Part shown: piece after piece, positions 1 through 64,000 of the stretch
Layout of the letters: the number at the start of each line of letters is the position of its first letter
Numbering within the stretch: position 1 is the first letter of the stretch
Assembly: GCA_021292165.1 (NCBI GenBank)
Contig: CM037879.1
Span: 17,569,525-17,633,524 of the forward strand
DNA length: 64,000 bases
Direction of reading: 5' to 3'
Source: Shinisaurus crocodilurus
Lineage: Eukaryota > Chordata > Lepidosauria > Squamata > Shinisauridae
Made by a program: the position numbers and the translations under genes
The notes under the pieces: generated by a model
Databases searched by the model: none
Told to the model about the DNA's origin: nothing
Seen by the model: only the letters and a program-made list of their open reading frames with translations

Positions 1-1130
1 GCCATCTCTTTTCATGATCTCTGAAGTGACATCCACTGACAGCCCCTCCAAAGTGCCCAAATGGCACGTTGGAGTGGCTGTCACTGGTTCACCACCATTA
101 TTATTTTGTGTGTGTGCCTGAAATTTGCGCAGGTATCTTTGCCCTTTTTCTTCTTCTTCTTTTTTTGTGGTCTCTCGCAAGTCCATTCTTGCACACGCTT
201 GGGTGACCAAAATGAAAAGCCTTGCCTTGTCAATCTCCTGGGAAGTATATCCTGTCAAAGTGCAGGAGGCACCATGCAGGAACATTGATGAAACAAGGCT
301 ACAAAGAGCTTAATTTGTTGCTTTGCTTTCCCCTGACAGCTGTCAAATGGTGAGCCTGACAAGTGAAAGCAAAGACACAAAAAGATATTTGCTGGCGAAA
401 GGGGGTGGCCTGTATATCACCCCCTTCCCAGCAAGATCCTCTAGCTTTTAAGGTTGGGCCTGACTGTTTTCACCTGTCCTGCACCTTTTCTACCCTTTTC
501 TGAGACTCTAAGTGCTTGGGAAAGTGGAAAAAAACTAGAGGCAAGCTTTTCATTTCAGTCACCCAAAAGTGCACAGGTGGGCACTTGTGAAAGATCGATT
601 AAAAGAAGAAGATATTGGCACATATTTTGGGCATTTGTACAAAAAAAAGATGGCAAACCAGTGACAGCTGCTCCAACGTGACACATGGGCACTTTGGAGA
701 GGCTGTCAGTGGCTGTCACTTTGGAGATCACGAAAAGAGATAGTGATCTCCGGGGGGGGGAATGGGGGAAGCCAAGTGAGCGCAAAAGGGCTCGCAGTCG
801 ACAAGGGGGAGAGCGAGTCAATGACAGTTGCTCCAAAGTGCCACTGGGGCACTTGCTGGAGCGGCTGTCACTGGTGGTGGCTCAGGTGAGCTCAGCAAGA
901 GTGGCAAGAGGTTTCTGCCATTCTTGCCAAGCGGCTTCCTTGCCCCTTCCCTGCACTCATGATGGGATCAATCGGCCGGGTTCGGATGACACAACAACCC
1001 ATCATGGGTACCGTACCACAACCCCTACAACAAGGCATGGGTTGTCAGGGTGGCTTGTTGCCCACAGACAAGCCACCCTGCAGGAAGCGGTCTGGGTTTG
1101 CATGACATGAGAACCCACCATGCCGTGCGA
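1..1130. mobile_element. Complex fold-back (palindromic) non-autonomous DNA transposon, left end outside window
   Basis: The block is built of nested inverted repeats rather than coding sequence. A hairpin lies at about 326-382, where a ctgacagctgtcaaa motif is flanked by inverted gctttgcttt/aaagcaaag arms. Shorter inverted pairs occur near 45-85, 685-715 and 825-870, all variants of a ggcactttggagaggctgtcac motif. Near 980-1130 come terminal-type repeats (gggttcggatgacacaac, and a gacatgagaaccc counterpart). The same motifs in the same order occur at 53990-54985 and, more diverged, at 59890-63885, so this is one family. No transposase is visible. The superfamily is not certain; hAT is a guess from an imperfect 8-bp target duplication at the 54-kb copy. 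Confidence 0.6.
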
Positions 1131-1149
1131 ACCCAGTCATTGACTGACA

Positions 1150-1259
1150 GTGGCTGAATTTTTTGCTGTTGTGCCAGTAGCAGTGTTGCTAGGGGCCACA
1201 CTAGAAGCCAGAGGGGGGGGGGTGCATCCACTCTGCAAGACAGGAGTTGCCCACCCCTG
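1150..1259. mobile_element. hAT-like terminal fragment
   Basis: The stretch ends in gttgcccacccctg, the reverse complement of the caggggtgggcaac terminus typical of hAT (Charlie-type) elements and seen at 33111 and 58997. The other end and the target duplication were not found. A poly-G run lies near 1213-1222. Confidence 0.4.
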
Positions 1260-2261
1260 CTCTATCAGATAAAGTATGCTTGGTTTTGCCTCTCCGACTC
1301 TTCTCTCCTTTACTAAATAACCTCTCCTTTCTTTCTTTCTTTTCCTTTTTTTTAAATTCATGGCTTCTTTAAAAAAAATTCTGCCCAATAACAATGCACC
1401 ATTGTTACACACACATCGTTTTCTCCATCTATCTGCAGCGTGTGCTTTCCGTTGCTTAAAAACAACAACCCTCTCTTAAATATCGAAAGACAAACAATTT
1501 TACTGGGTGAACAATGTTGGAGACTTGAACAGAACAAGCCAGGTTTGCATCTCTTTGTGATGGATGCCAGAAGATATGTGATAGCATGCATACCTTCCCA
1601 GGAGCCTTTTGTCTTATGCACATACAGAATTTGGTATGGAATGTGATGGTAAAGAATTTGGAGTGGCAAAGAAAATAAAGGCCCTGTGGCACAAATGTGT
1701 GCAGTTGGAATTGATCTAAGTGTTAATGCTGGAATGCCATTCTGGGTCTTAATTGCAATGACAATATTTCTGGGTCTGTGTACATGGGAGAGAATGAAAA
1801 GTGGGAATAATGACTGAGCCTTCTGCAGAAAGAGTTCAGCTACAGCATTAGATGGGATCTGATTGATGCAAGTCTACTGAGAAGAAGTCTACTTGGCACT
1901 AGCTAGCTCACAACAGCTGAAATGTAGCAGATGGCTGGATCTGAAGATGTAAACAGAGGTTGATTAACCAAGCAATGTACTCTGGTAAATGTCAAAAGTT
2001 TGGAGGATGGAAAAAGTTTTCGCCTGGAAACTGACATGGACAGTTTAGAACACTGGTTTAGAAGACACATTAGTCCCAAAGCTAGACAAGCACGTTATTG
2101 TCTGTCTCCCAACCAAAGCAAAGAGAATCAGGAAACCCCTGACTTTACCCAGATACAACTAAGTTCAATGCCACCTAGTGACTAAACTATATAATGACAC
2201 TAACCACACAGACACTACACCGGAACTATCTTCCTGATGTCCTCTCAGCCACGTTCTAAGA
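1260..2261. other. Intergenic sequence, nothing recognised
   Basis: About 1 kb of AT-rich sequence without an element terminus, SINE box, LINE protein similarity or convincing ORF. A pyrimidine-rich ctttctttcttt stretch lies near 1328-1355. Confidence 0.5.
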
Positions 2262-2580
2262 CAGGGGTGGACAACTTTTGGGGCTTGTGGGGCTGCATTG
2301 CCCCCCCCCTTTGGAACCCTGCGGATGCCTCACCGCTTCCCTAAAGCCGCCATGGTCTCAGCAATTCTGCTGGGAAACAGGGTGCGCTGGGAGCACATGC
2401 CTTACTTCCCAGCAGAATCATGCTCCCGACAGCTCAGCAGTTGGGAGTCCCATTCTGCAGAGAGACAGAGTGCGCAAGGGGAGCCATCCTCACATGCCCT
2501 GTTTATCTGCAGAAAACAGCGATTCTGCAGGGAAAGAGGGTGCATGGAGAGTTTGTGAGCCCTCCTGATCATTCTGCTGA
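2262..2580. mobile_element. hAT-like element start with GC-rich body
   Basis: Begins with caggggtggacaac, a hAT-type terminus. The body has inverted and direct repeats around cccagcagaatc, gcagagagacag and attctgc. No matching right terminus or target duplication could be located, so the right boundary is approximate. Confidence 0.35.
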
Positions 2581-2589
2581 GTAGGTATT

Positions 2590-3319
2590 GTGGAGAAAAA
2601 GCCTGATGTTGTGTGCACCTCGCCCCCCCAGACCACACACAAACATGTACGTATAATCTTGGCCAAGGGTGGAAGGTCCGGTATGAAGCAGGGGGCCAGG
2701 AAGAGCCACAGAGTCTCCGGCACAATCAAAATGTAAATAGTTTCCCAAGCACACAATGGGTCTCCCAAGTACCCTCGATGGGTCTCCCAAGTACCCTAAA
2801 TTACCAGGAATGTACCGTCTGGCACCCGGAATCTCTTTGCCTTTCCCACCTGGCAGGACCAGTTTGCCCTGCTTGGACAAGGGGGCTGGGCTGGTGAAGG
2901 GAGGGGCAGAGGAAGGGGCGATATACGAGCAGCCATGGCTGCTGGGTTTTGTTGGAAGCAAAGTGCAACGAAGCACGGAGCGGGTCGTCGGCTCAGGCCA
3001 GCTCGGACATTCAACCCCCCAAGCGGAGCGCCTGGGTATGCTGGTGTAAGTTCTTAGTTGCTAGGTTAGACTAGTGTAGATTCTCTGTTGTCAGCTTAGA
3101 ATAGCTTAGGTTCTTGGCTGTTATTTTGTAGTTCTGACTGTGTGTAACAAAGGTATTCCATTCTGTCAGTTTCACTCCCCTTATCTCGCTTTCCAATTTG
3201 TACTGATAAATCCTTCAATAAACTTCCTTTCACTTTCCCCCTAAGTGGAGTATACGTAATTTCTCTTTGACTCAGTGCTAAATTCCAGTGTTTACGACCC
3301 GAGCTGAGTCAGGGATTGC
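2590..3319 (+). mobile_element. Possible solo LTR
   Basis: The block starts with tgttgtg and ends with gattgca. It carries a polyadenylation signal (aataaa, near 3219) followed by a T/C-rich stretch and a ctcagtgctaaattcc region, an arrangement like the R-U5 part of an LTR. There is a 21-bp tandem duplication of gggtctcccaagtaccct near 2757-2800. No internal retroviral sequence adjoins it and no clear target duplication was found. It could instead be an unrelated repeat. Confidence 0.28.
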
Positions 3320-3419
3320 AAGCGGTGAGATCAGAGCTGTCAGTGAAAGCCGTGGATCTCCCGTTTTCCAGGAAAGGACCGGCGGCGGTCCTTCACGTTC
3401 ATCTGCCCCAAAGTCCTTC

Positions 3420-3941
3420 CCTGATGGCATCATTATCTAAAGCCCTAAATAGTCTGGGCCCAGAGAATCTCAACGAATTCCTTACCCAATGTAAACCACC
3501 ACCACCACCACCTTTAAGATCTGTCAATGAGGCCCTGCTGAGGGTACTACAATTTGTGCATGCAAGATTAGCAAGAAGCAGCGCCATTTCAGTAGTTGCC
3601 CAAATGTTGTGGAATGTCCTCCTCAAGGATGTGCACTCAGTCCAAATGTTCATCTCCTTTTGAGGACAGGCGGAAACTTTTTTCCCACAAGGCCCTTTAG
3701 GTGAAAGTGTGCTTTACGATTTACCCTACTGCTGTCTGTTCTTTTACAGTTTCATTGATTTAAAATTGGTTTTAAAATTGGCCTTAGGCTGGGCAATGCC
3801 ACTTTCTGTCCCCACCCCCCCATATCTGCAATATGAAGAAGGATAATATGGCTGCCTTACTTTGTAGGATAGTTGTAAGGTACATGTGATGAAGCTAGAT
3901 GATGCATGTGAAACACATTGAACATATGAAAGCGCTATACA

Positions 3942-3985
<44 letters not shown>
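3420..3985 (+). mobile_element. L2-like LINE 3' end with (GAT)n tail
   Basis: Translation of about 3420-3660 gives a C-terminal L2/CR1-type reverse-transcriptase ORF remnant (KALNSLGPENL, then LRSVNEALLRV). It ends about 300 bp before a gatgatgat microsatellite at 3936-3985, which could be the element's 3' repeat. Stops and divergence show it is an old fragment. Confidence 0.55.
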
Positions 3986-3986
<1 letters not shown>

Positions 3987-4179
3987 AGATGTTTTATGTT
4001 GTAAAAATGACAGTTAAAAAGCAGGATACAGACGATATAGCTTTAGATATAATGTGGGTCTAATAATCTTGTACTGCCTTCCACCACACATACAAAGATA
4101 AATTCAGTCTTTATGCCATAGCACTGTTAAAGGCTGCTGATCTGGTGTGTTTGATCAACAAATATCTTGTGGTTTGAAA

Positions 4180-4460
4180 GCATCAGCTGGTACAGAATGC
4201 AGCAGTCTGGATGCTTATGGGACTAGGTGGTCGGAGCATAACACCTATACTGGCTGCCTATTCATTTCCAATTTAAACTGCTGGTGGTACTGGTAACGTT
4301 TAAAGCCCTCAACAATTTGGGACCAAGTTATTTGGAGGACCACCTGAACCCATAAAAAAACCAGCCTCAAGATCTGGCTTGGAGGCATTGCTTGTGGGGC
4401 TGCCATTAAGTGTATTAGCTTGGAGGGACAGGACCATTTTGGTGGTGGCCCCATGATTGT
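4180..4460 (+). mobile_element. L2 3' ORF fragment, part 1
   Basis: Reads like the L2 C-terminal region that begins with a QLVQNAA motif, followed by AFKALNNLGP-like sequence broken by frameshifts (4185-4460). It resumes after an inserted LTR at about 4822-4920, where a WNSLPREV-like segment is recognisable, so the two pieces were once contiguous. Confidence 0.55.
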
Positions 4461-4821
4461 TGTAAATTCGTCCAGTTCCAAGATAAGCCATGGTCGTTAT
4501 CACAGTCTGAGGGTCAAAGCCAAAATATATCATTCCAAAATACAGCAAACGTAAACCAGTTTGGGATCAGGCAAAGTCGTAGTCAAGGTTGTTCCAAAGT
4601 TCAAAGGTACAAAGTTCAGAGGTCGGGAATGTCAGGAGCGTCTGGCTGTAGCTGTATTAGCAAACAATTGCTTCCAGCATCTGAGTGTGATTGGGACCTG
4701 CCTTTTGAGCAGGCGCTGATCGGTAAGGCTGCCCAGCTGGGTCAGGCTGCACTTAGCCTGGCCCCACTCCAAACACACTCCGGCACGGCTGGTCTCTGTC
4801 TGATCTACTGGAGGCACAACA
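4461..4821 (-). mobile_element. Solo LTR inserted into L2
   Basis: On the minus strand this 361-bp segment begins tgttgtgcc and ends tttaca, the TG...CA form of an LTR. It interrupts a recognisable L2 ORF and is flanked by near-identical 8-mers, atgattgt (4453-4460) and atgattct (4822-4829). An 8-bp duplication is longer than the 4-6 bp usual for LTR elements, so the true repeat may be shorter. No internal region remains. It differs from the Gypsy LTRs at 5231 and 9559. Confidence 0.5.
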
Positions 4822-4925
4822 ATGATTCTGGAACTCCTTCCCTAGGGAAGTGTGCATGGCCCATACTTTACCAGTTTTAAATGGCCCTTGAAGATCCACT
4901 TAGGGCAAAACTACACACTACATTA
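4822..4925 (+). mobile_element. L2 3' ORF fragment, part 2
   Basis: Continuation of the 4180-4460 fragment. The translation around 4828-4915 resembles the L2 segment that follows the WNSLP motif. Confidence 0.45.
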
Positions 4926-4989
4926 AAAGCATAGTGTGTGTAGCTGATCCTAACTTTTTTTTTAGTGTAAGTGCACAAGGCCCCTGCAT

Positions 4990-5225
4990 GGATTATTATT
5001 TATTTATTTATTATTATTTATTTTATTTCTATACCGCCCCATAGCCAAAGCTCTCTGGTCGGTTTACAGCAATTCATAAAAACAATAAAACACATAATAA
5101 AATACAGATAACAATAAAAGCATACAATTTCATTACAAAGTTTAAAACCAAATTAAAAAACCCAATTTAAAATGAGAAATACTAAACAAGTTAATAAACT
5201 AAGCCTGCAGCTGACATAACCCCTG
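4990..5225 (-). mobile_element. L2/CR1 3' tail, left part
   Basis: The minus strand reads ctttggctatggggcggtatagaaat followed by (TAAA)-like sequence, a typical LINE 3' end. It continues beyond the Gypsy insertion at 10352-10860, showing that the Gypsy landed in this older copy. Confidence 0.6.
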
Positions 5226-5230
5226 CCCCC

Positions 5231-6018
5231 TGTGAAGATGGGACTTGTAGTAGCTGAGACTTTAGAAGAAACCCTGTTAGATGTTCTTCCTCCCCCCCCC
5301 CATTGCTGTTTAGCTAACGGATTTTTACTGTAGTCTTTGGAATGTACTGGGAGGCTGTTTGGGAGCACCTGGGAGATAAGGGTGAGCTGCAGAGCTGGAA
5401 AGCAAGGTCAGGCGTTAATTGGGATGAAGTCATGAGAAAGTGTTTACAGCTGAGAAAGGGCGGGGGCCCCTCCTTCGACAGTTAGGGAGACAGGATTGGT
5501 GAACGCTGGGCGGGAAACTGGACCCTGGTGACAATAAAGGAGCTAGGGGAAAAGGCTTCAGTGTTCTTCCATTGGGGCGTGGATGCTGGGAAGTTCCATC
5601 TGGGCAGGTATGCCACTCTGACAGGGTAGCTAAGAAAAGCTAGGCCTGGTTTGACTTACTTTGTTCCTGCAGACTCTTGGGGGTTTGTTTTTATGTTCTT
5701 TTAGAGTCCCTTTTTATTCCCATTCCCTTTTCCTCACAACAACTACCTCACCCCCTTTTCCCCTTTACCTTCTTTTAGCCCTTTTTTATAAGGGATTATT
5801 TTACTTATATTGGACACTTGGAGACCCTACACTGACTAATTTGTTATTCTTACTTTTAATAAAGTCTCCAACTTAATCCTGGTGTGTGTTCCTTTTTGAA
5901 AGGTTGGGGCTGCTACACCAGTTTGGTGTATGGGACCTTGGGAGGTGTGTGCCAGTCCAGGGAACTTTGGGACTGTGGCCTGCCCTGCAGGGTTGGCGTA
6001 AGATCAGCCTCCTTCACA
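5231..6018 (+). repeat. 5' LTR of the Gypsy element
   Basis: 788 bp, TGTGAAG...TTCACA. It contains a ten-C run near 5292, a TATA-like ttttataagg near 5784 and a polyadenylation signal aataaa at 5858-5863, with a second aataaa near 5532. Every position compared matches 9559-10346 at a constant offset of 4328. A 71-codon open frame inside (5661-5876) recurs in the 3' LTR and is not considered a gene. Confidence 0.93.
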
Positions 6019-6036
6019 TGGTGGCTTAGCGGTCGG
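6019..6036 (+). promoter_or_regulatory. Putative primer-binding site
   Basis: Directly after the LTR comes TGGTGGCTTAGCGGTCGG. It starts with TGG, as expected for pairing with the CCA end of a tRNA. I could not assign the tRNA. The same stretch also resembles a pol III A box (tggcttagcgg), which may be coincidence. Confidence 0.5.
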
Positions 6037-6124
6037 ATTTTGCAGCCCACCTGAGGAACATTTGTTTGTCAAACCAGGCAAAGGTTTGTTATTTTCCAGA
6101 TAGGGAAAAGTTGTTAGGGCAGAA

Positions 6125-8371
6125 ATGGAGTCTGCTCTGTTGGATCAGGACCGACCCCTGCTGGGAGCAGAGGCGGTAGACGATCTGCCGGTGTTGGACC
6201 GGGAGGACATTTTACCAGTTGAGGCTCCTCGAGTCGCCCCTCCTATTGAAGTGACTGTCGATTGGGAAGGCGCAGAGGGCGAAGAGAGAAGGGTGTCGAT
6301 CCCATCTCGCTTGGCAGACTGGATGGTGGAACCTAGGGGCCGAGAGGAGAGCCCCAGGTCTCGGAGGTGGAGCACGGGCAGTGGCAGTGACCAGGGAGAG
6401 GAGGAGGGAGCGACAGCGGTTCTCCTCCGGCGGACTCGGAGGATCCCGAATCTGTCTCGTCCCAGATCTACTTCCAAGGAGAGAGAGAGACGAAACGACC
6501 TGTCTCGCCCCAGGCCTACATCCAGAGAAAGAGAATTACAAAAGCAAGTTGACCTTCTGCAGAACCAGTTGGCAAAACACACTGGAACTGTTCGTCCTGA
6601 GAAGCCAAACTTCAAGGACCTGCCGCGTTTCCATGAGGGGCAGGATCCGCTGGAATATTTGGGCTTGTTTGAAATTGCCTGCGAAGATGAGCGTATTCCC
6701 CGTGGCAGCTGGATGTCGGCCCTTCGATCACGAGCCTCAGGCTGTCTGGCTCAACTGTTGTACAGCGTCCCGCGAGAGGATACGCATAATTATGGACAGT
6801 TTAAAGAACTGGTCAGACAAACTTTTTGCCTTTCGGCCGAGAGGTGTCGGCAACGTTTCAGAGAGATTAAAGCTGAGCCCGGTGAGGGTTTTGTCTCCAT
6901 GGCAACGAGGCTGCGAAGGTCCCTGGATTTATGGCTGGAGACGGCTCAAGCTGTCTCCTTTCGAGATTTGCGAGAGCTGGTGGCCTTAGAACAGTTTTAT
7001 GCCGTTCTCCCCGAAGGAAGGGCAGCGCTGGTGAGTGGCCAGCGGCCCACCAATCTCCGGCAAGCGGCGCTGCTTGCGGACCAGATGGGAGTTTATCGGA
7101 AGGGGGGAAGCAGCAATCGAACCACCCCAGCCAAGCCGGCGGGAGGCGGCGGGAAGAGTGAAACATCCAATCCAACTGGAGGAGGAATCGGGCCCAAAGC
7201 CACTTCAACCCCGACGACGACCGGATGCTTCTACTGTAAATTGGAAGGGCATCTGCGTCGGGACTGCCCCAAATTAAAGGCCAAGTTGCAAAAAGAAACA
7301 GCTGCTAAAGTGGGTGCTGTGAGACCGGTGCCTCTCGATGACTCCCCCGGAGAAGCCTCAGATTGGAGTGAGGTCAGCGAGGGAGAGGGAGAAGATCCAG
7401 CCCCACGTATCCCGGGAAATGGAGTAGCGGCCCGGCATTCACCGTCATGGAAGAGAAAGGAGCCGGCGATGGCTTTGGTTCAACCAGGACAAGTCAAGTG
7501 GAGCCAGCTACAATTCTGTGAGTCTCTTAAAATTAATGGGCAATGGGGACAAGGTTGGAGAGACAGTGGGGCTGCCCTTTCCGCTATTGACCGGAGTCTG
7601 GTGAAGCCAGGACAGATGCTAGAGGGACAATTTTTTACCATCACTCCTTATAACTCTCCCCCCATTGCCATGCCTTTGGCTAGAATACCGTTAGAATACA
7701 AAAATTGGAAAGGAGAATTGGACTTGTTAGTACATGAAACTGAATTTACTACGTTTCTTATTGGAAATGATCTGGCTTTCTTGGCCAGTCAAGCCCCTGT
7801 TTTAGCGGTGACTCGGAGTCAGACAATTAAGAAGAAGCAGGCCTCCCCAAACCCCGCATTCCCTGCCCCGATAGTAGAATCTTGCCTCCCGGCTGAGGGA
7901 GAGGCGACAGCTACGGACAGACGGGCAGGGGAGGGGGATGGAGACCCAGCAGAGCCAGAGTCAGCTAAACAGCAGAGAAAAGATTTATTGCCGGCAGGCG
8001 AAGAGGATGTGGCGGAGAGAGAAAAAATCCTTTCAGGGAATCTTCGCTCCACTGCCTTTGTGGAGGCTCAAAACCAAGATCCGTCCTTGCAGGAGTGCAG
8101 GGAGGCGGCTGAAAACCAGGTGGCTACTGTGACGCCTCAACATCCTGTTCGGTTTTTTTGGGAAGCGGGAGTCTTATACCGAGAGTTTGCACCGAAAGGA
8201 GTTGGACAAAGGTGGAAGGTTTATCGCCAGTTAGTGGTCCCACAAGGGTTCCGAGAACCGGTCTTACAGTTGGCTCATGCTACTGCGTGGGGGGGGGGCA
8301 TTTGGGGAGGAAACGGACTTTGCACAAGGTGTCTAATGAATTTTATTGGCCTTCAGTGGCGGAAGCCGTGA
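6125..8371 (+). CDS. gag: Gag-protease polyprotein of Gypsy element, running into the integrase linker
   Basis: 748 codons from an ATG 106 bp after the LTR. In order: an acidic and Arg/Ser-rich N-terminus (1-150); a capsid (about 155-325) whose second half resembles the SCAN fold (RQRFREIK, then WLETAQ, LVALEQFYAVLP, LRQAALLADQM at about 237-322); a CCHC zinc knuckle C368-X2-C371-X4-H376-X4-C381; an acidic linker; and an aspartic protease with the active-site DSGA at 480-483. Past the protease come a VTRSQ-type linker and the start of the integrase zinc domain (first His at 8275-8277). The frame is lost at a ten-G run (8289-8298), and the last 25 or so residues are out-of-frame. Gag assembles particles and binds RNA; protease cleaves the polyprotein. 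Gag and protease share one frame with no stop or slippage site between them. Confidence 0.9.
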   Translation: MESALLDQDRPLLGAEAVDDLPVLDREDILPVEAPRVAPPIEVTVDWEGAEGEERRVSIPSRLADWMVEPRGREESPRSRRWSTGSGSDQGEEEGATAVLLRRTRRIPNLSRPRSTSKERERRNDLSRPRPTSRERELQKQVDLLQNQLAKHTGTVRPEKPNFKDLPRFHEGQDPLEYLGLFEIACEDERIPRGSWMSALRSRASGCLAQLLYSVPREDTHNYGQFKELVRQTFCLSAERCRQRFREIKAEPGEGFVSMATRLRRSLDLWLETAQAVSFRDLRELVALEQFYAVLPEGRAALVSGQRPTNLRQAALLADQMGVYRKGGSSNRTTPAKPAGGGGKSETSNPTGGGIGPKATSTPTTTGCFYCKLEGHLRRDCPKLKAKLQKETAAKVGAVRPVPLDDSPGEASDWSEVSEGEGEDPAPRIPGNGVAARHSPSWKRKEPAMALVQPGQVKWSQLQFCESLKINGQWGQGWRDSGAALSAIDRSLVKPGQMLEGQFFTITPYNSPPIAMPLARIPLEYKNWKGELDLLVHETEFTTFLIGNDLAFLASQAPVLAVTRSQTIKKKQASPNPAFPAPIVESCLPAEGEATATDRRAGEGDGDPAEPESAKQQRKDLLPAGEEDVAEREKILSGNLRSTAFVEAQNQDPSLQECREAAENQVATVTPQHPVRFFWEAGVLYREFAPKGVGQRWKVYRQLVVPQGFREPVLQLAHATAWGGGIWGGNGLCTRCLMNFIGLQWRKP

Positions 8372-9504
8372 AAAACTATTGCCGCTCTTGTGACACCTGC
8401 CAAAGAGTGGGGTTCAATAAAGATCACCCTAAAGCCCCTTTACAGCCCCTCCCCCGAATAGAGACTCCCTTTGAAAAAATTGCTGTAGATATATTGGGGC
8501 CTTTCCAGACGCCCACCAAGACAGGCAAAAAATTCATTCTTACGGTTGTGGATTTCGCAACTCGCTATGCAGAAGCTGCACCGTTAACATCAATCACTGC
8601 CTCTACTTTGGCTAAGACTTTATTAGCTATTTGTGCCCGGCTGGGTATGCCCAAAGTAGTACTTTCAGACCGGGGACCTGGATTTGTGTCGCAACTAATG
8701 CAAAAGATGTGGGAACTGGGAGGGGTAGAGCAATGTTTCTCTGTACCCTATCATCATCAGACAAATGGGCTAGTAGAGAGGTTCAATCAGACCCTGGGAA
8801 AGATGATTCGAGCCTATGTGACAAACCACCCTAAAGACTGGGATCAAGGGCTTCCTATGCTCCTATTTGCGTATCGGGATGCCCCTCAAGAAAGTTTGGG
8901 GTTTTCTCCGAATGAGCTAATGTTTGGCCGGGAGCTCAGAGGCCCTCTGACTATGCTTAGAGAAGAGTGGGAGCAAAAGGTGGCTAGTTCCTCTCAGAAT
9001 GTTATAAGTTTTATGCAAATGCTACAGAATACTCTGAGAGAGGTACAACAAGTGGCGCAGGAGCATTTAGCCCACGCTCAAGGCACGCAGAAGGCGTGGT
9101 ATGATCAAACTGCCCGAGTCCGAGTGTTTCAGCCCGGAGACCAGGTTCTTGTTCTCAAACCGGTTAAACCCGATAAGTTAACCCTTAAGTGGGAAGGGCC
9201 TTTGACTGTGAAAGAGCGGTTGGGGGAAGTCAACTATTTGTTGCAGTATGCAGAGACCTCGCGATTGCCGAAGGTTTTTCATGTCAATATGCTCAAGCGG
9301 TATGTGGACCGGAAAGATTTTGTGTTTCCCCTTCAGCCTAAGCCCGAAGAGCTGGCTAGGCCTTTAGATCTGTTAGGAGAATGTCAACAGAAAAGAGGGA
9401 TAGAAGAAATGCCCTGGCCTTTAACTTTGCCCCCTACAGCAACGCCAAGGATTGCAGCAATCCCCCGAGAAGCTTGTCTCGGATTCACACTGAAGAATAA
9501 TTAG
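8158..9504 (+). CDS. pol: Integrase of Gypsy element (separate frame)
   Basis: The frame is open from 8158, but homology starts only at the poly-G run (about 8293). It shows the remaining zinc-domain residues (His at 8299-8301 and the CRSCDTC cysteines near 8380), then a catalytic core with D111 (8488), D171 (8668) and E207 (8776), spaced D-X59-D-X35-E as in retroviral-type integrases. A C-terminal GPY/F-like region follows (WEGPLTVKERLG, HVNMLKRYV). There is no chromodomain. The role is strand transfer of element cDNA into chromosomes. The core looks intact, but the zinc domain is split between two frames, so this copy probably does not make a working enzyme. The ORF ends 54 bp before the 3' LTR, where RT would be expected in a Gmr1-like element. 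Confidence 0.88.
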   Translation: MGSGSLIPRVCTERSWTKVEGLSPVSGPTRVPRTGLTVGSCYCVGGGHLGRKRTLHKVSNEFYWPSVAEAVKNYCRSCDTCQRVGFNKDHPKAPLQPLPRIETPFEKIAVDILGPFQTPTKTGKKFILTVVDFATRYAEAAPLTSITASTLAKTLLAICARLGMPKVVLSDRGPGFVSQLMQKMWELGGVEQCFSVPYHHQTNGLVERFNQTLGKMIRAYVTNHPKDWDQGLPMLLFAYRDAPQESLGFSPNELMFGRELRGPLTMLREEWEQKVASSSQNVISFMQMLQNTLREVQQVAQEHLAHAQGTQKAWYDQTARVRVFQPGDQVLVLKPVKPDKLTLKWEGPLTVKERLGEVNYLLQYAETSRLPKVFHVNMLKRYVDRKDFVFPLQPKPEELARPLDLLGECQQKRGIEEMPWPLTLPPTATPRIAAIPREACLGFTLKNN

Positions 9505-9550
9505 AAGATGAGGTCTGGCAGGAATTCCCTCCCAGTCTCATCTCCTTAAA
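9470..9550 (+). pseudogene. Residual C-terminal tail of pol, after the RT/RNase H deletion
   Basis: In a frame different from the integrase ORF, about 9466-9550 can be read with one stop (taa) followed by EDEVWQEFPPSLISL and then the polypurine tract. A short acidic and proline-containing tail just before the PPT is what the end of a pol ORF might look like. I infer it is the remnant downstream of the deletion, whose junction would lie between roughly 9330 and 9470. The assignment is tentative. Confidence 0.35.
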
Positions 9551-9558
9551 AGGGGGGA
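9548..9558 (+). promoter_or_regulatory. Polypurine tract
   Basis: aaaagggggga lies immediately upstream of the 3' LTR, as expected for the plus-strand DNA primer of an LTR retrotransposon. Confidence 0.85.
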
Positions 9559-10346
9559 TGTGAAGATGGGACTTGTAGTAGCTGAGACTTTAGAAGAAAC
9601 CCTGTTAGATGTTCTTCCTCCCCCCCCCCATTGCTGTTTAGCTAACGGATTTTTACTGTAGTCTTTGGAATGTACTGGGAGGCTGTTTGGGAGCACCTGG
9701 GAGATAAGGGTGAGCTGCAGAGCTGGAAAGCAAGGTCAGGCGTTAATTGGGATGAAGTCATGAGAAAGTGTTTACAGCTGAGAAAGGGCGGGGGCCCCTC
9801 CTTCGACAGTTAGGGAGACAGGATTGGTGAACGCTGGGCGGGAAACTGGACCCTGGTGACAATAAAGGAGCTAGGGGAAAAGGCTTCAGTGTTCTTCCAT
9901 TGGGGCGTGGATGCTGGGAAGTTCCATCTGGGCAGGTATGCCACTCTGACAGGGTAGCTAAGAAAAGCTAGGCCTGGTTTGACTTACTTTGTTCCTGCAG
10001 ACTCTTGGGGGTTTGTTTTTATGTTCTTTTAGAGTCCCTTTTTATTCCCATTCCCTTTTCCTCACAACAACTACCTCACCCCCTTTTCCCCTTTACCTTC
10101 TTTTAGCCCTTTTTTATAAGGGATTATTTTACTTATATTGGACACTTGGAGACCCTACACTGACTAATTTGTTATTCTTACTTTTAATAAAGTCTCCAAC
10201 TTAATCCTGGTGTGTGTTCCTTTTTGAAAGGTTGGGGCTGCTACACCAGTTTGGTGTATGGGACCTTGGGAGGTGTGTGCCAGTCCAGGGAACTTTGGGA
10301 CTGTGGCCTGCCCTGCAGGGTTGGCGTAAGATCAGCCTCCTTCACA
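9559..10346 (+). repeat. 3' LTR of the Gypsy element
   Basis: 788 bp, same ends and same length as 5231-6018, and identical by eye including the ten-C run. The polyadenylation signal is at 10186-10191. Followed by ccccc, the second copy of the target duplication. Confidence 0.93.
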
Positions 10347-10351
10347 CCCCC

Positions 10352-10860
10352 CATGTGCTATTTTGAGCTCTTAAATATTAAATGCCTTGGCATGGAGGGA
10401 AGTCTTAACCCGGTGCCGAAAAGATAGTAAAGTTGACACCAGGTGAGCCTCAGTTGGAAGTTTATTCTACTGTTGGGGGGCCACCACTAAGAAGGCCCTC
10501 CTCCGAGCCTCCCTCGGAGGTAGCAGTTGGAGGAGGGCCCCAGATGTTGTTCTGGTAGATTGCGGTTGGGAGAGGTGTTCCGTCAAGTATTGTGGTCCTA
10601 AGCAGTGATTGGGACCACTGTGCACAGGTGGTGGTGGGGTAAACTTTTCCATGCAACCACTTCTCCTAAATTTGCCCCCCCTTTCTGTTGGGAGGTTAGC
10701 CCTAAAACGTGGCATACATATGTTGAAATCAATCAAATAAATTGGCAATGCTCTCTGAAATATTATGTCAGTTCCTGTCGGAAGTTGTTTCACTGCTGGA
10801 TGGAAAGATGAGATAGTTGAACAATTAGTTCTCTGTGAATTCTGATACAAACTGCCTTGA
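10352..10860 (-). mobile_element. L2 3' region, right part
   Basis: The minus strand contains a C-terminal L2 segment (EARRRAFLVVAPQQ, near 10470-10520) and typical sequence between that motif and the tail. It is the continuation of 4990-5225 across the Gypsy insertion. Confidence 0.6.
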
Positions 10861-11115
10861 GGTGCACTTCCTCAACTAATATATGGAGCCAGAACATAAT
10901 GATCCTTCTTGATTTCATACTTTTTCTGAATTTTGACATGCAGTTCTTGGCTTACAAAACATATCAAAATGCATTTTTTAAAAATGCATATTTTAGAATA
11001 TAATACATTTAGAAATGCATACATTTAGATAAAATACATTTAGGGCACAATCCAATCCAAATGCCCATAACCCACCAAACTCTCTGCACTCCTCCCACCC
11101 TGCAAAACACTTAGA

Positions 11116-11190
11116 TCAGTGTTCTCCAACCTTGGGTCCCCAGATGTTTTTGGCCTACAACTCCCAGCATGCCCCAGCCAGTGTAGCTTG
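11116..11190 (+). mobile_element. Half of a hAT palindrome
   Basis: Starts cagtgttctccaaccttggg and matches the left half of the complete palindrome at 11920-12054. The right half is missing. Confidence 0.7.
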
Positions 11191-11197
11191 TTGTTAG

Positions 11198-11297
11198 TAT
11201 AAAATGGGGAGGAGGATTATGTAAGCCGCCTTGGGTTCCATGCAGGAAAAAAAGGTGGGGTATAAATATAATTTTAAAAATAAATAAATAAATAATA
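11198..11297 (+). repeat. Sauria-type SINE, 3' part
   Basis: aggattatgtaagccgcctt...ggggtataaatataa followed by (AAAT)n, the 3' part of the SINE seen complete at 11381-11612. The tRNA-like head is missing. Confidence 0.7.
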
Positions 11298-11380
11298 TCT
11301 TTTGGTGCAGATAAAAAAAAATCCTTGCATGAATGTAGAAACAGGATGGAACAGTTTTACAGATGAAGATTATTTATTAT

Positions 11381-11612
11381 TTGTTATTATTTCTTATATT
11401 TATATCCCTTCTTTTCCCCGCAAGGAATGCAAGGCGGCTTACATAATCCTCCTCCTCTCCATTTTATCCTCACAACAACCCTGCAAGGTAGGTTAGGCTG
11501 AGTCAGTGACTGGCCCGAAGTCACCCACTGAGCTTAATGGCCGAGTGAGGACTAGAACCCGGATCTCCCAAGTCCCAGTCCAATACTCTAACCACTACGC
11601 CACACTGGCTCT
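11381..11612 (-). repeat. Sauria-type SINE, nearly complete
   Basis: On the minus strand it begins agagccagtgtggcgtagtgg, containing a pol III A box (tggcgtagtgg). A B-box-like gggttctagtcc follows (about 11549-11561), then a conserved central region (ttgttgtgaggataaaatgg) and an AT-rich LINE-like tail. This tRNA head plus LINE tail structure matches SINEs of lepidosaurs and supports a squamate origin. Its mobility relies on a LINE reverse transcriptase. Confidence 0.8.
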
Positions 11613-11919
11613 GAAAAATTAACACGATGTGCTAAATTGACACAAACTGGAAATAGGCTCCTCCATCCATCCTCACTGGAAACAAATGTTAGCAGAATAT
11701 CTTTCTCCTGTTCTTATTTTACAGTATCAAAGAATCTCCAAAAAACAGAAATAATCTAAAACCCTGTATGAACTGAGGATGTTGTGGCAAATATTTTGTC
11801 ATTATACTGTATGGAGCGCTCATGTTAATGTCATCTCCTTTAGAGAGAGATTTGGGATGAACTAACTAAATTTCAACTGTGGAGGCTCAGACAGGTTGAG
11901 ACAGAAGAATCCTGTGGTG

Positions 11920-12054
11920 CAGTGTTCTCCAACCTTGGGTCCCCAGATGTTTTTGGCTTACAACTCCCAGCATGCCCCAGCCAGCGTAGCTGGCTGGGGC
12001 ATGCTGGGAGTTGTAGGCCAAAAACATCTGGGGACCCAAGGTTGGAGAACACTG
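11920..12054. mobile_element. Complete hAT palindrome (MITE), 135 bp
   Basis: Near-perfect inverted repeat: cagtgttctccaacc at the left and ggttggagaacactg at the right, joined at a short agcgtagct centre. The flanking 8-mers ctgtggtg and ctgtagtt match at 6 of 8 positions, consistent with the 8-bp target duplication of hAT elements. Confidence 0.8.
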
Positions 12055-12111
12055 CTGTAGTTGAAATGGTACTGTTTATTCTTACTTCATTCTCTGCATA
12101 TATAGACCAGG

Positions 12112-12277
12112 CAGGACCGGTGCAAGGCAGTTTGGTGCCCTAGGCAAGATCAGATATTTAGCACCCCCCCTTCCCACTTGAGAGCGCTGTGTTTTTCCCC
12201 CCAAGGCGTTTCTGGCACCCCTTTAGCCCTGCGCCCTAGGCAGCTGCCTAGTTGGCCTAACGGTAGCACCGGCCCTG
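12112..12277. mobile_element. Short hAT MITE with perfect 8-bp TSD
   Basis: Starts caggaccggtgc and ends gcaccggccctg. Flanked on both sides by agaccagg (12104-12111 and 12278-12285). It shares both ends with the 638-bp element at 29724-30361 and is a short sibling of it. Confidence 0.88.
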
Positions 12278-12617
12278 AGACCAGGCCTCAAGTAGTATCT
12301 GATTCCATGTATTACTTTCAGAACTCCTTTCAGAAAAGGAGAATGAAAGAGCTCCAGGACAGATTTCATGCATTAGAGCTGGGGTTTCCAATGTGCCCGC
12401 AGATATGTCTCTTGGCACCTTCTCTACATTCCAAATGTGCCAACTGACCCAAAAAGGGTTGACTGAAAAAAGACCAACCCCAAAAGTTTGGGGACTCCTG
12501 CATTAGAGTCATTTGAGATTCTGAACCCATTTAACAAAACACTAGCGCTGATCTCACCTGACCATAACATAAGCTGAAGTTGCCAGCAAGTGTAACCTCT
12601 ATGAACTGACTGATTTA

Positions 12618-13063
12618 GGGTGCAATCCTATGGGGATGCCTGTAACCCCCTGAACTTGGAGGATTATGGGCATCCTACGAAGGGCAGGAGGAGTGTGGAG
12701 GCGAAGGTTGCCTCCGTGCTTCGGTCGCTCTGACAGCTGATTTTGGCTGTCTTAAGTGCGGCTCTTCAGAGCAGGAGAGAAAGCGGCTGAGGCGCCACCA
12801 GAATACGTCATATCTTGATGGTGTCAGTCTCCTCTCCTCGCCACCCCCTGGAATGCCCCCAAAAGCCCTTCTCTGAGGTTGTTCTTAAAACCTCGGAGAA
12901 GCAGCCAGTGCAGTTTTTTCAGCGCCAGCTGCAAGGGTGGGAAGGGGGATCCAAGTGCAGATCCCCAGCTACGAGGTCGGAGCCATTTTCCAACCTCGTA
13001 GCTGGGAATCTGAAAAATCCTATGGCCATCTAGACGCTGTCTAGCAGCCATAGGATTGCGCTG
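12618..13063. mobile_element. Harbinger-like MITE, 446 bp
   Basis: Terminal inverted repeats gggtgcaatcctatgg and ccataggattgcgctg, with a TTA duplication on both sides (12615-12617, 13064-13066), the target pattern of PIF/Harbinger elements. The interior has paired inverted segments around agctacgaggtcgg and ctctgaggt. Related copies lie at 30836-31299 and 57345-57775, with a fragment at 59576. No transposase is present. Confidence 0.65.
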
Positions 13064-13195
13064 TTAGTCCTTTAAGAGTGGAGTCCTTACTCAGGGGAGA
13101 GTTAGGAGGGAAAGAGTCAGCTCACTCTGCTGGAGAGGTGAATGCTGGAGAACTGATTGATAATTATGGGCTCTTATCACCTTGTCTAAGGTAAA

Positions 13196-13243
13196 CTGCT
13201 GCTGCTGCTGCTGCTGAAGTAGTAGTAGTAGTAGTAGTAGTAT
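13196..13243. repeat. (GCT)n-(AGT)n compound microsatellite
   Basis: About seven gct units followed directly by about eight agt units. Confidence 0.95.
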
Positions 13244-13916
13244 CTCTGATATTGCAGGGCTAAGACCTTGAAGCTACAATTTAAGTTGTCATTTGTGACT
13301 GTCCTGTGGTTTGGAGTTAAGGAAGCTTAACTGAAGCAGCCAGCCTCCTGTGGAACCAGAGAAACATTGAGACCGGCTAGCTGCAAATCTGCAAGCAAGA
13401 ATTCAATATTTCTCATCAATTCAGAGGGACTATTTGTTGCCTTTATTTGTACGGGGTTAACAGCTGTGATGCTTACTAAAGACATTTTTGTTCGGTTATA
13501 TCTTTGCAAGTTTTATTCTAGTTAAGCCCCATAGAACCTGCATAGGCAGAAGTTATACATACTCATGAAGGGAAGATATCATATCAGTTACTGAGTGAGG
13601 CTGTGGGGCCAGCTCCAGATTTGGGGGGGGGGGCGCTTTGGCATGTAGTCCCCAGTAGGGGGCCCCTTCACTGCCCAAGGCAAATGGAAGCTTCTGCTCC
13701 TTTTCCTTGATCAGTCATTAATATTAAATTGTATCAAATTCTCATACCAGAGATAAACATTGTAATAAATATTCTGTGTTTAATGTGGTGTTGAAATGTC
13801 TCAACTCTTTACATGACTTGGGGGTTGATCCAGTATCCCCAGTGCATCCTTTCCTCCAGTTCCTGCATCTGCTGCTTTGCATGTGGAGTTCCGTTGCCCC
13901 CACACTGAGCTTTTCT

Positions 13917-14248
13917 ACATGAGACTGTTAATCTGCTGTATCTACATTCGGTTTCATTGCAGAATTGAGATCTGAGCATTGGAGTGTTTCCTTTCCTGCT
14001 TTTCAGCTACATAACCTCTATGTGGCACTGTGGTAAAGCAGAATACCGCAAATACACAAGATGAAATAGCACTTTCTTTCACTTTCACAATTAAATGCTG
14101 CATTTTCCCTGGTCTAAAAAAACTTGTTGAAAGTGCTGGTTAGACACAGAAACAAAACTGAAGGGTCACGATGTCATCTAAAGAACCCGTAAACAACCAT
14201 GAGTAGGGAATGACAAATGCATGATATATGCTGCATGTAGAAAAGCCC
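13917..14248. mobile_element. MITE of the gggcttttctacac family, copy 1
   Basis: Inverted ends gagcttttctacatg and catgtagaaaagcccac. The same ends, and an internal catgagtagggaatgac motif, occur in the opposite orientation at 32410-32758. Superfamily unknown. Confidence 0.65.
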
Positions 14249-14249
14249 A

Positions 14250-15560
14250 CCATGTCAGCTACCCTTTCATGTGTCAAGTGCCTGCACTTGGTGGAGGGCT
14301 CCTGCTGCATGGAGAAGTCTTACAGCCCTTGTGGGCAACTTGTGAGCTAATGTAAGTCCATTAAGTTTCAATGGGTCTACTCTAAATATGACTTAAAGTC
14401 AAACCACACAGTACACGAGTCACATAGCATGTAGCTGAGGTTTGTGTCACTTTTTAATCTTGAGTAAGCATGTGCAGACCCAATTCAAATTGGGACCATG
14501 GCGCTCTGTGAGGGGAGGGTTAAACCTTCCTCTTTGCCATTATTGCCCCCTAAAATCCGGGGAGAAGAGAAAGAAAAAAGCATCTATTGACTCCAATTGA
14601 TACTTTTTTTTCATCTTTAATGTTCCCCACCCCCAGTGCACTGTGGTCCTGATCCAAATCAGGGCTGTGTGCACTAACATGAGAGAAAAACGTAAAACCA
14701 GCCTTAGCTATGTGCTACGCGATTAGCGTGATGTGTAGTTTGGCCTTAAGTCTAGATCCAACCCATCGTTTATTTAATCTCAGCAGAACAATGCAATTAA
14801 ACAGCATGCAGGAAAAAGCCTTGCTATTTTTGCCATGTGTATATCTCAACTTTGCTGGCTCCAGAATACTCTTAAAAACAAACAGCTTATTTTGGAGCTG
14901 AGAATGCAGATTCCTCACTGAGTGAGTTAGATCTGCAGGATGGATGTTGCTTTGGGTGCTACTGGCATCTACAGTAATATGCACCTCTGTGGTAAATAGA
15001 ACCCTTTTGGTGATGGGAGGGACCCCTATTGTGGGATTCCCTCCTCCAGGAAAATTTGCAGGGCCTGCTCTGTTAGGACGTCGGTGAAGAAATTTTGAGA
15101 ACTAATACGGTTCCGTTTTTGTGGTTTTTTTTAAATGAATGGAACTGAAGTTAGTGTTTCTGTATTTTGTTTTCTAAACGAAAATTTTAATGATGTGTTA
15201 TGTCAAGCAAAGTTCAGGTTTGTTGTTTATCACAATATAAAATCACAATGCAAAATGCACGAAATTGGAAGGCCCGCATTACAAAGTGCAAATGAAATAT
15301 TCAAATTAAAAATGCAGAGGCATTTGGGCATATAAAAGGAAAGAACAGAGGAGGTGTCTACCAGCATGCTTAAAGCAAAACAGTTATATTAGATGACCAC
15401 CGTACAGCAATGGCAGCTGACCGGACAAATTTATGCTGAATGTTGTAAGAGGCAATAGCAAATTAATAAGCTCAGTAGGTGGTGACATATTTATCTTGGT
15501 CCAATAGCAGGAAGCAAATCTTAACAAAATCTGAGAACTCAGGAAAGGGCTCCAACTACT
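14250..15560. other. Intergenic sequence, nothing recognised
   Basis: About 1.3 kb of AT-rich sequence. Short ORFs here (for example 14715-14984 on the minus strand) lack recognisable domains and are not called. Confidence 0.5.
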
Positions 15561-15568
15561 TAGATATA

Positions 15569-15819
15569 CAGTAATATCTTGGATTGCAAGTAACTTGGTT
15601 TGAGAGCGTTTTGCAAGACAAGCAAATGTTTAAATATTTATTTAATTTTTTTGACTTGATATACAAGCGACGTCTTGCAATACAAGTACTGTAGTACGGC
15701 TTAAATTAAAAATCTCTACACAATTTTTTTTTGGGGGGGATTTCGTTTTGATATAAGAGTGTTTTGGATTACAAGCACGTTTCCGGAACGAATTATGCTC
15801 TCAATCCAAGGCATGACTG
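15569..15819. mobile_element. Mariner-like MITE, 251 bp
   Basis: Ends cagtaatatcttggattgc and the inverted gcaatccaaggcatgactg-like counterpart, with TA on each side (15567-15568, 15820-15821). The arms contain a repeated ttttgcaagacaagc. It is the sibling of 56697-56951. The TA target suggests Tc1/mariner. Confidence 0.75.
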
Positions 15820-16031
15820 TACATCTAGTTCTAGGGTTACTATATAATTGGCAGTACAATAAATAATGTACAGGGTCCTCTATAATAATTTATTAAGTCT
15901 GTTGTCATTTTCCTGGAGGCCATTTCCAGAGCCTTTCAGCCCAAATAGCAAGCTAAAATCATCTAAATCTAAACAAACATAGACATAAATTGTGGAAACA
16001 TTGCCATGTTTGGCCCACTTAAAGTTTAGGA

Positions 16032-16160
16032 CAGGGGTGTTGAGCCTCAGGCCCACGGGCAAAATATGCAGCCCTCTGGGGTTCCCCCAGATGACCACAC
16101 CCCCTTCCTCCCAGGGGAGACTGGTGACTCCCATGTCAGTGGGGCTCCTTATCCATTGCA
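16032..16160 (+). mobile_element. hAT-like element fragment
   Basis: Starts caggggtgttgagcctcagg, a Charlie-type hAT terminus. The right end was not identified. Confidence 0.4.
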
Positions 16161-16269
16161 GCTTTTATTCTGAGCTTTATAGGAGCTCTGAACATTATTT
16201 AAACCACTGAAACTAATCAGTAGGAGAATCAGGACAAAAAAAAAAAGGAGTATTTCACACACACCTCAG

Positions 16270-16530
16270 GGTCCTGTGTTTCTCCCTTCCCTCTCCTACA
16301 GTGTGGCCAAGAGGAGGAGACTGGAAGCTTTTGCTTCTATTTTAATCATGGTTTATTGTGACATCTGAACTCTAAACTGTGGTTAATCTTGACTATGGTT
16401 TATTGAAACAAGCAAGCTTCATATGTAACTAAACTGTGGTTAAGAAGCAAAAGCTACTGATCTCTTTCTTATGGCCATGCCAGAGGAGGAGAGGAGAGGG
16501 GGAAGGAGGAAGCGTCTGAACCTGAGGCTC
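16270..16530. mobile_element. Inverted-repeat MITE (aactgtggttaa family), copy 1
   Basis: Left arm with cctctcctacagtgtggcc, gaagcttttgcttc and aaactgtggttaa; right arm with the inverted aaactgtggttaagaagcaaaag and gccatgccagaggagg. A related structure is at 23550-23960. Confidence 0.55.
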
Positions 16531-16554
16531 ACTCACTGTGTCTGAATGAGACCA

Positions 16555-16660
16555 ATGTGTAATTAATTTATTGAATTTGCTGTCAGAAGATGTGATGGCC
16601 AATAGCTTAGAGGGCTTAAAAGGGGGATTAGACTGTTTCATAGAAGACAAGGTACTATCT
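16555..16660 (+). mobile_element. CR1-like 3' ORF fragment
   Basis: Translates to a segment like LLSEDVMANSLEGLKRGL, the CR1 C-terminal motif also present at 28150-28240. Confidence 0.55.
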
Positions 16661-16768
16661 TGTTCCCAATGTTATTTAATATCTATATGAAGCTGTTGGG
16701 AGTGGTAATTAGGAGATTTGGGGCAAGGTATCACCAGTATGCCGATGACACCCAGCTCTATTTCTCTG
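16661..16768 (+). mobile_element. L2 reverse transcriptase fragment, part 1
   Basis: Reads VPMLFNIYMKLLG and then HQYADDTQLYFS, the catalytic YADD box of an L2-type reverse transcriptase. Interrupted at 16769 by a hAT element; the L2 resumes at 20328. Confidence 0.8.
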
Positions 16769-16849
16769 CAGGGCCGGATTAAGATAGGGGCTATTGGAGC
16801 TGCAGCTCCAGGCCCCTACCACAAAATAGGCCCACCGAGAGAGCCTGGT

Positions 16850-17720
16850 GGAATGGAGGCTGCCGTCGGGTCGGGTCGCCCCCCCCCGCCTCCCTGCCTT
16901 GCTGGGCCGCGGCGCCCACGGACTAGCCTCCCTGCCCCGCTGCTGCGCCTGCTGGTCCCCGCCCGACGCCCCCCTCCAAGCAGCTCCTGCGGGCTCGCCC
17001 TGGAAAGCCCCCGGCCTGCGTGCCCCCCCGGCTACACATCGCTCCCTTGGGCCGCTCCTCCCTCCAGCCCGGAGGAGGCCAGAACCCCCCCACAGCGTGA
17101 TGCACGTGTCCTGCCGAAGCATGTCGTAAAACGCTTTTTTTTTTTGCCTAGGCGGGATCCAGAGACTATTTTGGGCACCGTGAGCGAAGGGCCGGCTTGG
17201 ACGCGTGACCCTGCTCCCACCGCAGCCCCGCGCCGCCCGCCCGCCCGCCAGCAGTTGCTCCTGGAGCTCGCCCGGCGTCTCAGAGGCCGGCCGCGGGAGG
17301 AGAGGCTGCCGTTCCGGGGCAGAGGCGACGCCCGCCGATCCAACGCTCCGCCGCCGGGCACTCGGCGCTGGGGTGCGACGCTTCGGGTCGAGGCAACGGC
17401 AGTCGGAGGGGGCATGAATGCCACGGGGTGGCCTCCTGCGTTCTTTCCCGCAGCAGGGCAAAAGGGCACCCGTGCCAGTCGGCAGATTTCCGCGTTTGGG
17501 AACCCGAGAGCTGCTTTTGCTTCAGGGCTCCCTTCTGTGCGCCAGCCTGGGGCGCGGATGCCCGTCGCTCGCTCAGTTCCAGGCGCTGGACCATGTGGGA
17601 GAGACAGTGCTCCCTGGAGCAACACTGGCCGTGAGGCACAGACTAGGCGAGACAGTGAGGCACAGACTAGGCGCAGTTCACTCACACGCTTTTAGGCTTC
17701 CTCCTTCCCTGCATGGAGCA
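16850..17720. other. GC-rich, CpG-dense block inside the hAT element
   Basis: Sequence composition changes sharply from the AT-rich surroundings to GC-rich DNA with many CpGs, Pro/Ala/Arg-coding in all frames. Overlapping ORFs on both strands, up to 325 codons, reflect lack of AT-rich stops and show no recognisable domain. It could be a captured promoter or exon fragment, but I cannot name a source. Confidence 0.5.
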
Positions 17721-17984
17721 AATCCTAGCAGGGTCCGCAGCAGAGCATTTCAGAGGCCCAGATGGCTATTACCATTTACTAGTACTTCGGATCCCTATTA
17801 GCGTTTTTTGCACAAAGCTAAGGCCCCTCTTATTCTCCTGTGCCTTTTCAGTTGCTTTAATCGTTTAATGCCCACCTCCTACTTGTATTGGGGGTACTTT
17901 ATAGTTTGTATCGTTTCACTGTAAGATCACTTTGAGTACGTAACACAAAGACAGTTGCATTATTTTATTTATAATGCCACAGAG

Positions 17985-18232
17985 TGTGAGAACTGCCCTG
18001 ACAGGCCAGGCACAAAGATGTCCCCACGACAGCTGGTTATATATGCAGAGGCAGCATGCCCATGTGCACCAGTTGCTGGGGAACATGGGCAGGAGGGTGC
18101 TGCTGCACTCGTGACCTGCTCTCGTGGGTTTTCCACGGGCAGCTGGTTGGCCACTGTGCGAACAGAATGCTGGGCTAGATGGACCCTTGGCCTGATCCAG
18201 CCTCAGGGCTCCTCTTGTGTTCTTATCTCTCA
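17985..18232 (+). mobile_element. CR1-type 3' end fragment
   Basis: Contains ggttggccactgtgcgaacag, atgctgggctagatggaccc and cttgtgttctta, also found at 28345-28440 and 21380-21465, at the 3' end of a CR1-like LINE. Confidence 0.6.
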
Positions 18233-18549
18233 GTGGAAGAGTTGCAGGTGCAAGAAGAGCCATGATCCAGCGTCCCTCGCCTCCTCTCCTTGCAGCAGGA
18301 TCTCCGGTTGCTGCCATGGGAAGCTCCAGTGGTCAGCCACTCATCAGTCAAGAGTGGGCAGCTCTGGAATAGGTGCACCAACGGGGAACTAACAGGAAGA
18401 TGGGAGGGGAAAGGCAGTCTGTGCCACTGACCAGAGAATCCAGTAACGCAAATGCTGCGGCATCAGACCCTGTCTCAACCTGGCCGCAAAACCTTCCAGA
18501 GTGCAATCCCATCATGCTTTCCTCTTGAACATCCCATCTGCATCCCTAC

Positions 18550-19075
18550 ATAGTTCTAGAATCATGGAATTCTAGAGTTGGAAGGGGCCATTTTAGGCCA
18601 TCAAGTCCACCTCCCTGCTCAGTGCAGGAATCCAGTTTAAGCATCCCTGGCTGACAGCTGTCCAGTCTCTGCTTGAATACTTCCGGCGAGGGAGAGCCCA
18701 CCACCTCCCTTGACAGTTGGCTCCGTTATCTGACTGCACTGACCATCAGGAGGTTTTTCCTGATGTCCAACCGAAATCTGCCTGCCTGTAACTTAAGCCT
18801 GGACAGAACAGGTTGCAGCCCTCTTCTGTGTGATGACCCACCCACTAGGTACTTAAAAAGTGCTGTCATATCTGCCCTCAGTCTTCTCTTCACATGAATA
18901 AACATAACCTGTTCCTTCAACATTTCTTTCTACGTAGGACTAGTTCCCCTTGATCATCTTTGCTGCCCTTCTTTGAACTCATTCCAATTTCTCTGAATCC
19001 TTAAAGTGTGATGTCCAGAAGTGGACACTATTCAAGGTGAGGTCTGACCAATGCAGAGTAGAATGGAACTATCAC
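18550..19075 (-). mobile_element. CR1 3' region fragment
   Basis: Contains agaatcatggaattctagag and ttggaaggggccatttt, the reverse-strand signature of the CR1 3' end. The following ~500 bp fits the CR1 C-terminal ORF on the minus strand, with stops. Confidence 0.7.
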
Positions 19076-19973
19076 TTCATGATTTAGAGAGAGAGAGATT
19101 TTCTGCAAAAACTCCATTTATTTAAATAGTTACATACAAAAACATGAAACCAGAGAGTCACGACCATATTATTTTACAATATTTACACTAGAATGCAGCC
19201 ACGGGGGAAGAGGCACCTGTCCTGTCCCATTCCAGCCACTGTTAGCAGGCACAGGAGCTCCAAGGGGTGCGTGGCGCCTCCCAGTACCACCAACCCTTCT
19301 CCATTCATGCCAGTGGAGGGGGCCAATGCAAGCACACATACCTGCCGCCTCCTTTGAAGAGAAAGGAAAGCACAGGCTCGCTGGAGCTTCATGCCATGTG
19401 TGCGTTGGAGCACCACAAGACATATTGGGGGAAGTACTTCTTTTGTCTACTGTTGCAGGAAGTAGCTCTTTGGTCCATGATTCAGGGAGGGGGTTGAGCA
19501 GTTTCAGCATTTGCTGCCTCCCCCCCACCCCCATTTTAAGTTGTCCCAGCAAATGGAGAAGGACCACATGGTTTTATCAGTCTGGCCTGAGATCCCACGG
19601 AGGCACCTTGACAGGAATCCTACAAGACAGCAAGCCCCGCTGCTGTCCATCCCTCCGTGCAGAGCTGGACATGGCGCTGGAGCAAAGGTTTCTCCTTAGA
19701 AATGTGGCTTTTTAGTCTTTCTCAGTGGGGAAAATGGGCTGTTGCTCATTTTCACTTACAAGTTCATTTTTAAAAGTATGTACATAAAAAAAAAATGCCC
19801 ATGCCTTATCATCCAGTTTTAAGAAAACAACCAGATGGCAAGAAGAGTTGAGAAAGTGGCAAGTAATTAGAATAATCCTCTAGCTTCTTGCTTTTATAGT
19901 AGTGGTTGCTATTTATTTCAAGAGTTACTCTCTGCACCATAATCATAACGCAGGCTGCATTGATTATGATGCT

Positions 19974-19974
<1 letters not shown>

Positions 19975-20015
<41 letters not shown>
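19975..20015. repeat. (AAT)n microsatellite
   Basis: About thirteen aat units inside the hAT element. Confidence 0.95.
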
Positions 20016-20018
<3 letters not shown>

Positions 20019-20327
20019 TAAGGAACAAATTTTTATGAGCCAAACATCATACACTTATATTTAAATTGTTTATATGGTTTATGTTTATTTAAAAATGGTT
20101 GTTGTGAATGTTCTATTTATAACGGTTTTATTGAGTTAACAAGCTTATTGTTTACAAAAAAAGAAATATTTTCAATATGTTTCTGTTTTGGCACTTTAAT
20201 GGTAATTAAAATATTTAATTTGTTTTAATATAAAATTGTGTCTTCATTTTATTTATTTCCATAAAAAGGCTCACCAAAATCCTCAGCACCAGGCCCATAA
20301 TGCTCTTAATCCGGCCCTGTTTCTCTG

Positions 20328-21245
20328 GGACATCTGAATCAGGAGAGGCTGTGTAGGTTATGAACTGGTACCTGGATACAGTTACAGCTTGGATGAGGGC
20401 TAATAAACTGAAGCTGAATCCTGATAAGAAAGAGACCCTATGGGTGGTTGGTTTCCAGGTCCAGGAATTGGTCTGTTTGCCAGTTCTGGATGGGGTTGCA
20501 CTCCTTCTGAAGGAGCAAGTATGTAGTTTGGGGGTGCTCCTGGATCCATCTATGTCACTGGAGTCCCAGGTGTTCTCAGTGGCCCAGAGCACCCATCACC
20601 AAATTCAGTTGCTGTGCCAACTATGCCCATTCCTGGATACAAACAACCTAGCCATGGTGATCCATGGACTACTGTAATGCGCTCTATGTGGGGCTGCTCT
20701 TGTATCTAGTTTGGAAGCTGCAGCTAGTACAGAATGCAACGGCTAAGGTACTCAGTAGGACACCCAGCCATGTTCTTGTAAGACTTGTGTAAAAAGAACT
20801 GCATTAGCTCCTCCCTATTAGCTACTGAGCCATGTTCAAGGTTATGTTGTTGACATACAAAGGCCTAAACAACTTGGGACCAGGATACCTAGCAGACCGC
20901 CTTCCCCTATATAAAACCCTCCACCATGCAGTTCAGGAGGCTGAAAATGTGGTATGTTAAAACACACTTGTTCACCCAGGCTTTCTTTGGCTTGTAAATA
21001 ATTGCAATTAATTATATGCTGCTCCATCTTACTGTTCCTTGTATTGTTTTGTATTGTTATTGTAGTTTGAAATGGTTTTTAACAGTGTATTTTAAATGTA
21101 GTTGTATTGTTATTGTAACTTAAATTGTTTTAATAGTGCTTTAATAGTGTATTTAATGTGATTTTTAATATTTATATGTGAACTGCTTAGAGATTTTTTT
21201 CATATTAAGTAGTATATAAGTATTATTAATATAATAAAAATCAAT
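20328..21245 (+). mobile_element. L2 reverse transcriptase fragment, part 2, with 3' tail
   Basis: Continues the L2 at 16661: WMRANKLKLNPDKKETL, then LLKEQVCSLGVLLDPSMSLESQV, then C-terminal sequence with several stops, ending in an AT-rich tail near 21245. An old copy, inactive. Confidence 0.8.
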
Positions 21246-21249
21246 CAAT

Positions 21250-21465
21250 CATTCAAAGGCTACTAGTTGTGATGGGTACGCAACCTCTGGGCTTTGTGGC
21301 AGCATGCCTCTTGAATACCACTTGTTGAAGAGCAACAGGATGCTAGAACACTATTGCCCTCATGCATCACTTGTGGGCCTCCTAGAGGGACCTGTCTGGC
21401 CACTGTGGGAAACAGGATGCTGGACTATTGGTCAATTCCAGCAGGGCACTTCTTATGTTCATGGG
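21250..21465 (+). mobile_element. CR1-type 3' end fragment
   Basis: Shares ctggccactgtgggaaacag and cttcttatgttcatgg with the CR1-like 3' ends at 18150 and 28350. Confidence 0.55.
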
Positions 21466-21932
21466 ATATTTTTCTTTCACTAGTTCAGAGCCAGCTATCA
21501 CCCTGCCCACAAGGTGGATATAGTTCCCAAAGCAACTTTATATTACCCGTAATGGCCCTACCAAATGTTTAACAAGTTACACCCTGTAGCTGAATCCCTT
21601 CTTCAGCCCAAGTATCAATGGTACAAGGGCCCTATCCTTGTTTGCCTCTGGCATCCCTAGTACAGAGGGGAGAAGTGGTATAGACACCTGGGGGGAAGGG
21701 GAAAACTTCATTTGGATTTTCAGGAATAAATGGGTGAATGGGTTGTGCCAATACTAGAGGGGAAAGCAGTCTATAGTTTCAAACAACTGGAACAGCCCCA
21801 TCATATGAAAGTTTATCCAACTGTAAGTTCTACTGGGTTGTTGTTGTTGTTTACAGTATTTGTATACTGCTCCACATCAAGCAGATTCCGGAGCGGTGAA
21901 CAATAAAAATGTGAAAACAGATAGATTGCAGC
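21466..21932. other. Intergenic sequence, nothing recognised
   Basis: No terminal repeats, SINE boxes or protein similarity seen; a short ttgttgttgtt run lies near 21838-21850. Confidence 0.5.
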
Positions 21933-22139
21933 TTACAGCGCAATCCTATACACATCTGTTTAGATGTAAGCCTCACCCACTTCAATATATATGTACAGGA
22001 TTGCCCATATATGACTTCAATATATACGTATATAGGATATGTATAGGATTGCCAGGGCCACAATCCTATATTCCCTTACCTGGAAGTAAGCCTCATTGAA
22101 CTCAAATATACATTGAGTTGATGTGATAGGATTGTGCTG
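21933..22139. mobile_element. MITE related to the gcaatcctatg family
   Basis: Left end ttacagcgcaatcctata and right end gataggattgtgctgtaa are inverted. Internally atgtaagcctcaccc and gaagtaagcctcattgaa are repeated. Probably one or two nested short elements; the TTA/TAA flanks resemble Harbinger targets. Confidence 0.5.
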
Positions 22140-22731
22140 TAAATGTCCATTCCTTTGGTTAACCGGTGGGGAAATTTCATTAATAGAACAAGGCACAGCA
22201 AGCCTCAGCCCTAGTACCATTATGACTGGCTTGAGCATACCTCCGTGATATTCTCCAATGTAGGAGAAAATACATAAAACTAACTGAGGAGAAAACAAAA
22301 TAATTTTTCCCCTGTTGTCATGTGCTAATATTTATCTGAAAGGGGGTGTTTTTTTGGTTCACTGCTCAGTATATTTCCACAATCTGCACATTGTACTACA
22401 AAAAGTAATTTGAATTATGACTTCCTGTTGGACCCAAAATAGATTGGACCACCAACGGGAGGTGTTATGAAATGACATTTAGTAAAAGCTATTCTCTGTT
22501 CCATTGCACAGTACCCTGCCGTGTCCTTCATGCCAGTTATTGATCAGAACTTCATTCAATGCAAAAAGCCTCTCTTTGAGCCTGGGCTTGGGATGTAATA
22601 ATAAAGTAGGTCATTGATTAGTTGGAAGGTTGACACAGAACTCCTTCAATCAGATTCTGATGTACTGGTACATCTTTGGGTGGTAGTGGGGAGAAAAAAT
22701 AGATAATAAACCAGTCATCTGAAAAAAATCT

Positions 22732-22977
22732 CACATACCCCAAACATATTTTTTTTTTGGAGGTTAGGGTCAACGAAATAACTAGATCGCACAGGGCAAA
22801 TTAAGTAAGGAACGTTACAAAGAAGTACTGCTGGGTAAAATAAATTAATAAATAAATAATCACACATACCCCAAACGTTTTTTTTTTAGGTTAGGCTCAA
22901 CAAAATAACTAGATATCATAGGGCAAATTAAGTAAGGAACATTACAAAGAAGAACTGCTGGGTAAAACACTGCTGAA
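22732..22977. repeat. Local tandem duplication of about 110 bp
   Basis: Units 22732-22840 and 22863-22977 share cacataccccaaac, aaataactagat, gggcaaattaagtaagg and actgctgggtaaaa with few mismatches, offset by 131 bp. The 22-bp spacer is an AT-rich (TAAA)-like string. Confidence 0.85.
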
Positions 22978-23074
22978 TTCCACAACACAGACTACTTGAA
23001 AATTATTTTACTTGGAACCAAGAATTCTGTAGTCTGAGCTATGTGTGTTTGCTTGGAAATATGTTCTACTGGCC

Positions 23075-23500
23075 CAGGTGTTTGTTTGTTTTTTAAACCC
23101 TGGGTTACTGTGAATGAAGTGGGAGTGTGTGAGTGTGCTGGATCCCACCATCCAATTGCTCCTGCTGCAAGTGGGAGAAGCTGAACAACTCAGGACATCC
23201 ACCATGGGTTGTTTAGCGTGATGTCCAAACCGAGAATTCTGGGTTGTTGGGGGAAAGACAACCCAGAGTTGGAATCTATGGTTTAACCAACTCTGGATTG
23301 ACTCTCCCCCAACAACCCAGAATTCCCAGTTTGGACATCACACCAAACAACCCAGGGATGGAGTGTCTCTAGGTTATTTAGCCCCAGTGGGAGCAATTGG
23401 GCAGTGGGAGCCAGTACGCTTGCTCATTCCTGCTGGTTCACAACAATCCAGGGTTTAAAAAAACAAACAAACTGGGTTGTTGTGACATCTGAACCAGGCA
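23075..23500. mobile_element. Nested palindromic MITE
   Basis: Outer inverted arms: tttgtttgttttttaaaccctgggtt against aatccagggtttaaaaaaacaaac. Inner arms: gatgtccaaaccgagaattctgggttgttg against caacaacccagaattcccagtttggacatc. A half copy is at 52855-52960. No coding capacity. Confidence 0.75.
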
Positions 23501-23549
23501 TTTAGTCCAATGGGACATGATGGTCCAGTGGTTTAGCATTTCCATTACC

Positions 23550-23960
23550 ATGGTTTAGCATTACAAGGATGAGATTCAGCAAGCCTTGGGCTAGGGTGCT
23601 CCTTCTCCCCTCTCCTCCAGTGTGGCGGCATTGAGTAGACTGACATTTTCAAATTTCTGTTTTAGATTAGTCACAGTGCAGTGTTCTGTCTGAACCCTAC
23701 ACTGTGGTTAATTTTTAACTATGGTTAGTGAAGACAAGCCAGTTTCATAAACTATTGTTTGAAATTGGTCTGTTCCTCTAACCATAGTTAAGGTTAACTA
23801 CAGTTTGACTTCGTTTGAACATCACAACAAGCTGCAATTAGTATAAAATGGAAGCAAAAGCTTCCACACTTCTCCTTGGGGTCATGTCAGGGGAGGCGAG
23901 GAGAGTGTGTTAGCCCAAGGCTTGCAGGCACTCATACTCATAACACTAAACCATGGTTTA
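23550..23960. mobile_element. Inverted-repeat MITE (aactgtggttaa family), copy 2
   Basis: Arms with accatggtttagc, agccttgggctagg and actgtggttaatttttaac are mirrored by ccatagttaaggttaacta, tagcccaaggcttgc and aaaccatggtttagcg. Related to 16270-16530. Confidence 0.6.
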
Positions 23961-24644
23961 GCGTTAAATAGAATCACAGCCAATACAATGGTACTGTCAG
24001 CAGCCTAGGAGAAAATCTCTACTCACCAGTCTTAAGACATGACCCTGTAATGCTTGGTTACATTAGAGATGTAATAATGTCCAACTTCCTCTGAAACTAC
24101 ACCAAATTCTTCCCCATCTACCTTGCATTGCCTTTAAGTTAGTATTGTATTCTAAAACGGGGATGATCAAGCACACCCTATACTGCTTGTGTGTGCATGT
24201 GTGTGTGCTTGTTTGAGTTAAAGCTACCAGACATTTCATGTCAGAAAGTTCAACTTTTGAGGCCAAATGCTGAACACAGTAAAACATTTTAATCTCTGCA
24301 GAACAATTTGTATGATCAAGGTATTGCTAGCAGTGAATGAATTTTATGCAGCCAGGATCCTGTCTTAAATTTGCTCAGCCCAAATGCAAGATATTCACCT
24401 CAAAAGACAGTTTGGAAGAGTGCACTTTATAAGTCTTCCAAGCTCTATCTAAAATATTTTAACCACCTGTTCCCATGCTTGACTTTTGACTGATTTTGAA
24501 TATGCTAATCAGCCACCATTTCTACGTAGAAATCACTTTTAAATACTTCTGTTGTAATGTTGTTTTCTACTTAGAAATTATAGGGCCTGGACTATCACTC
24601 CCAATCCTTTCCATCTAATGCTGAGGAAATGGTGGAGTATCTGA

Positions 24645-24975
24645 ACCAGTGACTGGGTTCAGACAACACAATAACCCACTCAAAGGTTGTGTGTGCATTG
24701 TCGTTGAACCATGGGTTGTTGTTGAACCATGGGTTATCGTGTTGTCTGAACCCAGCCAAAATAACAAACCATCGTGAACAACCCACAGTTTACAACCCAA
24801 CAGCAAACCATGGGTTCTCTTCATGGGTTGTTCAGGGTTAACAAGCCATGGCTCATTAGCACAGCTGGGTTCAGACAACATGATAACCCACGTTTAAACA
24901 ACAACCCATGGTTCAACAACAACCCACACTCAACCCTTGAGTGTGGGTTATCGTACTGTCTGAACCCAGTCACAG
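24645..24975. mobile_element. Alternating inverted array of gggttcagacaac MITEs
   Basis: Four terminal-type repeats alternate in orientation: ctgggttcagacaacac at 24652, its inverse near 24740, forward again near 24865, inverse near 24957. The outer halves flank a linker (aacaacccacagtttacaacc, tcatgggttgttcagggttaac) that is itself partly palindromic. Same arrangement at 33690-34155; a linker-only copy is at 42945-43085. Confidence 0.75.
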
Positions 24976-25228
24976 AGTTTGTTCTGCACTGATGACATTC
25001 AGCAACCTTTTAGTAGTTTTGGTGGCACAACACAGGTAACCTGTCCTTTTTTTTAATGCAACAAACAGCAGCTTGGGGTGTGTGTGTTGGGTTTCAATTA
25101 GGAAATACCCTATCTGCCTACATGTGTGTTTGTGGGGGGGGGGCAGGAGGGGAGAAGCTGGCTTGGTGTTATAGGCATAAAACCAAGACTGTGACCAATG
25201 GAGAATTTATTTCTTTAACACCAAGCAA

Positions 25229-25285
25229 GTTTCATGCTGGGAGTTGTAGGCCAAAAACATCTGGGGACCCAAGGTTGGAGAGCCC
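25229..25285 (+). mobile_element. Half of a hAT palindrome
   Basis: catgctgggagttgtaggcc ... ggttggagagccctg matches the right half of 11920-12054. Confidence 0.7.
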
Positions 25286-25379
25286 TGCTTTACATGACGC
25301 CGTCATCTTCCAGGGCATCATCTGTGCTTTCCAAGCATTTCTGCTGCTTTTTTTTTTTTTTTTTTGAGCAAGGAAAGTC

Positions 25380-25636
25380 CAGTATTTATTTTATTTATTT
25401 ATTAATTTATTTATTATATTTATGCCCCACCTTTTTTCCTTCAAGGAACCCAAGGTGGCTTACATAGTCCTCCTCCTCCTCTCCATTTTATCCTCACAAC
25501 AACCCTGTGAGGTAGGTTAGGCTGAGAGTCAGTGACTGGCCCAAAGTCACCCAGTGAGTTTCATGGCTGAGCGGGGACTAGAACCCGGAATCTCCCGAGT
25601 CCCAATCCGACACTCTCACCACTACGCCACACTGGT
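25380..25636 (-). repeat. Sauria-type SINE
   Basis: Minus strand carries the A box (gtggcgtagtgg), the B-box region (gggttctagtccc), the central ttgttgtgaggataaaatgg and a (TAAA)n tail at 25382-25420. Confidence 0.8.
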
Positions 25637-25849
25637 ATTGTCTGAAAAGGGCAGAATGAAGCAGAATGAAAAGCTTGCGTATTTTTGCAATTCCACAGCA
25701 CCATCCTGTGGTTGTGTAATGGAACATATAGAAAGGCAGAGAAAGAAAAAACCACAGGGAAAATCCCATGTAAAGGGTTGGCCAGGCAACATGAGGATGT
25801 GGCCAAGGGTATGGCCAGGCAACCGAACGGCACGGTCAAGTACAAAAGT

Positions 25850-26340
25850 TATTAGAGGAAAGACACAAAATCTTATATATTGTAATTATTACATTATTAC
25901 ATTATATATTATTTTAATATATATATAATTTTATAAGTGGCTTTTATAAGATTTTTTTTCACCTTACTTAAACCCTTAATTGTTGATATCTGGTGTTTTT
26001 CATGGGGGGGGGTATCAGTGCTTGCAGGGCAATCTCTTTCTTTTTGTTTTAAAATTGTCAGGATTGGCACAAATTCAGCAGGTGAACTTTACCCCACCCC
26101 CAAACAGGTTGCTTCAGAGAGAAGGGGAAGTTTCTTGCATTTCCTTCTGACACTGTAAACTCACCTGTTAGAGGCAAAGAGTCAGCTCTGTTAAGAAATA
26201 AAATCGTTGGCAATATAAAGATAGGAATCATGAGATAAATTCCCTCATTCACCTCTCCATCGGTCCAGGCTTTCACCCAGCTAATCCCTTTCCCACAGCA
26301 ACATGCAGCAGAGGCAGCAGGTAGAGCATGCACGCACGCG
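25850..26340. other. AT-rich intergenic sequence
   Basis: Contains an attattacattat run near 25880-25930 and a cacgcacgc dinucleotide-rich stretch at 26328-26362. No gene or element recognised. Confidence 0.5.
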
Positions 26341-26435
26341 CACGCACGCATGCACACACACCCTCACCTGGCCCAGCTTAGCAGAGTCTGTTCCCTCCCT
26401 GCTTACTGTGGCGGTTCTAGCCTAAGCAGAGCTGT

Positions 26436-26514
26436 CTTAAAGGGGCCATGGGCAAAATTGCAGCTAAGCTAAAACTGCAAGCTTAGCTGCAATTTTGCCC
26501 ATGGCCCTTTTAAG
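26436..26514. repeat. Near-perfect 35-bp-arm hairpin
   Basis: Arms 26436-26470 and 26480-26514 pair with one mismatch around a 9-base loop. The arm includes gccatgggcaaaattgcag. Confidence 0.9.
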
Positions 26515-26578
26515 TAGCTTGCAGTTGCAGGAGGCAGGGGAATTCGGGGCTCTGCATGTCAAAGTGAGAAGCTGTGAT

Positions 26579-26650
26579 GGCTTAAGGTTTTTCGTGAGGG
26601 TGCCCACATTTTCTGGCTTAAGGTTTTTCGTGAGGGTCCCCGCATTTTCA
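26579..26650. repeat. 36-bp tandem duplication
   Basis: Two adjacent units, 26579-26614 and 26615-26650, each starting ggcttaaggtttttcgtgag, with three or so differences. Confidence 0.9.
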
Positions 26651-26874
26651 GGGCAATTGCAGACTATGCTATGGTGAGATGTATCATATTTCTATTTAAA
26701 TTATACTAATTATTTCTATATTTGCTTCGATACCTAAACATTAGCGTATGCAAATTTTATGCATATCTGTCTCCACTTTCATTCTCTCTTTTGGCGATGT
26801 ATTTTGTCTTTTTTTGGTGAAGCGTAAGTGACTACCATAGGTGCAGCATACATAAATAAATTACTTCACATGAC

Positions 26875-27005
26875 CTCACCTACTTCACAGGGTTGTTGTG
26901 AGGATAAAATGGAGTAGGATAAGGAGGATTGTGTAAGCCGCCTTGGTTTCCTTTCAGGAAAAAAGGCAGGGTATAAATATAACAAATATAATATTAAAAA
27001 TATAA
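26875..27005 (+). repeat. Sauria-type SINE, 3' part
   Basis: cttcacagggttgttgtgag, gtgtaagccgccttgg and a gggtataaatataac tail identify a headless copy. Confidence 0.7.
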
Positions 27006-27925
27006 TGACTGATTAATACAGCCATAACTGACACTGGATGGAATCTACTAAACCCTGGATACTGAAGACAGAGAAGGTTGGAAAGAAAGTAGTTCTGCCT
27101 CTACCAAGAAAGTTACTCTCCTGAAACGTCGATAGTGAGGGGAAGGTTGAGTGTGCGCATGCGCATGTATAAGTAATTATCTGCACACTTATGTGCAACT
27201 CATACCATTACCAAACTGGATATATCATAAACTCAAGGTTTCAGTCAAGTCACGTAATTAGAACACATTTAAAAAGAAACTTCAGTAAAAATTAACACTA
27301 CAATAAATGGTTTGCTTACAAACATCTATTTGATATTTTCTAACATGCTTCTTCCAAGTTCTCAAACTTTTGTTGTTGTTGTTGTTGCTGTTGTTGTTAT
27401 TATTCTTTTGTTACTGTGAGAAAAGATTTGTCTTTGTAGTGATAGTAGCTGATGGATCTTTTCATGGATTAAGTCTGCTTCATGCTCAACTCAATGATCT
27501 GTGAAATACATCTTGACAAAATAACATCAGTAACTGCAGGAAGATACTGGAGCTGACAACACTTTCACATTATTATCTCACCTTTTACCTTTGGTTTTTG
27601 AGCTCTGAAAATGTTCAGCTGATGCACATGTGTCTATCTTGCATGTGTCAAATGGATTGCATGCTTGCTTCACTAAAAGGAGCAGGAGATGCTGTAGTTT
27701 TACAGCACAGTGTTATTGGTTGTTGTTTTTCTTGGGGGGTCTTGCCCATTGAAAGACAACTTTCATAGGAATGTTTGTTTCTTTTACAGAAAAATGAATT
27801 GCTCCTGTACTTTTACATAGTTTGTTATGAATCACCTTTTTGAAGTCCCTTTATAGAGCACTGTCAAACTCTAGCCTGGTCCTTGCACCACCTTTTAAAA
27901 AAAAATACTAGTGCCCAGCATCAGC
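27006..27925. other. Intergenic sequence, nothing recognised
   Basis: AT-rich; contains a ttgttgttg run at 27370-27400. No convincing ORF or terminal repeat. Confidence 0.5.
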
Positions 27926-27929
27926 TTCC

Positions 27930-28440
27930 GGGAGGAAAGGTTATGTTTATCTTAGACTGTTTAGCTTAGAAAAAAGGCGAGTACGGGGAGACATGATAGA
28001 GGTGTACAAAATTATGCATGGTGTGGAGAAAGTGGATAAGGAAACATTTTTCTCCCACTCTCATAATACTAGAACCTGGGGTCATCCCATAAAGCTGAAT
28101 AGTGGGAGATTCAAGACAAATAAAAGGAATGACTTCTTCACACAGTGCATAGTTAAATGATGGAATTCACTACCACAGGATGTATTGATGGCCAACAATT
28201 TGGATGGCTTTAGAAGGGAATTAGACAAATTCATGAAGGATAAGGCTATCAATGACTACTAATCCTGATGGCTATATATTACCTCCAGTATTGGAGGCAG
28301 TATGCCTATGTACACCAATTGCTGGCATTGCGCTCATGTTCTACTTGCCACAGACGGCTGATTGGCCACTGTGTGAACAGAATGCTAAACTAGATAGGCC
28401 TTTGGTCTGATTCAGCACAGCTCTTCTTATGTCCTTGGTG
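27930..28440 (+). mobile_element. CR1-like LINE 3' end
   Basis: Translates to a C-terminal reverse-transcriptase-ORF segment: GDMIEVYKIMHGVEKVDKE, then TRTWGHPIKL, RFKTNKRNDFFTQ, WNSLPQDVLMANNLDGF. The 3' untranslated part contains the tggccactgtgtgaacagaatgc motif shared with 18150 and 21390. Truncated at the 5' end and inactive. Confidence 0.75.
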
Positions 28441-28589
28441 ATTTTTAAAAGTCTAAAAAATATTTTTAGTACGTTAGTATCCCACCTTTGTTCTATCATG
28501 GAACTCAAGGTAGTGTACATGGGAGCCATTTTATAAGAGCACCCATGACACGCTTTCCAAATGAGCCTACTGATCCCAAAGTCCTGGGG

Positions 28590-29164
28590 ACCCCTGGTCT
28601 AGGAGAATGACTCAAATAACCTCTCAGTGGCTTTCAGTGCCATCAACCATGGTATCCTTCTGGATAGGCTGTCTGAGTTGGGAGTTGGAGGTACTGCGTT
28701 GCAATAGTTCTGCTCCTACTTGGATGGCTGATTCCAGAAGGTGATGCTGCGGGATTATTGCTCTGTCCTTTGGCAGCTATGCTATGGGGTTCCCATAGTA
28801 GGGCTTTATTTTATTCCTCATGTTCTTTAATATCTACATGAAACCTCTGGGGGAGGTTATCTGGAGGTGCAAGCTGAGGTGTCACCAATATGCGGATGAC
28901 ACCCAGCTCTATCTCTCTTTTTTATCAAATCCAGGTGAAGCAGTGGATGTTCTGGATTAGTGCCTGGGTGTGGTAATGGACTGGATGAGGGCCAATAAAC
29001 TGAGACTCAATCCAGACAAAACTGAGGTACTGTTAGTGGGTGGTTCATCTGCCCGGTTAAGTGATGTTCCACCTGTTCTGGAGCGGGTTGCACTCTCCTA
29101 AAGGATCAGGTGCTCTTGGATCCAGTATTGTCACTGGAGGCCCAAGTGGCATTGGTGGCATGGA
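28590..29164 (+). mobile_element. L2 reverse transcriptase fragment, part 1
   Basis: Contains LSVAFSAINHGILLDRL-like, NIYMKPLGEVIWRC and HQYADDTQLYLS motifs, then DWMRANKLRLNPDKTEVLLVGG. Stops are present (for example after the FLD segment). The L2 continues at 29404 and 30362 after two younger insertions. Confidence 0.8.
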
Positions 29165-29171
29165 ACACCTT

Positions 29172-29396
29172 ATTTTATTTATTTATTATATTTATACCCC
29201 ACCTTTTTTCCTGAAAGGAACCCAAGGCGGCTTACATAATCCTCCTCCTCCTCTCCATTTTACCCTCACAACAACCCTGTGAGGTAGGTTAGGCTGAGAG
29301 TCAGTGACTGGCCCAAAGTCACCCAGTGAGTTTCATGGCCGAGCGGGGATTTGAGTCCCGGTCCAACACTCTAACCACTACGCCACACTACGCCAC
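29172..29396 (-). repeat. Sauria-type SINE with 7-bp TSD, inserted in L2
   Basis: Flanked by acacctt on both sides (29165-29171, 29397-29403). The minus strand shows the A box, a shortened head and the ttgttgtgagggtaaaatgg core. Confidence 0.8.
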
Positions 29397-29403
29397 ACAC
29401 CTT

Positions 29404-29723
29404 TTATCAGCTTAAGCTGATATATCAGCTACATCCTTACCTGGGCAGAGATAGCCTAGCTACAGTTAGCCATGCTCTGGTAACCTCTCATCTGGATTAT
29501 TGCAATGCATTATATGTGGGGCTGTCTTTGAAAGCGGTCCGGAAACTTCCAAAATAGGGCAGTGAAATTGTTCACAGGGACAGGTCAATATGAACATATT
29601 ACACCAGTGCCTTGTGATTTGTACTGATTTTGGTCCGTTTCCAGGCCCAATTCAAAGTGCGGGTATTAATTTTCAAACCACTAAATGGCTTGGGGCCAAG
29701 TTACCTGAAGGACCATCTCCTCC
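29404..29723 (+). mobile_element. L2 reverse transcriptase fragment, part 2
   Basis: Continues the 28590 copy with a LVTSHLDYCNALYVGLSL-like segment and FKPLNGLGPSYLKDHL. Ends in the 8-bp target duplicated by the next hAT. Confidence 0.75.
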
Positions 29724-30361
29724 CAGGACCGGTGCAGGGCAGTTTGGCGCCCTAGGCGAAATAAAATTTGTGCGCGCCCCCTCTCGTGCCGTGGGGGGGG
29801 GGCTCCGGAGCAAAGCAGCCCTGCTCTGCAAACACCCCCCCCGCGCCGCCGCCGCCGCCGCCACCACCTACCTACCTATCTTCCCCTGCCCTGGCTGCTG
29901 CTGCCGCCGCCGAAGAGGAAGTGACACGACGGGACCCCCGCGCTCTGTTTTTTGCTGGGGAAACCAGGGCAACAGGGCTGTTTAAGCCCTGTTGCCCTGG
30001 TTCCTCCCGCCAAAACAACGCGGGCGGGGCTCCGGAAGCGACGCTGAGAAGGTAGGTAGCGGGGGGAGGGGGAGGCGCGGGGGAGGGGGGCGGCTTCGGC
30101 GGGCAGGGGAGGCGCGGCGGTGGCTTTGGCGGGCGGGGGAGGCGCGGTGGCGGCTTCGGCGGGCGGGGAGGCGCTTCGGTGGCTTCGGTGGGCGGGGGAG
30201 GTGCGGCGGAGGCTTTGGCGGCTTCGGCGGGCGGGCGGGGGAGGAGGCCCGGCGGGGGCGGCGTGGCGGCGGCAGCGAAGAGGAGCGCAGCGTTTCTGCG
30301 CCCTCTTCAGCCACGCACCCTAGGCAACCGCCTAGTTTGCCTAGCGGTAGCGCCGGCCCTG
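29724..30361. mobile_element. GC-rich hAT element, 638 bp, with perfect 8-bp TSD
   Basis: Ends caggaccggtgcagggc and gtagcgccggccctg, flanked by tctcctcc (29716-29723, 30362-30369). The interior is extremely GC-rich and contains a minisatellite of ggcttcggcgggcgggg-type units at about 30060-30245. Overlapping GC-driven ORFs on both strands are not genes. The short sibling is at 12112-12277. Confidence 0.9.
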
Positions 30362-30750
30362 TCTCCTCCCATATATACCTGCTCAGATACTATGATCAAC
30401 TTCAGAAGCCCTCATCTAGGTAGCCCCGCCAAATGAAGTGAGGCAGGTGGCTACTAAAGAGAGGGCCTGTTCAGTTGTTGTGCCCCATTTGTGGAATGCC
30501 CTCCCCAGAGAGGTTTGCCTGCCACCTACATTGTGGTCTTTTATTCTCCCAGGAATCTTAAGCTCTTCAATTTTTGCTTTAAATCTCTTATTATATTTCT
30601 AGATCTCTACACTTTGGTTTTATACTAAAGTTTTATATTATGTTTTATCATGTTGATATATTTTATGGTTTTCACTATTCTGAAGCACCCAGAGAGCCTC
30701 AGCTGTTGGGCGGCATAGAAATTTATTTATTTATTTATTTATTGTTAGAA
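30362..30750 (+). mobile_element. L2 fragment, part 3, with 3' tail
   Basis: Resumes the L2 with a RACSVVVPHLWNALPREVC-like segment near 30460-30515 and ends in a (TTTA)n tail at 30720-30745. Confidence 0.7.
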
Positions 30751-30835
30751 TGTATGTACTGCCTTATCTACTAAAAAGTGCTATACAACCATTCAAAACA
30801 ATAAAACCATGAAGGAGTAAACATAAGAACATGGA

Positions 30836-31299
30836 GGGAGCGATCCTATGGCCCCTAGACAGCGTCTGTGGGGCCATAGGATAGTTTGGATTCCCAGATG
30901 CAAGGTCAGAGACTGCGCTCCAACCTCAGAGCTGGGAATTGGAGCTCTGCCCTCCCCCTCACAGCTGGCATGGAAAGAACCTCACCGGCTGCTCTCTGAG
31001 GTCAGGAAAGCGATCTTCGAAAGGGGGAGACAGGGGCGTTTTGGAGGGCTGGGAGGAGAAGAGACTGGAGAGGTCAGGATATGAGCTATCCTGATGCCTC
31101 TCCAGCCTCCTTCCCTCCCCCTCTGAGATGCAACAGCCAGACAAGCAAAAAAAAAAAAAAAGCCTGCCTAGTGGAAAATGCAGGGCAGGAGGATGGGGAA
31201 GTGAAGATCGCCTCTGCCACTCTTCCTGCTCTGCATTGGATGACCATACGCCTCGAGTTTGGAGGCTTATGGCCATCACCATAGTACTGCACCCTAAAA
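30836..31299. mobile_element. Harbinger-like MITE copy
   Basis: Shares gcgatcctatggcccctaga, a cagcgtct hairpin, ggtcagagactgcgc and tctgaggtc segments with 57345-57775 and, inverted, with 12618-13063. The right end (gtactgcaccctaa) is near 31299. Confidence 0.6.
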
Positions 31300-31319
31300 A
31301 TGGTAAAAACATTAAAGGT

Positions 31320-31436
31320 ACAAATCCTATGCATGTTTACACAGGAAAAAAAGTCCTGCAACTCCCAGCATTCTCCAGCCAGTCATGCTGGGAGTTGTAG
31401 GACTTTTTTCGGTCTAAACATGCACAGGATTGCACC
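31320..31436. mobile_element. Palindromic MITE (caatcctatgcatgttta family)
   Basis: acaaatcctatgcatgttta is inverted as taaacatgcacaggattgc, with inner arms gtcctgcaactcccagca and tgctgggagttgtaggac. attaa flanks both ends. A related copy is at 44733-44856. Confidence 0.75.
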
Positions 31437-31629
31437 ATTAACTACACATTTTAAATATTAAATTGAAAAGATACACCTTTACACTTAAAAAAAAAAAAAA
31501 GCCTAGAGAGTGGGGTCCAAATGTAGGTCTTGAGGGAGTTAATGCCATAGTTTGAAAGCAATATAAGAAACAGCCTTAATTGAATGAATGAATGAATAGA
31601 AATGCCCTCGACTTGGGGGTGGAGCAATG

Positions 31630-31708
31630 TGTTGGATTACAATGCCCATCATCTTCAGCCAGCAGGTAGCCCAAACTATCTGGAGGGCACCAGGTTGCAG
31701 AAGGCTTT
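31630..31708 (+). mobile_element. hAT palindrome fragment
   Basis: ttggattacaatgcccatca ... ctatctggagggcaccaggttg is a diverged, shortened relative of the palindrome ending at 64000. Confidence 0.45.
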
Positions 31709-31919
31709 CCTAGAGCATGCTGCCTCTTGAGCTGGCCACGGCGCGCCCTATGCCTGAAATGAGATCATACCTTGGAAAGCCTTTTGCAAGGGACTGTGGG
31801 ATGTGATCTCACTAGGCACCAAGCCCGGTCAGGTTGGATATGCTGCCCAATGATTCCAAAACAGGTGTCTTCCCCGAGTGCACACCCCACAGTCCTCTGT
31901 GTTTTTAAGGGGACTCTGC

Positions 31920-32400
31920 TGTGCTATTACTTGGTGCCAGCTTTAAAGCAACTACTTTGGTCTTCTTGTGAGCTCAGTTTGGCTACTCAAGCCCTTTACG
32001 GCTTAGGACCAGTGTATCTCGAGGAGTGTTTGCTCCCACATGAACCTGTGTTGAGATATTCCTTGAAAAGCCTTCTGCAAGATCCCCCATGCTATTGGAG
32101 GCAAGGCAGAAGGTGGCCAACCTAGGTGCCTTTCAGCGGTGGTGTCCTGTCCTTGGAATGACCTTCCCAGTGACGTTTGTTTGATGCCAATGTTATTATG
32201 TTTCCGGTGCCACATGAAGACCTTTATATTTGTCCATGCTTCTAAAGCAGTTCAGATGCTATTTTTAATGAATGCTTTAAAAACTTACGTCATTCTGATT
32301 TTAACACTAGTTTTACTGTTCCACTTTGAAATTCTCAGTGTATTAGTGGCTTTATTGCTGTTTATTAGTGGCTTTATTGCTAAAGCAATAATAGTGGCTT
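31920..32400 (+). mobile_element. L2 3' ORF fragment
   Basis: QALYGLGPVYLEECLLPHEPV is an L2 C-terminal motif; later sequence is frameshifted. The last ~80 bp contain a ttagtggctttattgct tandem repeat. Confidence 0.6.
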
Positions 32401-32409
32401 TATTACTTT

Positions 32410-32758
32410 GAGCTTTTCTACACAAGGCATTTATTGTGTGCTCGTCATTCCCTACTCACGGTTGTTTACAGGTTCTTTTGATGACATCATGACCCTCCAG
32501 TTTTGCTTCTGCCTGTAAACAGTCATTTTCGGTTACTTTTTTTAGAGCAGGGAAAATGGTTATTATTTCTGATGGCAGAAAGAACACACTGTTTCTACTT
32601 GTGTATCTGCAGTATTCTACTATACCACTGTGCCACCTAGAGGTCATGCAGTGGAAAAGAAGGAAAGGAAACACTCCTTGTGTAGTGCTTGGATCTCAAT
32701 TCTGTGACGAAACCGAAAGTAGATGCAGCGATTTAACAGCCTTGTGTAGAAAAGCCCT
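32410..32758. mobile_element. MITE of the gggcttttctacac family, copy 2
   Basis: Ends gagcttttctacacaaggc and gccttgtgtagaaaagccc are inverted repeats. Related to 13917-14248 in opposite orientation. Confidence 0.7.
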
Positions 32759-33110
32759 TAATTGCTGTTTCATGTAGATCCGACTTTTACTTTCTTCACC
32801 CTGCCCCCCACCGAGCAATCTACACTCTGAACTGGTTTTGTCTTAAGTCGACAGAACCGGGGAGGAGAAAGCAGTGCAGTGCAGTAGACACAGGCAAGAG
32901 TCATAGTCAAGGCCTCATACTTGTCAACTGCATGTGCTACTACTGATGCTTCGTCCACTTGGAAGTGGCCTTCCTCCTTGCTCTGGACTCAGAGAGTGCA
33001 GAAAGGGGAAGCATGTATCACTGTTTGGGGTTTTAAACTAACATTTTACTGAGGTTTTAAACAAAATGTACAGTCCCTTTTTATTATTTGTCCTCCCCTT
33101 CCAGCTGGAT

Positions 33111-33237
33111 CAGGGTGGGCAACTTACGGCCCTCCAGATGTTTTTGCGTACAACTTCCACCAGCCCTCGCTATTAGGGCTGGGCTCTTGGGAATTGTAGG
33201 CCAAAATATCTGGATGGCCACAGGTTGCCTACGCCTG
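33111..33237. mobile_element. hAT palindrome, 127 bp
   Basis: Ends cagggtgggcaactt and aggttgcctacgcctg; flanks agctggat (33103-33110) and agctggac (33238-33245) match 7 of 8. Confidence 0.78.
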
Positions 33238-33299
33238 AGCTGGACCATAAAGCCTAGGCCTGCCAAAAAGAATGCAGAGGGAGGAGGAGTTCATACAGC

Positions 33300-33395
33300 C
33301 AGCTCCTATGCGTGTTCACTCAGAAGTCAGCCCCACTTAATAAGTCAGCTTCATTTAAGTGGAGCTTATTTCCAAGTAAAGGTGCACAGGAATTA
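33300..33395. mobile_element. Palindromic MITE (tcctatgcgtgttcactcag family)
   Basis: ctcctatgcgtgttcactca is mirrored by aagtaaaggtgcacaggaa around a gtcagccccactt / aagtggagcttat centre. Confidence 0.55.
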
Positions 33396-33438
33396 GGATG
33401 GCCATGTGTCCTACTTTACGGAAGACCATCCTCTATTT

Positions 33439-33574
33439 CAGGGCTCTCCAACCTTGGGTCCCCAGATGTTGCTGGTCTACAGCTCCCAGCATACCCAGCC
33501 AGCATGGCTAATGGCAAGGGATTCTGGGAGCTGTAGTTCAGCAACATCTGGGGACCCAAGGTTAGAGAGCCCTG
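33439..33574. mobile_element. hAT palindrome, 136 bp, perfect TSD
   Basis: Ends cagggctctccaacc and ggttagagagccctg. Both flanks are ctctattt (33431-33438, 33575-33582). Confidence 0.9.
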
Positions 33575-33689
33575 CTCTATTTGAAGGGCTGTCCAGTCCA
33601 ATTCCAATTTAAAGTTAAAGAACCATAAGAACTGTTACCCATCAACAGTTAACACCTGGACAGCATACTGAACAGGCAGACACAGACTG

Positions 33690-34155
33690 AGTTCAGACAA
33701 CACAATAACCCACACTCAAGGGTTGAGTATGGGTTGAGTGTGGGTTGTTGTTGAAACATGGGTTGTCATGTTGTCTGAACACAGCTGTGCTAGCAATCCA
33801 TGGCTTGTTAACCATGAACAATCCATGAAGAGAACCCATAGTTTGTTGTTGGGTTGTGAACTGTGGTTTGTTCACCAAGGTTTGTTATCTTGGCTGGGTT
33901 CAGACAACACGATAACCTATGTTTCAACAAAAACCCATGGTTCAACGTCAACCCACACTCAACCCATACGCAACCCTTGAGTGTGGGTTATCATGTTGTC
34001 TGAACCCAATCCATGGGTTCTCTTCATGGGATGTTTGTGGTTAACAAGTCATGGCTTGTTAGTGCAGTTGGGTTCAGACAACACGATAATCCACATTCCA
34101 ACAACCTATACTCAGCTCTTGTGTGTGGGTTATTGTGTTGTCAGAACTCAGTCAC
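33690..34155. mobile_element. Alternating inverted array of gggttcagacaac MITEs, six ends
   Basis: Terminal-type repeats alternate + - + - + - at about 33690, 33765, 33895, 33993, 34068 and 34133 (gttcagacaacac or its inverse). The linkers contain ccatggcttgttaacc and ttgttgttgggttgtgaac. Outer ends actgagttcagac and agaactcagt are flanked by gacacag and cacacag. Extended relative of 24645-24975. Confidence 0.75.
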
Positions 34156-34575
34156 ACAGGTCACCTGGTCACAGTCTCCCCCACTATGATGAGATATACT
34201 GTATTTCTATTTAAATTATAATAGTTTCTGCATTTGCATCTTTTCTGCATTTGCATTATGCAAATTTCATGCACATTGGTATCCTCTTTTTTGGTGATGC
34301 ATTTCCTCTTTTTTGGTGATTCATAACTGGCCATCCTAACAAGATTCCAGCCCCACCTTATCTATGTTATCCAGAAGCAGCAAGTCCTACTAACACAGCA
34401 GGCCTATGTGCCTAACTCTGCATAAGGTTGGGCTTCACATCTAGCGGGACTTAGATAAGTGTGCATAGTGTTTTGGTAAGCGTGCACTGCATAGGTAAGT
34501 GTGCATAGGGTCTTAAAGAAAAGAAAATGGAACCCATGCTAGTTTTTCCGCTCTGCAGATGGGGAAAAGTGCAAG
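34156..34575. other. Intergenic sequence, nothing recognised
   Basis: Contains a duplicated tcctcttttttggtgatgcat motif (34284-34322) and a repeated aagtgtgcatag motif (34455-34512). No element identified. Confidence 0.5.
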
Positions 34576-34665
34576 AGGTTTGGGGTCATCAGGCGATCAC
34601 TCGTGACCGAGTAAGATTGTCTTCCGGGATAAAAGGAGGAAATTCTAAAGAAGATTGTGTAGACT

Positions 34666-35499
34666 CTAGCGATGAGTCCGTAAGTGACTGTGGAGGCCAA
34701 TTCTAGATCCACACAGCTTCCCACAGTGAGGACACAGGTTACCAGATAGAAGATGGTCCTGTAAAGGATTCATCTGACGTGCTTTTCGCTTAGCACGTTT
34801 CTCCCTTTCACCTTGCACTCGGGCTTCTTCAAAGTCCATGGAACCTTTGTGAAAGGCCAACCTCCATTTAGATCGTTCATGGGCCAGAGCTTCCCAGTTT
34901 TCGATGTTTATATTGCATTTTTTTAGATTAGCCTTATGAACATCTTTAAACCTCTTATATTGACCACCGATATTCCGCTTTCCATCCTTGAGTTGGGAGT
35001 AAAGTAACTGCTTTGGGAGACGGCAGTCAGGCATTCGAACAACATGACCGGTCCACTGAAGTTGGCGTTGAAGGATCATTTTTTCAATGCTAGTAGTCTT
35101 TGCTTCTTCCAGTACACTGACATTTGTTCGCCTATCTTCCCAAGTAATTTGCAGGATTTTCCGGAGGCAACGTTGATGAAACCTTTCAAGGAGGTGGAAG
35201 TGACGTTTATAGATAGTCCATGTTTCGCAGGCATACAATAAAGTTGGTAATACAATGGCTTCATAAACCAGTGTTTTGGTCTTCTTACAAATATCCCGAT
35301 CCTCGAACACTCTATGTTTCATTCGAGAAAATGCGGCACTTGCGGAGCTCAGACGATGCTGGATTTCACTGTCGATGTTAGCTGTAACAGAAAGATAGCT
35401 GCCAAGATAGAGAAAATGATCGACGTTTTCCAGTATTGTCCCGCCAAGCTGGATAGATGGCATCACCAAAGGATTGGCTTGCACTTGCTGATGAAGCAC
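34666..35499 (-). pseudogene. LINE ORF, C-terminal part with zinc finger
   Basis: 277 open codons. They start just after the reverse transcriptase palm, with FLYLGSYLSVTANIDSEIQ, then a LLYACETWTIYKRH motif and LQWTGHVVRMPDCRLPKQL, followed by a basic region (REKRAKRKARQ) and a C-terminal finger C-X2-C-X12-H-X3-H (CPHCGKLC...HSHLRTH). This is the longest surviving open segment of the element. The finger probably binds nucleic acid during target-primed reverse transcription. Upstream coding continues in other frames, so this is a fragment rather than a gene with its own start. Confidence 0.8.
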
Positions 35500-35558
35500 T
35501 TTGGTTTTTTTGATGTTAAGTGAGAGACCAAGTTTTTCGTATGCTTCTGCAAAAGCAT

Positions 35559-36044
35559 TTAGGATAGTTTGGAGATCATCCTCTGAATGTGCGGAGACAC
35601 ATTATCATCAGCATACTGAAGTTCCACGACGGAGGTTGTAATTACCTTACTTTTTGCTTTCAGCCTGCTGAGATTAAAAAGCTTTCCATCTGTTCGATAT
35701 ATAATTCCCACACCGGTGGGAAGTTCCCCTCGACAAGATGTAAAACATGGCGATGAAAATGGCAAATAATGTTGGGCGATAAACACATCCCTGTTTAACA
35801 CCTGATCCCACTTTAAATGGAGCACCATGAGAGCCGTGTTGTCCAAAACCGTTGCCGTCATGTTGTCATGGAGAAGTCGCAAGATATTCACAAATTTATT
35901 GGGGCATCCAATTTTCATAAGGATAGTCCAGAGAGCTGTGCGGTCTACAGTATCAAAGGCCTTAGCCAAATCGATAAATGCCATATAAAGGGGTTGATTT
36001 TGCTCCCGGCATTTTTCTTGGAGCTGACGTGCAGTAAAAATCAT
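35559..36044 (-). pseudogene. LINE reverse transcriptase palm
   Basis: Contains YMAFIDLAKAFDTVDR (RT motif A, catalytic Asp) and VVELQYADD (motif C, the YxDD box). Between them the sequence resembles the expected fingers-palm linker but is frameshifted (LPFSSPCFTSCRG should be an alternative frame). Stops separate it from the C-terminal ORF at 35499. Not functional. Confidence 0.8.
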
Positions 36045-37079
36045 GTCTACTGTCCCTCTAGAGGGGCGGAAACCATATTGGGTTTCAGGGAGGATCTCTT
36101 CTGAAATAGATAGAAGACGGTTTGCAAGAATCCTAGCAAATATTTTACCTGCGGTTGCTAAGAGAGAAATGCCCCGATAGTTTCCACAGTCTGTTCTATC
36201 ACCCTTCTTAAAGAGGGTGATAATTATGGCATCCTGAAGTCTTCTGGGATCTCTTCTCTTATCCAGATTTTTTCGATGAGTTTATGAAGATGTTGTACAA
36301 GTTCGGGACCCCCTTCTTTAAAGATTTCAGCGGAATCCCATCTGGTCCACTAGCTTTGTTGTTCTTCATTTGATTAATGGCTTTTTTACTTCATCCAAAG
36401 TGGGGAGTATTGCAAGTTCCTCTTTAATTTGTTTTTGCGGGATTTGCGAAAAAAATCTCATTATCCACCTTAGATTTACGATTTAAAGGTCATAATAATG
36501 CTCTTTCCACGCAGTGCAATAGACTCTTTATCTTTTTAAGAGTTTGGTGCATCTTTTGAATTGTTAAAGGGTTTGTACCATAGGTTTTTGGTCCATACAT
36601 GGCCCTTGTGGCCTTAAAAAGCCCCGTGCATCATGAGATTCGTGCAAGTTGTTGAATTTCTTCAGCTTTCTTTTTCCACCAAGCGTTCTTAAGTTCTCTT
36701 GTTCTTCTTTGGACCTCAGCCTTTGCGCTAGCGTAGGGTTTTTTCTTGGCAGCGCAGAGTAATATCATTTTGCCATATTTGGAAGGCTTTCCTTTTTTGG
36801 TTCAATATATATTTAATCTCATTGTCATTTTCATCAAACCCATCCTGATGTTTCTTAGTTTCATATCCAATAGTTTGTTCACAAGCTGCAGTAATGGAGG
36901 TTTCAGCTTAGACCAATGGTCCTCAATGTTGTCAGGAGGTTCCGGTAGGTAGATGTTCCTTAAGAGAGATTGGAAGACGAGTTTGCTTAATAGAATCTTG
37001 AAGGACTTGATGTTCATTTTACGCCTTGGTTTCCTTCCTTGAAGCCTACGTGGGGGAGCAATGTTGATAACCATTTTGG

Positions 37080-37830
37080 AACCGGATTAGTCGGTGTCTG
37101 TCCAGCAGTCGTCGGCACTCACCATGGCCCTAGTAAGAAGTACATCGCGGCGGATCTCTAACACGGGACAATTACATAATCCAGAAGATGCCAGTGCTTG
37201 ACCGTGGGTGCTGCCATGATGTTTAAACTTATTCTTTGTCGAAAGAGCGTGTTTTGTGATAGTGAGATTATGCTCTGCACATATAGGACAAAAGTAAGAG
37301 TCCGTTCGGGTGCTATACCAACTCCGTCTTTCCAATAGTTTCTGGCCATAAATCAAAGTCACGCCCGACTCTTGCGTTAAAATCGCCCCAGGAGGATAAT
37401 TTTATCCTCCTTAGGTATCTCTTGACAGAAGAGTGTCCAACTGGCTGTAAAAACTTTCCTTGATGTCAATATCAGCATCTAATGTTGGTGATAAGCGCTC
37501 AAAATAGTACCTGTTGGTTATTGGCGAGCTTAATCGAAGAGTTATCAGGCGTTCGTTAATGCCAGTAGGAACTTCTGACAAAGAGTCACTAGTTCATTTT
37601 TTGATGGCAAAGCCTACTCCATGTATTCGTCGGTCCTGCTCAGGTAGTCCTTTCCAGAAGAAGGTATAACTCCTTTTTCTTCTTTCAGCTGTCCCTCTCC
37701 TGCCCCTTCGAGTTCTTGAAGTGCTGCTATGTCAATTTTAACCGTCTCAGCTCCTTGCAATAATTGCAGTCCTACGCTCAGGGCGTTCACTATCTATGTT
37801 ATCCAGCAATGTCCGTATATTTCCATGTTC
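37080..37830 (-). pseudogene. LINE endonuclease domain, broken
   Basis: Fragments in several frames match an apurinic-type LINE endonuclease: a GDFNARVG-like segment near 37390, LLDYVIV near 37170 and VLLTRAMVSADDCWTD near 37100, the last two being the SDH-type end of the domain. At least three frameshifts or stops break it. Confidence 0.7.
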
Positions 37831-38794
37831 CAAAATTCAAATGTCTTTTTCGACCGCCTAAAATGGTGACCCCACTGGACGCGGTTAACCAGTCAGGGGA
37901 GAGAGAGGTAGACTATGTTTAGGGCACCTTTTCTAGCCCCTCCCCATACGGGGTGAGCGGAGTGGATCCTAAATAGGGCTGCTCAGTCATGGATACAGCT
38001 GCCGAGCTGCTCGACTACCTCGTTCCTTGAACAGGGCGACTGAGTCTGCATCCCACCGCCCATGTGCTGGTCCATGACTAGGGCTTCCAGATTCACAGTC
38101 CTGCCCCCGTTGCCATTCGCCAGTCGCCATGGGACTTTTTTTTTTTTGTTTGGTTGGTTGGGTGGGGTTGGGTTGGGTTGGATGGGTTGGGTTGGAAGAC
38201 CCTGTGCGTGAAAAATGTTTTATGTGGGAGATCGGTGCACAACGAATCACCACATTCAAATTACTTGACAGAGTACGGCAGAGATGCCAATGGCACGGTA
38301 CCCTGACGATTGGAAAACCTTCTCTGCTGCAGCCTTCATCCGCCTTCACAGCCGTTGTAATTTAGGTTTAATTATCTTCCGCCTGTTCTGCCGTTGAGGA
38401 CTTTATGTTTTGGATCGTTCTTTGTCTGGTTCCTCTCCCCGGACCTTACGCCATGGGGACCCTACTGGGAGTACATAGCTCCCGACGGCATTGCTCACAG
38501 GATTCATCGGAACACGCAAGCCCACTCACCACTTCAAGGTGACGATCCGGCGAGGGGCTTGGCCAGAAAAGGAGGTGATGAGTGGCCTGGCACGGAGAGA
38601 ATGAGCTGTCTTCTACCTCCCCTTGCCCGTATGGTTTCCGTCCTTGTCTTCAAGGTCTCCAAACCTATAGACATTTCTGGAAGTAAACTGCACTGAACAG
38701 TGGACTTTGCTTCTGAGTAAACAGGCATAGAATTGAGCTGGGGGAGTCCTTGGGAAATGGGAGGGAGTGTATCTTTGACCACCTTTACCTCATG

Positions 38795-38998
38795 GGAGAT
38801 CCTGGTTCTAGTCCCCGCTCAGCCATGAAACTCACTGGGTGACTTTGGGCCAGTCACTGACTCTCAGCCTAACCTACCTCACAGGGTTGTTGTGAGGATA
38901 AAATGGAGAGGAGGAGGATTATGTAAGCCACCTTGGGTTCCTTGCAGGAAAAAAGGTGGGGTATAGGTATAATTAATAAATAAATAATAAATAAATGC
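38795..38998 (+). repeat. Sauria-type SINE lacking the A box
   Basis: Starts within the tRNA-like head (ggagatcctggttctagtcccc, B box region), runs through the ttgttgtgaggataaaatgg core and ends in (AAAT)n. Confidence 0.78.
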
Positions 38999-39115
38999 CA
39001 GGCAATTAGAGCACGAGGAGCCGTTAAAATTTCCCACAATGCCTCTGACATAGCCTTATTCTGGCACGTTGTGGAGAATTAAAAGGGCAGGCCTGGCACT
39101 CAGTGTAATGCAAAA

Positions 39116-39117
<2 letters not shown>

Positions 39118-39155
<38 letters not shown>
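39118..39155. repeat. (TTA)n microsatellite
   Basis: About twelve tta units. Confidence 0.95.
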
Positions 39156-40599
39156 GGGACATAGGGCAGGCATTGTGGCATGGGCCCTGCCAGGGTGCTG
39201 GGACCTTAGCAGCTGCCAGAGGATGTTGTGTGGTGACACCAGGTGTGCTCTGCATATTTATTTCTTATTGGGACCTTTTGAACTCAGTAGGGCATATTTC
39301 TGAGAAAACATGCCAAGGGTGTTGAGGTTTGCATAAAGATGCCTAATTGTAGCTCTTTTACTGTACAGCCTTTGGGCCGCACCCTTTCCATTTTTTACCC
39401 TTTGTATATGTGCATGTATACCAGTGTGAGGGATAAGGGTGAGGGCCTGGTTGAGGCACATATACACAAAATGAGGCCAATAATTCTGCTGAAGTGAGCT
39501 AGTCTCTGCCACAGTTAGTTTAGTCACAATAAAGCTGCATACTATGTACACTTCCTAGGGAGAAAGCCTCCCTTAACTCAGTGGGGCTTGTTCTGAGTAA
39601 ACACGCTTAAGATCGCACTATGCGTCTTTAAAGTGACGCAAAACTTTTGCGTGTTTGCCGTAACAGACTGGAACTCGGCTTCCCTTCCTTTGGAACGGTC
39701 TTCCACAGCCAAAAAAACCTCTGCCCTCAGCACGTTCCCCCAGCTAAAGGCAAACGGAGACGATCTGCGCTTTCCTATTGGATAGCGATGATGTAATATG
39801 ACAGAACATACGGGTATTTTTCTCTTCTCCCCCCTCCCTTCCCGTTCCTGGTAAGTACTTGAGAGAAGGCCGCTGCAGCGCTCAGCCAATCACAGGGAAG
39901 ATAGTCTATTGTGGCCTTAGGGGGGTGGAGTGGGGAGGGCGACTTGCTCAGTTGCTTTTCAAATACCGCCCTCGTTCTCATCCCCCCCCCACCTCTCTCC
40001 TCCTCCTGGCTTTTCCCAATCGAACTGCAGGACTGACGCTTGCGTCCTTGGCTATTTGAGAAGCTATTATGAAGGACGCGGAAACTAGAATAGATGGACA
40101 ACTTTTACAGCCAATCGTAAGAAGGCAACATTGGAGCGGGGGAAATAGGAGGAAGTCAGTTTGTGTTTAGTAAGAGAAAGAAGTAGGGGAGGGAAGGAAA
40201 TTAATTGGCACCTACTTTGACCAATGAGTTGTCATACTGCAGAGCCTTTTTTTAAAAAAAAATTGTGCATAGGTGAGGACGGTGGACGGGGTAGACTTAA
40301 TTGACAGCATTAGCGACCAATAACTGCGAAGCTGAGGTAGAGGCGTGTACCCAACGGGCATTTGAGGAAATGGGTTAGAAAGTAAGTGGCAAGTAAACGA
40401 GCCAATTGACATTTAGAAAGGGAAACCATGACAGGTAGGAGAGCCAATGGGACTGTGGATAGTGAGAAGAACTTTGAATGACCGTCCTTGCGACCAATAA
40501 TAGACCTTTCTTTTTTGGTGGGGTGCCGGCTGGACTCAATCCTGAGGCACTTGTAGGGAGGGGGCGCTCTTCCCCTCCTCCCACCCGGTGCATTCTGAC

Positions 40600-40847
40600 G
40601 TTGCGCGGCGGGGAAGGAGGGAGGGCCCAGTAGCGGCCGCTGGGAAGGGGGCTCCCAACATGTCGGTGCTGCTGGCTGCGCTCGGGCTGCGAGAGCAGAG
40701 GACGGTGAAGGGAGAGGCCGCTGCGTGAGGAGGAGGAGAGGCGGCTCGAGCGTTAGCCTGACCCGGCGCCTCAGTGAGGGAAGACAGAGACTGCCTTCGC
40801 GCGCGGGCACGGGGCTTCTAAGCGAGTGAGGAGTCTGCGGCCGCCAG
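40600..40847 (+). other. Probable first exon of an unidentified host gene
   Basis: Begins around the CpG peak and may end at the splice donor CCGCCAG|gtatag (40847/40848). A second possible donor is gcgcg|gtaaga at 41127/41128. No long ORF starts in it, so it would be a 5' untranslated exon or contain only an initiator near its end. Start and end are inferred from composition and splice signals only; transcript data would be needed to place them. Confidence 0.45.
40660..40728 (+). CDS. Short ORF in the putative first exon (possible uORF)
   Basis: An ATG at 40660 gives 22 codons (MSVLLAALGLREQRTVKGEA, then AA and a tga stop). No family is recognised. It ends inside the putative exon, so it is more likely an upstream ORF than a gene. 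Confidence 0.25.
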   Translation: MSVLLAALGLREQRTVKGEAAA

Positions 40848-41504
40848 GTATAGGCCCGAGCCGGCTCCGTCTGAAAGAAAGAGCGAGTCGAGTCGAGGGG
40901 AGATGGGGACTTGGATGGTGAGGATGAGGCCTCGTCAGGCAGGAGGCCTCAAACGCGTTGAAGAGAAACGCGGGTGGGTGGCGGCGGCGGCGGGGGGCGG
41001 AGGGAGAGGATGGCTTGGGCCTGGAATTGGGCCTGCGCTGGCGTTACGCACGGCGGCAGTGGGGGCTTCTGCGTAGTGCGTAGTTCGGAGCAAGAGGAGG
41101 CGGAATGGCTGGGTTTGTGTGCGCGCGGTAAGACTTGGGGAGGAGGAGGTCTGTCGGTCGGGGTGGCGGGATGGGAACGAGCCGGCCGACCGACCGGCGG
41201 GGGCTCTGGTCTCGTCATGGCTGATTGATTGTGCTGGGTGGGAGTGGAAGGAGGGGCTGCTCTTAGGCGCCTTCGTGTGAGATGTTCAATTTGGGACGGG
41301 TGTGCGTGGAAGAGGGCTGTTAGAAGAGACTCCGATGGGGAAGAGGTTGGGCTGTGGATTGGTGGAAGGTCTTCTCGCTCTTGTCTGGGGGACGAGAAAG
41401 GTCCTTCGTCGTCGTCCCATTTATTTTAGGGCCCCGTTATTTGGGCCTCGGCCACTGTCCAAAATTTCACTTTTCCAACGTGACACCCCATTCTAGCCTG
41501 ACAG

Positions 41505-41532
41505 TGTGCGTGTGTGTGTGCGCGCGCGCGCG
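41505..41532. repeat. (GT)n-(GC)n dinucleotide run
   Basis: gtgcgtgtgtgtgtg followed by cgcgcgcgcgcg, an alternating purine-pyrimidine tract that could form Z-DNA, inside the CpG-rich region. Confidence 0.85.
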
Positions 41533-41650
41533 TTGTTTGCTTTTTTGTTGCGATCTCCGAACGCCTGGAGTCTTTGGACTCTGTAGGCCTTTAAGATGAG
41601 CTGAAGTGAGCAGTTCTCGTATCCTTACTATACACTGGGCGTTAACATTT

Positions 41651-42940
41651 TATTTTATTTTGGGGGGGGGAGGACCCAATTTTTTGCTTTAGCGCTGACG
41701 TACGCAATTGTACACTGATTATAGCTTTGATGTTGATGTCGCATGTGGCAATTAGGAGTATCTGTGGGGACACCCTGTACCTCTGGGTAGTTAACTGGGG
41801 TTCAAATCTTGCTCATCTTATGAATTTTCTGGCTGGGCTACACTCATTATTTGTACATAAATAATAGCCTTACACATTAAATATTCAGCTTATTGAAAGT
41901 GAAAACATTGTAAGTCATCTTAAATGGAGGGTCTCTGTAGTGTAGTCTTACATTAGATTCTGTTTTCTCATTTGAAGATGGGTTAAATGAAAGGCAGGAA
42001 CTTGGGTGTTGGTTGGGATTGAAAAGCTACTGTGGTGGATAGAAAGTTGAACAGTTGAGCAGACTTGGACAGACTTACCTCAGAAGATCATTCCTGTAAA
42101 AAGATAGGATCATAAATTGTAACATGCCTTTAGCCTGTGTGCTATTGTGTTGGGGCCAGGGAATTTCTATTGTGCATGCATGCCAGTGTATTTAGCAAAA
42201 GAGGATGGGTGCATCCTTGTTACAGGGTTACATTAGTTGCATGCTAAAATATTAGATCAGGAATATGATCTGTGAATCTGTGTTCGTGTCCTATGTGGAG
42301 TAATGAACTTTAATTGAGTACATGAGGAGGGCTTTACATGTACTCAAAGGGGGTTCATACCAGAACAAACCAGTGAGTCTCTAATATGCCAAAATGCTTA
42401 GGATTTTGTAAGGACTTCCATCTTATCCATATATGAATGTAGTTCTAGCCAAGGTCTCTGGATAACAGCGCGTGTGTGTGTGTGTGTGTGTATGTATGGT
42501 GGGGTCCCATCACCAAAGGGCTTTAATGCAGACATGCCATGGGAAAGCTGACACGAGTGCATGTGGCTTGTAAAAAAAAATATTGCTCAGTGCGTGGCCC
42601 CTTTGTCTCCCATGACATGGTCCTTTTATACGCCTGCTGTGTGTGGGACTGGCCATACATAAGAGTGTTAATGAAAATGGAGTATCCTTGTAGCTTGACA
42701 GTCAACCAGCTTCCTGTGGCAAATAATTCACTTCTAAGCAACCGGGAGCATCGGCATTGCTGTGGAGATAGAGCAGCTGCTGCCTTAATATTTACACAGA
42801 ACATGGCTGCACCCCTCCTCCTTTGTTTGCTCCCTCCCTGTATCCCAAATACGTTTGTGCTACTGGACCACTTACATGTAGAGCGGCTGGGTTTTTTTGA
42901 CCGCTCTTGCAACAGCTGCCTCTGTAGTCTGGTAAAACAG
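41651..42940. other. Repeat-poor sequence downstream of the promoter, presumed intron 1
   Basis: Few recognisable repeats, apart from a (GT)n run at 42470-42492. No exon with splice sites was recognisable. Overlapping ORFs at 42523-43204 on both strands show no domain. Confidence 0.45.
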
Positions 42941-42944
42941 CCCA

Positions 42945-43085
42945 TGAACAAAGGTTTTGGGTTCACACATAACAAGAACCAAGAGTTCACAACCCAACAA
43001 CAAACCATGGGTTCTTTTTCTGGGTTGTTTGTGGTTAACAAACCATGGTTTGTTGGCATGGTCACATTTATGCATCACATAACCA
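42945..43085. mobile_element. MITE linker copy (gggttgtttgtggttaac family)
   Basis: acaacccaacaacaaacc, atgggttctttttctgggttg and gtggttaacaaaccatgg match the linkers of 24757-24866 and 34004-34066. The gttcagacaacac ends are absent or degraded. Confidence 0.6.
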
Positions 43086-43089
43086 AGAA

Positions 43090-44350
43090 TTCAATACCCC
43101 ATACCATGGGTAAGGGTTGTGTGCGAAACAGGCTATTCATTCTGCATACTAGTTTTCCCTCTGGGCTTGCAATTGAGGGCCGTCTAGTACCACTGGCTTT
43201 GTAAGTTACCCCAGTTGACTAGACAGGCGCCTAAGAAAACTGCCCCTGAAGAGGTTAGGCAGTATGTTCCACTCTGCCAGGTTGAGCTCTGTGTGCAGCT
43301 TCTTATAGGGATGTGTTCAGTTGGTCAGTCTTATGGAGGCTGTGCATAGATTTCAACCTAGCTGGGTGTATGTGTGTGCCTAGTTGCCTGCCACACCTGA
43401 ACAGCCAAATGTTAAGTTATTAAATAGTGGAATGCAAATATATTTGTTAGCTGTTCAGTTACATGTGTTACATCTAAATTCAAATTTGCATATGGAGAGA
43501 TTGTAAGTTTTCTTTGTTCACATATGTATCAGGAATACTTGGGAAAGGTTGGATATCTTGCTGTTGAGATGAATATTAGTTTTGAGTATGCTAAAGCAGC
43601 TTTGTTTTAATGTTTTCACACCTTGACATACATGGTGATGCCTAGAACCAATATTGTGCAGTGATGAGAATGTTGGGCTTGGACTTGGAAAGCCAAGATT
43701 GGATCTCTAGTGGCTTTTTGCAAATTGTGGTTTCTCAGCCTTGCCTTTAATGGAGGACAGTGTGGCAATCTCTTGTGTAATTTGTGTGTGGTTGTGGGCT
43801 GCAAGAAACAGGTCCTTGGAAGTTACATTGCTGGTGTATATGCTGCTACTATTCCAATATTAACCTTTCATCAACTGAAATTGGGTAAGGGTAATGGGCT
43901 TAGGCAAAGTTATTTACCAAGCCTGCCTAATCCTTCCCCTTGCTGCCATCTGTTTGCTCTGACTTCCTAAGTCTCCTGTCACTACCACCTTAAATTTCTG
44001 GCCTTGAAGGAATGGGAGAAAGCATGTCATGCCATCATGGCAGTGATGTTCCTTTTTAAAATTGGACTGCAGAAATATTCTGGGCACCTCCAGCTTTAAA
44101 GAGTTAGCCAACATAAGTATGATAGAGTGCTGCAGAGGAAGGGAGAACGTATTAACACTTGTACAATTGCCTTGGGGCAATTGCTGTGTCACAAGCAAGC
44201 AACTGTGTATGTATGTTTAGCCCATTCACTATCAGGTGCTTGGGAGTAGGGTAGCTAGAATCTTCTGTGTAAAACCATGAGAGCATGATTTTAGATTAAT
44301 ATAATTATTTCTGGTCCATATGGCTACAGTTTCTACGGGGCTAGTTTCTT
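43090..44350. other. Repeat-poor sequence, nothing recognised
   Basis: No terminal repeats, SINE boxes or LINE motifs; short ORFs lack domains. Presumed intronic. Confidence 0.45.
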
Positions 44351-44353
44351 ATC

Positions 44354-44489
44354 CAGGGCGCTCTAACCTTGGGTCCCCAGATGTTGCTGGCCTACAGCTC
44401 CCAGCATACCCAGCCAGCATGGATAATGGCAAGGGATTCTGGGAGCTGTAGTCCAGCAATATCTGGGGACCCAAGTTTGGAGAGCCCTA
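44354..44489. mobile_element. hAT palindrome, 136 bp
   Basis: Ends cagggcgctctaacctt and tttggagagccct; flanks ttcttatc and ttctcgtc agree at 6 of 8. Same subfamily as 33439-33574 (both contain agcatggataatggcaaggg-like centres). Confidence 0.8.
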
Positions 44490-44732
44490 TTCTCGTCCTT
44501 ACGGCTTCTGACAATATCTTGCAAATTTTAATAGTGTAGTAGGTAGTGGTCAATAGTGCAGACTACGTAGTGTTGTGGCCATGTTAATAAATAAGCTAGC
44601 ACTCTTCCCTGCAGCTTGCATTTAGTTTGTGAAGTCAGAGAAGAAGGGATACCCGCATGATAAGAACTTCTAAAGAGTTTAGCTACCTAGAAAGGGGAAG
44701 ACCCATATCATAAAAGTAACAGGGAGAAATCC

Positions 44733-44856
44733 TATGTATGTTTAGACAAAAAAAATAAATACCTACAGCTCCCAGCATACCCCAGCTAGCCATGCTGGCT
44801 GGGTCGTGCTGGGAGTTGTAGTAGGCCTTTTTTCTGTCTAAACATGATAGGATTGT
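44733..44856. mobile_element. Palindromic MITE (caatcctatgcatgttta family)
   Basis: aatcctatgtatgtttagac is inverted as gtctaaacatgataggatt, with inner acctacagctcccagca and tgctgggagttgtagt arms. Related to 31320-31436. Confidence 0.7.
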
Positions 44857-44866
44857 GCCTATAGAG

Positions 44867-44996
44867 CAGGGCTCTCCAACCTTGAGTCCCCAGATGTTGC
44901 TGGACTCCCAGAATCCCTTGCCATTAGCCATGCTGGCTGGGTATGCTGGGAACTGTAAGCCAGCAACATCTGGGGACCCAAGGTTGGAGAGCTCTG
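44867..44996. mobile_element. hAT palindrome, 130 bp, perfect TSD
   Basis: Ends cagggctctccaacctt and aaggttggagagctctg; both flanks ctatagag (44859-44866, 44997-45004). Confidence 0.9.
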
Positions 44997-45004
44997 CTAT
45001 AGAG

Positions 45005-45495
45005 AGACAGAAAGAGAATCTGGTGTTTGGGTGTATGATCAGTGGAAATCCAGAACTGAGAGTTGCTAGCTTTCTACCTGATGGATAGAAAAAAAAGAGG
45101 AGGGAATCTGGGCTGGGGTTGTAGTAGGGCAGGAATTGCTTGGGATTTGTGTGTGTGCAGCAGACTTGCCACATTTTAACTTTTCAAGTTGGGCAGCTGT
45201 ATTGCAAAATTGCAATAATTTATGAACAAAATAAAACCTTGGATATATAAAATAACCAACAAAACCTTTAAATATCTGGAGGCTATACAGAAGCAGCATT
45301 GCCTTCTTGCTGTTCACAAGTCAAGATGCTGGTTCTTGCCTATGAAATGCTGAATCGCTTAGACTCTACACTAGAGATACTTAACCCTCTTGATAATTCC
45401 TGTTTGTGTGCATATTTATTAAATAGTATATTTATTAAATATTAGATGAGGGTGCTAAGGGCATGTGAATGGAACTACTGTGGAACTTTGAAGGA
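45005..45495. other. Sequence without recognised feature
   Basis: AT-rich; a ttattaaatagtatatttattaaat repeat lies near 45418-45440. No gene or element identified. Confidence 0.45.
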
Positions 45496-45499
45496 CCTA

Positions 45500-45763
45500 C
45501 CGTATTTTTCGCTCCATAAGACGCACTTTACCCCCCCAAAAAACTAGGTGGAAATGTCTGTGCGTCCTATGGAGTGAATATAGTAAAAAAAAATAAATTA
45601 TTTTTTAACTTTCCTCTGCTGGTCCGGAAGAGCGGAGGACTCCTGGGTGGGGCGGGGGAAGCCCCCGCCTCTCAGTTGATTTTTTTTTTTTTTAATTTTT
45701 TTTTTGTACCATACAGTAAGTGCGTCTTATGGTCCGGTGCGTCTTATGGAGCGAAAAATACGG
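45500..45763. mobile_element. Mariner-like MITE, 264 bp
   Basis: Terminal repeats ccgtatttttcgctccataag and its inverse at the right, with TA on each side (45498-45499, 45764-45765). A second inner gtgcgtc...tatgga pair occurs at both ends. Tc1/mariner target type. Contains long T tracts (45680-45705). Confidence 0.85.
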
Positions 45764-45779
45764 TAGCTTGTATTCTCCC

Positions 45780-46580
45780 TCCCTGCCCCTTCTTCCTTTA
45801 TTTAGTGGTCCGTGTTAAGGGTGAAGCTATTTTTAGTTCTGTTTTTAATCATTGTTATGCTTTATTTGTAACTTTAAAAAGTACTGTAAATTTCCCAGAC
45901 CTTAAAGGCTAGGGAAGGGCTTTACTTCCTTTCCGATTAGTTCTAACCTAACCACTGAAAGTTAATGAAAGTAGATGATCCATTGAAACATTAATCCCTT
46001 GTTTCTCTGGCCTCTCCAGTCACCTTTTTTCTACTGTTGAAATTGAGATTGCAAGCACCTTGTTGTAGAGACCTGTGTCTTGCTTATGTTACTCTGTAAA
46101 ACACAGTGTACTTTGGTGGCTTATAAATAACAGAGAGACCTTGCAGTGGTTCAGAAAGAGGTTTAGGCATTGGTGAGTCTCTGGGGAAGCAAGTTATATA
46201 ATGACTGTGTCATGACACAAGATGATACTAGCAAATGTACAAGTAGAAATCGTTACTGGACTACATGATTTGCTTTGCCAGCAAAACTACCTAATTTAAA
46301 GTATATCAATTAATTTGGGACTATGGCTGACATTTGTGGCTGTTTGGTAGTTTCAGATGATCATTTCTAGTGTCATGGCAGATAATAAACTTGTGGTGTG
46401 ATGTCTGCAGTTGCATAGAGAGCTTATCCAGGTGAATTGGTGCTTTTGTGGTCCTGTCAACCTATGTTTCTATGTGTTAATTTTCTCTTGCTGCTTGGCC
46501 AGATGCTGTACAAAGCAAGCTTTCTATGTAGTTGCAGCCATTGCATAATGTGTGATAAGCAGCCACCAGCCAGCAAGTTG
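45780..46580. other. Repeat-poor sequence, nothing recognised
   Basis: No element ends or recognisable exon; presumed intron. Confidence 0.45.
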
Positions 46581-46749
46581 TCAATAAGACCATTTTTTTT
46601 AATTATTATTATTATTAGCATTTATTTATCGCCCATCTGGCTGGCAAACCGGCCACCCTGGGCGATGTACAGAAGATAAAACAGAATAAAATACATTAAA
46701 ACATTTTTCTCCATTAAAATACATTAAAACAGTATAGAATTTTAAAATC

Positions 46750-47712
46750 TTAGCCCACCCCATATTCCTGCCTGAATAACAAAGTTTTTAATGAGCGGCG
46801 GAAGCTCAGCAGAGAGGGGGCATGACGGAGGTCACTTGGGAGAGAGTTCCATAGTATGGGGGCCGCCACAGAGAAGGCCCTCTTCCTCGTCCCAACCAGT
46901 CTAGCTGCTCTGGCTGAAGGGACAAGGAGAAGGCCGTCTGTGGCAGATCTTGTTGAGCGGCCCACTTGGTGTTGCTGGAGACGCTCCTTGAGATTGACTG
47001 GACCGGAGCCGTATAGGGTTTTAAAGGTCAAAACCAACACCTTGAATTCGGCTCGGCAAGCAACTGGTAGCCAGTGCAAATCCTTCAGCACTGGCGTGAT
47101 GTGATCCCGCCGGCGGCTGCCTTTCACCAGGCGAGCCGCTGCGTTCTGTACCAGCTGTAGCTTCCGAACCGTCTTCAAGGGTAACCCCACGTAGAGCACA
47201 TTACAGTAGTCTAGGCGAGAGGAGACCAAGGCATGAACCACTGATGGGAGCAGATGATTAGGAAGGTAGGGGCGCAGCTGCCGTATCAGATGGAGTTGAT
47301 ACAGCGCCGCCCGGCTCACAGCTGCCACCTGAGCCTCCATGGACAGCTGGGAGTCTAGAATGACCCCCAAGCTGCGGACCTGGTCCTTCAGGGGTAGATG
47401 TACCCCATCCAGCACCAGGTCAACATCCCCTAACCTCCCCTTGTCCCCCACCAGCAGTACCTCGGTCTTGTCGGGGTTCAGCTTCAGCATATTCCTTCCC
47501 ATCCAGCCACCCACTGACTCCAGGCACTTGGACAGGGTCTCAATGGCCAACCTCGGTGAGGATTTGAAAGAGAGGTAGAGCTGCGTGTCATCCACATTGG
47601 GGTGCAGTGTACTGATGACACTGCACCCCAAACCTCCTGATGATAGCTCCCAGTGGCTTGAGGTAGATGTTGAATAACATCGGGGAGAGGATGGAACCCT
47701 GCGGCACTCCAC
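46750..47712 (-). pseudogene. L2 ORF, C-terminal part
   Basis: About 275 codons after the YADD box belong to the L2 reverse transcriptase and C-terminal region (DDTQLYLSF, WMGRNMLKLNPDKTEVLLVG, SRLDYCNVLYVGLPL, LQLVQNAAARLV, LHWLPVACRAEFKVL, WNSLPSDLRHAPS). It is intact to its stop, seven residues after FRQEYGVG-type sequence. The first 45 or so residues are out of the L2 frame, because a 13-nt insertion (about 47597-47631) shifts the reading frame inside the YADD box. Confidence 0.88.
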
Positions 47713-48388
47713 AAGTGAGCAGCCGAGGGTCTGAAGCCTCCTCCCTGAGAACTACCCTCTGGTCCCTTCCAGAGAGGAAGGACTGGAACCACTGCAATAC
47801 AGTGCCTCCTATGCCCAACTCCTCCAGGCTGTCCAGGAGGATACCGTGGTCAACGGTATCAAAAGCCGCTGAGAGATCGAGGAGGACTAGAAAGGAGCAT
47901 TCGCCCCTATCCAAAGCCCTCCTCATATCATCCACCAAGGCGACCAAGGCCGTCTCTGTCCCATGTCCAGGCCTGAAGCCCGACTGGCACGGATCTAAAT
48001 AATCGGCTTCATCCAAGTGTGCCTTCAACTGAGCACCCACCACCCGCTTGATCACCTTGCCCAGAAATGGCAAATTGGAGACTGGGCGGAAGTTGTTCAG
48101 ATCCTGGGGATCCAAGGAGGGCTTCTTTAGAAGTGGTCTTATTACTGCCTCCTTGAGGGCTGATGGCATCACTCCCTCCTCGAGGGAGGCATTTACCACC
48201 GCCTTGATCCCCTCACCCAGTCTCTCCCTACAGCTCATAATGAGCCAGGACGGGCAAGGGTCAAGCAAGCAGGTGGTCGGCCTCACAGATGAAAGCACCT
48301 TGTCCACTTCATCAGAAGGAAGAAGCTGGAACCGATCCCACAAAACCGGTCTGCCATTGGCCTCCTCCCACTCACTCCCTGTGTCCAC
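47588..48388 (-). pseudogene. L2 ORF, reverse transcriptase fingers and palm
   Basis: Shows VIRPLLKKPSLDPQDLNNFRP (fingers), YLDPCQSGFRPGHGTETAL, LVLLDLSAAFDTVDHGILL (motif A with catalytic Asp) and GVPQGSILSPMLFNIYLKPL (motif B). It then reads CHQY and loses the ADD at the insertion. So the catalytic motif C is split from the rest. RT would copy element RNA at a nicked target. Confidence 0.9.
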
Positions 48389-48437
48389 GACGTACGATAT
48401 CCCACTCCTAATCCGATCAATTTTATCTGCAAAGTGT

Positions 48438-49127
48438 TTAGCGTTCTTTCGCTAAAGCCTCACAGGAGGCTTTAGACTGTTCCATTGGGTCCAGAGCGGC
48501 TGGACCGACCAGACTCCGGACCACTTGGAACAGCCTCCTGGGGCAGCACTCTGCAGACGCAATGGAGGTAGCATAGAAATTCTTTTTTGCTGCCTTCACC
48601 ACCACTCGGTAGGCTGAAGATGCAGCTCCAACCCGTGTTCGATCGTCTTCGGAGCGGGAATTTCGCCATCGACGCTCTAGCCTTCTCACCTCTTGTTTCA
48701 GAGCTCGCAGCGAAGGAGTGAACCATGGTGCCGCGTGAGCTCTGTTTAGGCGAAGAGGGCGCTTCGGGGCAACTCGGTCTAATGCCCTGGTGATTGCAGC
48801 ATTCCAGTCGTCCACCAGGGTCTCGACCGAGCTACCGTTTGTGTGCTCCAGTTCCCCAAGCGCGTTCAGGAATCCATCCGGATCCATAAGACGCCTGAGG
48901 CGGACCATCCTAATAGGTCCCTCACCCCTGCAGAGGGGTTGTGGCACCGAGAGATCCAACCCCACCAGATAGTGATCTGACCATGACAAGGGGATGGTGG
49001 ATATACCCCCGATCTCCAGATCATTTCCTCCCTCTCCGGAAACAAAAACCAAGTCCAGTGCATGACCGGCTACATGGGTAGGTCCAGTTAATACAGGGTG
49101 CAGCTCCCAGGAAGCCATGGTCTCCAT
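48438..49127 (-). pseudogene. L2 ORF, endonuclease end and linker
   Basis: Contains VAGHALDLVFVSG and SWSDHYLVGLDLSVP, the end of the apurinic-type endonuclease (SDH motif), then a linker (WNAAITRALDRVAPKRPLR, WFTPSLRALKQEVRRLERRW, AYRVVVKAAKKNFYAT). Frameshifts near 49130 and 48440 join it to neighbouring parts. Confidence 0.85.
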
Positions 49128-49214
49128 GAAGTCCCAAGGTGCCCCGTGAGGGCAGCCCCCGAATGCACATTGAAGTCCCCCAGCACCAATAGCCTGGTGG
49201 ACAACACACGCACA

Positions 49215-49613
49215 TCAGAGACCACCTCCAGCACCTCGGCCAGGGAGTCTGTCGTTCCTTCGGGGTGGACGGTACATGAGCAGAATCCCCAGACTGCCCT
49301 TGGGACCCAACCTCCAGTACATGCACTCAATAAACTTGGTCTCTCGGAGAGGGAGTCTGGTAAGGACCAAGGACTCCCGGTAGATAACAACCACTCCCCC
49401 TCCCCGTCCCCCAACCCTTGGCTGCTGGGCATACGAGAAACCAGCCGGACACAAGGCCGTCAAAGTTGGAGCAGCGGCCTCATCCAGCCAGGTTTCTGTA
49501 ATACATGCCATATCCGCACCTTCATCCATGATCAAGTCATGGATGAGAGATGATTTTTGGGTAACGGACCTGGCATTGCACAACAGCAAACGCAAGGTGG
49601 GGGGAGGAGCCAC
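49215..49613 (-). pseudogene. L2 ORF, endonuclease N-terminal part
   Basis: Starts [21 protein letters not shown], then ITETWLD (catalytic Glu of the LINE endonuclease), GGRGGGVVVIYRESL and [19 protein letters not shown] frameshift near 49245 moves the following GDFNVHSG segment to another frame. Confidence 0.85.
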
Positions 49614-50018
49614 ACATCCCCCAGTTATCCCTTGGCTCTGGGCAGGCCCGGGACAAGGGATAGGTATTAATCATCGATCCCCTGTCCCCCTTAATCGGCG
49701 TGGCCTGCCCCTAGCGTTCTGCCAGCGCCTGCCCAGTGGTACTGTTTGCCCCCCAGAACTCCCCCCACTATCTCCCTGGGAGAGACACATGCCCCCCCTC
49801 ACTTCCGCCAATCAGGCGGGAGACCCACCCCTAAAATCAACCCCTAAAAAATCCCAGCCCTTCAAAAAGGAAGGGCCTCTTAAAAACTCCCAGCCCCACT
49901 CCCAGACCACTGTTAATGTAATAGTTGGAGAGTAGAGGTGAACATAAAGTAATATATATAACAAGACATTCATGCAGTTAATTTGAAAGCAGGACAAAAA
50001 GGGACAATCTGCTCTTTT

Positions 50019-50139
50019 TAAAAAAAAAAGTTTTATTGAGTTTTTCCAATCATACAACTAATAACAAATAAAACCGAAATATAGCATAAACATTGTGCAC
50101 CCCCCACCTCTTGGGACCAAGTTATATCCCCCCCCCCCC
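50019..50139 (-). mobile_element. 5'-truncated L1 3' end with 13-bp TSD
   Basis: The minus strand ends gattggaaaaactcaataaaac plus an A tract, an L1-like 3' end. The insertion is flanked by aatctgctctttt (50006-50018, 50140-50152), a target-primed reverse transcription signature. The 5' junction abuts a 12-C run. Confidence 0.85.
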
Positions 50140-50159
50140 AATCTGCTCTTTTCTCATTC

Positions 50160-50980
50160 AGAAAGAATTAGGCTACATATCGAGAAGCATTTTCAAATCA
50201 TATAAACATTAACATGGCTGAGCGAATTACAAAAAGCTTTACTAGTTGCTTCTTTGGTGGCCACTCAACTCAGGCTTGGCTAACCTACTCCTTATCACAG
50301 AACTTACTAGTAGGAGGGATCACATCTAAGACATTCACTAACTCTAAATTTGCTTGAGTACAGATATTATTGGTACATGTTGGGGGGCTACAATGTACTT
50401 AACAGGGTTTGAATGGAAATACGACACTACAGAAATAACTAAAACTCTATTTGTATTCATACTTTGTGAGCTACTTTGAATAATATTTGGAAAAGTTTTA
50501 TAAAAGCATCTTAAACTGGGGAGAGGAAAGAAAAGTTACCAGTAAATGACTGAGTTGCAGGGATTTGTAGGCTGAGAATGTAGCCTACCTTTTCAAATAT
50601 ATTTTTGAATGTATACATCTGTATTAAGCTTGTTGTTACACAGGTTGCTTTGGGATGTCTGGCAATGGGTGACCGTTTATTTCAACAGAATATTTGACCA
50701 ATCTACTCTTTAAACCACTTGCAAGTTGTCCAGATCTTCTGGCTCCTTGGCTGTTGGTGTTGTGCCTCTCCCCAATCAATGTTTCAGCCTGTATTTCATG
50801 ATATAGAACTTCACAGTTATGCTGAAAATTTTCTGATGGGGCATCACAGCTATCAAAACTAACCTGTGGATGGGAAGCCTGGAGGGTAAAATCTCATCCT
50901 ATTGTTTGCAAGTAGAGCATTTCACATGCACAAACACACACCACTTTGGAGCTTCCTGAACAGTCTTTGGGATGCTTTGG
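50160..50980. other. Sequence without recognised feature
   Basis: AT-rich with no element end or domain; presumed intron. Confidence 0.45.
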
Positions 50981-50994
50981 ACAGGAGCTGTCAG

Positions 50995-51140
50995 GACAAC
51001 CCTATTGTATTTATTGATTTGATTTGGATTTTATTTGTACCCTGCCTTTCTGCCAAGAAAAATGGTATCCAAGGCATTTTAAAATCACAAATAAAACTTG
51101 ATTAAAACAAAAATAAAAACAAATACATTAAAACACAAAA
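50995..51140 (-). mobile_element. LINE 3' tail fragment (L2/CR1-like)
   Basis: Minus strand reads tggcagaaaggcagggtacaaataaaatcc, a typical gggta(c/t)aaataaa LINE end, with an adjacent AAATAAAA-rich stretch. Confidence 0.4.
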
Positions 51141-51149
51141 GCACAACAA

Positions 51150-52850
51150 CAAAATAAAAACTGCATCCAGCCCAACAGACTGGCTTACACACACCCATTA
51201 CTTTCACTAATACCATATAAATGATCTTGCCCCAGGTGTTTCAGCTGCTAATTAGCTTTTGCTACTAGTTTTGTTATTAAATTTATATTCCTTTAGTAAC
51301 TATTATTGTCAGGTATCTTCTTCAACCTCATAGTTCCCTATCTTCTGTTGTGCCATAGCTCCTGTTACCCACAACCTCAGCATATGAAAACTTTTGAAGC
51401 TTATTTCATGTATAAAAATGCTCTTTAGAAGTGCCTTACAGTGATGTATAGCTACCGAGGCATTATAGACCTAAGTATCAGAACTTAGGTTGGTTGTGGT
51501 CTATCCAAAATTGCTTGGAATAAATATTGTTACAGGCGTTTAAACAATTTTGCACATAACACCCAATTTAAAAAAAAAACACCAACTCAAGGGAAGGATA
51601 GATATTTTTATATGTTGCTTGTGCCTTTTGTGTAATTTCTTGTAGTACTGATTTTGAAATGTTCTTATGCACCTGTGATGGTTTGGACAGTTTTGAGTAC
51701 TTTTTAGGCCTGGTCCCCTACCCATACAGAGGCCATTTGTACAGGTGTGAGGTCTCATGTGAACATGATGTTTCCAGATGACCAAGTGCTCTTCCCCTTG
51801 CTTTAGTAGGGGGCAAAATAATGTGTCCAGAAAGTTTGTGTCCTTTTGCGTGGGAAATCTTTGGCATATGTGGGATCTCTGGGTGAGTACCAGAACAGCT
51901 GTTTAGCTCTCCTGACATCCTGGAGATGTTAATCAGCTCTGTGAATGTTGCTGTATATTTACAGAGGGTTTTTTTTTTTTAATGGCTCATAATTTAGCTT
52001 AAAAATACAAATTAAGTCCATAGCATAGCAGTGACAGAGGTGTATGAATGCCTGAAGGTACTTATTTGAATACATAATGTGTCTCTTCACTGACAAATGG
52101 ATATGGGTCAGCTTATGTTGCAAACAAATAATTAGTCAGGGATAGACAAATTTACTCCAAAATGGCTACCATAATCTGATGAACACGTGCCCAAGCACAA
52201 AGTGAGAGACTGGTGAGGATTCATCTCTGATCCCCTGCTGGGTTTTGGAGGCACTTGAAAACAGTGGCTCTAAAGCTCAGCATGCCTAGATCATAGAGTC
52301 CACCCTTCTCCCTTGTTGAGCAGAGGGTCAGGGTCAGTGGTGATCACAAATCTTGCCTGGCTACCAAAGTCAGAATTGCTGGGCCCTGCAATTAGTTGCA
52401 GCTTGTTGCTTGAATTGCACAACGGCTGAAGTGGGGCTGCAAAACGTCACAGGTTCTTGGGCTCTTAAGCGCTGTACAGGGTTGGCAACTAGTAATTCAG
52501 TTTGGATTTGAGGCTATTTACATGAACTTTGACCTAGAGATGCCAAGTTAGCATAGATCTTGAGTTCTCATAAGTTTTGCACAGATGTTTTGGTGTGTGG
52601 TGGCTAGGAAAAAAGAGAACTTCAATATTTGTAGTATTCACTTGACACTTTTATTAGAACTAGAAATAATAAACCCATCCTAACATTATATTAAAAATTG
52701 GAGAATTGTTGATACCCAAAATCTTGTGGTGCCAGGCTTTCATAATGGCATATGCTTAAATTTATCACTTTCTCATTTGTGTGTGTGTTATATGCCTCTC
52801 TCTAGTACACACTATTAAAGAAAAGCTATTGTGATCATGTGATCATAATA
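51150..52850. other. Sequence without recognised feature
   Basis: 1.7 kb without recognisable repeats or exons; a T run lies at 51968-51980. Confidence 0.45.
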
Positions 52851-52854
52851 GTAG

Positions 52855-52960
52855 CTTGAGTGATCAGGCAGCAGGAACCACCACACCCACTTGCTCCCAC
52901 TTCATTCACAACAACCCAGGGTTTTAAAAAACTTGTGCTGTGCATCACACAAAAGAGGGA
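52855..52960. mobile_element. Half copy of the 23075-23500 palindromic MITE
   Basis: cacttgctcccacttcattc, acaacaacccagggtttt and aaaaaacttgtg match one arm of that element. Confidence 0.55.
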
Positions 52961-53544
52961 GGTATCAGCAGACATGAGGGAATCAGGGATTTAGAGAGAG
53001 AGAGAACATCCTGTGGTGGGGAAACCCCAAAAATAGTCCCTTGAGAATGAAGCATGTTCAATGGGCATGGAATGTTGGGGGCAGGGACGAAGGAATATCC
53101 TGGCAGAGGCTGGCTGAGACCCTAAACTCCACACTGAAACTTTTTGTTACAGGTTCCACATATGCTCTGTTTGAAATACATTATATTCTGAAATGTGGAC
53201 TATAGTAGAACAGGATTTATATGCTTCCAGATTCATCCGTAAGTGAAGTTCCAGACACTTTGTGGTCTGAATTTACTAGACCTCAGTGAGGTTAATATTC
53301 TTCATCCACCGCTAGAGGTATGAGGTGAACCACCTATTAAGTCCTCCTAGAAACCCACTTATACCCTGGGTGGAAGTCAAGAAACTGGTAGTATCTGACT
53401 GGGCAAACCTAAGTTCCACTGTATTCCAGTAGACTCTGGTTATTTTCCCTGGATGCTTATGTGGCTCAGACACCTTTCTCTGACTAACAAAGACTGTGAG
53501 GACTTGCATATTAACAGATCTCTGTCCTAGATTGAGTTGGTTTT

Positions 53545-53989
53545 TCAGCAGTTAATCCATTTTTTTAACATCTACATGAAACCTCTGGGGGAGATCATGA
53601 CACACAGTTCTACCTCTGTTTTCCACCTGCAAATCCCAGGGAGGCTGTGGAGCTCCTATCTAGAGGCAGTTTTGCAATGGATGAAAGCAGATAAGTTGAA
53701 ACTTAATCCAGATAAGAACCAGGTCCTATAGGTTGGGAAGCTGGCCAACCAGATGCACACTTGATCTTGGATTGGGTTGCACTCTACTTGAAGGACCACA
53801 TTTACAGCTTGGGGGTTCTTCAGGACATGGCGCTATCTATGGAGGTACAGGTTGTGTTGTTGGCTAGGAGTGCCTTTTAGCAGCTTCGTGTGGTGTGCTA
53901 GTTGCAACCCTATCTAGAGATGTTGGACCTAGTTTTGATTATTCATGTACAGGTGACATAGAGACTAGACTACTGTAATGCACTCTGTG
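53545..53989 (+). mobile_element. L2 reverse transcriptase fragment, part 1
   Basis: NIYMKPLGEIMT followed by WMKADKLKLNPDKNQVL and LLDLGVLQDMALSMEVQV-like segments. It breaks off at LDYCNALC, where a fold-back element inserted; the L2 resumes at 54994. Several small deletions and stops. Confidence 0.75.
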
Positions 53990-54985
53990 ATCTGGTTCTT
54001 GCAACACAACAACCCATCTTGGGTAACTAGCCATAGTGTGTTGTCGTGTCATCTGAACTGCAACTGCTTCCCGCAGGTTGGCTTGTTTTTTTTCCCAACA
54101 AGCCACCCTGAAAACCCATGGGCTGTTCTAGGGTTTGTTTCACCCACAATGGGATGTTGTGTCATCCAAACCCGGGTAACCAATCACACCATGAGTAAAG
54201 AGAAGTGGCGCACAAGGCAAGAGCAGCAAACACACACACACACACACATACACACAACCCCTTGCCACTCTTTGCGATCTTGCCTGTGCCGCCACCAGTG
54301 ACAGCTCCTCCAACGTGCCCAAGTGGCACATTGGAGGGGCTGTCACTGGTTTGCCACCCCTTTAAAAAAATATGTGTACCAAATGTGTGCATATTTTTTC
54401 AGCAATCTTTTTTAGTTGGACTTGTACAACTGTGGAGGTGTGCAATTCCGCAGGTCTGAAAATGGGAAGCTTCACCTGGGCAATGTCTTGGGGGGGGGGG
54501 GTACTTGCTGTCAAAGTGCAGCAGGTACTAGCCCTGGACATTGGCCCAAAGAGGCTCCAGATAAGTTTACTTTGCTTTCCTCTGACAGCTGTCAAAAGGC
54601 AAGCTGTCAAAGGAAAGCAAAGTCGTGAGTGGTTCTTGCTCACGAAAGGGGGCAAGGCTGTTCCCCCCCCCCTCGCAGCGAGATCCTCAGGGTTTTGAGT
54701 GTGCCTCCCCATAGGTCCCAGTACCCCTCGTGAAAGGCAATCTCCGAAAAAGGTGGGGAGCAGCAGCAGCAAGTCTAAATGGCTCATGATTGTCATGGGG
54801 AGAGGAGACAACGTGGCTTCAGCCATGGTATCCCCTGGGATATAGTCTGGAATACTGAGGGGAAGGAGGGGGAGAACAACCCACGGTGAGCTTGATCGTC
54901 TGTTGGGGGCACTGTGGGGTTGTTCACAAAACAACCAACCCACCCTGGCTTATTGCCAGGGTGGGTTCACATGACGTGCAAACCC
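53990..54985. mobile_element. Fold-back non-autonomous DNA transposon, 996 bp, inserted in L2
   Basis: Interrupts a recognisable L2 codon run. Flanks actctgtg (53982-53989) and accctatg (54986-54993) match 6 of 8. It contains nested inverted repeats: ttgcaacacaacaaccc type ends, a cccaacaagccaccctg segment, a short ggaggggctgtcact pair near 54300-54350, a central hairpin tttgctttcctctgacagc against gctgtcaaaggaaagcaaa (about 54570-54622) and the right-end counterparts. A (CA)n run is at 54228-54257. Same family as 1-1130. Confidence 0.75.
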
Positions 54986-54993
54986 ACCCTATG

Positions 54994-55580
54994 GGGGCTG
55001 CCTTTGAAAGCAGTTTTAAAACTTCAATCTCTGCAAAATGCAGCACCTGTCTGTCGGTGGGAGACAGTGTCAGAACATTGACATCCATCTCGTACAAGTT
55101 GTGCTGGTTACCAGTGTGTTTCCAGGCCAAATTAAAAGTGCTGATCTTAGCCCGTCTCCAAACTTTTTAGGGCTTTAAAGGTTATCTGAAGAAGTGGCTA
55201 AAAACCCATGCAAACCTGCCTATATTCTAAGATAGGCCTTGGAGGCCTCAGTAGGCCTCAATTAGGTTGGCAGGCACAAGAGAATGCCCTCCCAACTGAT
55301 TTGAATATGGCCCCCTTCAGTGTAGGTCATTAAATGGTCCTTACAAATGCATCTGTTTTGGGTTGCCTTTTCTTAAGGCTGTGTTGCTGGTTTTGAAACT
55401 GCTGAAGATAGTTTCAAGATAATTTTGTGGAACAATTCTGGCCTATATATTGATTTCTTAGCAGTTGTTCTATAACTTTTAAAAAGTGTTTTATTTCAAT
55501 ATATTTAATGTTTTGATAGTCTGTGTAAGTCACCTTGTGAATTTAAAGGCAGCCTATAACTATAAATTAAATTAAGAAAT
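54994..55580 (+). mobile_element. L2 fragment, part 2
   Basis: Continues with GAAFESSFKTSISAKCSTCLSVG-like diverged sequence and YKLCWLPVCFQAKLKVLILA, the L2 LHWLPV region, then a 3' untranslated stretch to about 55580. Confidence 0.65.
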
Positions 55581-56340
55581 ATTTGAGGGGATTAAGCAAA
55601 GTACTTAATAGGAATTTCCCAATGAACACAAACACTTTACAAAGATTTATTGTGAAGTCACTTCACAACATGAACCATTTTTTCAGGGCTGTCAATTTGA
55701 AGTCAGGCCTTTTTAGCTAGTAGTAGAAAACAAGGATTAAACAGCTGCAGTAAACATTTTTTTTAACTGATAAAGAATTTCCCAGAAGTGTTCATTTTTC
55801 CAAATTTTATGACTCCCCATGTCTGTAGAAAACGTCTTACCCTGTATTTCCATGTCTCTTCTGTATTTCTTGATTGCTAGGCGTAAACCAGGGATGGAGA
55901 ACTTGTGGGCCCCCAGGCCAAACCTAGGTTACCATTTGGCCCATAGGGCCTTGGGCGAGTTCCCTCCCCAAAGCCCTGCTCCCTCACTTGTGCTTGGCTA
56001 CAAGTACATGATGGGATTTGTTGTATATACTAATAATAGCCAGTGGTCTGAATGCCCCATGATTAAGGATGGCTGGCTATTACTGTATGCTGAAGATTGA
56101 GGAACAGGCTAGTCTCTACAGTACAAAATACATTGGGTTATGTCAATGGTTCGTGATGAATCTTTGCAGGAAAGGACATTTTTCTCCAACTATTAAAGTG
56201 CAAGATTAGTTGTTTGGAGCAATTTACTTACTATAATCACATTTATGTCCTGCCCTTCTTCCAAGCAGTTTGGAGCAGAGGATATTAATGTTGGTATCCC
56301 AGCTGGTTCCAACTTCCAACTGGTCATCTAGGGTTTACTT
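55581..56340. other. Sequence with one possible hAT start
   Basis: ccagggatggagaacttgtggg at 55888 resembles a hAT terminus, but no right end was found. Nothing else recognised. Confidence 0.4.
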
Positions 56341-56555
56341 CATGGTTTTTAGAAGCATTTTTTCAGGGCAGTTTGTTAAAATAATAACTAATGATACTAT
56401 CATAACAAGCAATATTTTCAACCATTAGCCCACTGTTGGTAATATCCTTGTAGTGTAACCCTTCCATCAGAGCCAAGGGCCCAGGTTCAAAGATCGAATT
56501 TAGTTTCCATGAAAAACACAGTGGTCTGACTTTTAGCTGCCACTTAGTTTGAATA
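56340..56555. repeat. Duplicated sequence, copy A
   Basis: Shares catggtttttagaagc, tttttcagggcagt, agcccactgttggtaatatcc, agtgtaaccctt and atcagagccaaggg with copy B at 57995-58215, in the same orientation. Diverged; not a family I recognise. Confidence 0.7.
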
Positions 56556-56696
56556 TTCATCTACAGTCTGTGGAGTATCAGCAAATTGGCAGGCAGAGTT
56601 GAGAAGAAGAAAAAAAAACCTTGTCCCTGATTTAAACAAACAAAAAACATATTAATCATTGTCCTTGCATCTTTCTCATTTGGGTTTGGTGAAATA

Positions 56697-56951
56697 CAGT
56701 AATACCTTGGATTGCAAGTAACTTGATCTGAGAGCGTTTTGCAAGACAAGCAAAATTTTTTTAAAAATTTTGACTTGATAAACGAGCAAGGTCTTGCAAG
56801 ACAAGTAGGAATGTAACCGCTTGCCTCGAGCGGGCGGAGCGGGCTGAAATCAGCCCCGCTCACACCCGCCAGAGACTCGCTTTGATATAAGTGTTTTGGA
56901 TTACAAGCACGGTTCCGGAACGAATTATGCTTGCAATCCAAGGTATTACTG
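56697..56951. mobile_element. Mariner-like MITE, 255 bp
   Basis: Perfect-looking ends cagtaataccttggattgcaag and cttgcaatccaaggtattactg with TA flanks (56695-56696, 56952-56953). Sibling of 15569-15819, with a GC-rich internal segment (56820-56875). Confidence 0.85.
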
Positions 56952-57006
56952 TACACAGGTTGGTATTACTGTTAGATTGGTGAATGGTCTGGCTGGCTCC
57001 AGGGAG

Positions 57007-57078
57007 GAACTTAGTAGAGGAGTCTTCCCTCCATGTGTGCCTCCAGTTCAATTTTGCGTTAAATCACCTGCTAAACTC
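57007..57078 (-). repeat. 72-bp segment recurring inverted at 61398-61469
   Basis: Reverse complement matches 61398-61469 at 71 of 72 positions (g/a difference inside aac[g/a]caaaa). Here it is embedded in ordinary sequence with no flanking duplication, so this is the likelier template. Contains gtttagcaggtgatttaac and tggaggcacacatggaggg in the shared orientation. Confidence 0.9.
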
Positions 57079-57344
57079 CAACTATTCTAATTGCATAAAG
57101 CAAAGAGTCAAAATTTACTTTGGTGGCTTCAGATAGCAAACCTTGCATGGCCCAATCTAGCAAGAGACATTTTGGACCACCTCAAAGAGTCCTTTGGTTG
57201 CACATACTGGCCTGCATGTAGGAGAAAGCTTCTAGAAAAGGATCCAGTAAAGGTGTGGGGAAAGGGCAACAAAGCAAAGACCAGTCAAGTGAGATAGAAG
57301 GACCACACTTGATGTTTTAGGTACTTGTTGCAAGTTAAGTCGTG

Positions 57345-57775
57345 GGCAGAGCGATCCTATGGCCCCTAGATAGCGTCTAGGGGGCCATAGAATTCTTCAG
57401 ATCCCCAGATCCCAGGTTGGAAAAGAGCTCTGACCTCAGAGTTGGGGATCCACACTCAGATTCTCCTCCCCCCCCTAGCATGGAAAGAACCATGTTGGCT
57501 GCTTCTCTGAGGTCGTAAGAGTGACCTCAAAGAAGGGGTAAAGGGGGGGGTTTGAGGGGTGGGGAGGGGAAGAGACTGGGTCCGCCAGGATATGATATGT
57601 CTGAAATGCTGCAGCTAGATGGCTGAAATCAGCTGTCTAGCTAACTTGCAGGGTGGGAGGAGCACGGAGGTGAAGATGGCCTCTGTGCTCCTCCCACCCT
57701 GCATAGGATGCCCATAACCATCTAAGTTCGGATGCTTATGTGCATCCCCATAGGATTACACCCTTAGTGACATGA
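57345..57775. mobile_element. Harbinger-like MITE copy
   Basis: gagcgatcctatggcccc and cataggattacacccTTA ends. Related to 12618-13063 (inverted) and 30836-31299. Contains a tagatagcgtctag hairpin near the left end and inverted gtgctcctcccaccctgc segments. Confidence 0.65.
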
Positions 57776-57994
57776 TTTAAACAACCTTTTTATTTAAAAT
57801 ATTCAGGGTAAAAAAGGGTTTTGCAAATTACAGAAATAATACTTTCTTAGGGATCTTTTCTCTTTTAAGTCAATGGTAGATGACTGACATGCAGGTTGAG
57901 GAAATGTGCAAAGAGCGCTGCTGGAGACCATTGATTTAAGATCCTTAATTTTTGTTCCAGCTGGTTAGGATTCATCACTGAAGTGTCTGCCAAC

Positions 57995-58215
57995 AACATT
58001 TACTTCCTTGGTTTTTGGAAGCTATTTTTCAGGGCAGTTAGCATCAGTAGTTACTATAGATATTTTAAGCTATCATAAAAAACGATATACTCAACCATCA
58101 GCCCACTGTTAGCAATATCCCTGCAGTGTAACCCTTTGTATCAGAGCCAAGGGGCAGAGTTCAAACATCTAAAGATGTTTAAACCCATTGCCTTTAAGGA
58201 CCCAATTTGATTGGA
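57995..58215. repeat. Duplicated sequence, copy B
   Basis: Direct copy of 56340-56555 about 1.66 kb away; shared segments are interrupted by small indels. Confidence 0.7.
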
Positions 58216-58900
58216 TGTTCAGCAAAGCCAATGCTGCCCCACTTGCATGCTTGAAATGCCAAAAACAAGTTATTTTATCCCCACCCACCCACAATGCAGC
58301 AAATAACATGGATGGTCTGTTTTTCCAAGCACAAATGCAGAGAAGTTTTGCTTAACGTTTAGATGAGTAGGCCTTTTACTTGCAGTTCTTTGCAGATGGA
58401 TAGGCTTTCTAGTTGCAGGTCTTGGCCCTTGGAATTCTATGTGCAGTTCTTGGTACAGGTTGAGGGTTCCTTCTGATGGGATGTAGCTGGTCTGGCATGT
58501 GTTATTTGTTCCTCAGTGGAAGTCTGATGTCTTTGGGACGAATTGTTCTAATCAGAAAATGATTAATCACTTGGCAAGATGCTGGTGAAGAGTCCTACAT
58601 CAGAGTTGTGATCTCAGCTCAAGATGTTGATGCAGCAAAGATATCAGCAGCACTAGATTCTTCACCTCTCAGGAGGAAGCTCAGTCCTCTCCAGCAGCTC
58701 TGCTTTCTATAGTCCTCCTCATACTAACTATTTCATGTCTTAGCTTTAAGCAGCAGCCAGCTATAGCTCTGGGAAGTTCTGTATGAGAGAATCCTTCATT
58801 CCAGTTCCTATTTCAGTATATTTCACTTTATAGTTCCAGTACAGTCAAAGGTAGGATGAGTAGTTCAAATATAGTATACCCCCCTCTCTTTAGTTTATAT
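58216..58900. other. Sequence without recognised feature
   Basis: No element end, SINE box or domain; presumed intron. Confidence 0.45.
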
Positions 58901-58930
58901 ATATAGTGTGTGTGTGTGTGTGTGTGTGTA
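58894..58930. repeat. (TA)n-(GT)n compound microsatellite
   Basis: tatatatag followed by about twelve gt units. Confidence 0.9.
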
Positions 58931-58996
58931 CAGTTTACTGAACTGCCCCTCCATTTCTAAAACACCTATATTTATACCTTACCCAGGTACATAGTC

Positions 58997-59132
58997 CAGG
59001 GGTGGGCAACTTGTATGCCAAAGCATCTGGAGGGTCACAACTCCCATTATCCCTCACTATTGGCTATGCTGGCTAGGAATGATGGGAGTTGTAGACCAAA
59101 ACATCTGGAGGGCCACAAGTTGCCCTCCCCTG
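58997..59132. mobile_element. hAT palindrome, 136 bp
   Basis: Ends caggggtgggcaacttgta and caagttgccctcccctg around a ggctatgctggctagg centre. The flanking 8-mers match poorly, so no target duplication is claimed. Confidence 0.75.
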
Positions 59133-59575
59133 CTGTAGCCCATTAGTCCTTCAGCTGGTGGGTTGGTTTGTGGGTATCACGTGGCCTAAGGTGGCTTTTA
59201 CTCTTGGCATCATTACCATTAAAAAAAAATAAGTGAAGAGAAAGAGATGGGGAAGATGGGCATAGGTTGTTTTTTTTTTAAAAAAGTGTATCCCATACTT
59301 GGGATCAGTGATGCAGATTCTCCAGAAAATTTTGGAACTAGGAAGTTTTCCAGTGCAAATTAGGCTAATTTGTATAGGGTCATTTTAATCACAAAACTTT
59401 TAGTTTGTATCAGAAAATCACTAGAAAGTGATTTAATTTAGCATGTTTACTAAATACAAGTAAAATAAATAAAGCTAAAAAAGGTACTCCATACTATTTT
59501 ATTTTTGCAAAATACACCACAAGTATTTGATCTGAAATATTGGGGGGGGGAATAAAGTACACTTAGGGTGCAGTC

Positions 59576-59684
59576 CTATGGGTTGTGCCCTCGATAATCA
59601 TAGGCCCATGAACTCGGAGGCTTACAAGCTTCTTTGCAGGGCAGGAGGAGCACCATTTTGCATATCCAACCCCTGCTCAGGGAT
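59576..59684. mobile_element. Harbinger-like MITE fragment
   Basis: TTA followed by gggtgcagtcctatgg, then aggcccatgaactcggagg and ggcaggaggagcacc, as in the 12618-13063 family; cut off by the next palindrome. Confidence 0.5.
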
Positions 59685-59835
59685 TGCCATGTTGTGCAAA
59701 CCTGGTGAGTGTGGGTTATGCGAGGGTTAAACTACCCTTGTATAACCATAGAACAGACAATGGATTATGTGAGGGTTGTTTAACCCTCGCATAACCCATA
59801 CTCTCTGGGCTTGCACAACACAATTCCTGAGTGGG
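59685..59835. mobile_element. Palindromic MITE
   Basis: tgttgtgcaaacc, gtgggttatgcgagggttaaac and the inverted gtttaaccctcgcataaccca, gcttgcacaaca form long arms around a short centre near 59745-59765. Confidence 0.7.
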
Positions 59836-60415
59836 GGTTAGAAATGCAAAGTGGCGCCTGTGGGCGCCTCTGCTCATCAGTAACCCAGGGTGAGCAGCAC
59901 TGTGTCGTGTCATCAAAACCCAGAGTGTTTTCCATGGGGTGGCTTATTTTTCGGGAACAAGCCATGCAGAGAACCCATGGCTTGTTGTAGGGTTGTTCTT
60001 GCCCATGGTGATTTGTCATGTCATCCGAACCTGGCAGACCGATTTTATCATGAGTTGCTGTGATCAGCTACAGAGCCACTCGGCTACGAGTGTGCTGATT
60101 GCGGCAAAAGAAGGCTGTGCTGCTCACTTTTTACGATCTTGCCAGCGACTTCCATTCCACTAATGCTGAAATGGCACTTTGGAAGGGCCGTCACTTGTTC
60201 ACTGGCTGTTTCCTTAAAAAAAAAAAAAACTTGGTGCTTCAAAAATGTGCAATTTGGACCATTTTAAAAAATTACTATTTTGTTGGTCTTTTGCAAGCGC
60301 GCACTTATGGCTGTCCCATATGAGTAGTCTTGCATGGTCAATTTCCTTGTATGTTTTAGCTGTCAAAGGTAGCTGCAAAGTGTGTGGTGTACAATAGCAT
60401 GTTAATTGAAGTTTG

Positions 60416-60720
60416 ATCCATTTTCTCATGCCAAATTAACCTTATGGGGAACCCCAGAATTAAAGATAGGTAAGAAAGCATTTATATGGCAGACCTGGAT
60501 GCTTAAGCAGATTTTTACACTGGATCAATTAGTGGGAGATGATGATAACTTTCTGTCATTTTCCACTCTTTGTGCTAAATATGACTTGCCTGCAATGGCT
60601 GATTGAATACATTCAGTTGAAACATTTGTTAGAATCTAGGTTCGGCCCTGCAGCTTTTGTGGCTTCAGAGTCTCCTCCACTTTTAGAATTACTTACCGAG
60701 GCTGATCAGACATATCAGAT
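60416..60720 (+). pseudogene. L1 ORF2 C-terminal region, part 1
   Basis: Encodes FDPFSHAKLTLWGTPELKIG, KKAFIWQTWMLKQIFTLDQL and FLSFSTLCAKYDLP, an L1-type ORF2 segment downstream of RT, continuing in another frame (IQLKHLLESRFG). Confidence 0.7.
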
Positions 60721-60777
60721 ATGCTTAATATCTATCCCTTGTTCTGGGCCTGCTCAGAGCCAAGGGATAACTGGGGG

Positions 60778-60877
60778 ATGTGTTTTTATTGTTTTTATTC
60801 TATGTACATCGCCCAGGGTGGCCGGTTGCAGGCCAGATGGGCGATAAATAAATATAAATAATAATAAATAAATAAAT
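60778..60877 (+). mobile_element. L2 3' tail nested in the deleted L2
   Basis: tgtacatcgcccagggtgg, ccagatgggcgataaataaa and (AAAT)n form an L2 3' end; the surrounding L2 leader continues on both sides (gggggatgtgt ... tgtgtgtctcc), giving a short atgtgt flank. Confidence 0.75.
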
Positions 60878-60879
60878 GT

Positions 60880-61315
60880 GTGTCTCCTTCCTCTGCCTTG
60901 CGTTTGCTGTTGTGTAATGCCAGGTCTGTTACCCAAAAAACATCTTTAATCCATGACTTAATCCTGGATGGGGGTGCAGACCTGGCATGTATTACGGAAG
61001 CCTGGCTGGACAAGGCCGCTGCTCCAACTCTTGGGGCCTTGTGTCCGCCTGGGTTTATGTATGCCCAGCAACCAAGGACTGGAGGATGGGGAGGGGGAGT
61101 GGCTGTTATCTACTGGGAGTCCTTGGTCCTTATCAGACTGACTCCTTCTCTGGGAGACCCAAGTTTATTGAGTACATGTACTGGAGGTTGGGTCCAAAGG
61201 GCAGTCTGGGGATTCTGCTCGTGTACCGTCCACCACGCTGCATGTCAGACTCCTTGGTCGAGGTGCTAGAGGTGGTCTCTGATGTGCGTGTGTGGTCCCC
61301 CAGGCTATTAGTGCT
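60880..61315 (+). pseudogene. L2 endonuclease start in deleted copy
   Basis: [38 protein letters not shown] and a second frame [33 protein letters not shown]; close to the intact copy at 49613-49170. The catalytic Glu of the ITE motif is present. Confidence 0.8.
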
Positions 61316-61398
61316 TTATCTCAAGGAGTGTCTCCAGCAACATCAAGTAGGCTGCTCAACAAGATCTGCCTCGGACGGCCTTCTCCCTGTCCCATCAG

Positions 61399-61470
61399 AG
61401 TTTAGCAGGTGATTTAACACAAAATTGAACTGGAGGCACACATGGAGGGAAGACTCCTCTACTAAGTTCT
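61399..61470 (+). repeat. 72-bp templated insertion with 12-bp TSD
   Basis: Interrupts the L2 ORF between ctgtcccatcag (61387-61398) and ctgtcgcatcag (61471-61482), a 12-bp duplication with one mismatch. The inserted segment corresponds, end to end, to the inverted 57007-57078 locus, 71 of 72 identical (shared range 61398-61469). No poly-A tail, no terminal repeats. Confidence 0.85.
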
Positions 61471-61793
61471 CTGTCGCATCAGCCAGAGAAACCAGGCTGG
61501 TGGGGACTAGGAAGAGGGCCTTTTCTGTGGCAGCCCCCAATTTATGGAACTCTCTCCCCAGTGACCTCCGCCATGCCCCTTCCTTGATTAGCTTCCGCCA
61601 TGCATTAAAAATGTGGTTTTTCAGATGGGAATATGGAGTGGGTTAGGATTTTTAAATTTTGTACTGTTTTTAATTGTGTTTTACACTCTGTTTTGTTCTT
61701 GTATTTTATTGGACTGTACATCGCTCAGAGTGGCCGGATGACTGGCCAGATGGGTGATTCAAAAATATAATAAATAAATAAATAACCTACAAC

Positions 61794-62410
61794 ATGGTTG
61801 TATAAATACTTATTATCAGTGAATAAATATGTTACGCAGGGTCTTGAGCAAGAATGGGATAATGAATTAGACCGCCCTATTTCGATCAACCAATGGAATG
61901 CTGCATTAGCATCTATTTCAGAAGTGTCAATGGATCTTGGGTTACGTTTGACCAAGCAAAAGCTTTTGTTCTGTGTATATTGATGCCACAATGCCTTTTC
62001 AATAAAGGTTTAGCTAAGTCAGCCAGCTGCTGGAGGTGATACAGCTAATGCTTCCTTCACCCATATGTTTTGGTAATGTCCAACAGCTGCCTCCTTTTGG
62101 GAAGAGGTTATAATATGGATAAATTCAGTATTGGAAAACGCTTTAATACTTATGGATGTGCATTTTCTACTTAACTATCTACCCGCTTCTTGGAATTTAA
62201 CGCAAGGTCAGTGTAAATGGATTTCCCACGCCGTTATGACAGCTCAACGGCTGATATTACAACACTGGAAAGATAAATGGCCTCCCCCGGTAACGCAATA
62301 GATTGAAGATCTATTGACTCTTTCAACCCTAGAATGGGTGGTATTCAGATGCCGCCTACACATGGATAAATATAGGGATATTTGGCTTGTCTTTGTTGAA
62401 ACTTACGCAT
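61794..62410 (+). pseudogene. L1 ORF2 C-terminal region, part 2
   Basis: YKYLLSVNKYVTQGLEQEW, LASISEVSMDLGLRLTKQ, then THMFW*CPTAASFWEEV (the L1 C-terminal Cys-region, with a stop at the first position of a conserved Cys run), and KWISHAVMTAQRLILQHWKD to a stop near 62410. Inactive. Confidence 0.75.
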
Positions 62411-63937
62411 AAATATTTCTATTGACAGTAGTTTATTTCTTTATATACTGTATATGTAATACATAAGCATGTGAACTATATGTATCCATTGTAATTTATA
62501 TACTTAACCTTTATGCAATGTAATAATGCATAAATGTTTTTTAATGTTTTGGTTTTGTTACAACTTTTTGAAATTTACAATTAAAAAAATATTTTTTAAA
62601 AGATAGCTGCGGGGCGTAGGTAACATACAAGGAAACTGACAAGATGAGGTTGCTATCTGCTAATTTGCACACAGTTGTGAAGGACCTGGATAGAAATAAC
62701 AGAGAAAGGCAGCACAAGTCAGAAGCACTGAAATGGGTGGTGGTGGTGTAAGTCTACTGGAAGCGGGGGGGGGGGGGGAGAGGCAATATCTCCCCCTTGG
62801 CAATGTGATCCTCTTGGTTGTAAGTGTTGAACTGACACTTCTCAGTATATTCCACCTTGTTCAACACTCCCCTGACTCTCTAGCTTCTCCAGAGAGGGGA
62901 GATGTTAACTCCCCCCCTCCAAGTTTCGTAGCTCTTTTTCGGAGCAGTTACTGCTGCGGTTACTGTGGCTCCCTGACCAGTTTTTTTTAAAAAAAAAACA
63001 CACACCGCAGAAATGTATGCAAATTTAATGGCTGGGAAATAAATGGAGGCGAAATTGGCACAAATATTCCCGGTGGTTTAAAAAAAACAACAACACACAA
63101 CCCAGTAGAGGGTGACTGAGTGGGATGGAGCAAATGGGGTGCCCACCCCAGCAGTATTTACACCTCCTCCCCCCCCCCCGATGGGACCCCCTTCACTCCA
63201 TTGCATGCAGTTGTCTTCTCAGGGTATTTTCTAAAACTGTTGGAACTGTAGTAACTGCTCCGAAAAGGAGTGGGGAGTTAATATCTTCCCTTTCTGGAGT
63301 AGGTGGAGAGTCAGGGAAGTGTTGAAAAGGTGGAGGACACTGAGAAGTGTCAGGTTAACACTTAAAACCAAGAGGATCACATCGCCAAGGGGGAGATATT
63401 GTCTCCCCCCCCTTTTGGTGTCCCCCCCCCCCATTTTTGGTGCTTCTGACTTCACTACCAGGTCCCTCCTTTCTCTTACTATTATTTCTCCCCTGGTCCT
63501 TTGCAACTGGATGGGCAACCTCCTTTTGTCAATTTCTTTGTATGTTACCTACTCCCCTTTGACAGCTGAAACATACAAGGAAATTGACCAGGAAAGACTA
63601 CTGATATCAGACAGCCTTAAATGCAAACTTGCAAAAGACCAACAAAAATAATTATTAAAAAATTATGTCCTGAATTGTGCATTTTTGAGGCACCAGAAAA
63701 AAAAGCTGGGGAACAATTGGAGTGGGCCAGGACAAGGAGACAAGAAGACCCCTGCCGCGCGTAGGACTGAGGGGGAGAGCAAGCCCGATCGTGTGTTGGG
63801 CGTACTGTGGGTTGTTCTGCAGTATGCCCAACCCACTGTGGCTTATTCACAGGTTGTCTTAGCATGACATGCGAACATGCCTACTGCTTAAATGTAAGAA
63901 AAACACAAAGGTGCTGAAAACTGTTGACACACTAATT

Positions 63938-64000
63938 CAGCCTTCCCCAACCTGGTGCCCTCCAGATATTTTGGATTAGAACTTCCAGCATCCTTTAGTC
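63938..64000 (+). mobile_element. hAT palindrome, left half, cut by window end
   Basis: cagccttccccaacctggtg, ctccagatattttggatt and acttccagcatcc match the left arm of hAT palindromes in this genome. Confidence 0.65.

What the first reader, a model, noticed from the sequence alone, without database searches (positions are those of the whole stretch)
5226..10351. Freshly inserted Gypsy element that carries protease and integrase but no reverse transcriptase
Both LTRs are 788 bp and read as identical, and a 5-bp duplication of the target is intact, so the insertion is recent. Between the LTRs there is a Gag-protease ORF and an integrase ORF but no RT or RNase H. In Gmr1-like Gypsy elements integrase follows protease directly and RT comes last (established for that group), so the deletion is at the downstream end. 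Such an element keeps its own integrase while borrowing RT, which would be an unusual kind of non-autonomous LTR element. If more copies share the same deletion, it is a family propagated in trans and not a single accident.
Basis: partly seen in the sequence, partly recalled or inferred. Interest (0 to 1): 0.78.

Follow-up and report, generated by a model that had tools for sequence, protein, structure and literature searches.

The report
Transposon family that dropped reverse transcriptase
A young family of virus-like jumping genes in this animal genome has lost the enzyme that copies its RNA into DNA, yet keeps its own capsid, protease and integrase genes; closely related full-length elements in the same genome still carry the missing enzyme and could supply it.

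Summary
The window element (5231-10346) has 788/788 identical LTRs, a CCCCC duplication, SCAN-type Gag, protease and DDE integrase, but no RT or RNase H. In its own 2.19-Gb genome all 40 scored matches, the window included, carry the same RT-less 3' end; 23 of 40 further loci do too: 63 loci, one an assembly duplicate. Of 39 non-duplicate loci read in full, 36 have a 5-bp duplication, 12 of these with no LTR substitution. The other 17 of 40 loci run on towards RT. In the one read further, RT and RNase H are present and the LTR is 95.8% identical. So one deletion of about 1.3 kb removed RT-RNase H and the deleted form multiplied. Integrase stayed under purifying selection: shared variants 5 N:31 S; those arisen inside the RT-less group 2 N:13 S. 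Correction: in the window copy the Gag-PR-IN frame is broken at a G run; 9 of 39 interiors have it open. Supply of RT in trans is inferred, not shown.

The parts
5226..5230 (.). target-site duplication, 5' copy (CCCCC)
5231..6018 (+). 5' LTR, 788 bp, TGTGAAG...CTTCACA; TATAA at 5787, AATAAA at 5533 and 5858
6019..6041 (+). putative primer binding site; begins TGGTGGC like the one copy each read of RT-bearing families A and C; primer tRNA not identified
6125..8371 (+). Gag-protease part of the polyprotein frame; the last codons, after the G run, are out of the integrase frame in this copy
6839..7087 (+). SCAN-like capsid domain (ORF1 residues 239-321)
7223..7273 (+). CCHC zinc knuckle (residues 367-383; slightly under the Pfam cut-off)
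7559..7774 (+). retropepsin-like protease: DSG at 7562, FLIGNDL at 7754 (no Pfam match)
8113..9504 (+). integrase frame (stop to stop); H2C2 finger, rve core (D 8488, D 8668, E 8776), C-terminal SH3-like domain
8289..8298 (+). 10-G run where the frame changes between Gag-PR and integrase in this copy
9304..9461 (+). linker that in RT-bearing siblings leads into RT; 91-94% identical to 17 such copies
9462..9470 (+). deletion junction; about 1.3 kb (RT and nearly all of RNase H) of the sibling read is absent here
9471..9558 (+). end of the RNase H coding region plus 3' untranslated region, 98.9% identical over 88 bp to an RT-bearing sibling; polypurine tract 9548-9558
9559..10346 (+). 3' LTR, identical to the 5' LTR
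10347..10351 (.). target-site duplication, 3' copy

Best explanation
The element belongs to a non-autonomous family of a Gmr1-like Ty3/Gypsy retrotransposon. SHOWN: one deletion removed RT and almost all of RNase H, between the linker after integrase and the last codons of RNase H; LTRs, polypurine tract and (in part of the copies) a single open Gag-PR-IN frame were kept; the deleted form inserted repeatedly and recently; RT-bearing siblings with near-identical integrase, one with a shown matching LTR, are in the same genome; shared integrase variants carry the mark of purifying selection in the RT-less group. INFERRED: RT-less RNA enters particles made of its own and its siblings' Gag; the siblings' polyprotein supplies RT-RNase H; the RT-less polyprotein supplies Gag, protease and an integrase that works on its own cDNA or must at least stay compatible with mixed particles. 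The Gmr1 order, with RT last, lets one deletion remove RT-RNase H without touching Gag-PR-IN.
For: Same RT-less 3' end at 40 of 40 scored loci, window included, and at 23 of 40 further loci. 36 of 39 non-duplicate loci read in full have a 5-bp TSD, 12 of these 36 without LTR substitution. One unbroken Gag-PR-IN frame of 1128-1156 codons in 9 of 39 interiors; frames of 1204-1216 codons holding the integrase in 20 of the 23 other RT-less loci, 20 that I had picked for such frames. Siblings running on towards RT at 17 of 40 loci; in one, LTR 95.8% and 3' end 98.9% identical, RVT_1 E 4e-36, integrase in a 1559-codon frame. Selection: integrase variants shared by 2 or more of 34 copies 5 N:31 S against an opportunity of 2.65:1 (P 3e-13); wrong frames 33:3 and 32:4; pairwise pN/pS 0.08 for integrase, 0.26-0.40 elsewhere. 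In 600 bp of integrase compared with 5 siblings: variants arisen inside the RT-less group and shared 2 N:13 S, fixed differences 0 N:4 S, singletons 20 N:8 S. RT-bearing and RT-less rows separate: SH-aLRT/bootstrap 96.8/97 (integrase piece), 91.3/94 (linker).
Against: No RNA, protein or mobilisation data. 30 of 39 interiors, the window's among them, lack one unbroken frame. Only 5 siblings were sampled for integrase, over 600 bp; recombination in Gag and PR was not tested. 5 of 20 shared integrase variants are not clearly derived inside the RT-less group, and the linker has only 1 fully fixed difference. Singletons are near neutral in the 600-bp piece (20:8) but not over the whole integrase core (32 N:27 S, P 0.002), so part of the signal in singletons is unexplained. 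The sibling's LTR (95.8% to the window) is no more distant than some RT-less copies' LTRs (93.5-99.2%), so LTR recombination or a young split is possible. Binomial P values treat sites as independent. Constraint outside integrase is weaker and the post-integrase tail shows none that is significant (9 N:6 S).
Confidence: 0.85

Rival explanations
1. A passive deletion derivative: after losing RT it is copied entirely in trans, and its Gag-PR-IN frame is a neutral remnant that has not yet decayed.
For: Copies are young (median 2 LTR substitutions in 36 copies); 30 of 39 interiors lack one unbroken frame; singletons in the 600-bp integrase piece look neutral (20 N:8 S).
Against: Variants inherited through replication are strongly synonymous in integrase (2 N:13 S derived inside the group; 5 N:31 S overall) and only in the right frame.
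Confidence: 0.08
2. Integrase looks conserved because RT-less RNAs keep recombining with RT-bearing siblings, so selection acts in the siblings.
For: Siblings share integrase and, in the one read, LTR at high identity; template switching in mixed particles is expected (established for retroviruses, recalled).
Against: RT-bearing (5) and RT-less (34) integrase pieces separate, 96.8/97; at 15 of 20 shared variants the 5 siblings all carry the commoner allele, so the rarer one arose inside the RT-less group.
Confidence: 0.2
3. Integrase is conserved not because the RT-less element needs it in cis but because a faulty integrase subunit would poison mixed particles (selection against dominant-negative forms).
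For: Integrase works as a multimer (established, recalled); it is the most constrained part (pN/pS 0.08).
Against: Nothing here separates this from cis use.
Confidence: 0.3
4. Assembly artefact: a collapsed or mis-assembled single element.
For: The window copy's frame break at a G homopolymer could be a base-call error.
Against: The same junction at many loci on many contigs, most with their own TSD.
Confidence: 0.01

Closest known systems
Gmr1 clade of Ty3/Gypsy elements
   Same: Integrase upstream of RT in the sibling read; SCAN-like capsid domain; LTRs with 5-bp TSD. The order is described in PMC8220671 and PMC2774666, SCAN in over half of frog Gmr elements in PMC4131045, SCAN derived from Gmr1-like Gag in PMC4592553 and PMC3424704 (passages seen in each).
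   Different: This family lacks RT and RNase H.
BARE2, the Gag-less parasite of BARE1 in barley (PMC3735527, passages seen)
   Same: A conserved deletion and packaging into particles that need another element's protein.
   Different: BARE2 cannot make Gag. Here RT-RNase H is lost and Gag, PR and IN are kept.
TRIM, LARD, TR-GAG and ETn/MusD-type non-autonomous LTR elements (what they keep is recalled; TRIM, LARD and TR-GAG were used as or seen among terms and abstracts)
   Same: Non-autonomous LTR elements depending on helpers.
   Different: As recalled they keep no coding capacity or Gag alone; none is recalled as keeping a selected integrase without RT.
Pogona vitticeps LOC144587192 (P0121, 888 aa)
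   Same: CCHC-like motif, protease-like region and integrase in one gene model without an RT match; integrase 42% identical over 342 aa.
   Different: No SCAN match in the model; a predicted gene whose genomic surroundings I did not see; may be a truncated model, a host gene or a separate RT-less element.

Membership tests
Gmr1-like Ty3/Gypsy | integrase lies upstream of RT | tested here: met
   In same-family siblings the integrase linker runs on towards RT (17 of 40 loci, 330 bases each; RVT_1 confirmed in the one read further); in homologues 32 of the 32 with detectable RT or RNase H. Not observable in the RT-less element itself.
Gmr1-like Ty3/Gypsy | SCAN-like capsid domain in Gag | tested here: met
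   PF02023 E 2.3e-12, 46.9 bits against a cut-off of 27
Gmr1-like Ty3/Gypsy | integrase groups with IN-before-RT relatives | tested here: met
   Tree of 36 rows; the 7 RT-less rows used form one group (98/95) beside RT-bearing families of the same genome. No named Gmr1 reference was included.
non-autonomous LTR retrotransposon family | lacks an essential enzyme domain | tested here: met
non-autonomous LTR retrotransposon family | many independent insertions of the same deleted form | tested here: met
   63 loci, one a duplicate; TSDs at 36 of 39 non-duplicate loci read in full
non-autonomous LTR retrotransposon family | full-length partner with matching LTR and 3' end | tested here: met
   LTR 95.8%, 3' end 98.9% in the one partner read
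non-autonomous LTR retrotransposon family | matching primer binding site in the same-family partner | not tested
   Partner 5' end not fetched; one copy each of families A and C shares the first 7 bases
non-autonomous LTR retrotransposon family | mobilisation in trans demonstrated | not testable with these tools
   no expression or mobility data
TRIM / LARD | no coding capacity (recalled) | tested here: not met
   unbroken frames of 1128-1216 codons in part of the copies
BARE2-like | Gag cannot be made | tested here: not met
   Gag frame open in the window copy and in part of the others

The most novel reading that the evidence does not exclude
A split retrotransposon system: because Gmr1 elements put RT last, one lineage has become a stable RT-less partner that makes its own Gag, protease and integrase under selection and shares RT-RNase H with RT-bearing siblings. 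It could also support siblings whose Gag-PR-IN is broken, making the pair partly interdependent and not plain host and parasite.
Probability: 0.25. Interest if true: 0.8.

Novelty: new variant of a known kind. Interest (0 to 1): 0.66.

Why it matters
Non-autonomous LTR elements are usually thought of as having dispensed with enzymes of their own, and RT-less copies are taken as dead in at least one survey (PMC4715297, passage seen, calls elements lacking rt genes unable to replicate). Here is a large, young RT-less family whose integrase is strongly conserved, with RT-bearing siblings beside it. It makes testable which retroelement proteins act in cis and which can be shared, and shows how gene order decides which gene can be lost.

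Tried and rejected
Considered and rejected: RT hidden elsewhere in the element; single accident; standard Gypsy order with a central deletion; a programmed frameshift at the G run (9 of 39 interiors have one frame). The protein search with ORF1, whose words come from its first 500 residues, found nothing at E<=0.001; residues 440-748 found only P0121. Viral contigs: nothing. No tRNA gene in the window by ARAGORN; primer tRNA not identified. The RT search with a frog RT ranked other families first (20 loci looked at). In the one copy each read, A and C share the LTR 3' end and PBS start and A and B the polypurine tract and LTR start, but the LTR body gave no significant match and Gag only a 46-residue piece in A; they were set aside as closest helpers once the same-family partner was found. 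Paper listings (titles, counts and abstract starts, at most 20 rows each, 162 papers matching) showed no RT-less, integrase-keeping family; most subscription papers are not held.
Full report
Check of the observation. The window element runs from 5231 to 10346. Its LTRs are identical over 788 of 788 bases, with no further identity on either side, and CCCCC flanks both ends. ORF1 (6125-8371) has a SCAN domain, a CCHC knuckle just under its Pfam cut-off and a protease assigned from DSG and LIGND motifs and from alignment to relatives; the integrase frame has the H2C2 finger, rve core and C-terminal domain with an intact D,D-35-E. RT and RNase H were not found. One correction: in this copy the Gag-PR and integrase frames differ, the change falling at a 10-G run (8289-8298) inside the integrase zinc-finger motif.

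Gene order. 530 proteins matched the integrase; 120 were listed. In the 32 of those 120 where RT or RNase H could be detected it lies after integrase; in 88 neither was detected, which may owe to the length bounds of the search. Passages of PMC8220671 and PMC2774666 describe this Copia-like order for Gmr1, and passages of PMC4131045, PMC4592553 and PMC3424704 link SCAN to Gmr1-like Gag.

Family. The window lies in a 2.19-Gb genome of 1490 contigs. All 40 scored matches (of 400 candidates; the window is one of the 40) to window 9000-9558 cover the whole query at 97-100% identity. I read the 39 others over their full length. One, L024, duplicates L023 (same TSD and LTR figures, unplaced contigs). 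Of the 38 remaining, 35 have a perfect 5-bp TSD; the three without (L017, L018, L043) are tandem or rearranged. With the window that makes 36 copies: 12 have no LTR base substitution, median 2, maximum 14; gap columns (0-7 per pair) were not counted. At assumed (recalled) rates of 1-2e-9 per site per year, zero substitutions means less than about 1-2 million years and the median about 0.6-1.3 million.

Frames. Of 39 interiors (window and 38 copies), 9 have one unbroken Gag-PR-IN frame of 1128-1156 codons; the other 30, the window among them, do not. So the break in the window is a feature of this copy or of its base calls.

RT-bearing siblings. A search with the integrase protein gave 123 matches, 120 of 7376 candidates scored, so counts are lower bounds. 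36 were copies already read. For 40 of the other 87 I fetched 330 bases after the integrase: the first 20 chosen for odd open-frame lengths, the next 20 for frames of 1204-1216 codons, so proportions are not estimates. 17 of 40 run on with the linker that leads into RT; 23 of 40 are RT-less with the same junction, one of them (L088) with a further small deletion. 47 matches were not examined, 21 of them short or partial. In one sibling (C2:54468698; integrase in a 1559-codon open frame) I read pieces: RVT_1 at E 4e-36 with RNase H following in the same frame, an RNase H end, a 3' end 98.9% identical over 88 bp and an LTR 95.8% identical over 789 columns. RT itself was not read in the other 16. 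Homology of the RT-less form with the siblings stops at window 9461 and with this one resumes at 9471, leaving out about 1.3 kb (reckoned from the coordinates).

Other RT-bearing families. A frog RT query gave 150 scored matches of 6832 candidates, E 2e-85 or better in the rows listed. Twenty of these loci fall into at least four groups (A-D), 41-68% identical to this integrase in their longest aligned pieces. In one copy each, A has an LTR pair 99.3% and C 99.9% identical over the pieces found; none was found in the pieces of B. The LTR bodies gave no significant match to this LTR, but A shares the LTR ends, the first 7 PBS bases and the polypurine tract. In a tree of integrase ends the seven RT-less rows used form one group, 98/95.

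Selection. 34 interiors were used (window plus 33; L010, L017, L018, L032, L043 left out as rearranged or internally deleted, L024 as duplicate). Variants shared by two or more copies: integrase core 5 N:31 S (opportunity 2.65:1, P 3e-13); Gag N-terminus 19:22, CA-CCHC 15:19, PR 7:9, PR-IN linker 10:12 (P 0.0007 to 0.013); post-integrase tail 9:6 (not significant). Singletons: integrase core 32:27 (P 0.002), Gag N-terminus 39:17, CA-CCHC 39:26 (P 0.049), PR 19:13, PR-IN linker 20:17 (P 0.015), tail 11:9; so singletons are nearer to neutral but not neutral throughout. Read in the two wrong frames the integrase gives 33:3 and 32:4; without CpG contexts 0:25. Pairwise pN/pS: integrase 0.08 (bootstrap 0.04-0.11), other parts 0.26-0.40. 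All 34 keep D, D and E. Using 600 bp of integrase (8704-9303) from five siblings, RT-bearing and RT-less pieces separate (SH-aLRT/bootstrap 96.8/97; linker 91.3/94 with 17 against 56 rows, L088 left out). Of 20 shared variants there, 15 have all five siblings at the commoner state: 2 N:13 S (P 2e-6). The other 5 are all S. Fixed differences: 0 N:4 S. Singletons with the siblings at the commoner state: 20 N:8 S, as expected for changes after insertion; 3 further singletons 2 N:1 S. Among the five siblings themselves variants are 12 N:17 S.

Mechanism. Shown: one deletion, multiplication, recency, RT-bearing siblings, constrained integrase. Inferred: RT-RNase H comes in trans from siblings in mixed particles. 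Whether integrase is kept for use on its own cDNA or because faulty subunits would poison mixed particles cannot be separated here; both need the RT-less polyprotein to be made and built in.

Novelty. Non-autonomous LTR families are known, as is BARE2, which has lost Gag (PMC3735527, passages seen). Six listings showed no family that keeps a selected integrase while lacking RT; this is not a full survey, as the lists are capped and most subscription journals are not held. I rate it a new variant of a known kind.

Noticed in passing
P0121 (Pogona vitticeps LOC144587192): 888-aa gene model with CCHC-like motif, protease-like region and integrase (42% identical) but no RT match; perhaps another RT-less element, a host gene or a truncated model.
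   Followed up: partly
G000:C2:180654198-180663417 (L017, L018): Two RT-less units lie in a row about 3.5 kb apart, as if sharing an LTR: a tandem arrangement without a simple TSD.
   Followed up: no
G000:C3:1292382-1327844: Pieces of this integrase at five places a few kb apart on one strand, suggesting a tandem array or cluster.
   Followed up: no
G000 contigs C1489 and C1490: Matches occur as like pairs on these two contigs, perhaps assembly duplicates.
   Followed up: no
window 34666-36281 and 46750-49670, minus strand: Two LINE-like stretches split over several frames, each with an RVT_1 match, the second also with an endonuclease domain.
   Followed up: partly
L068-L073: One copy each of other Gmr1-like families A and C has LTR pieces 99.3% and 99.9% identical, so several such families may be recently active in this genome.
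   Followed up: partly
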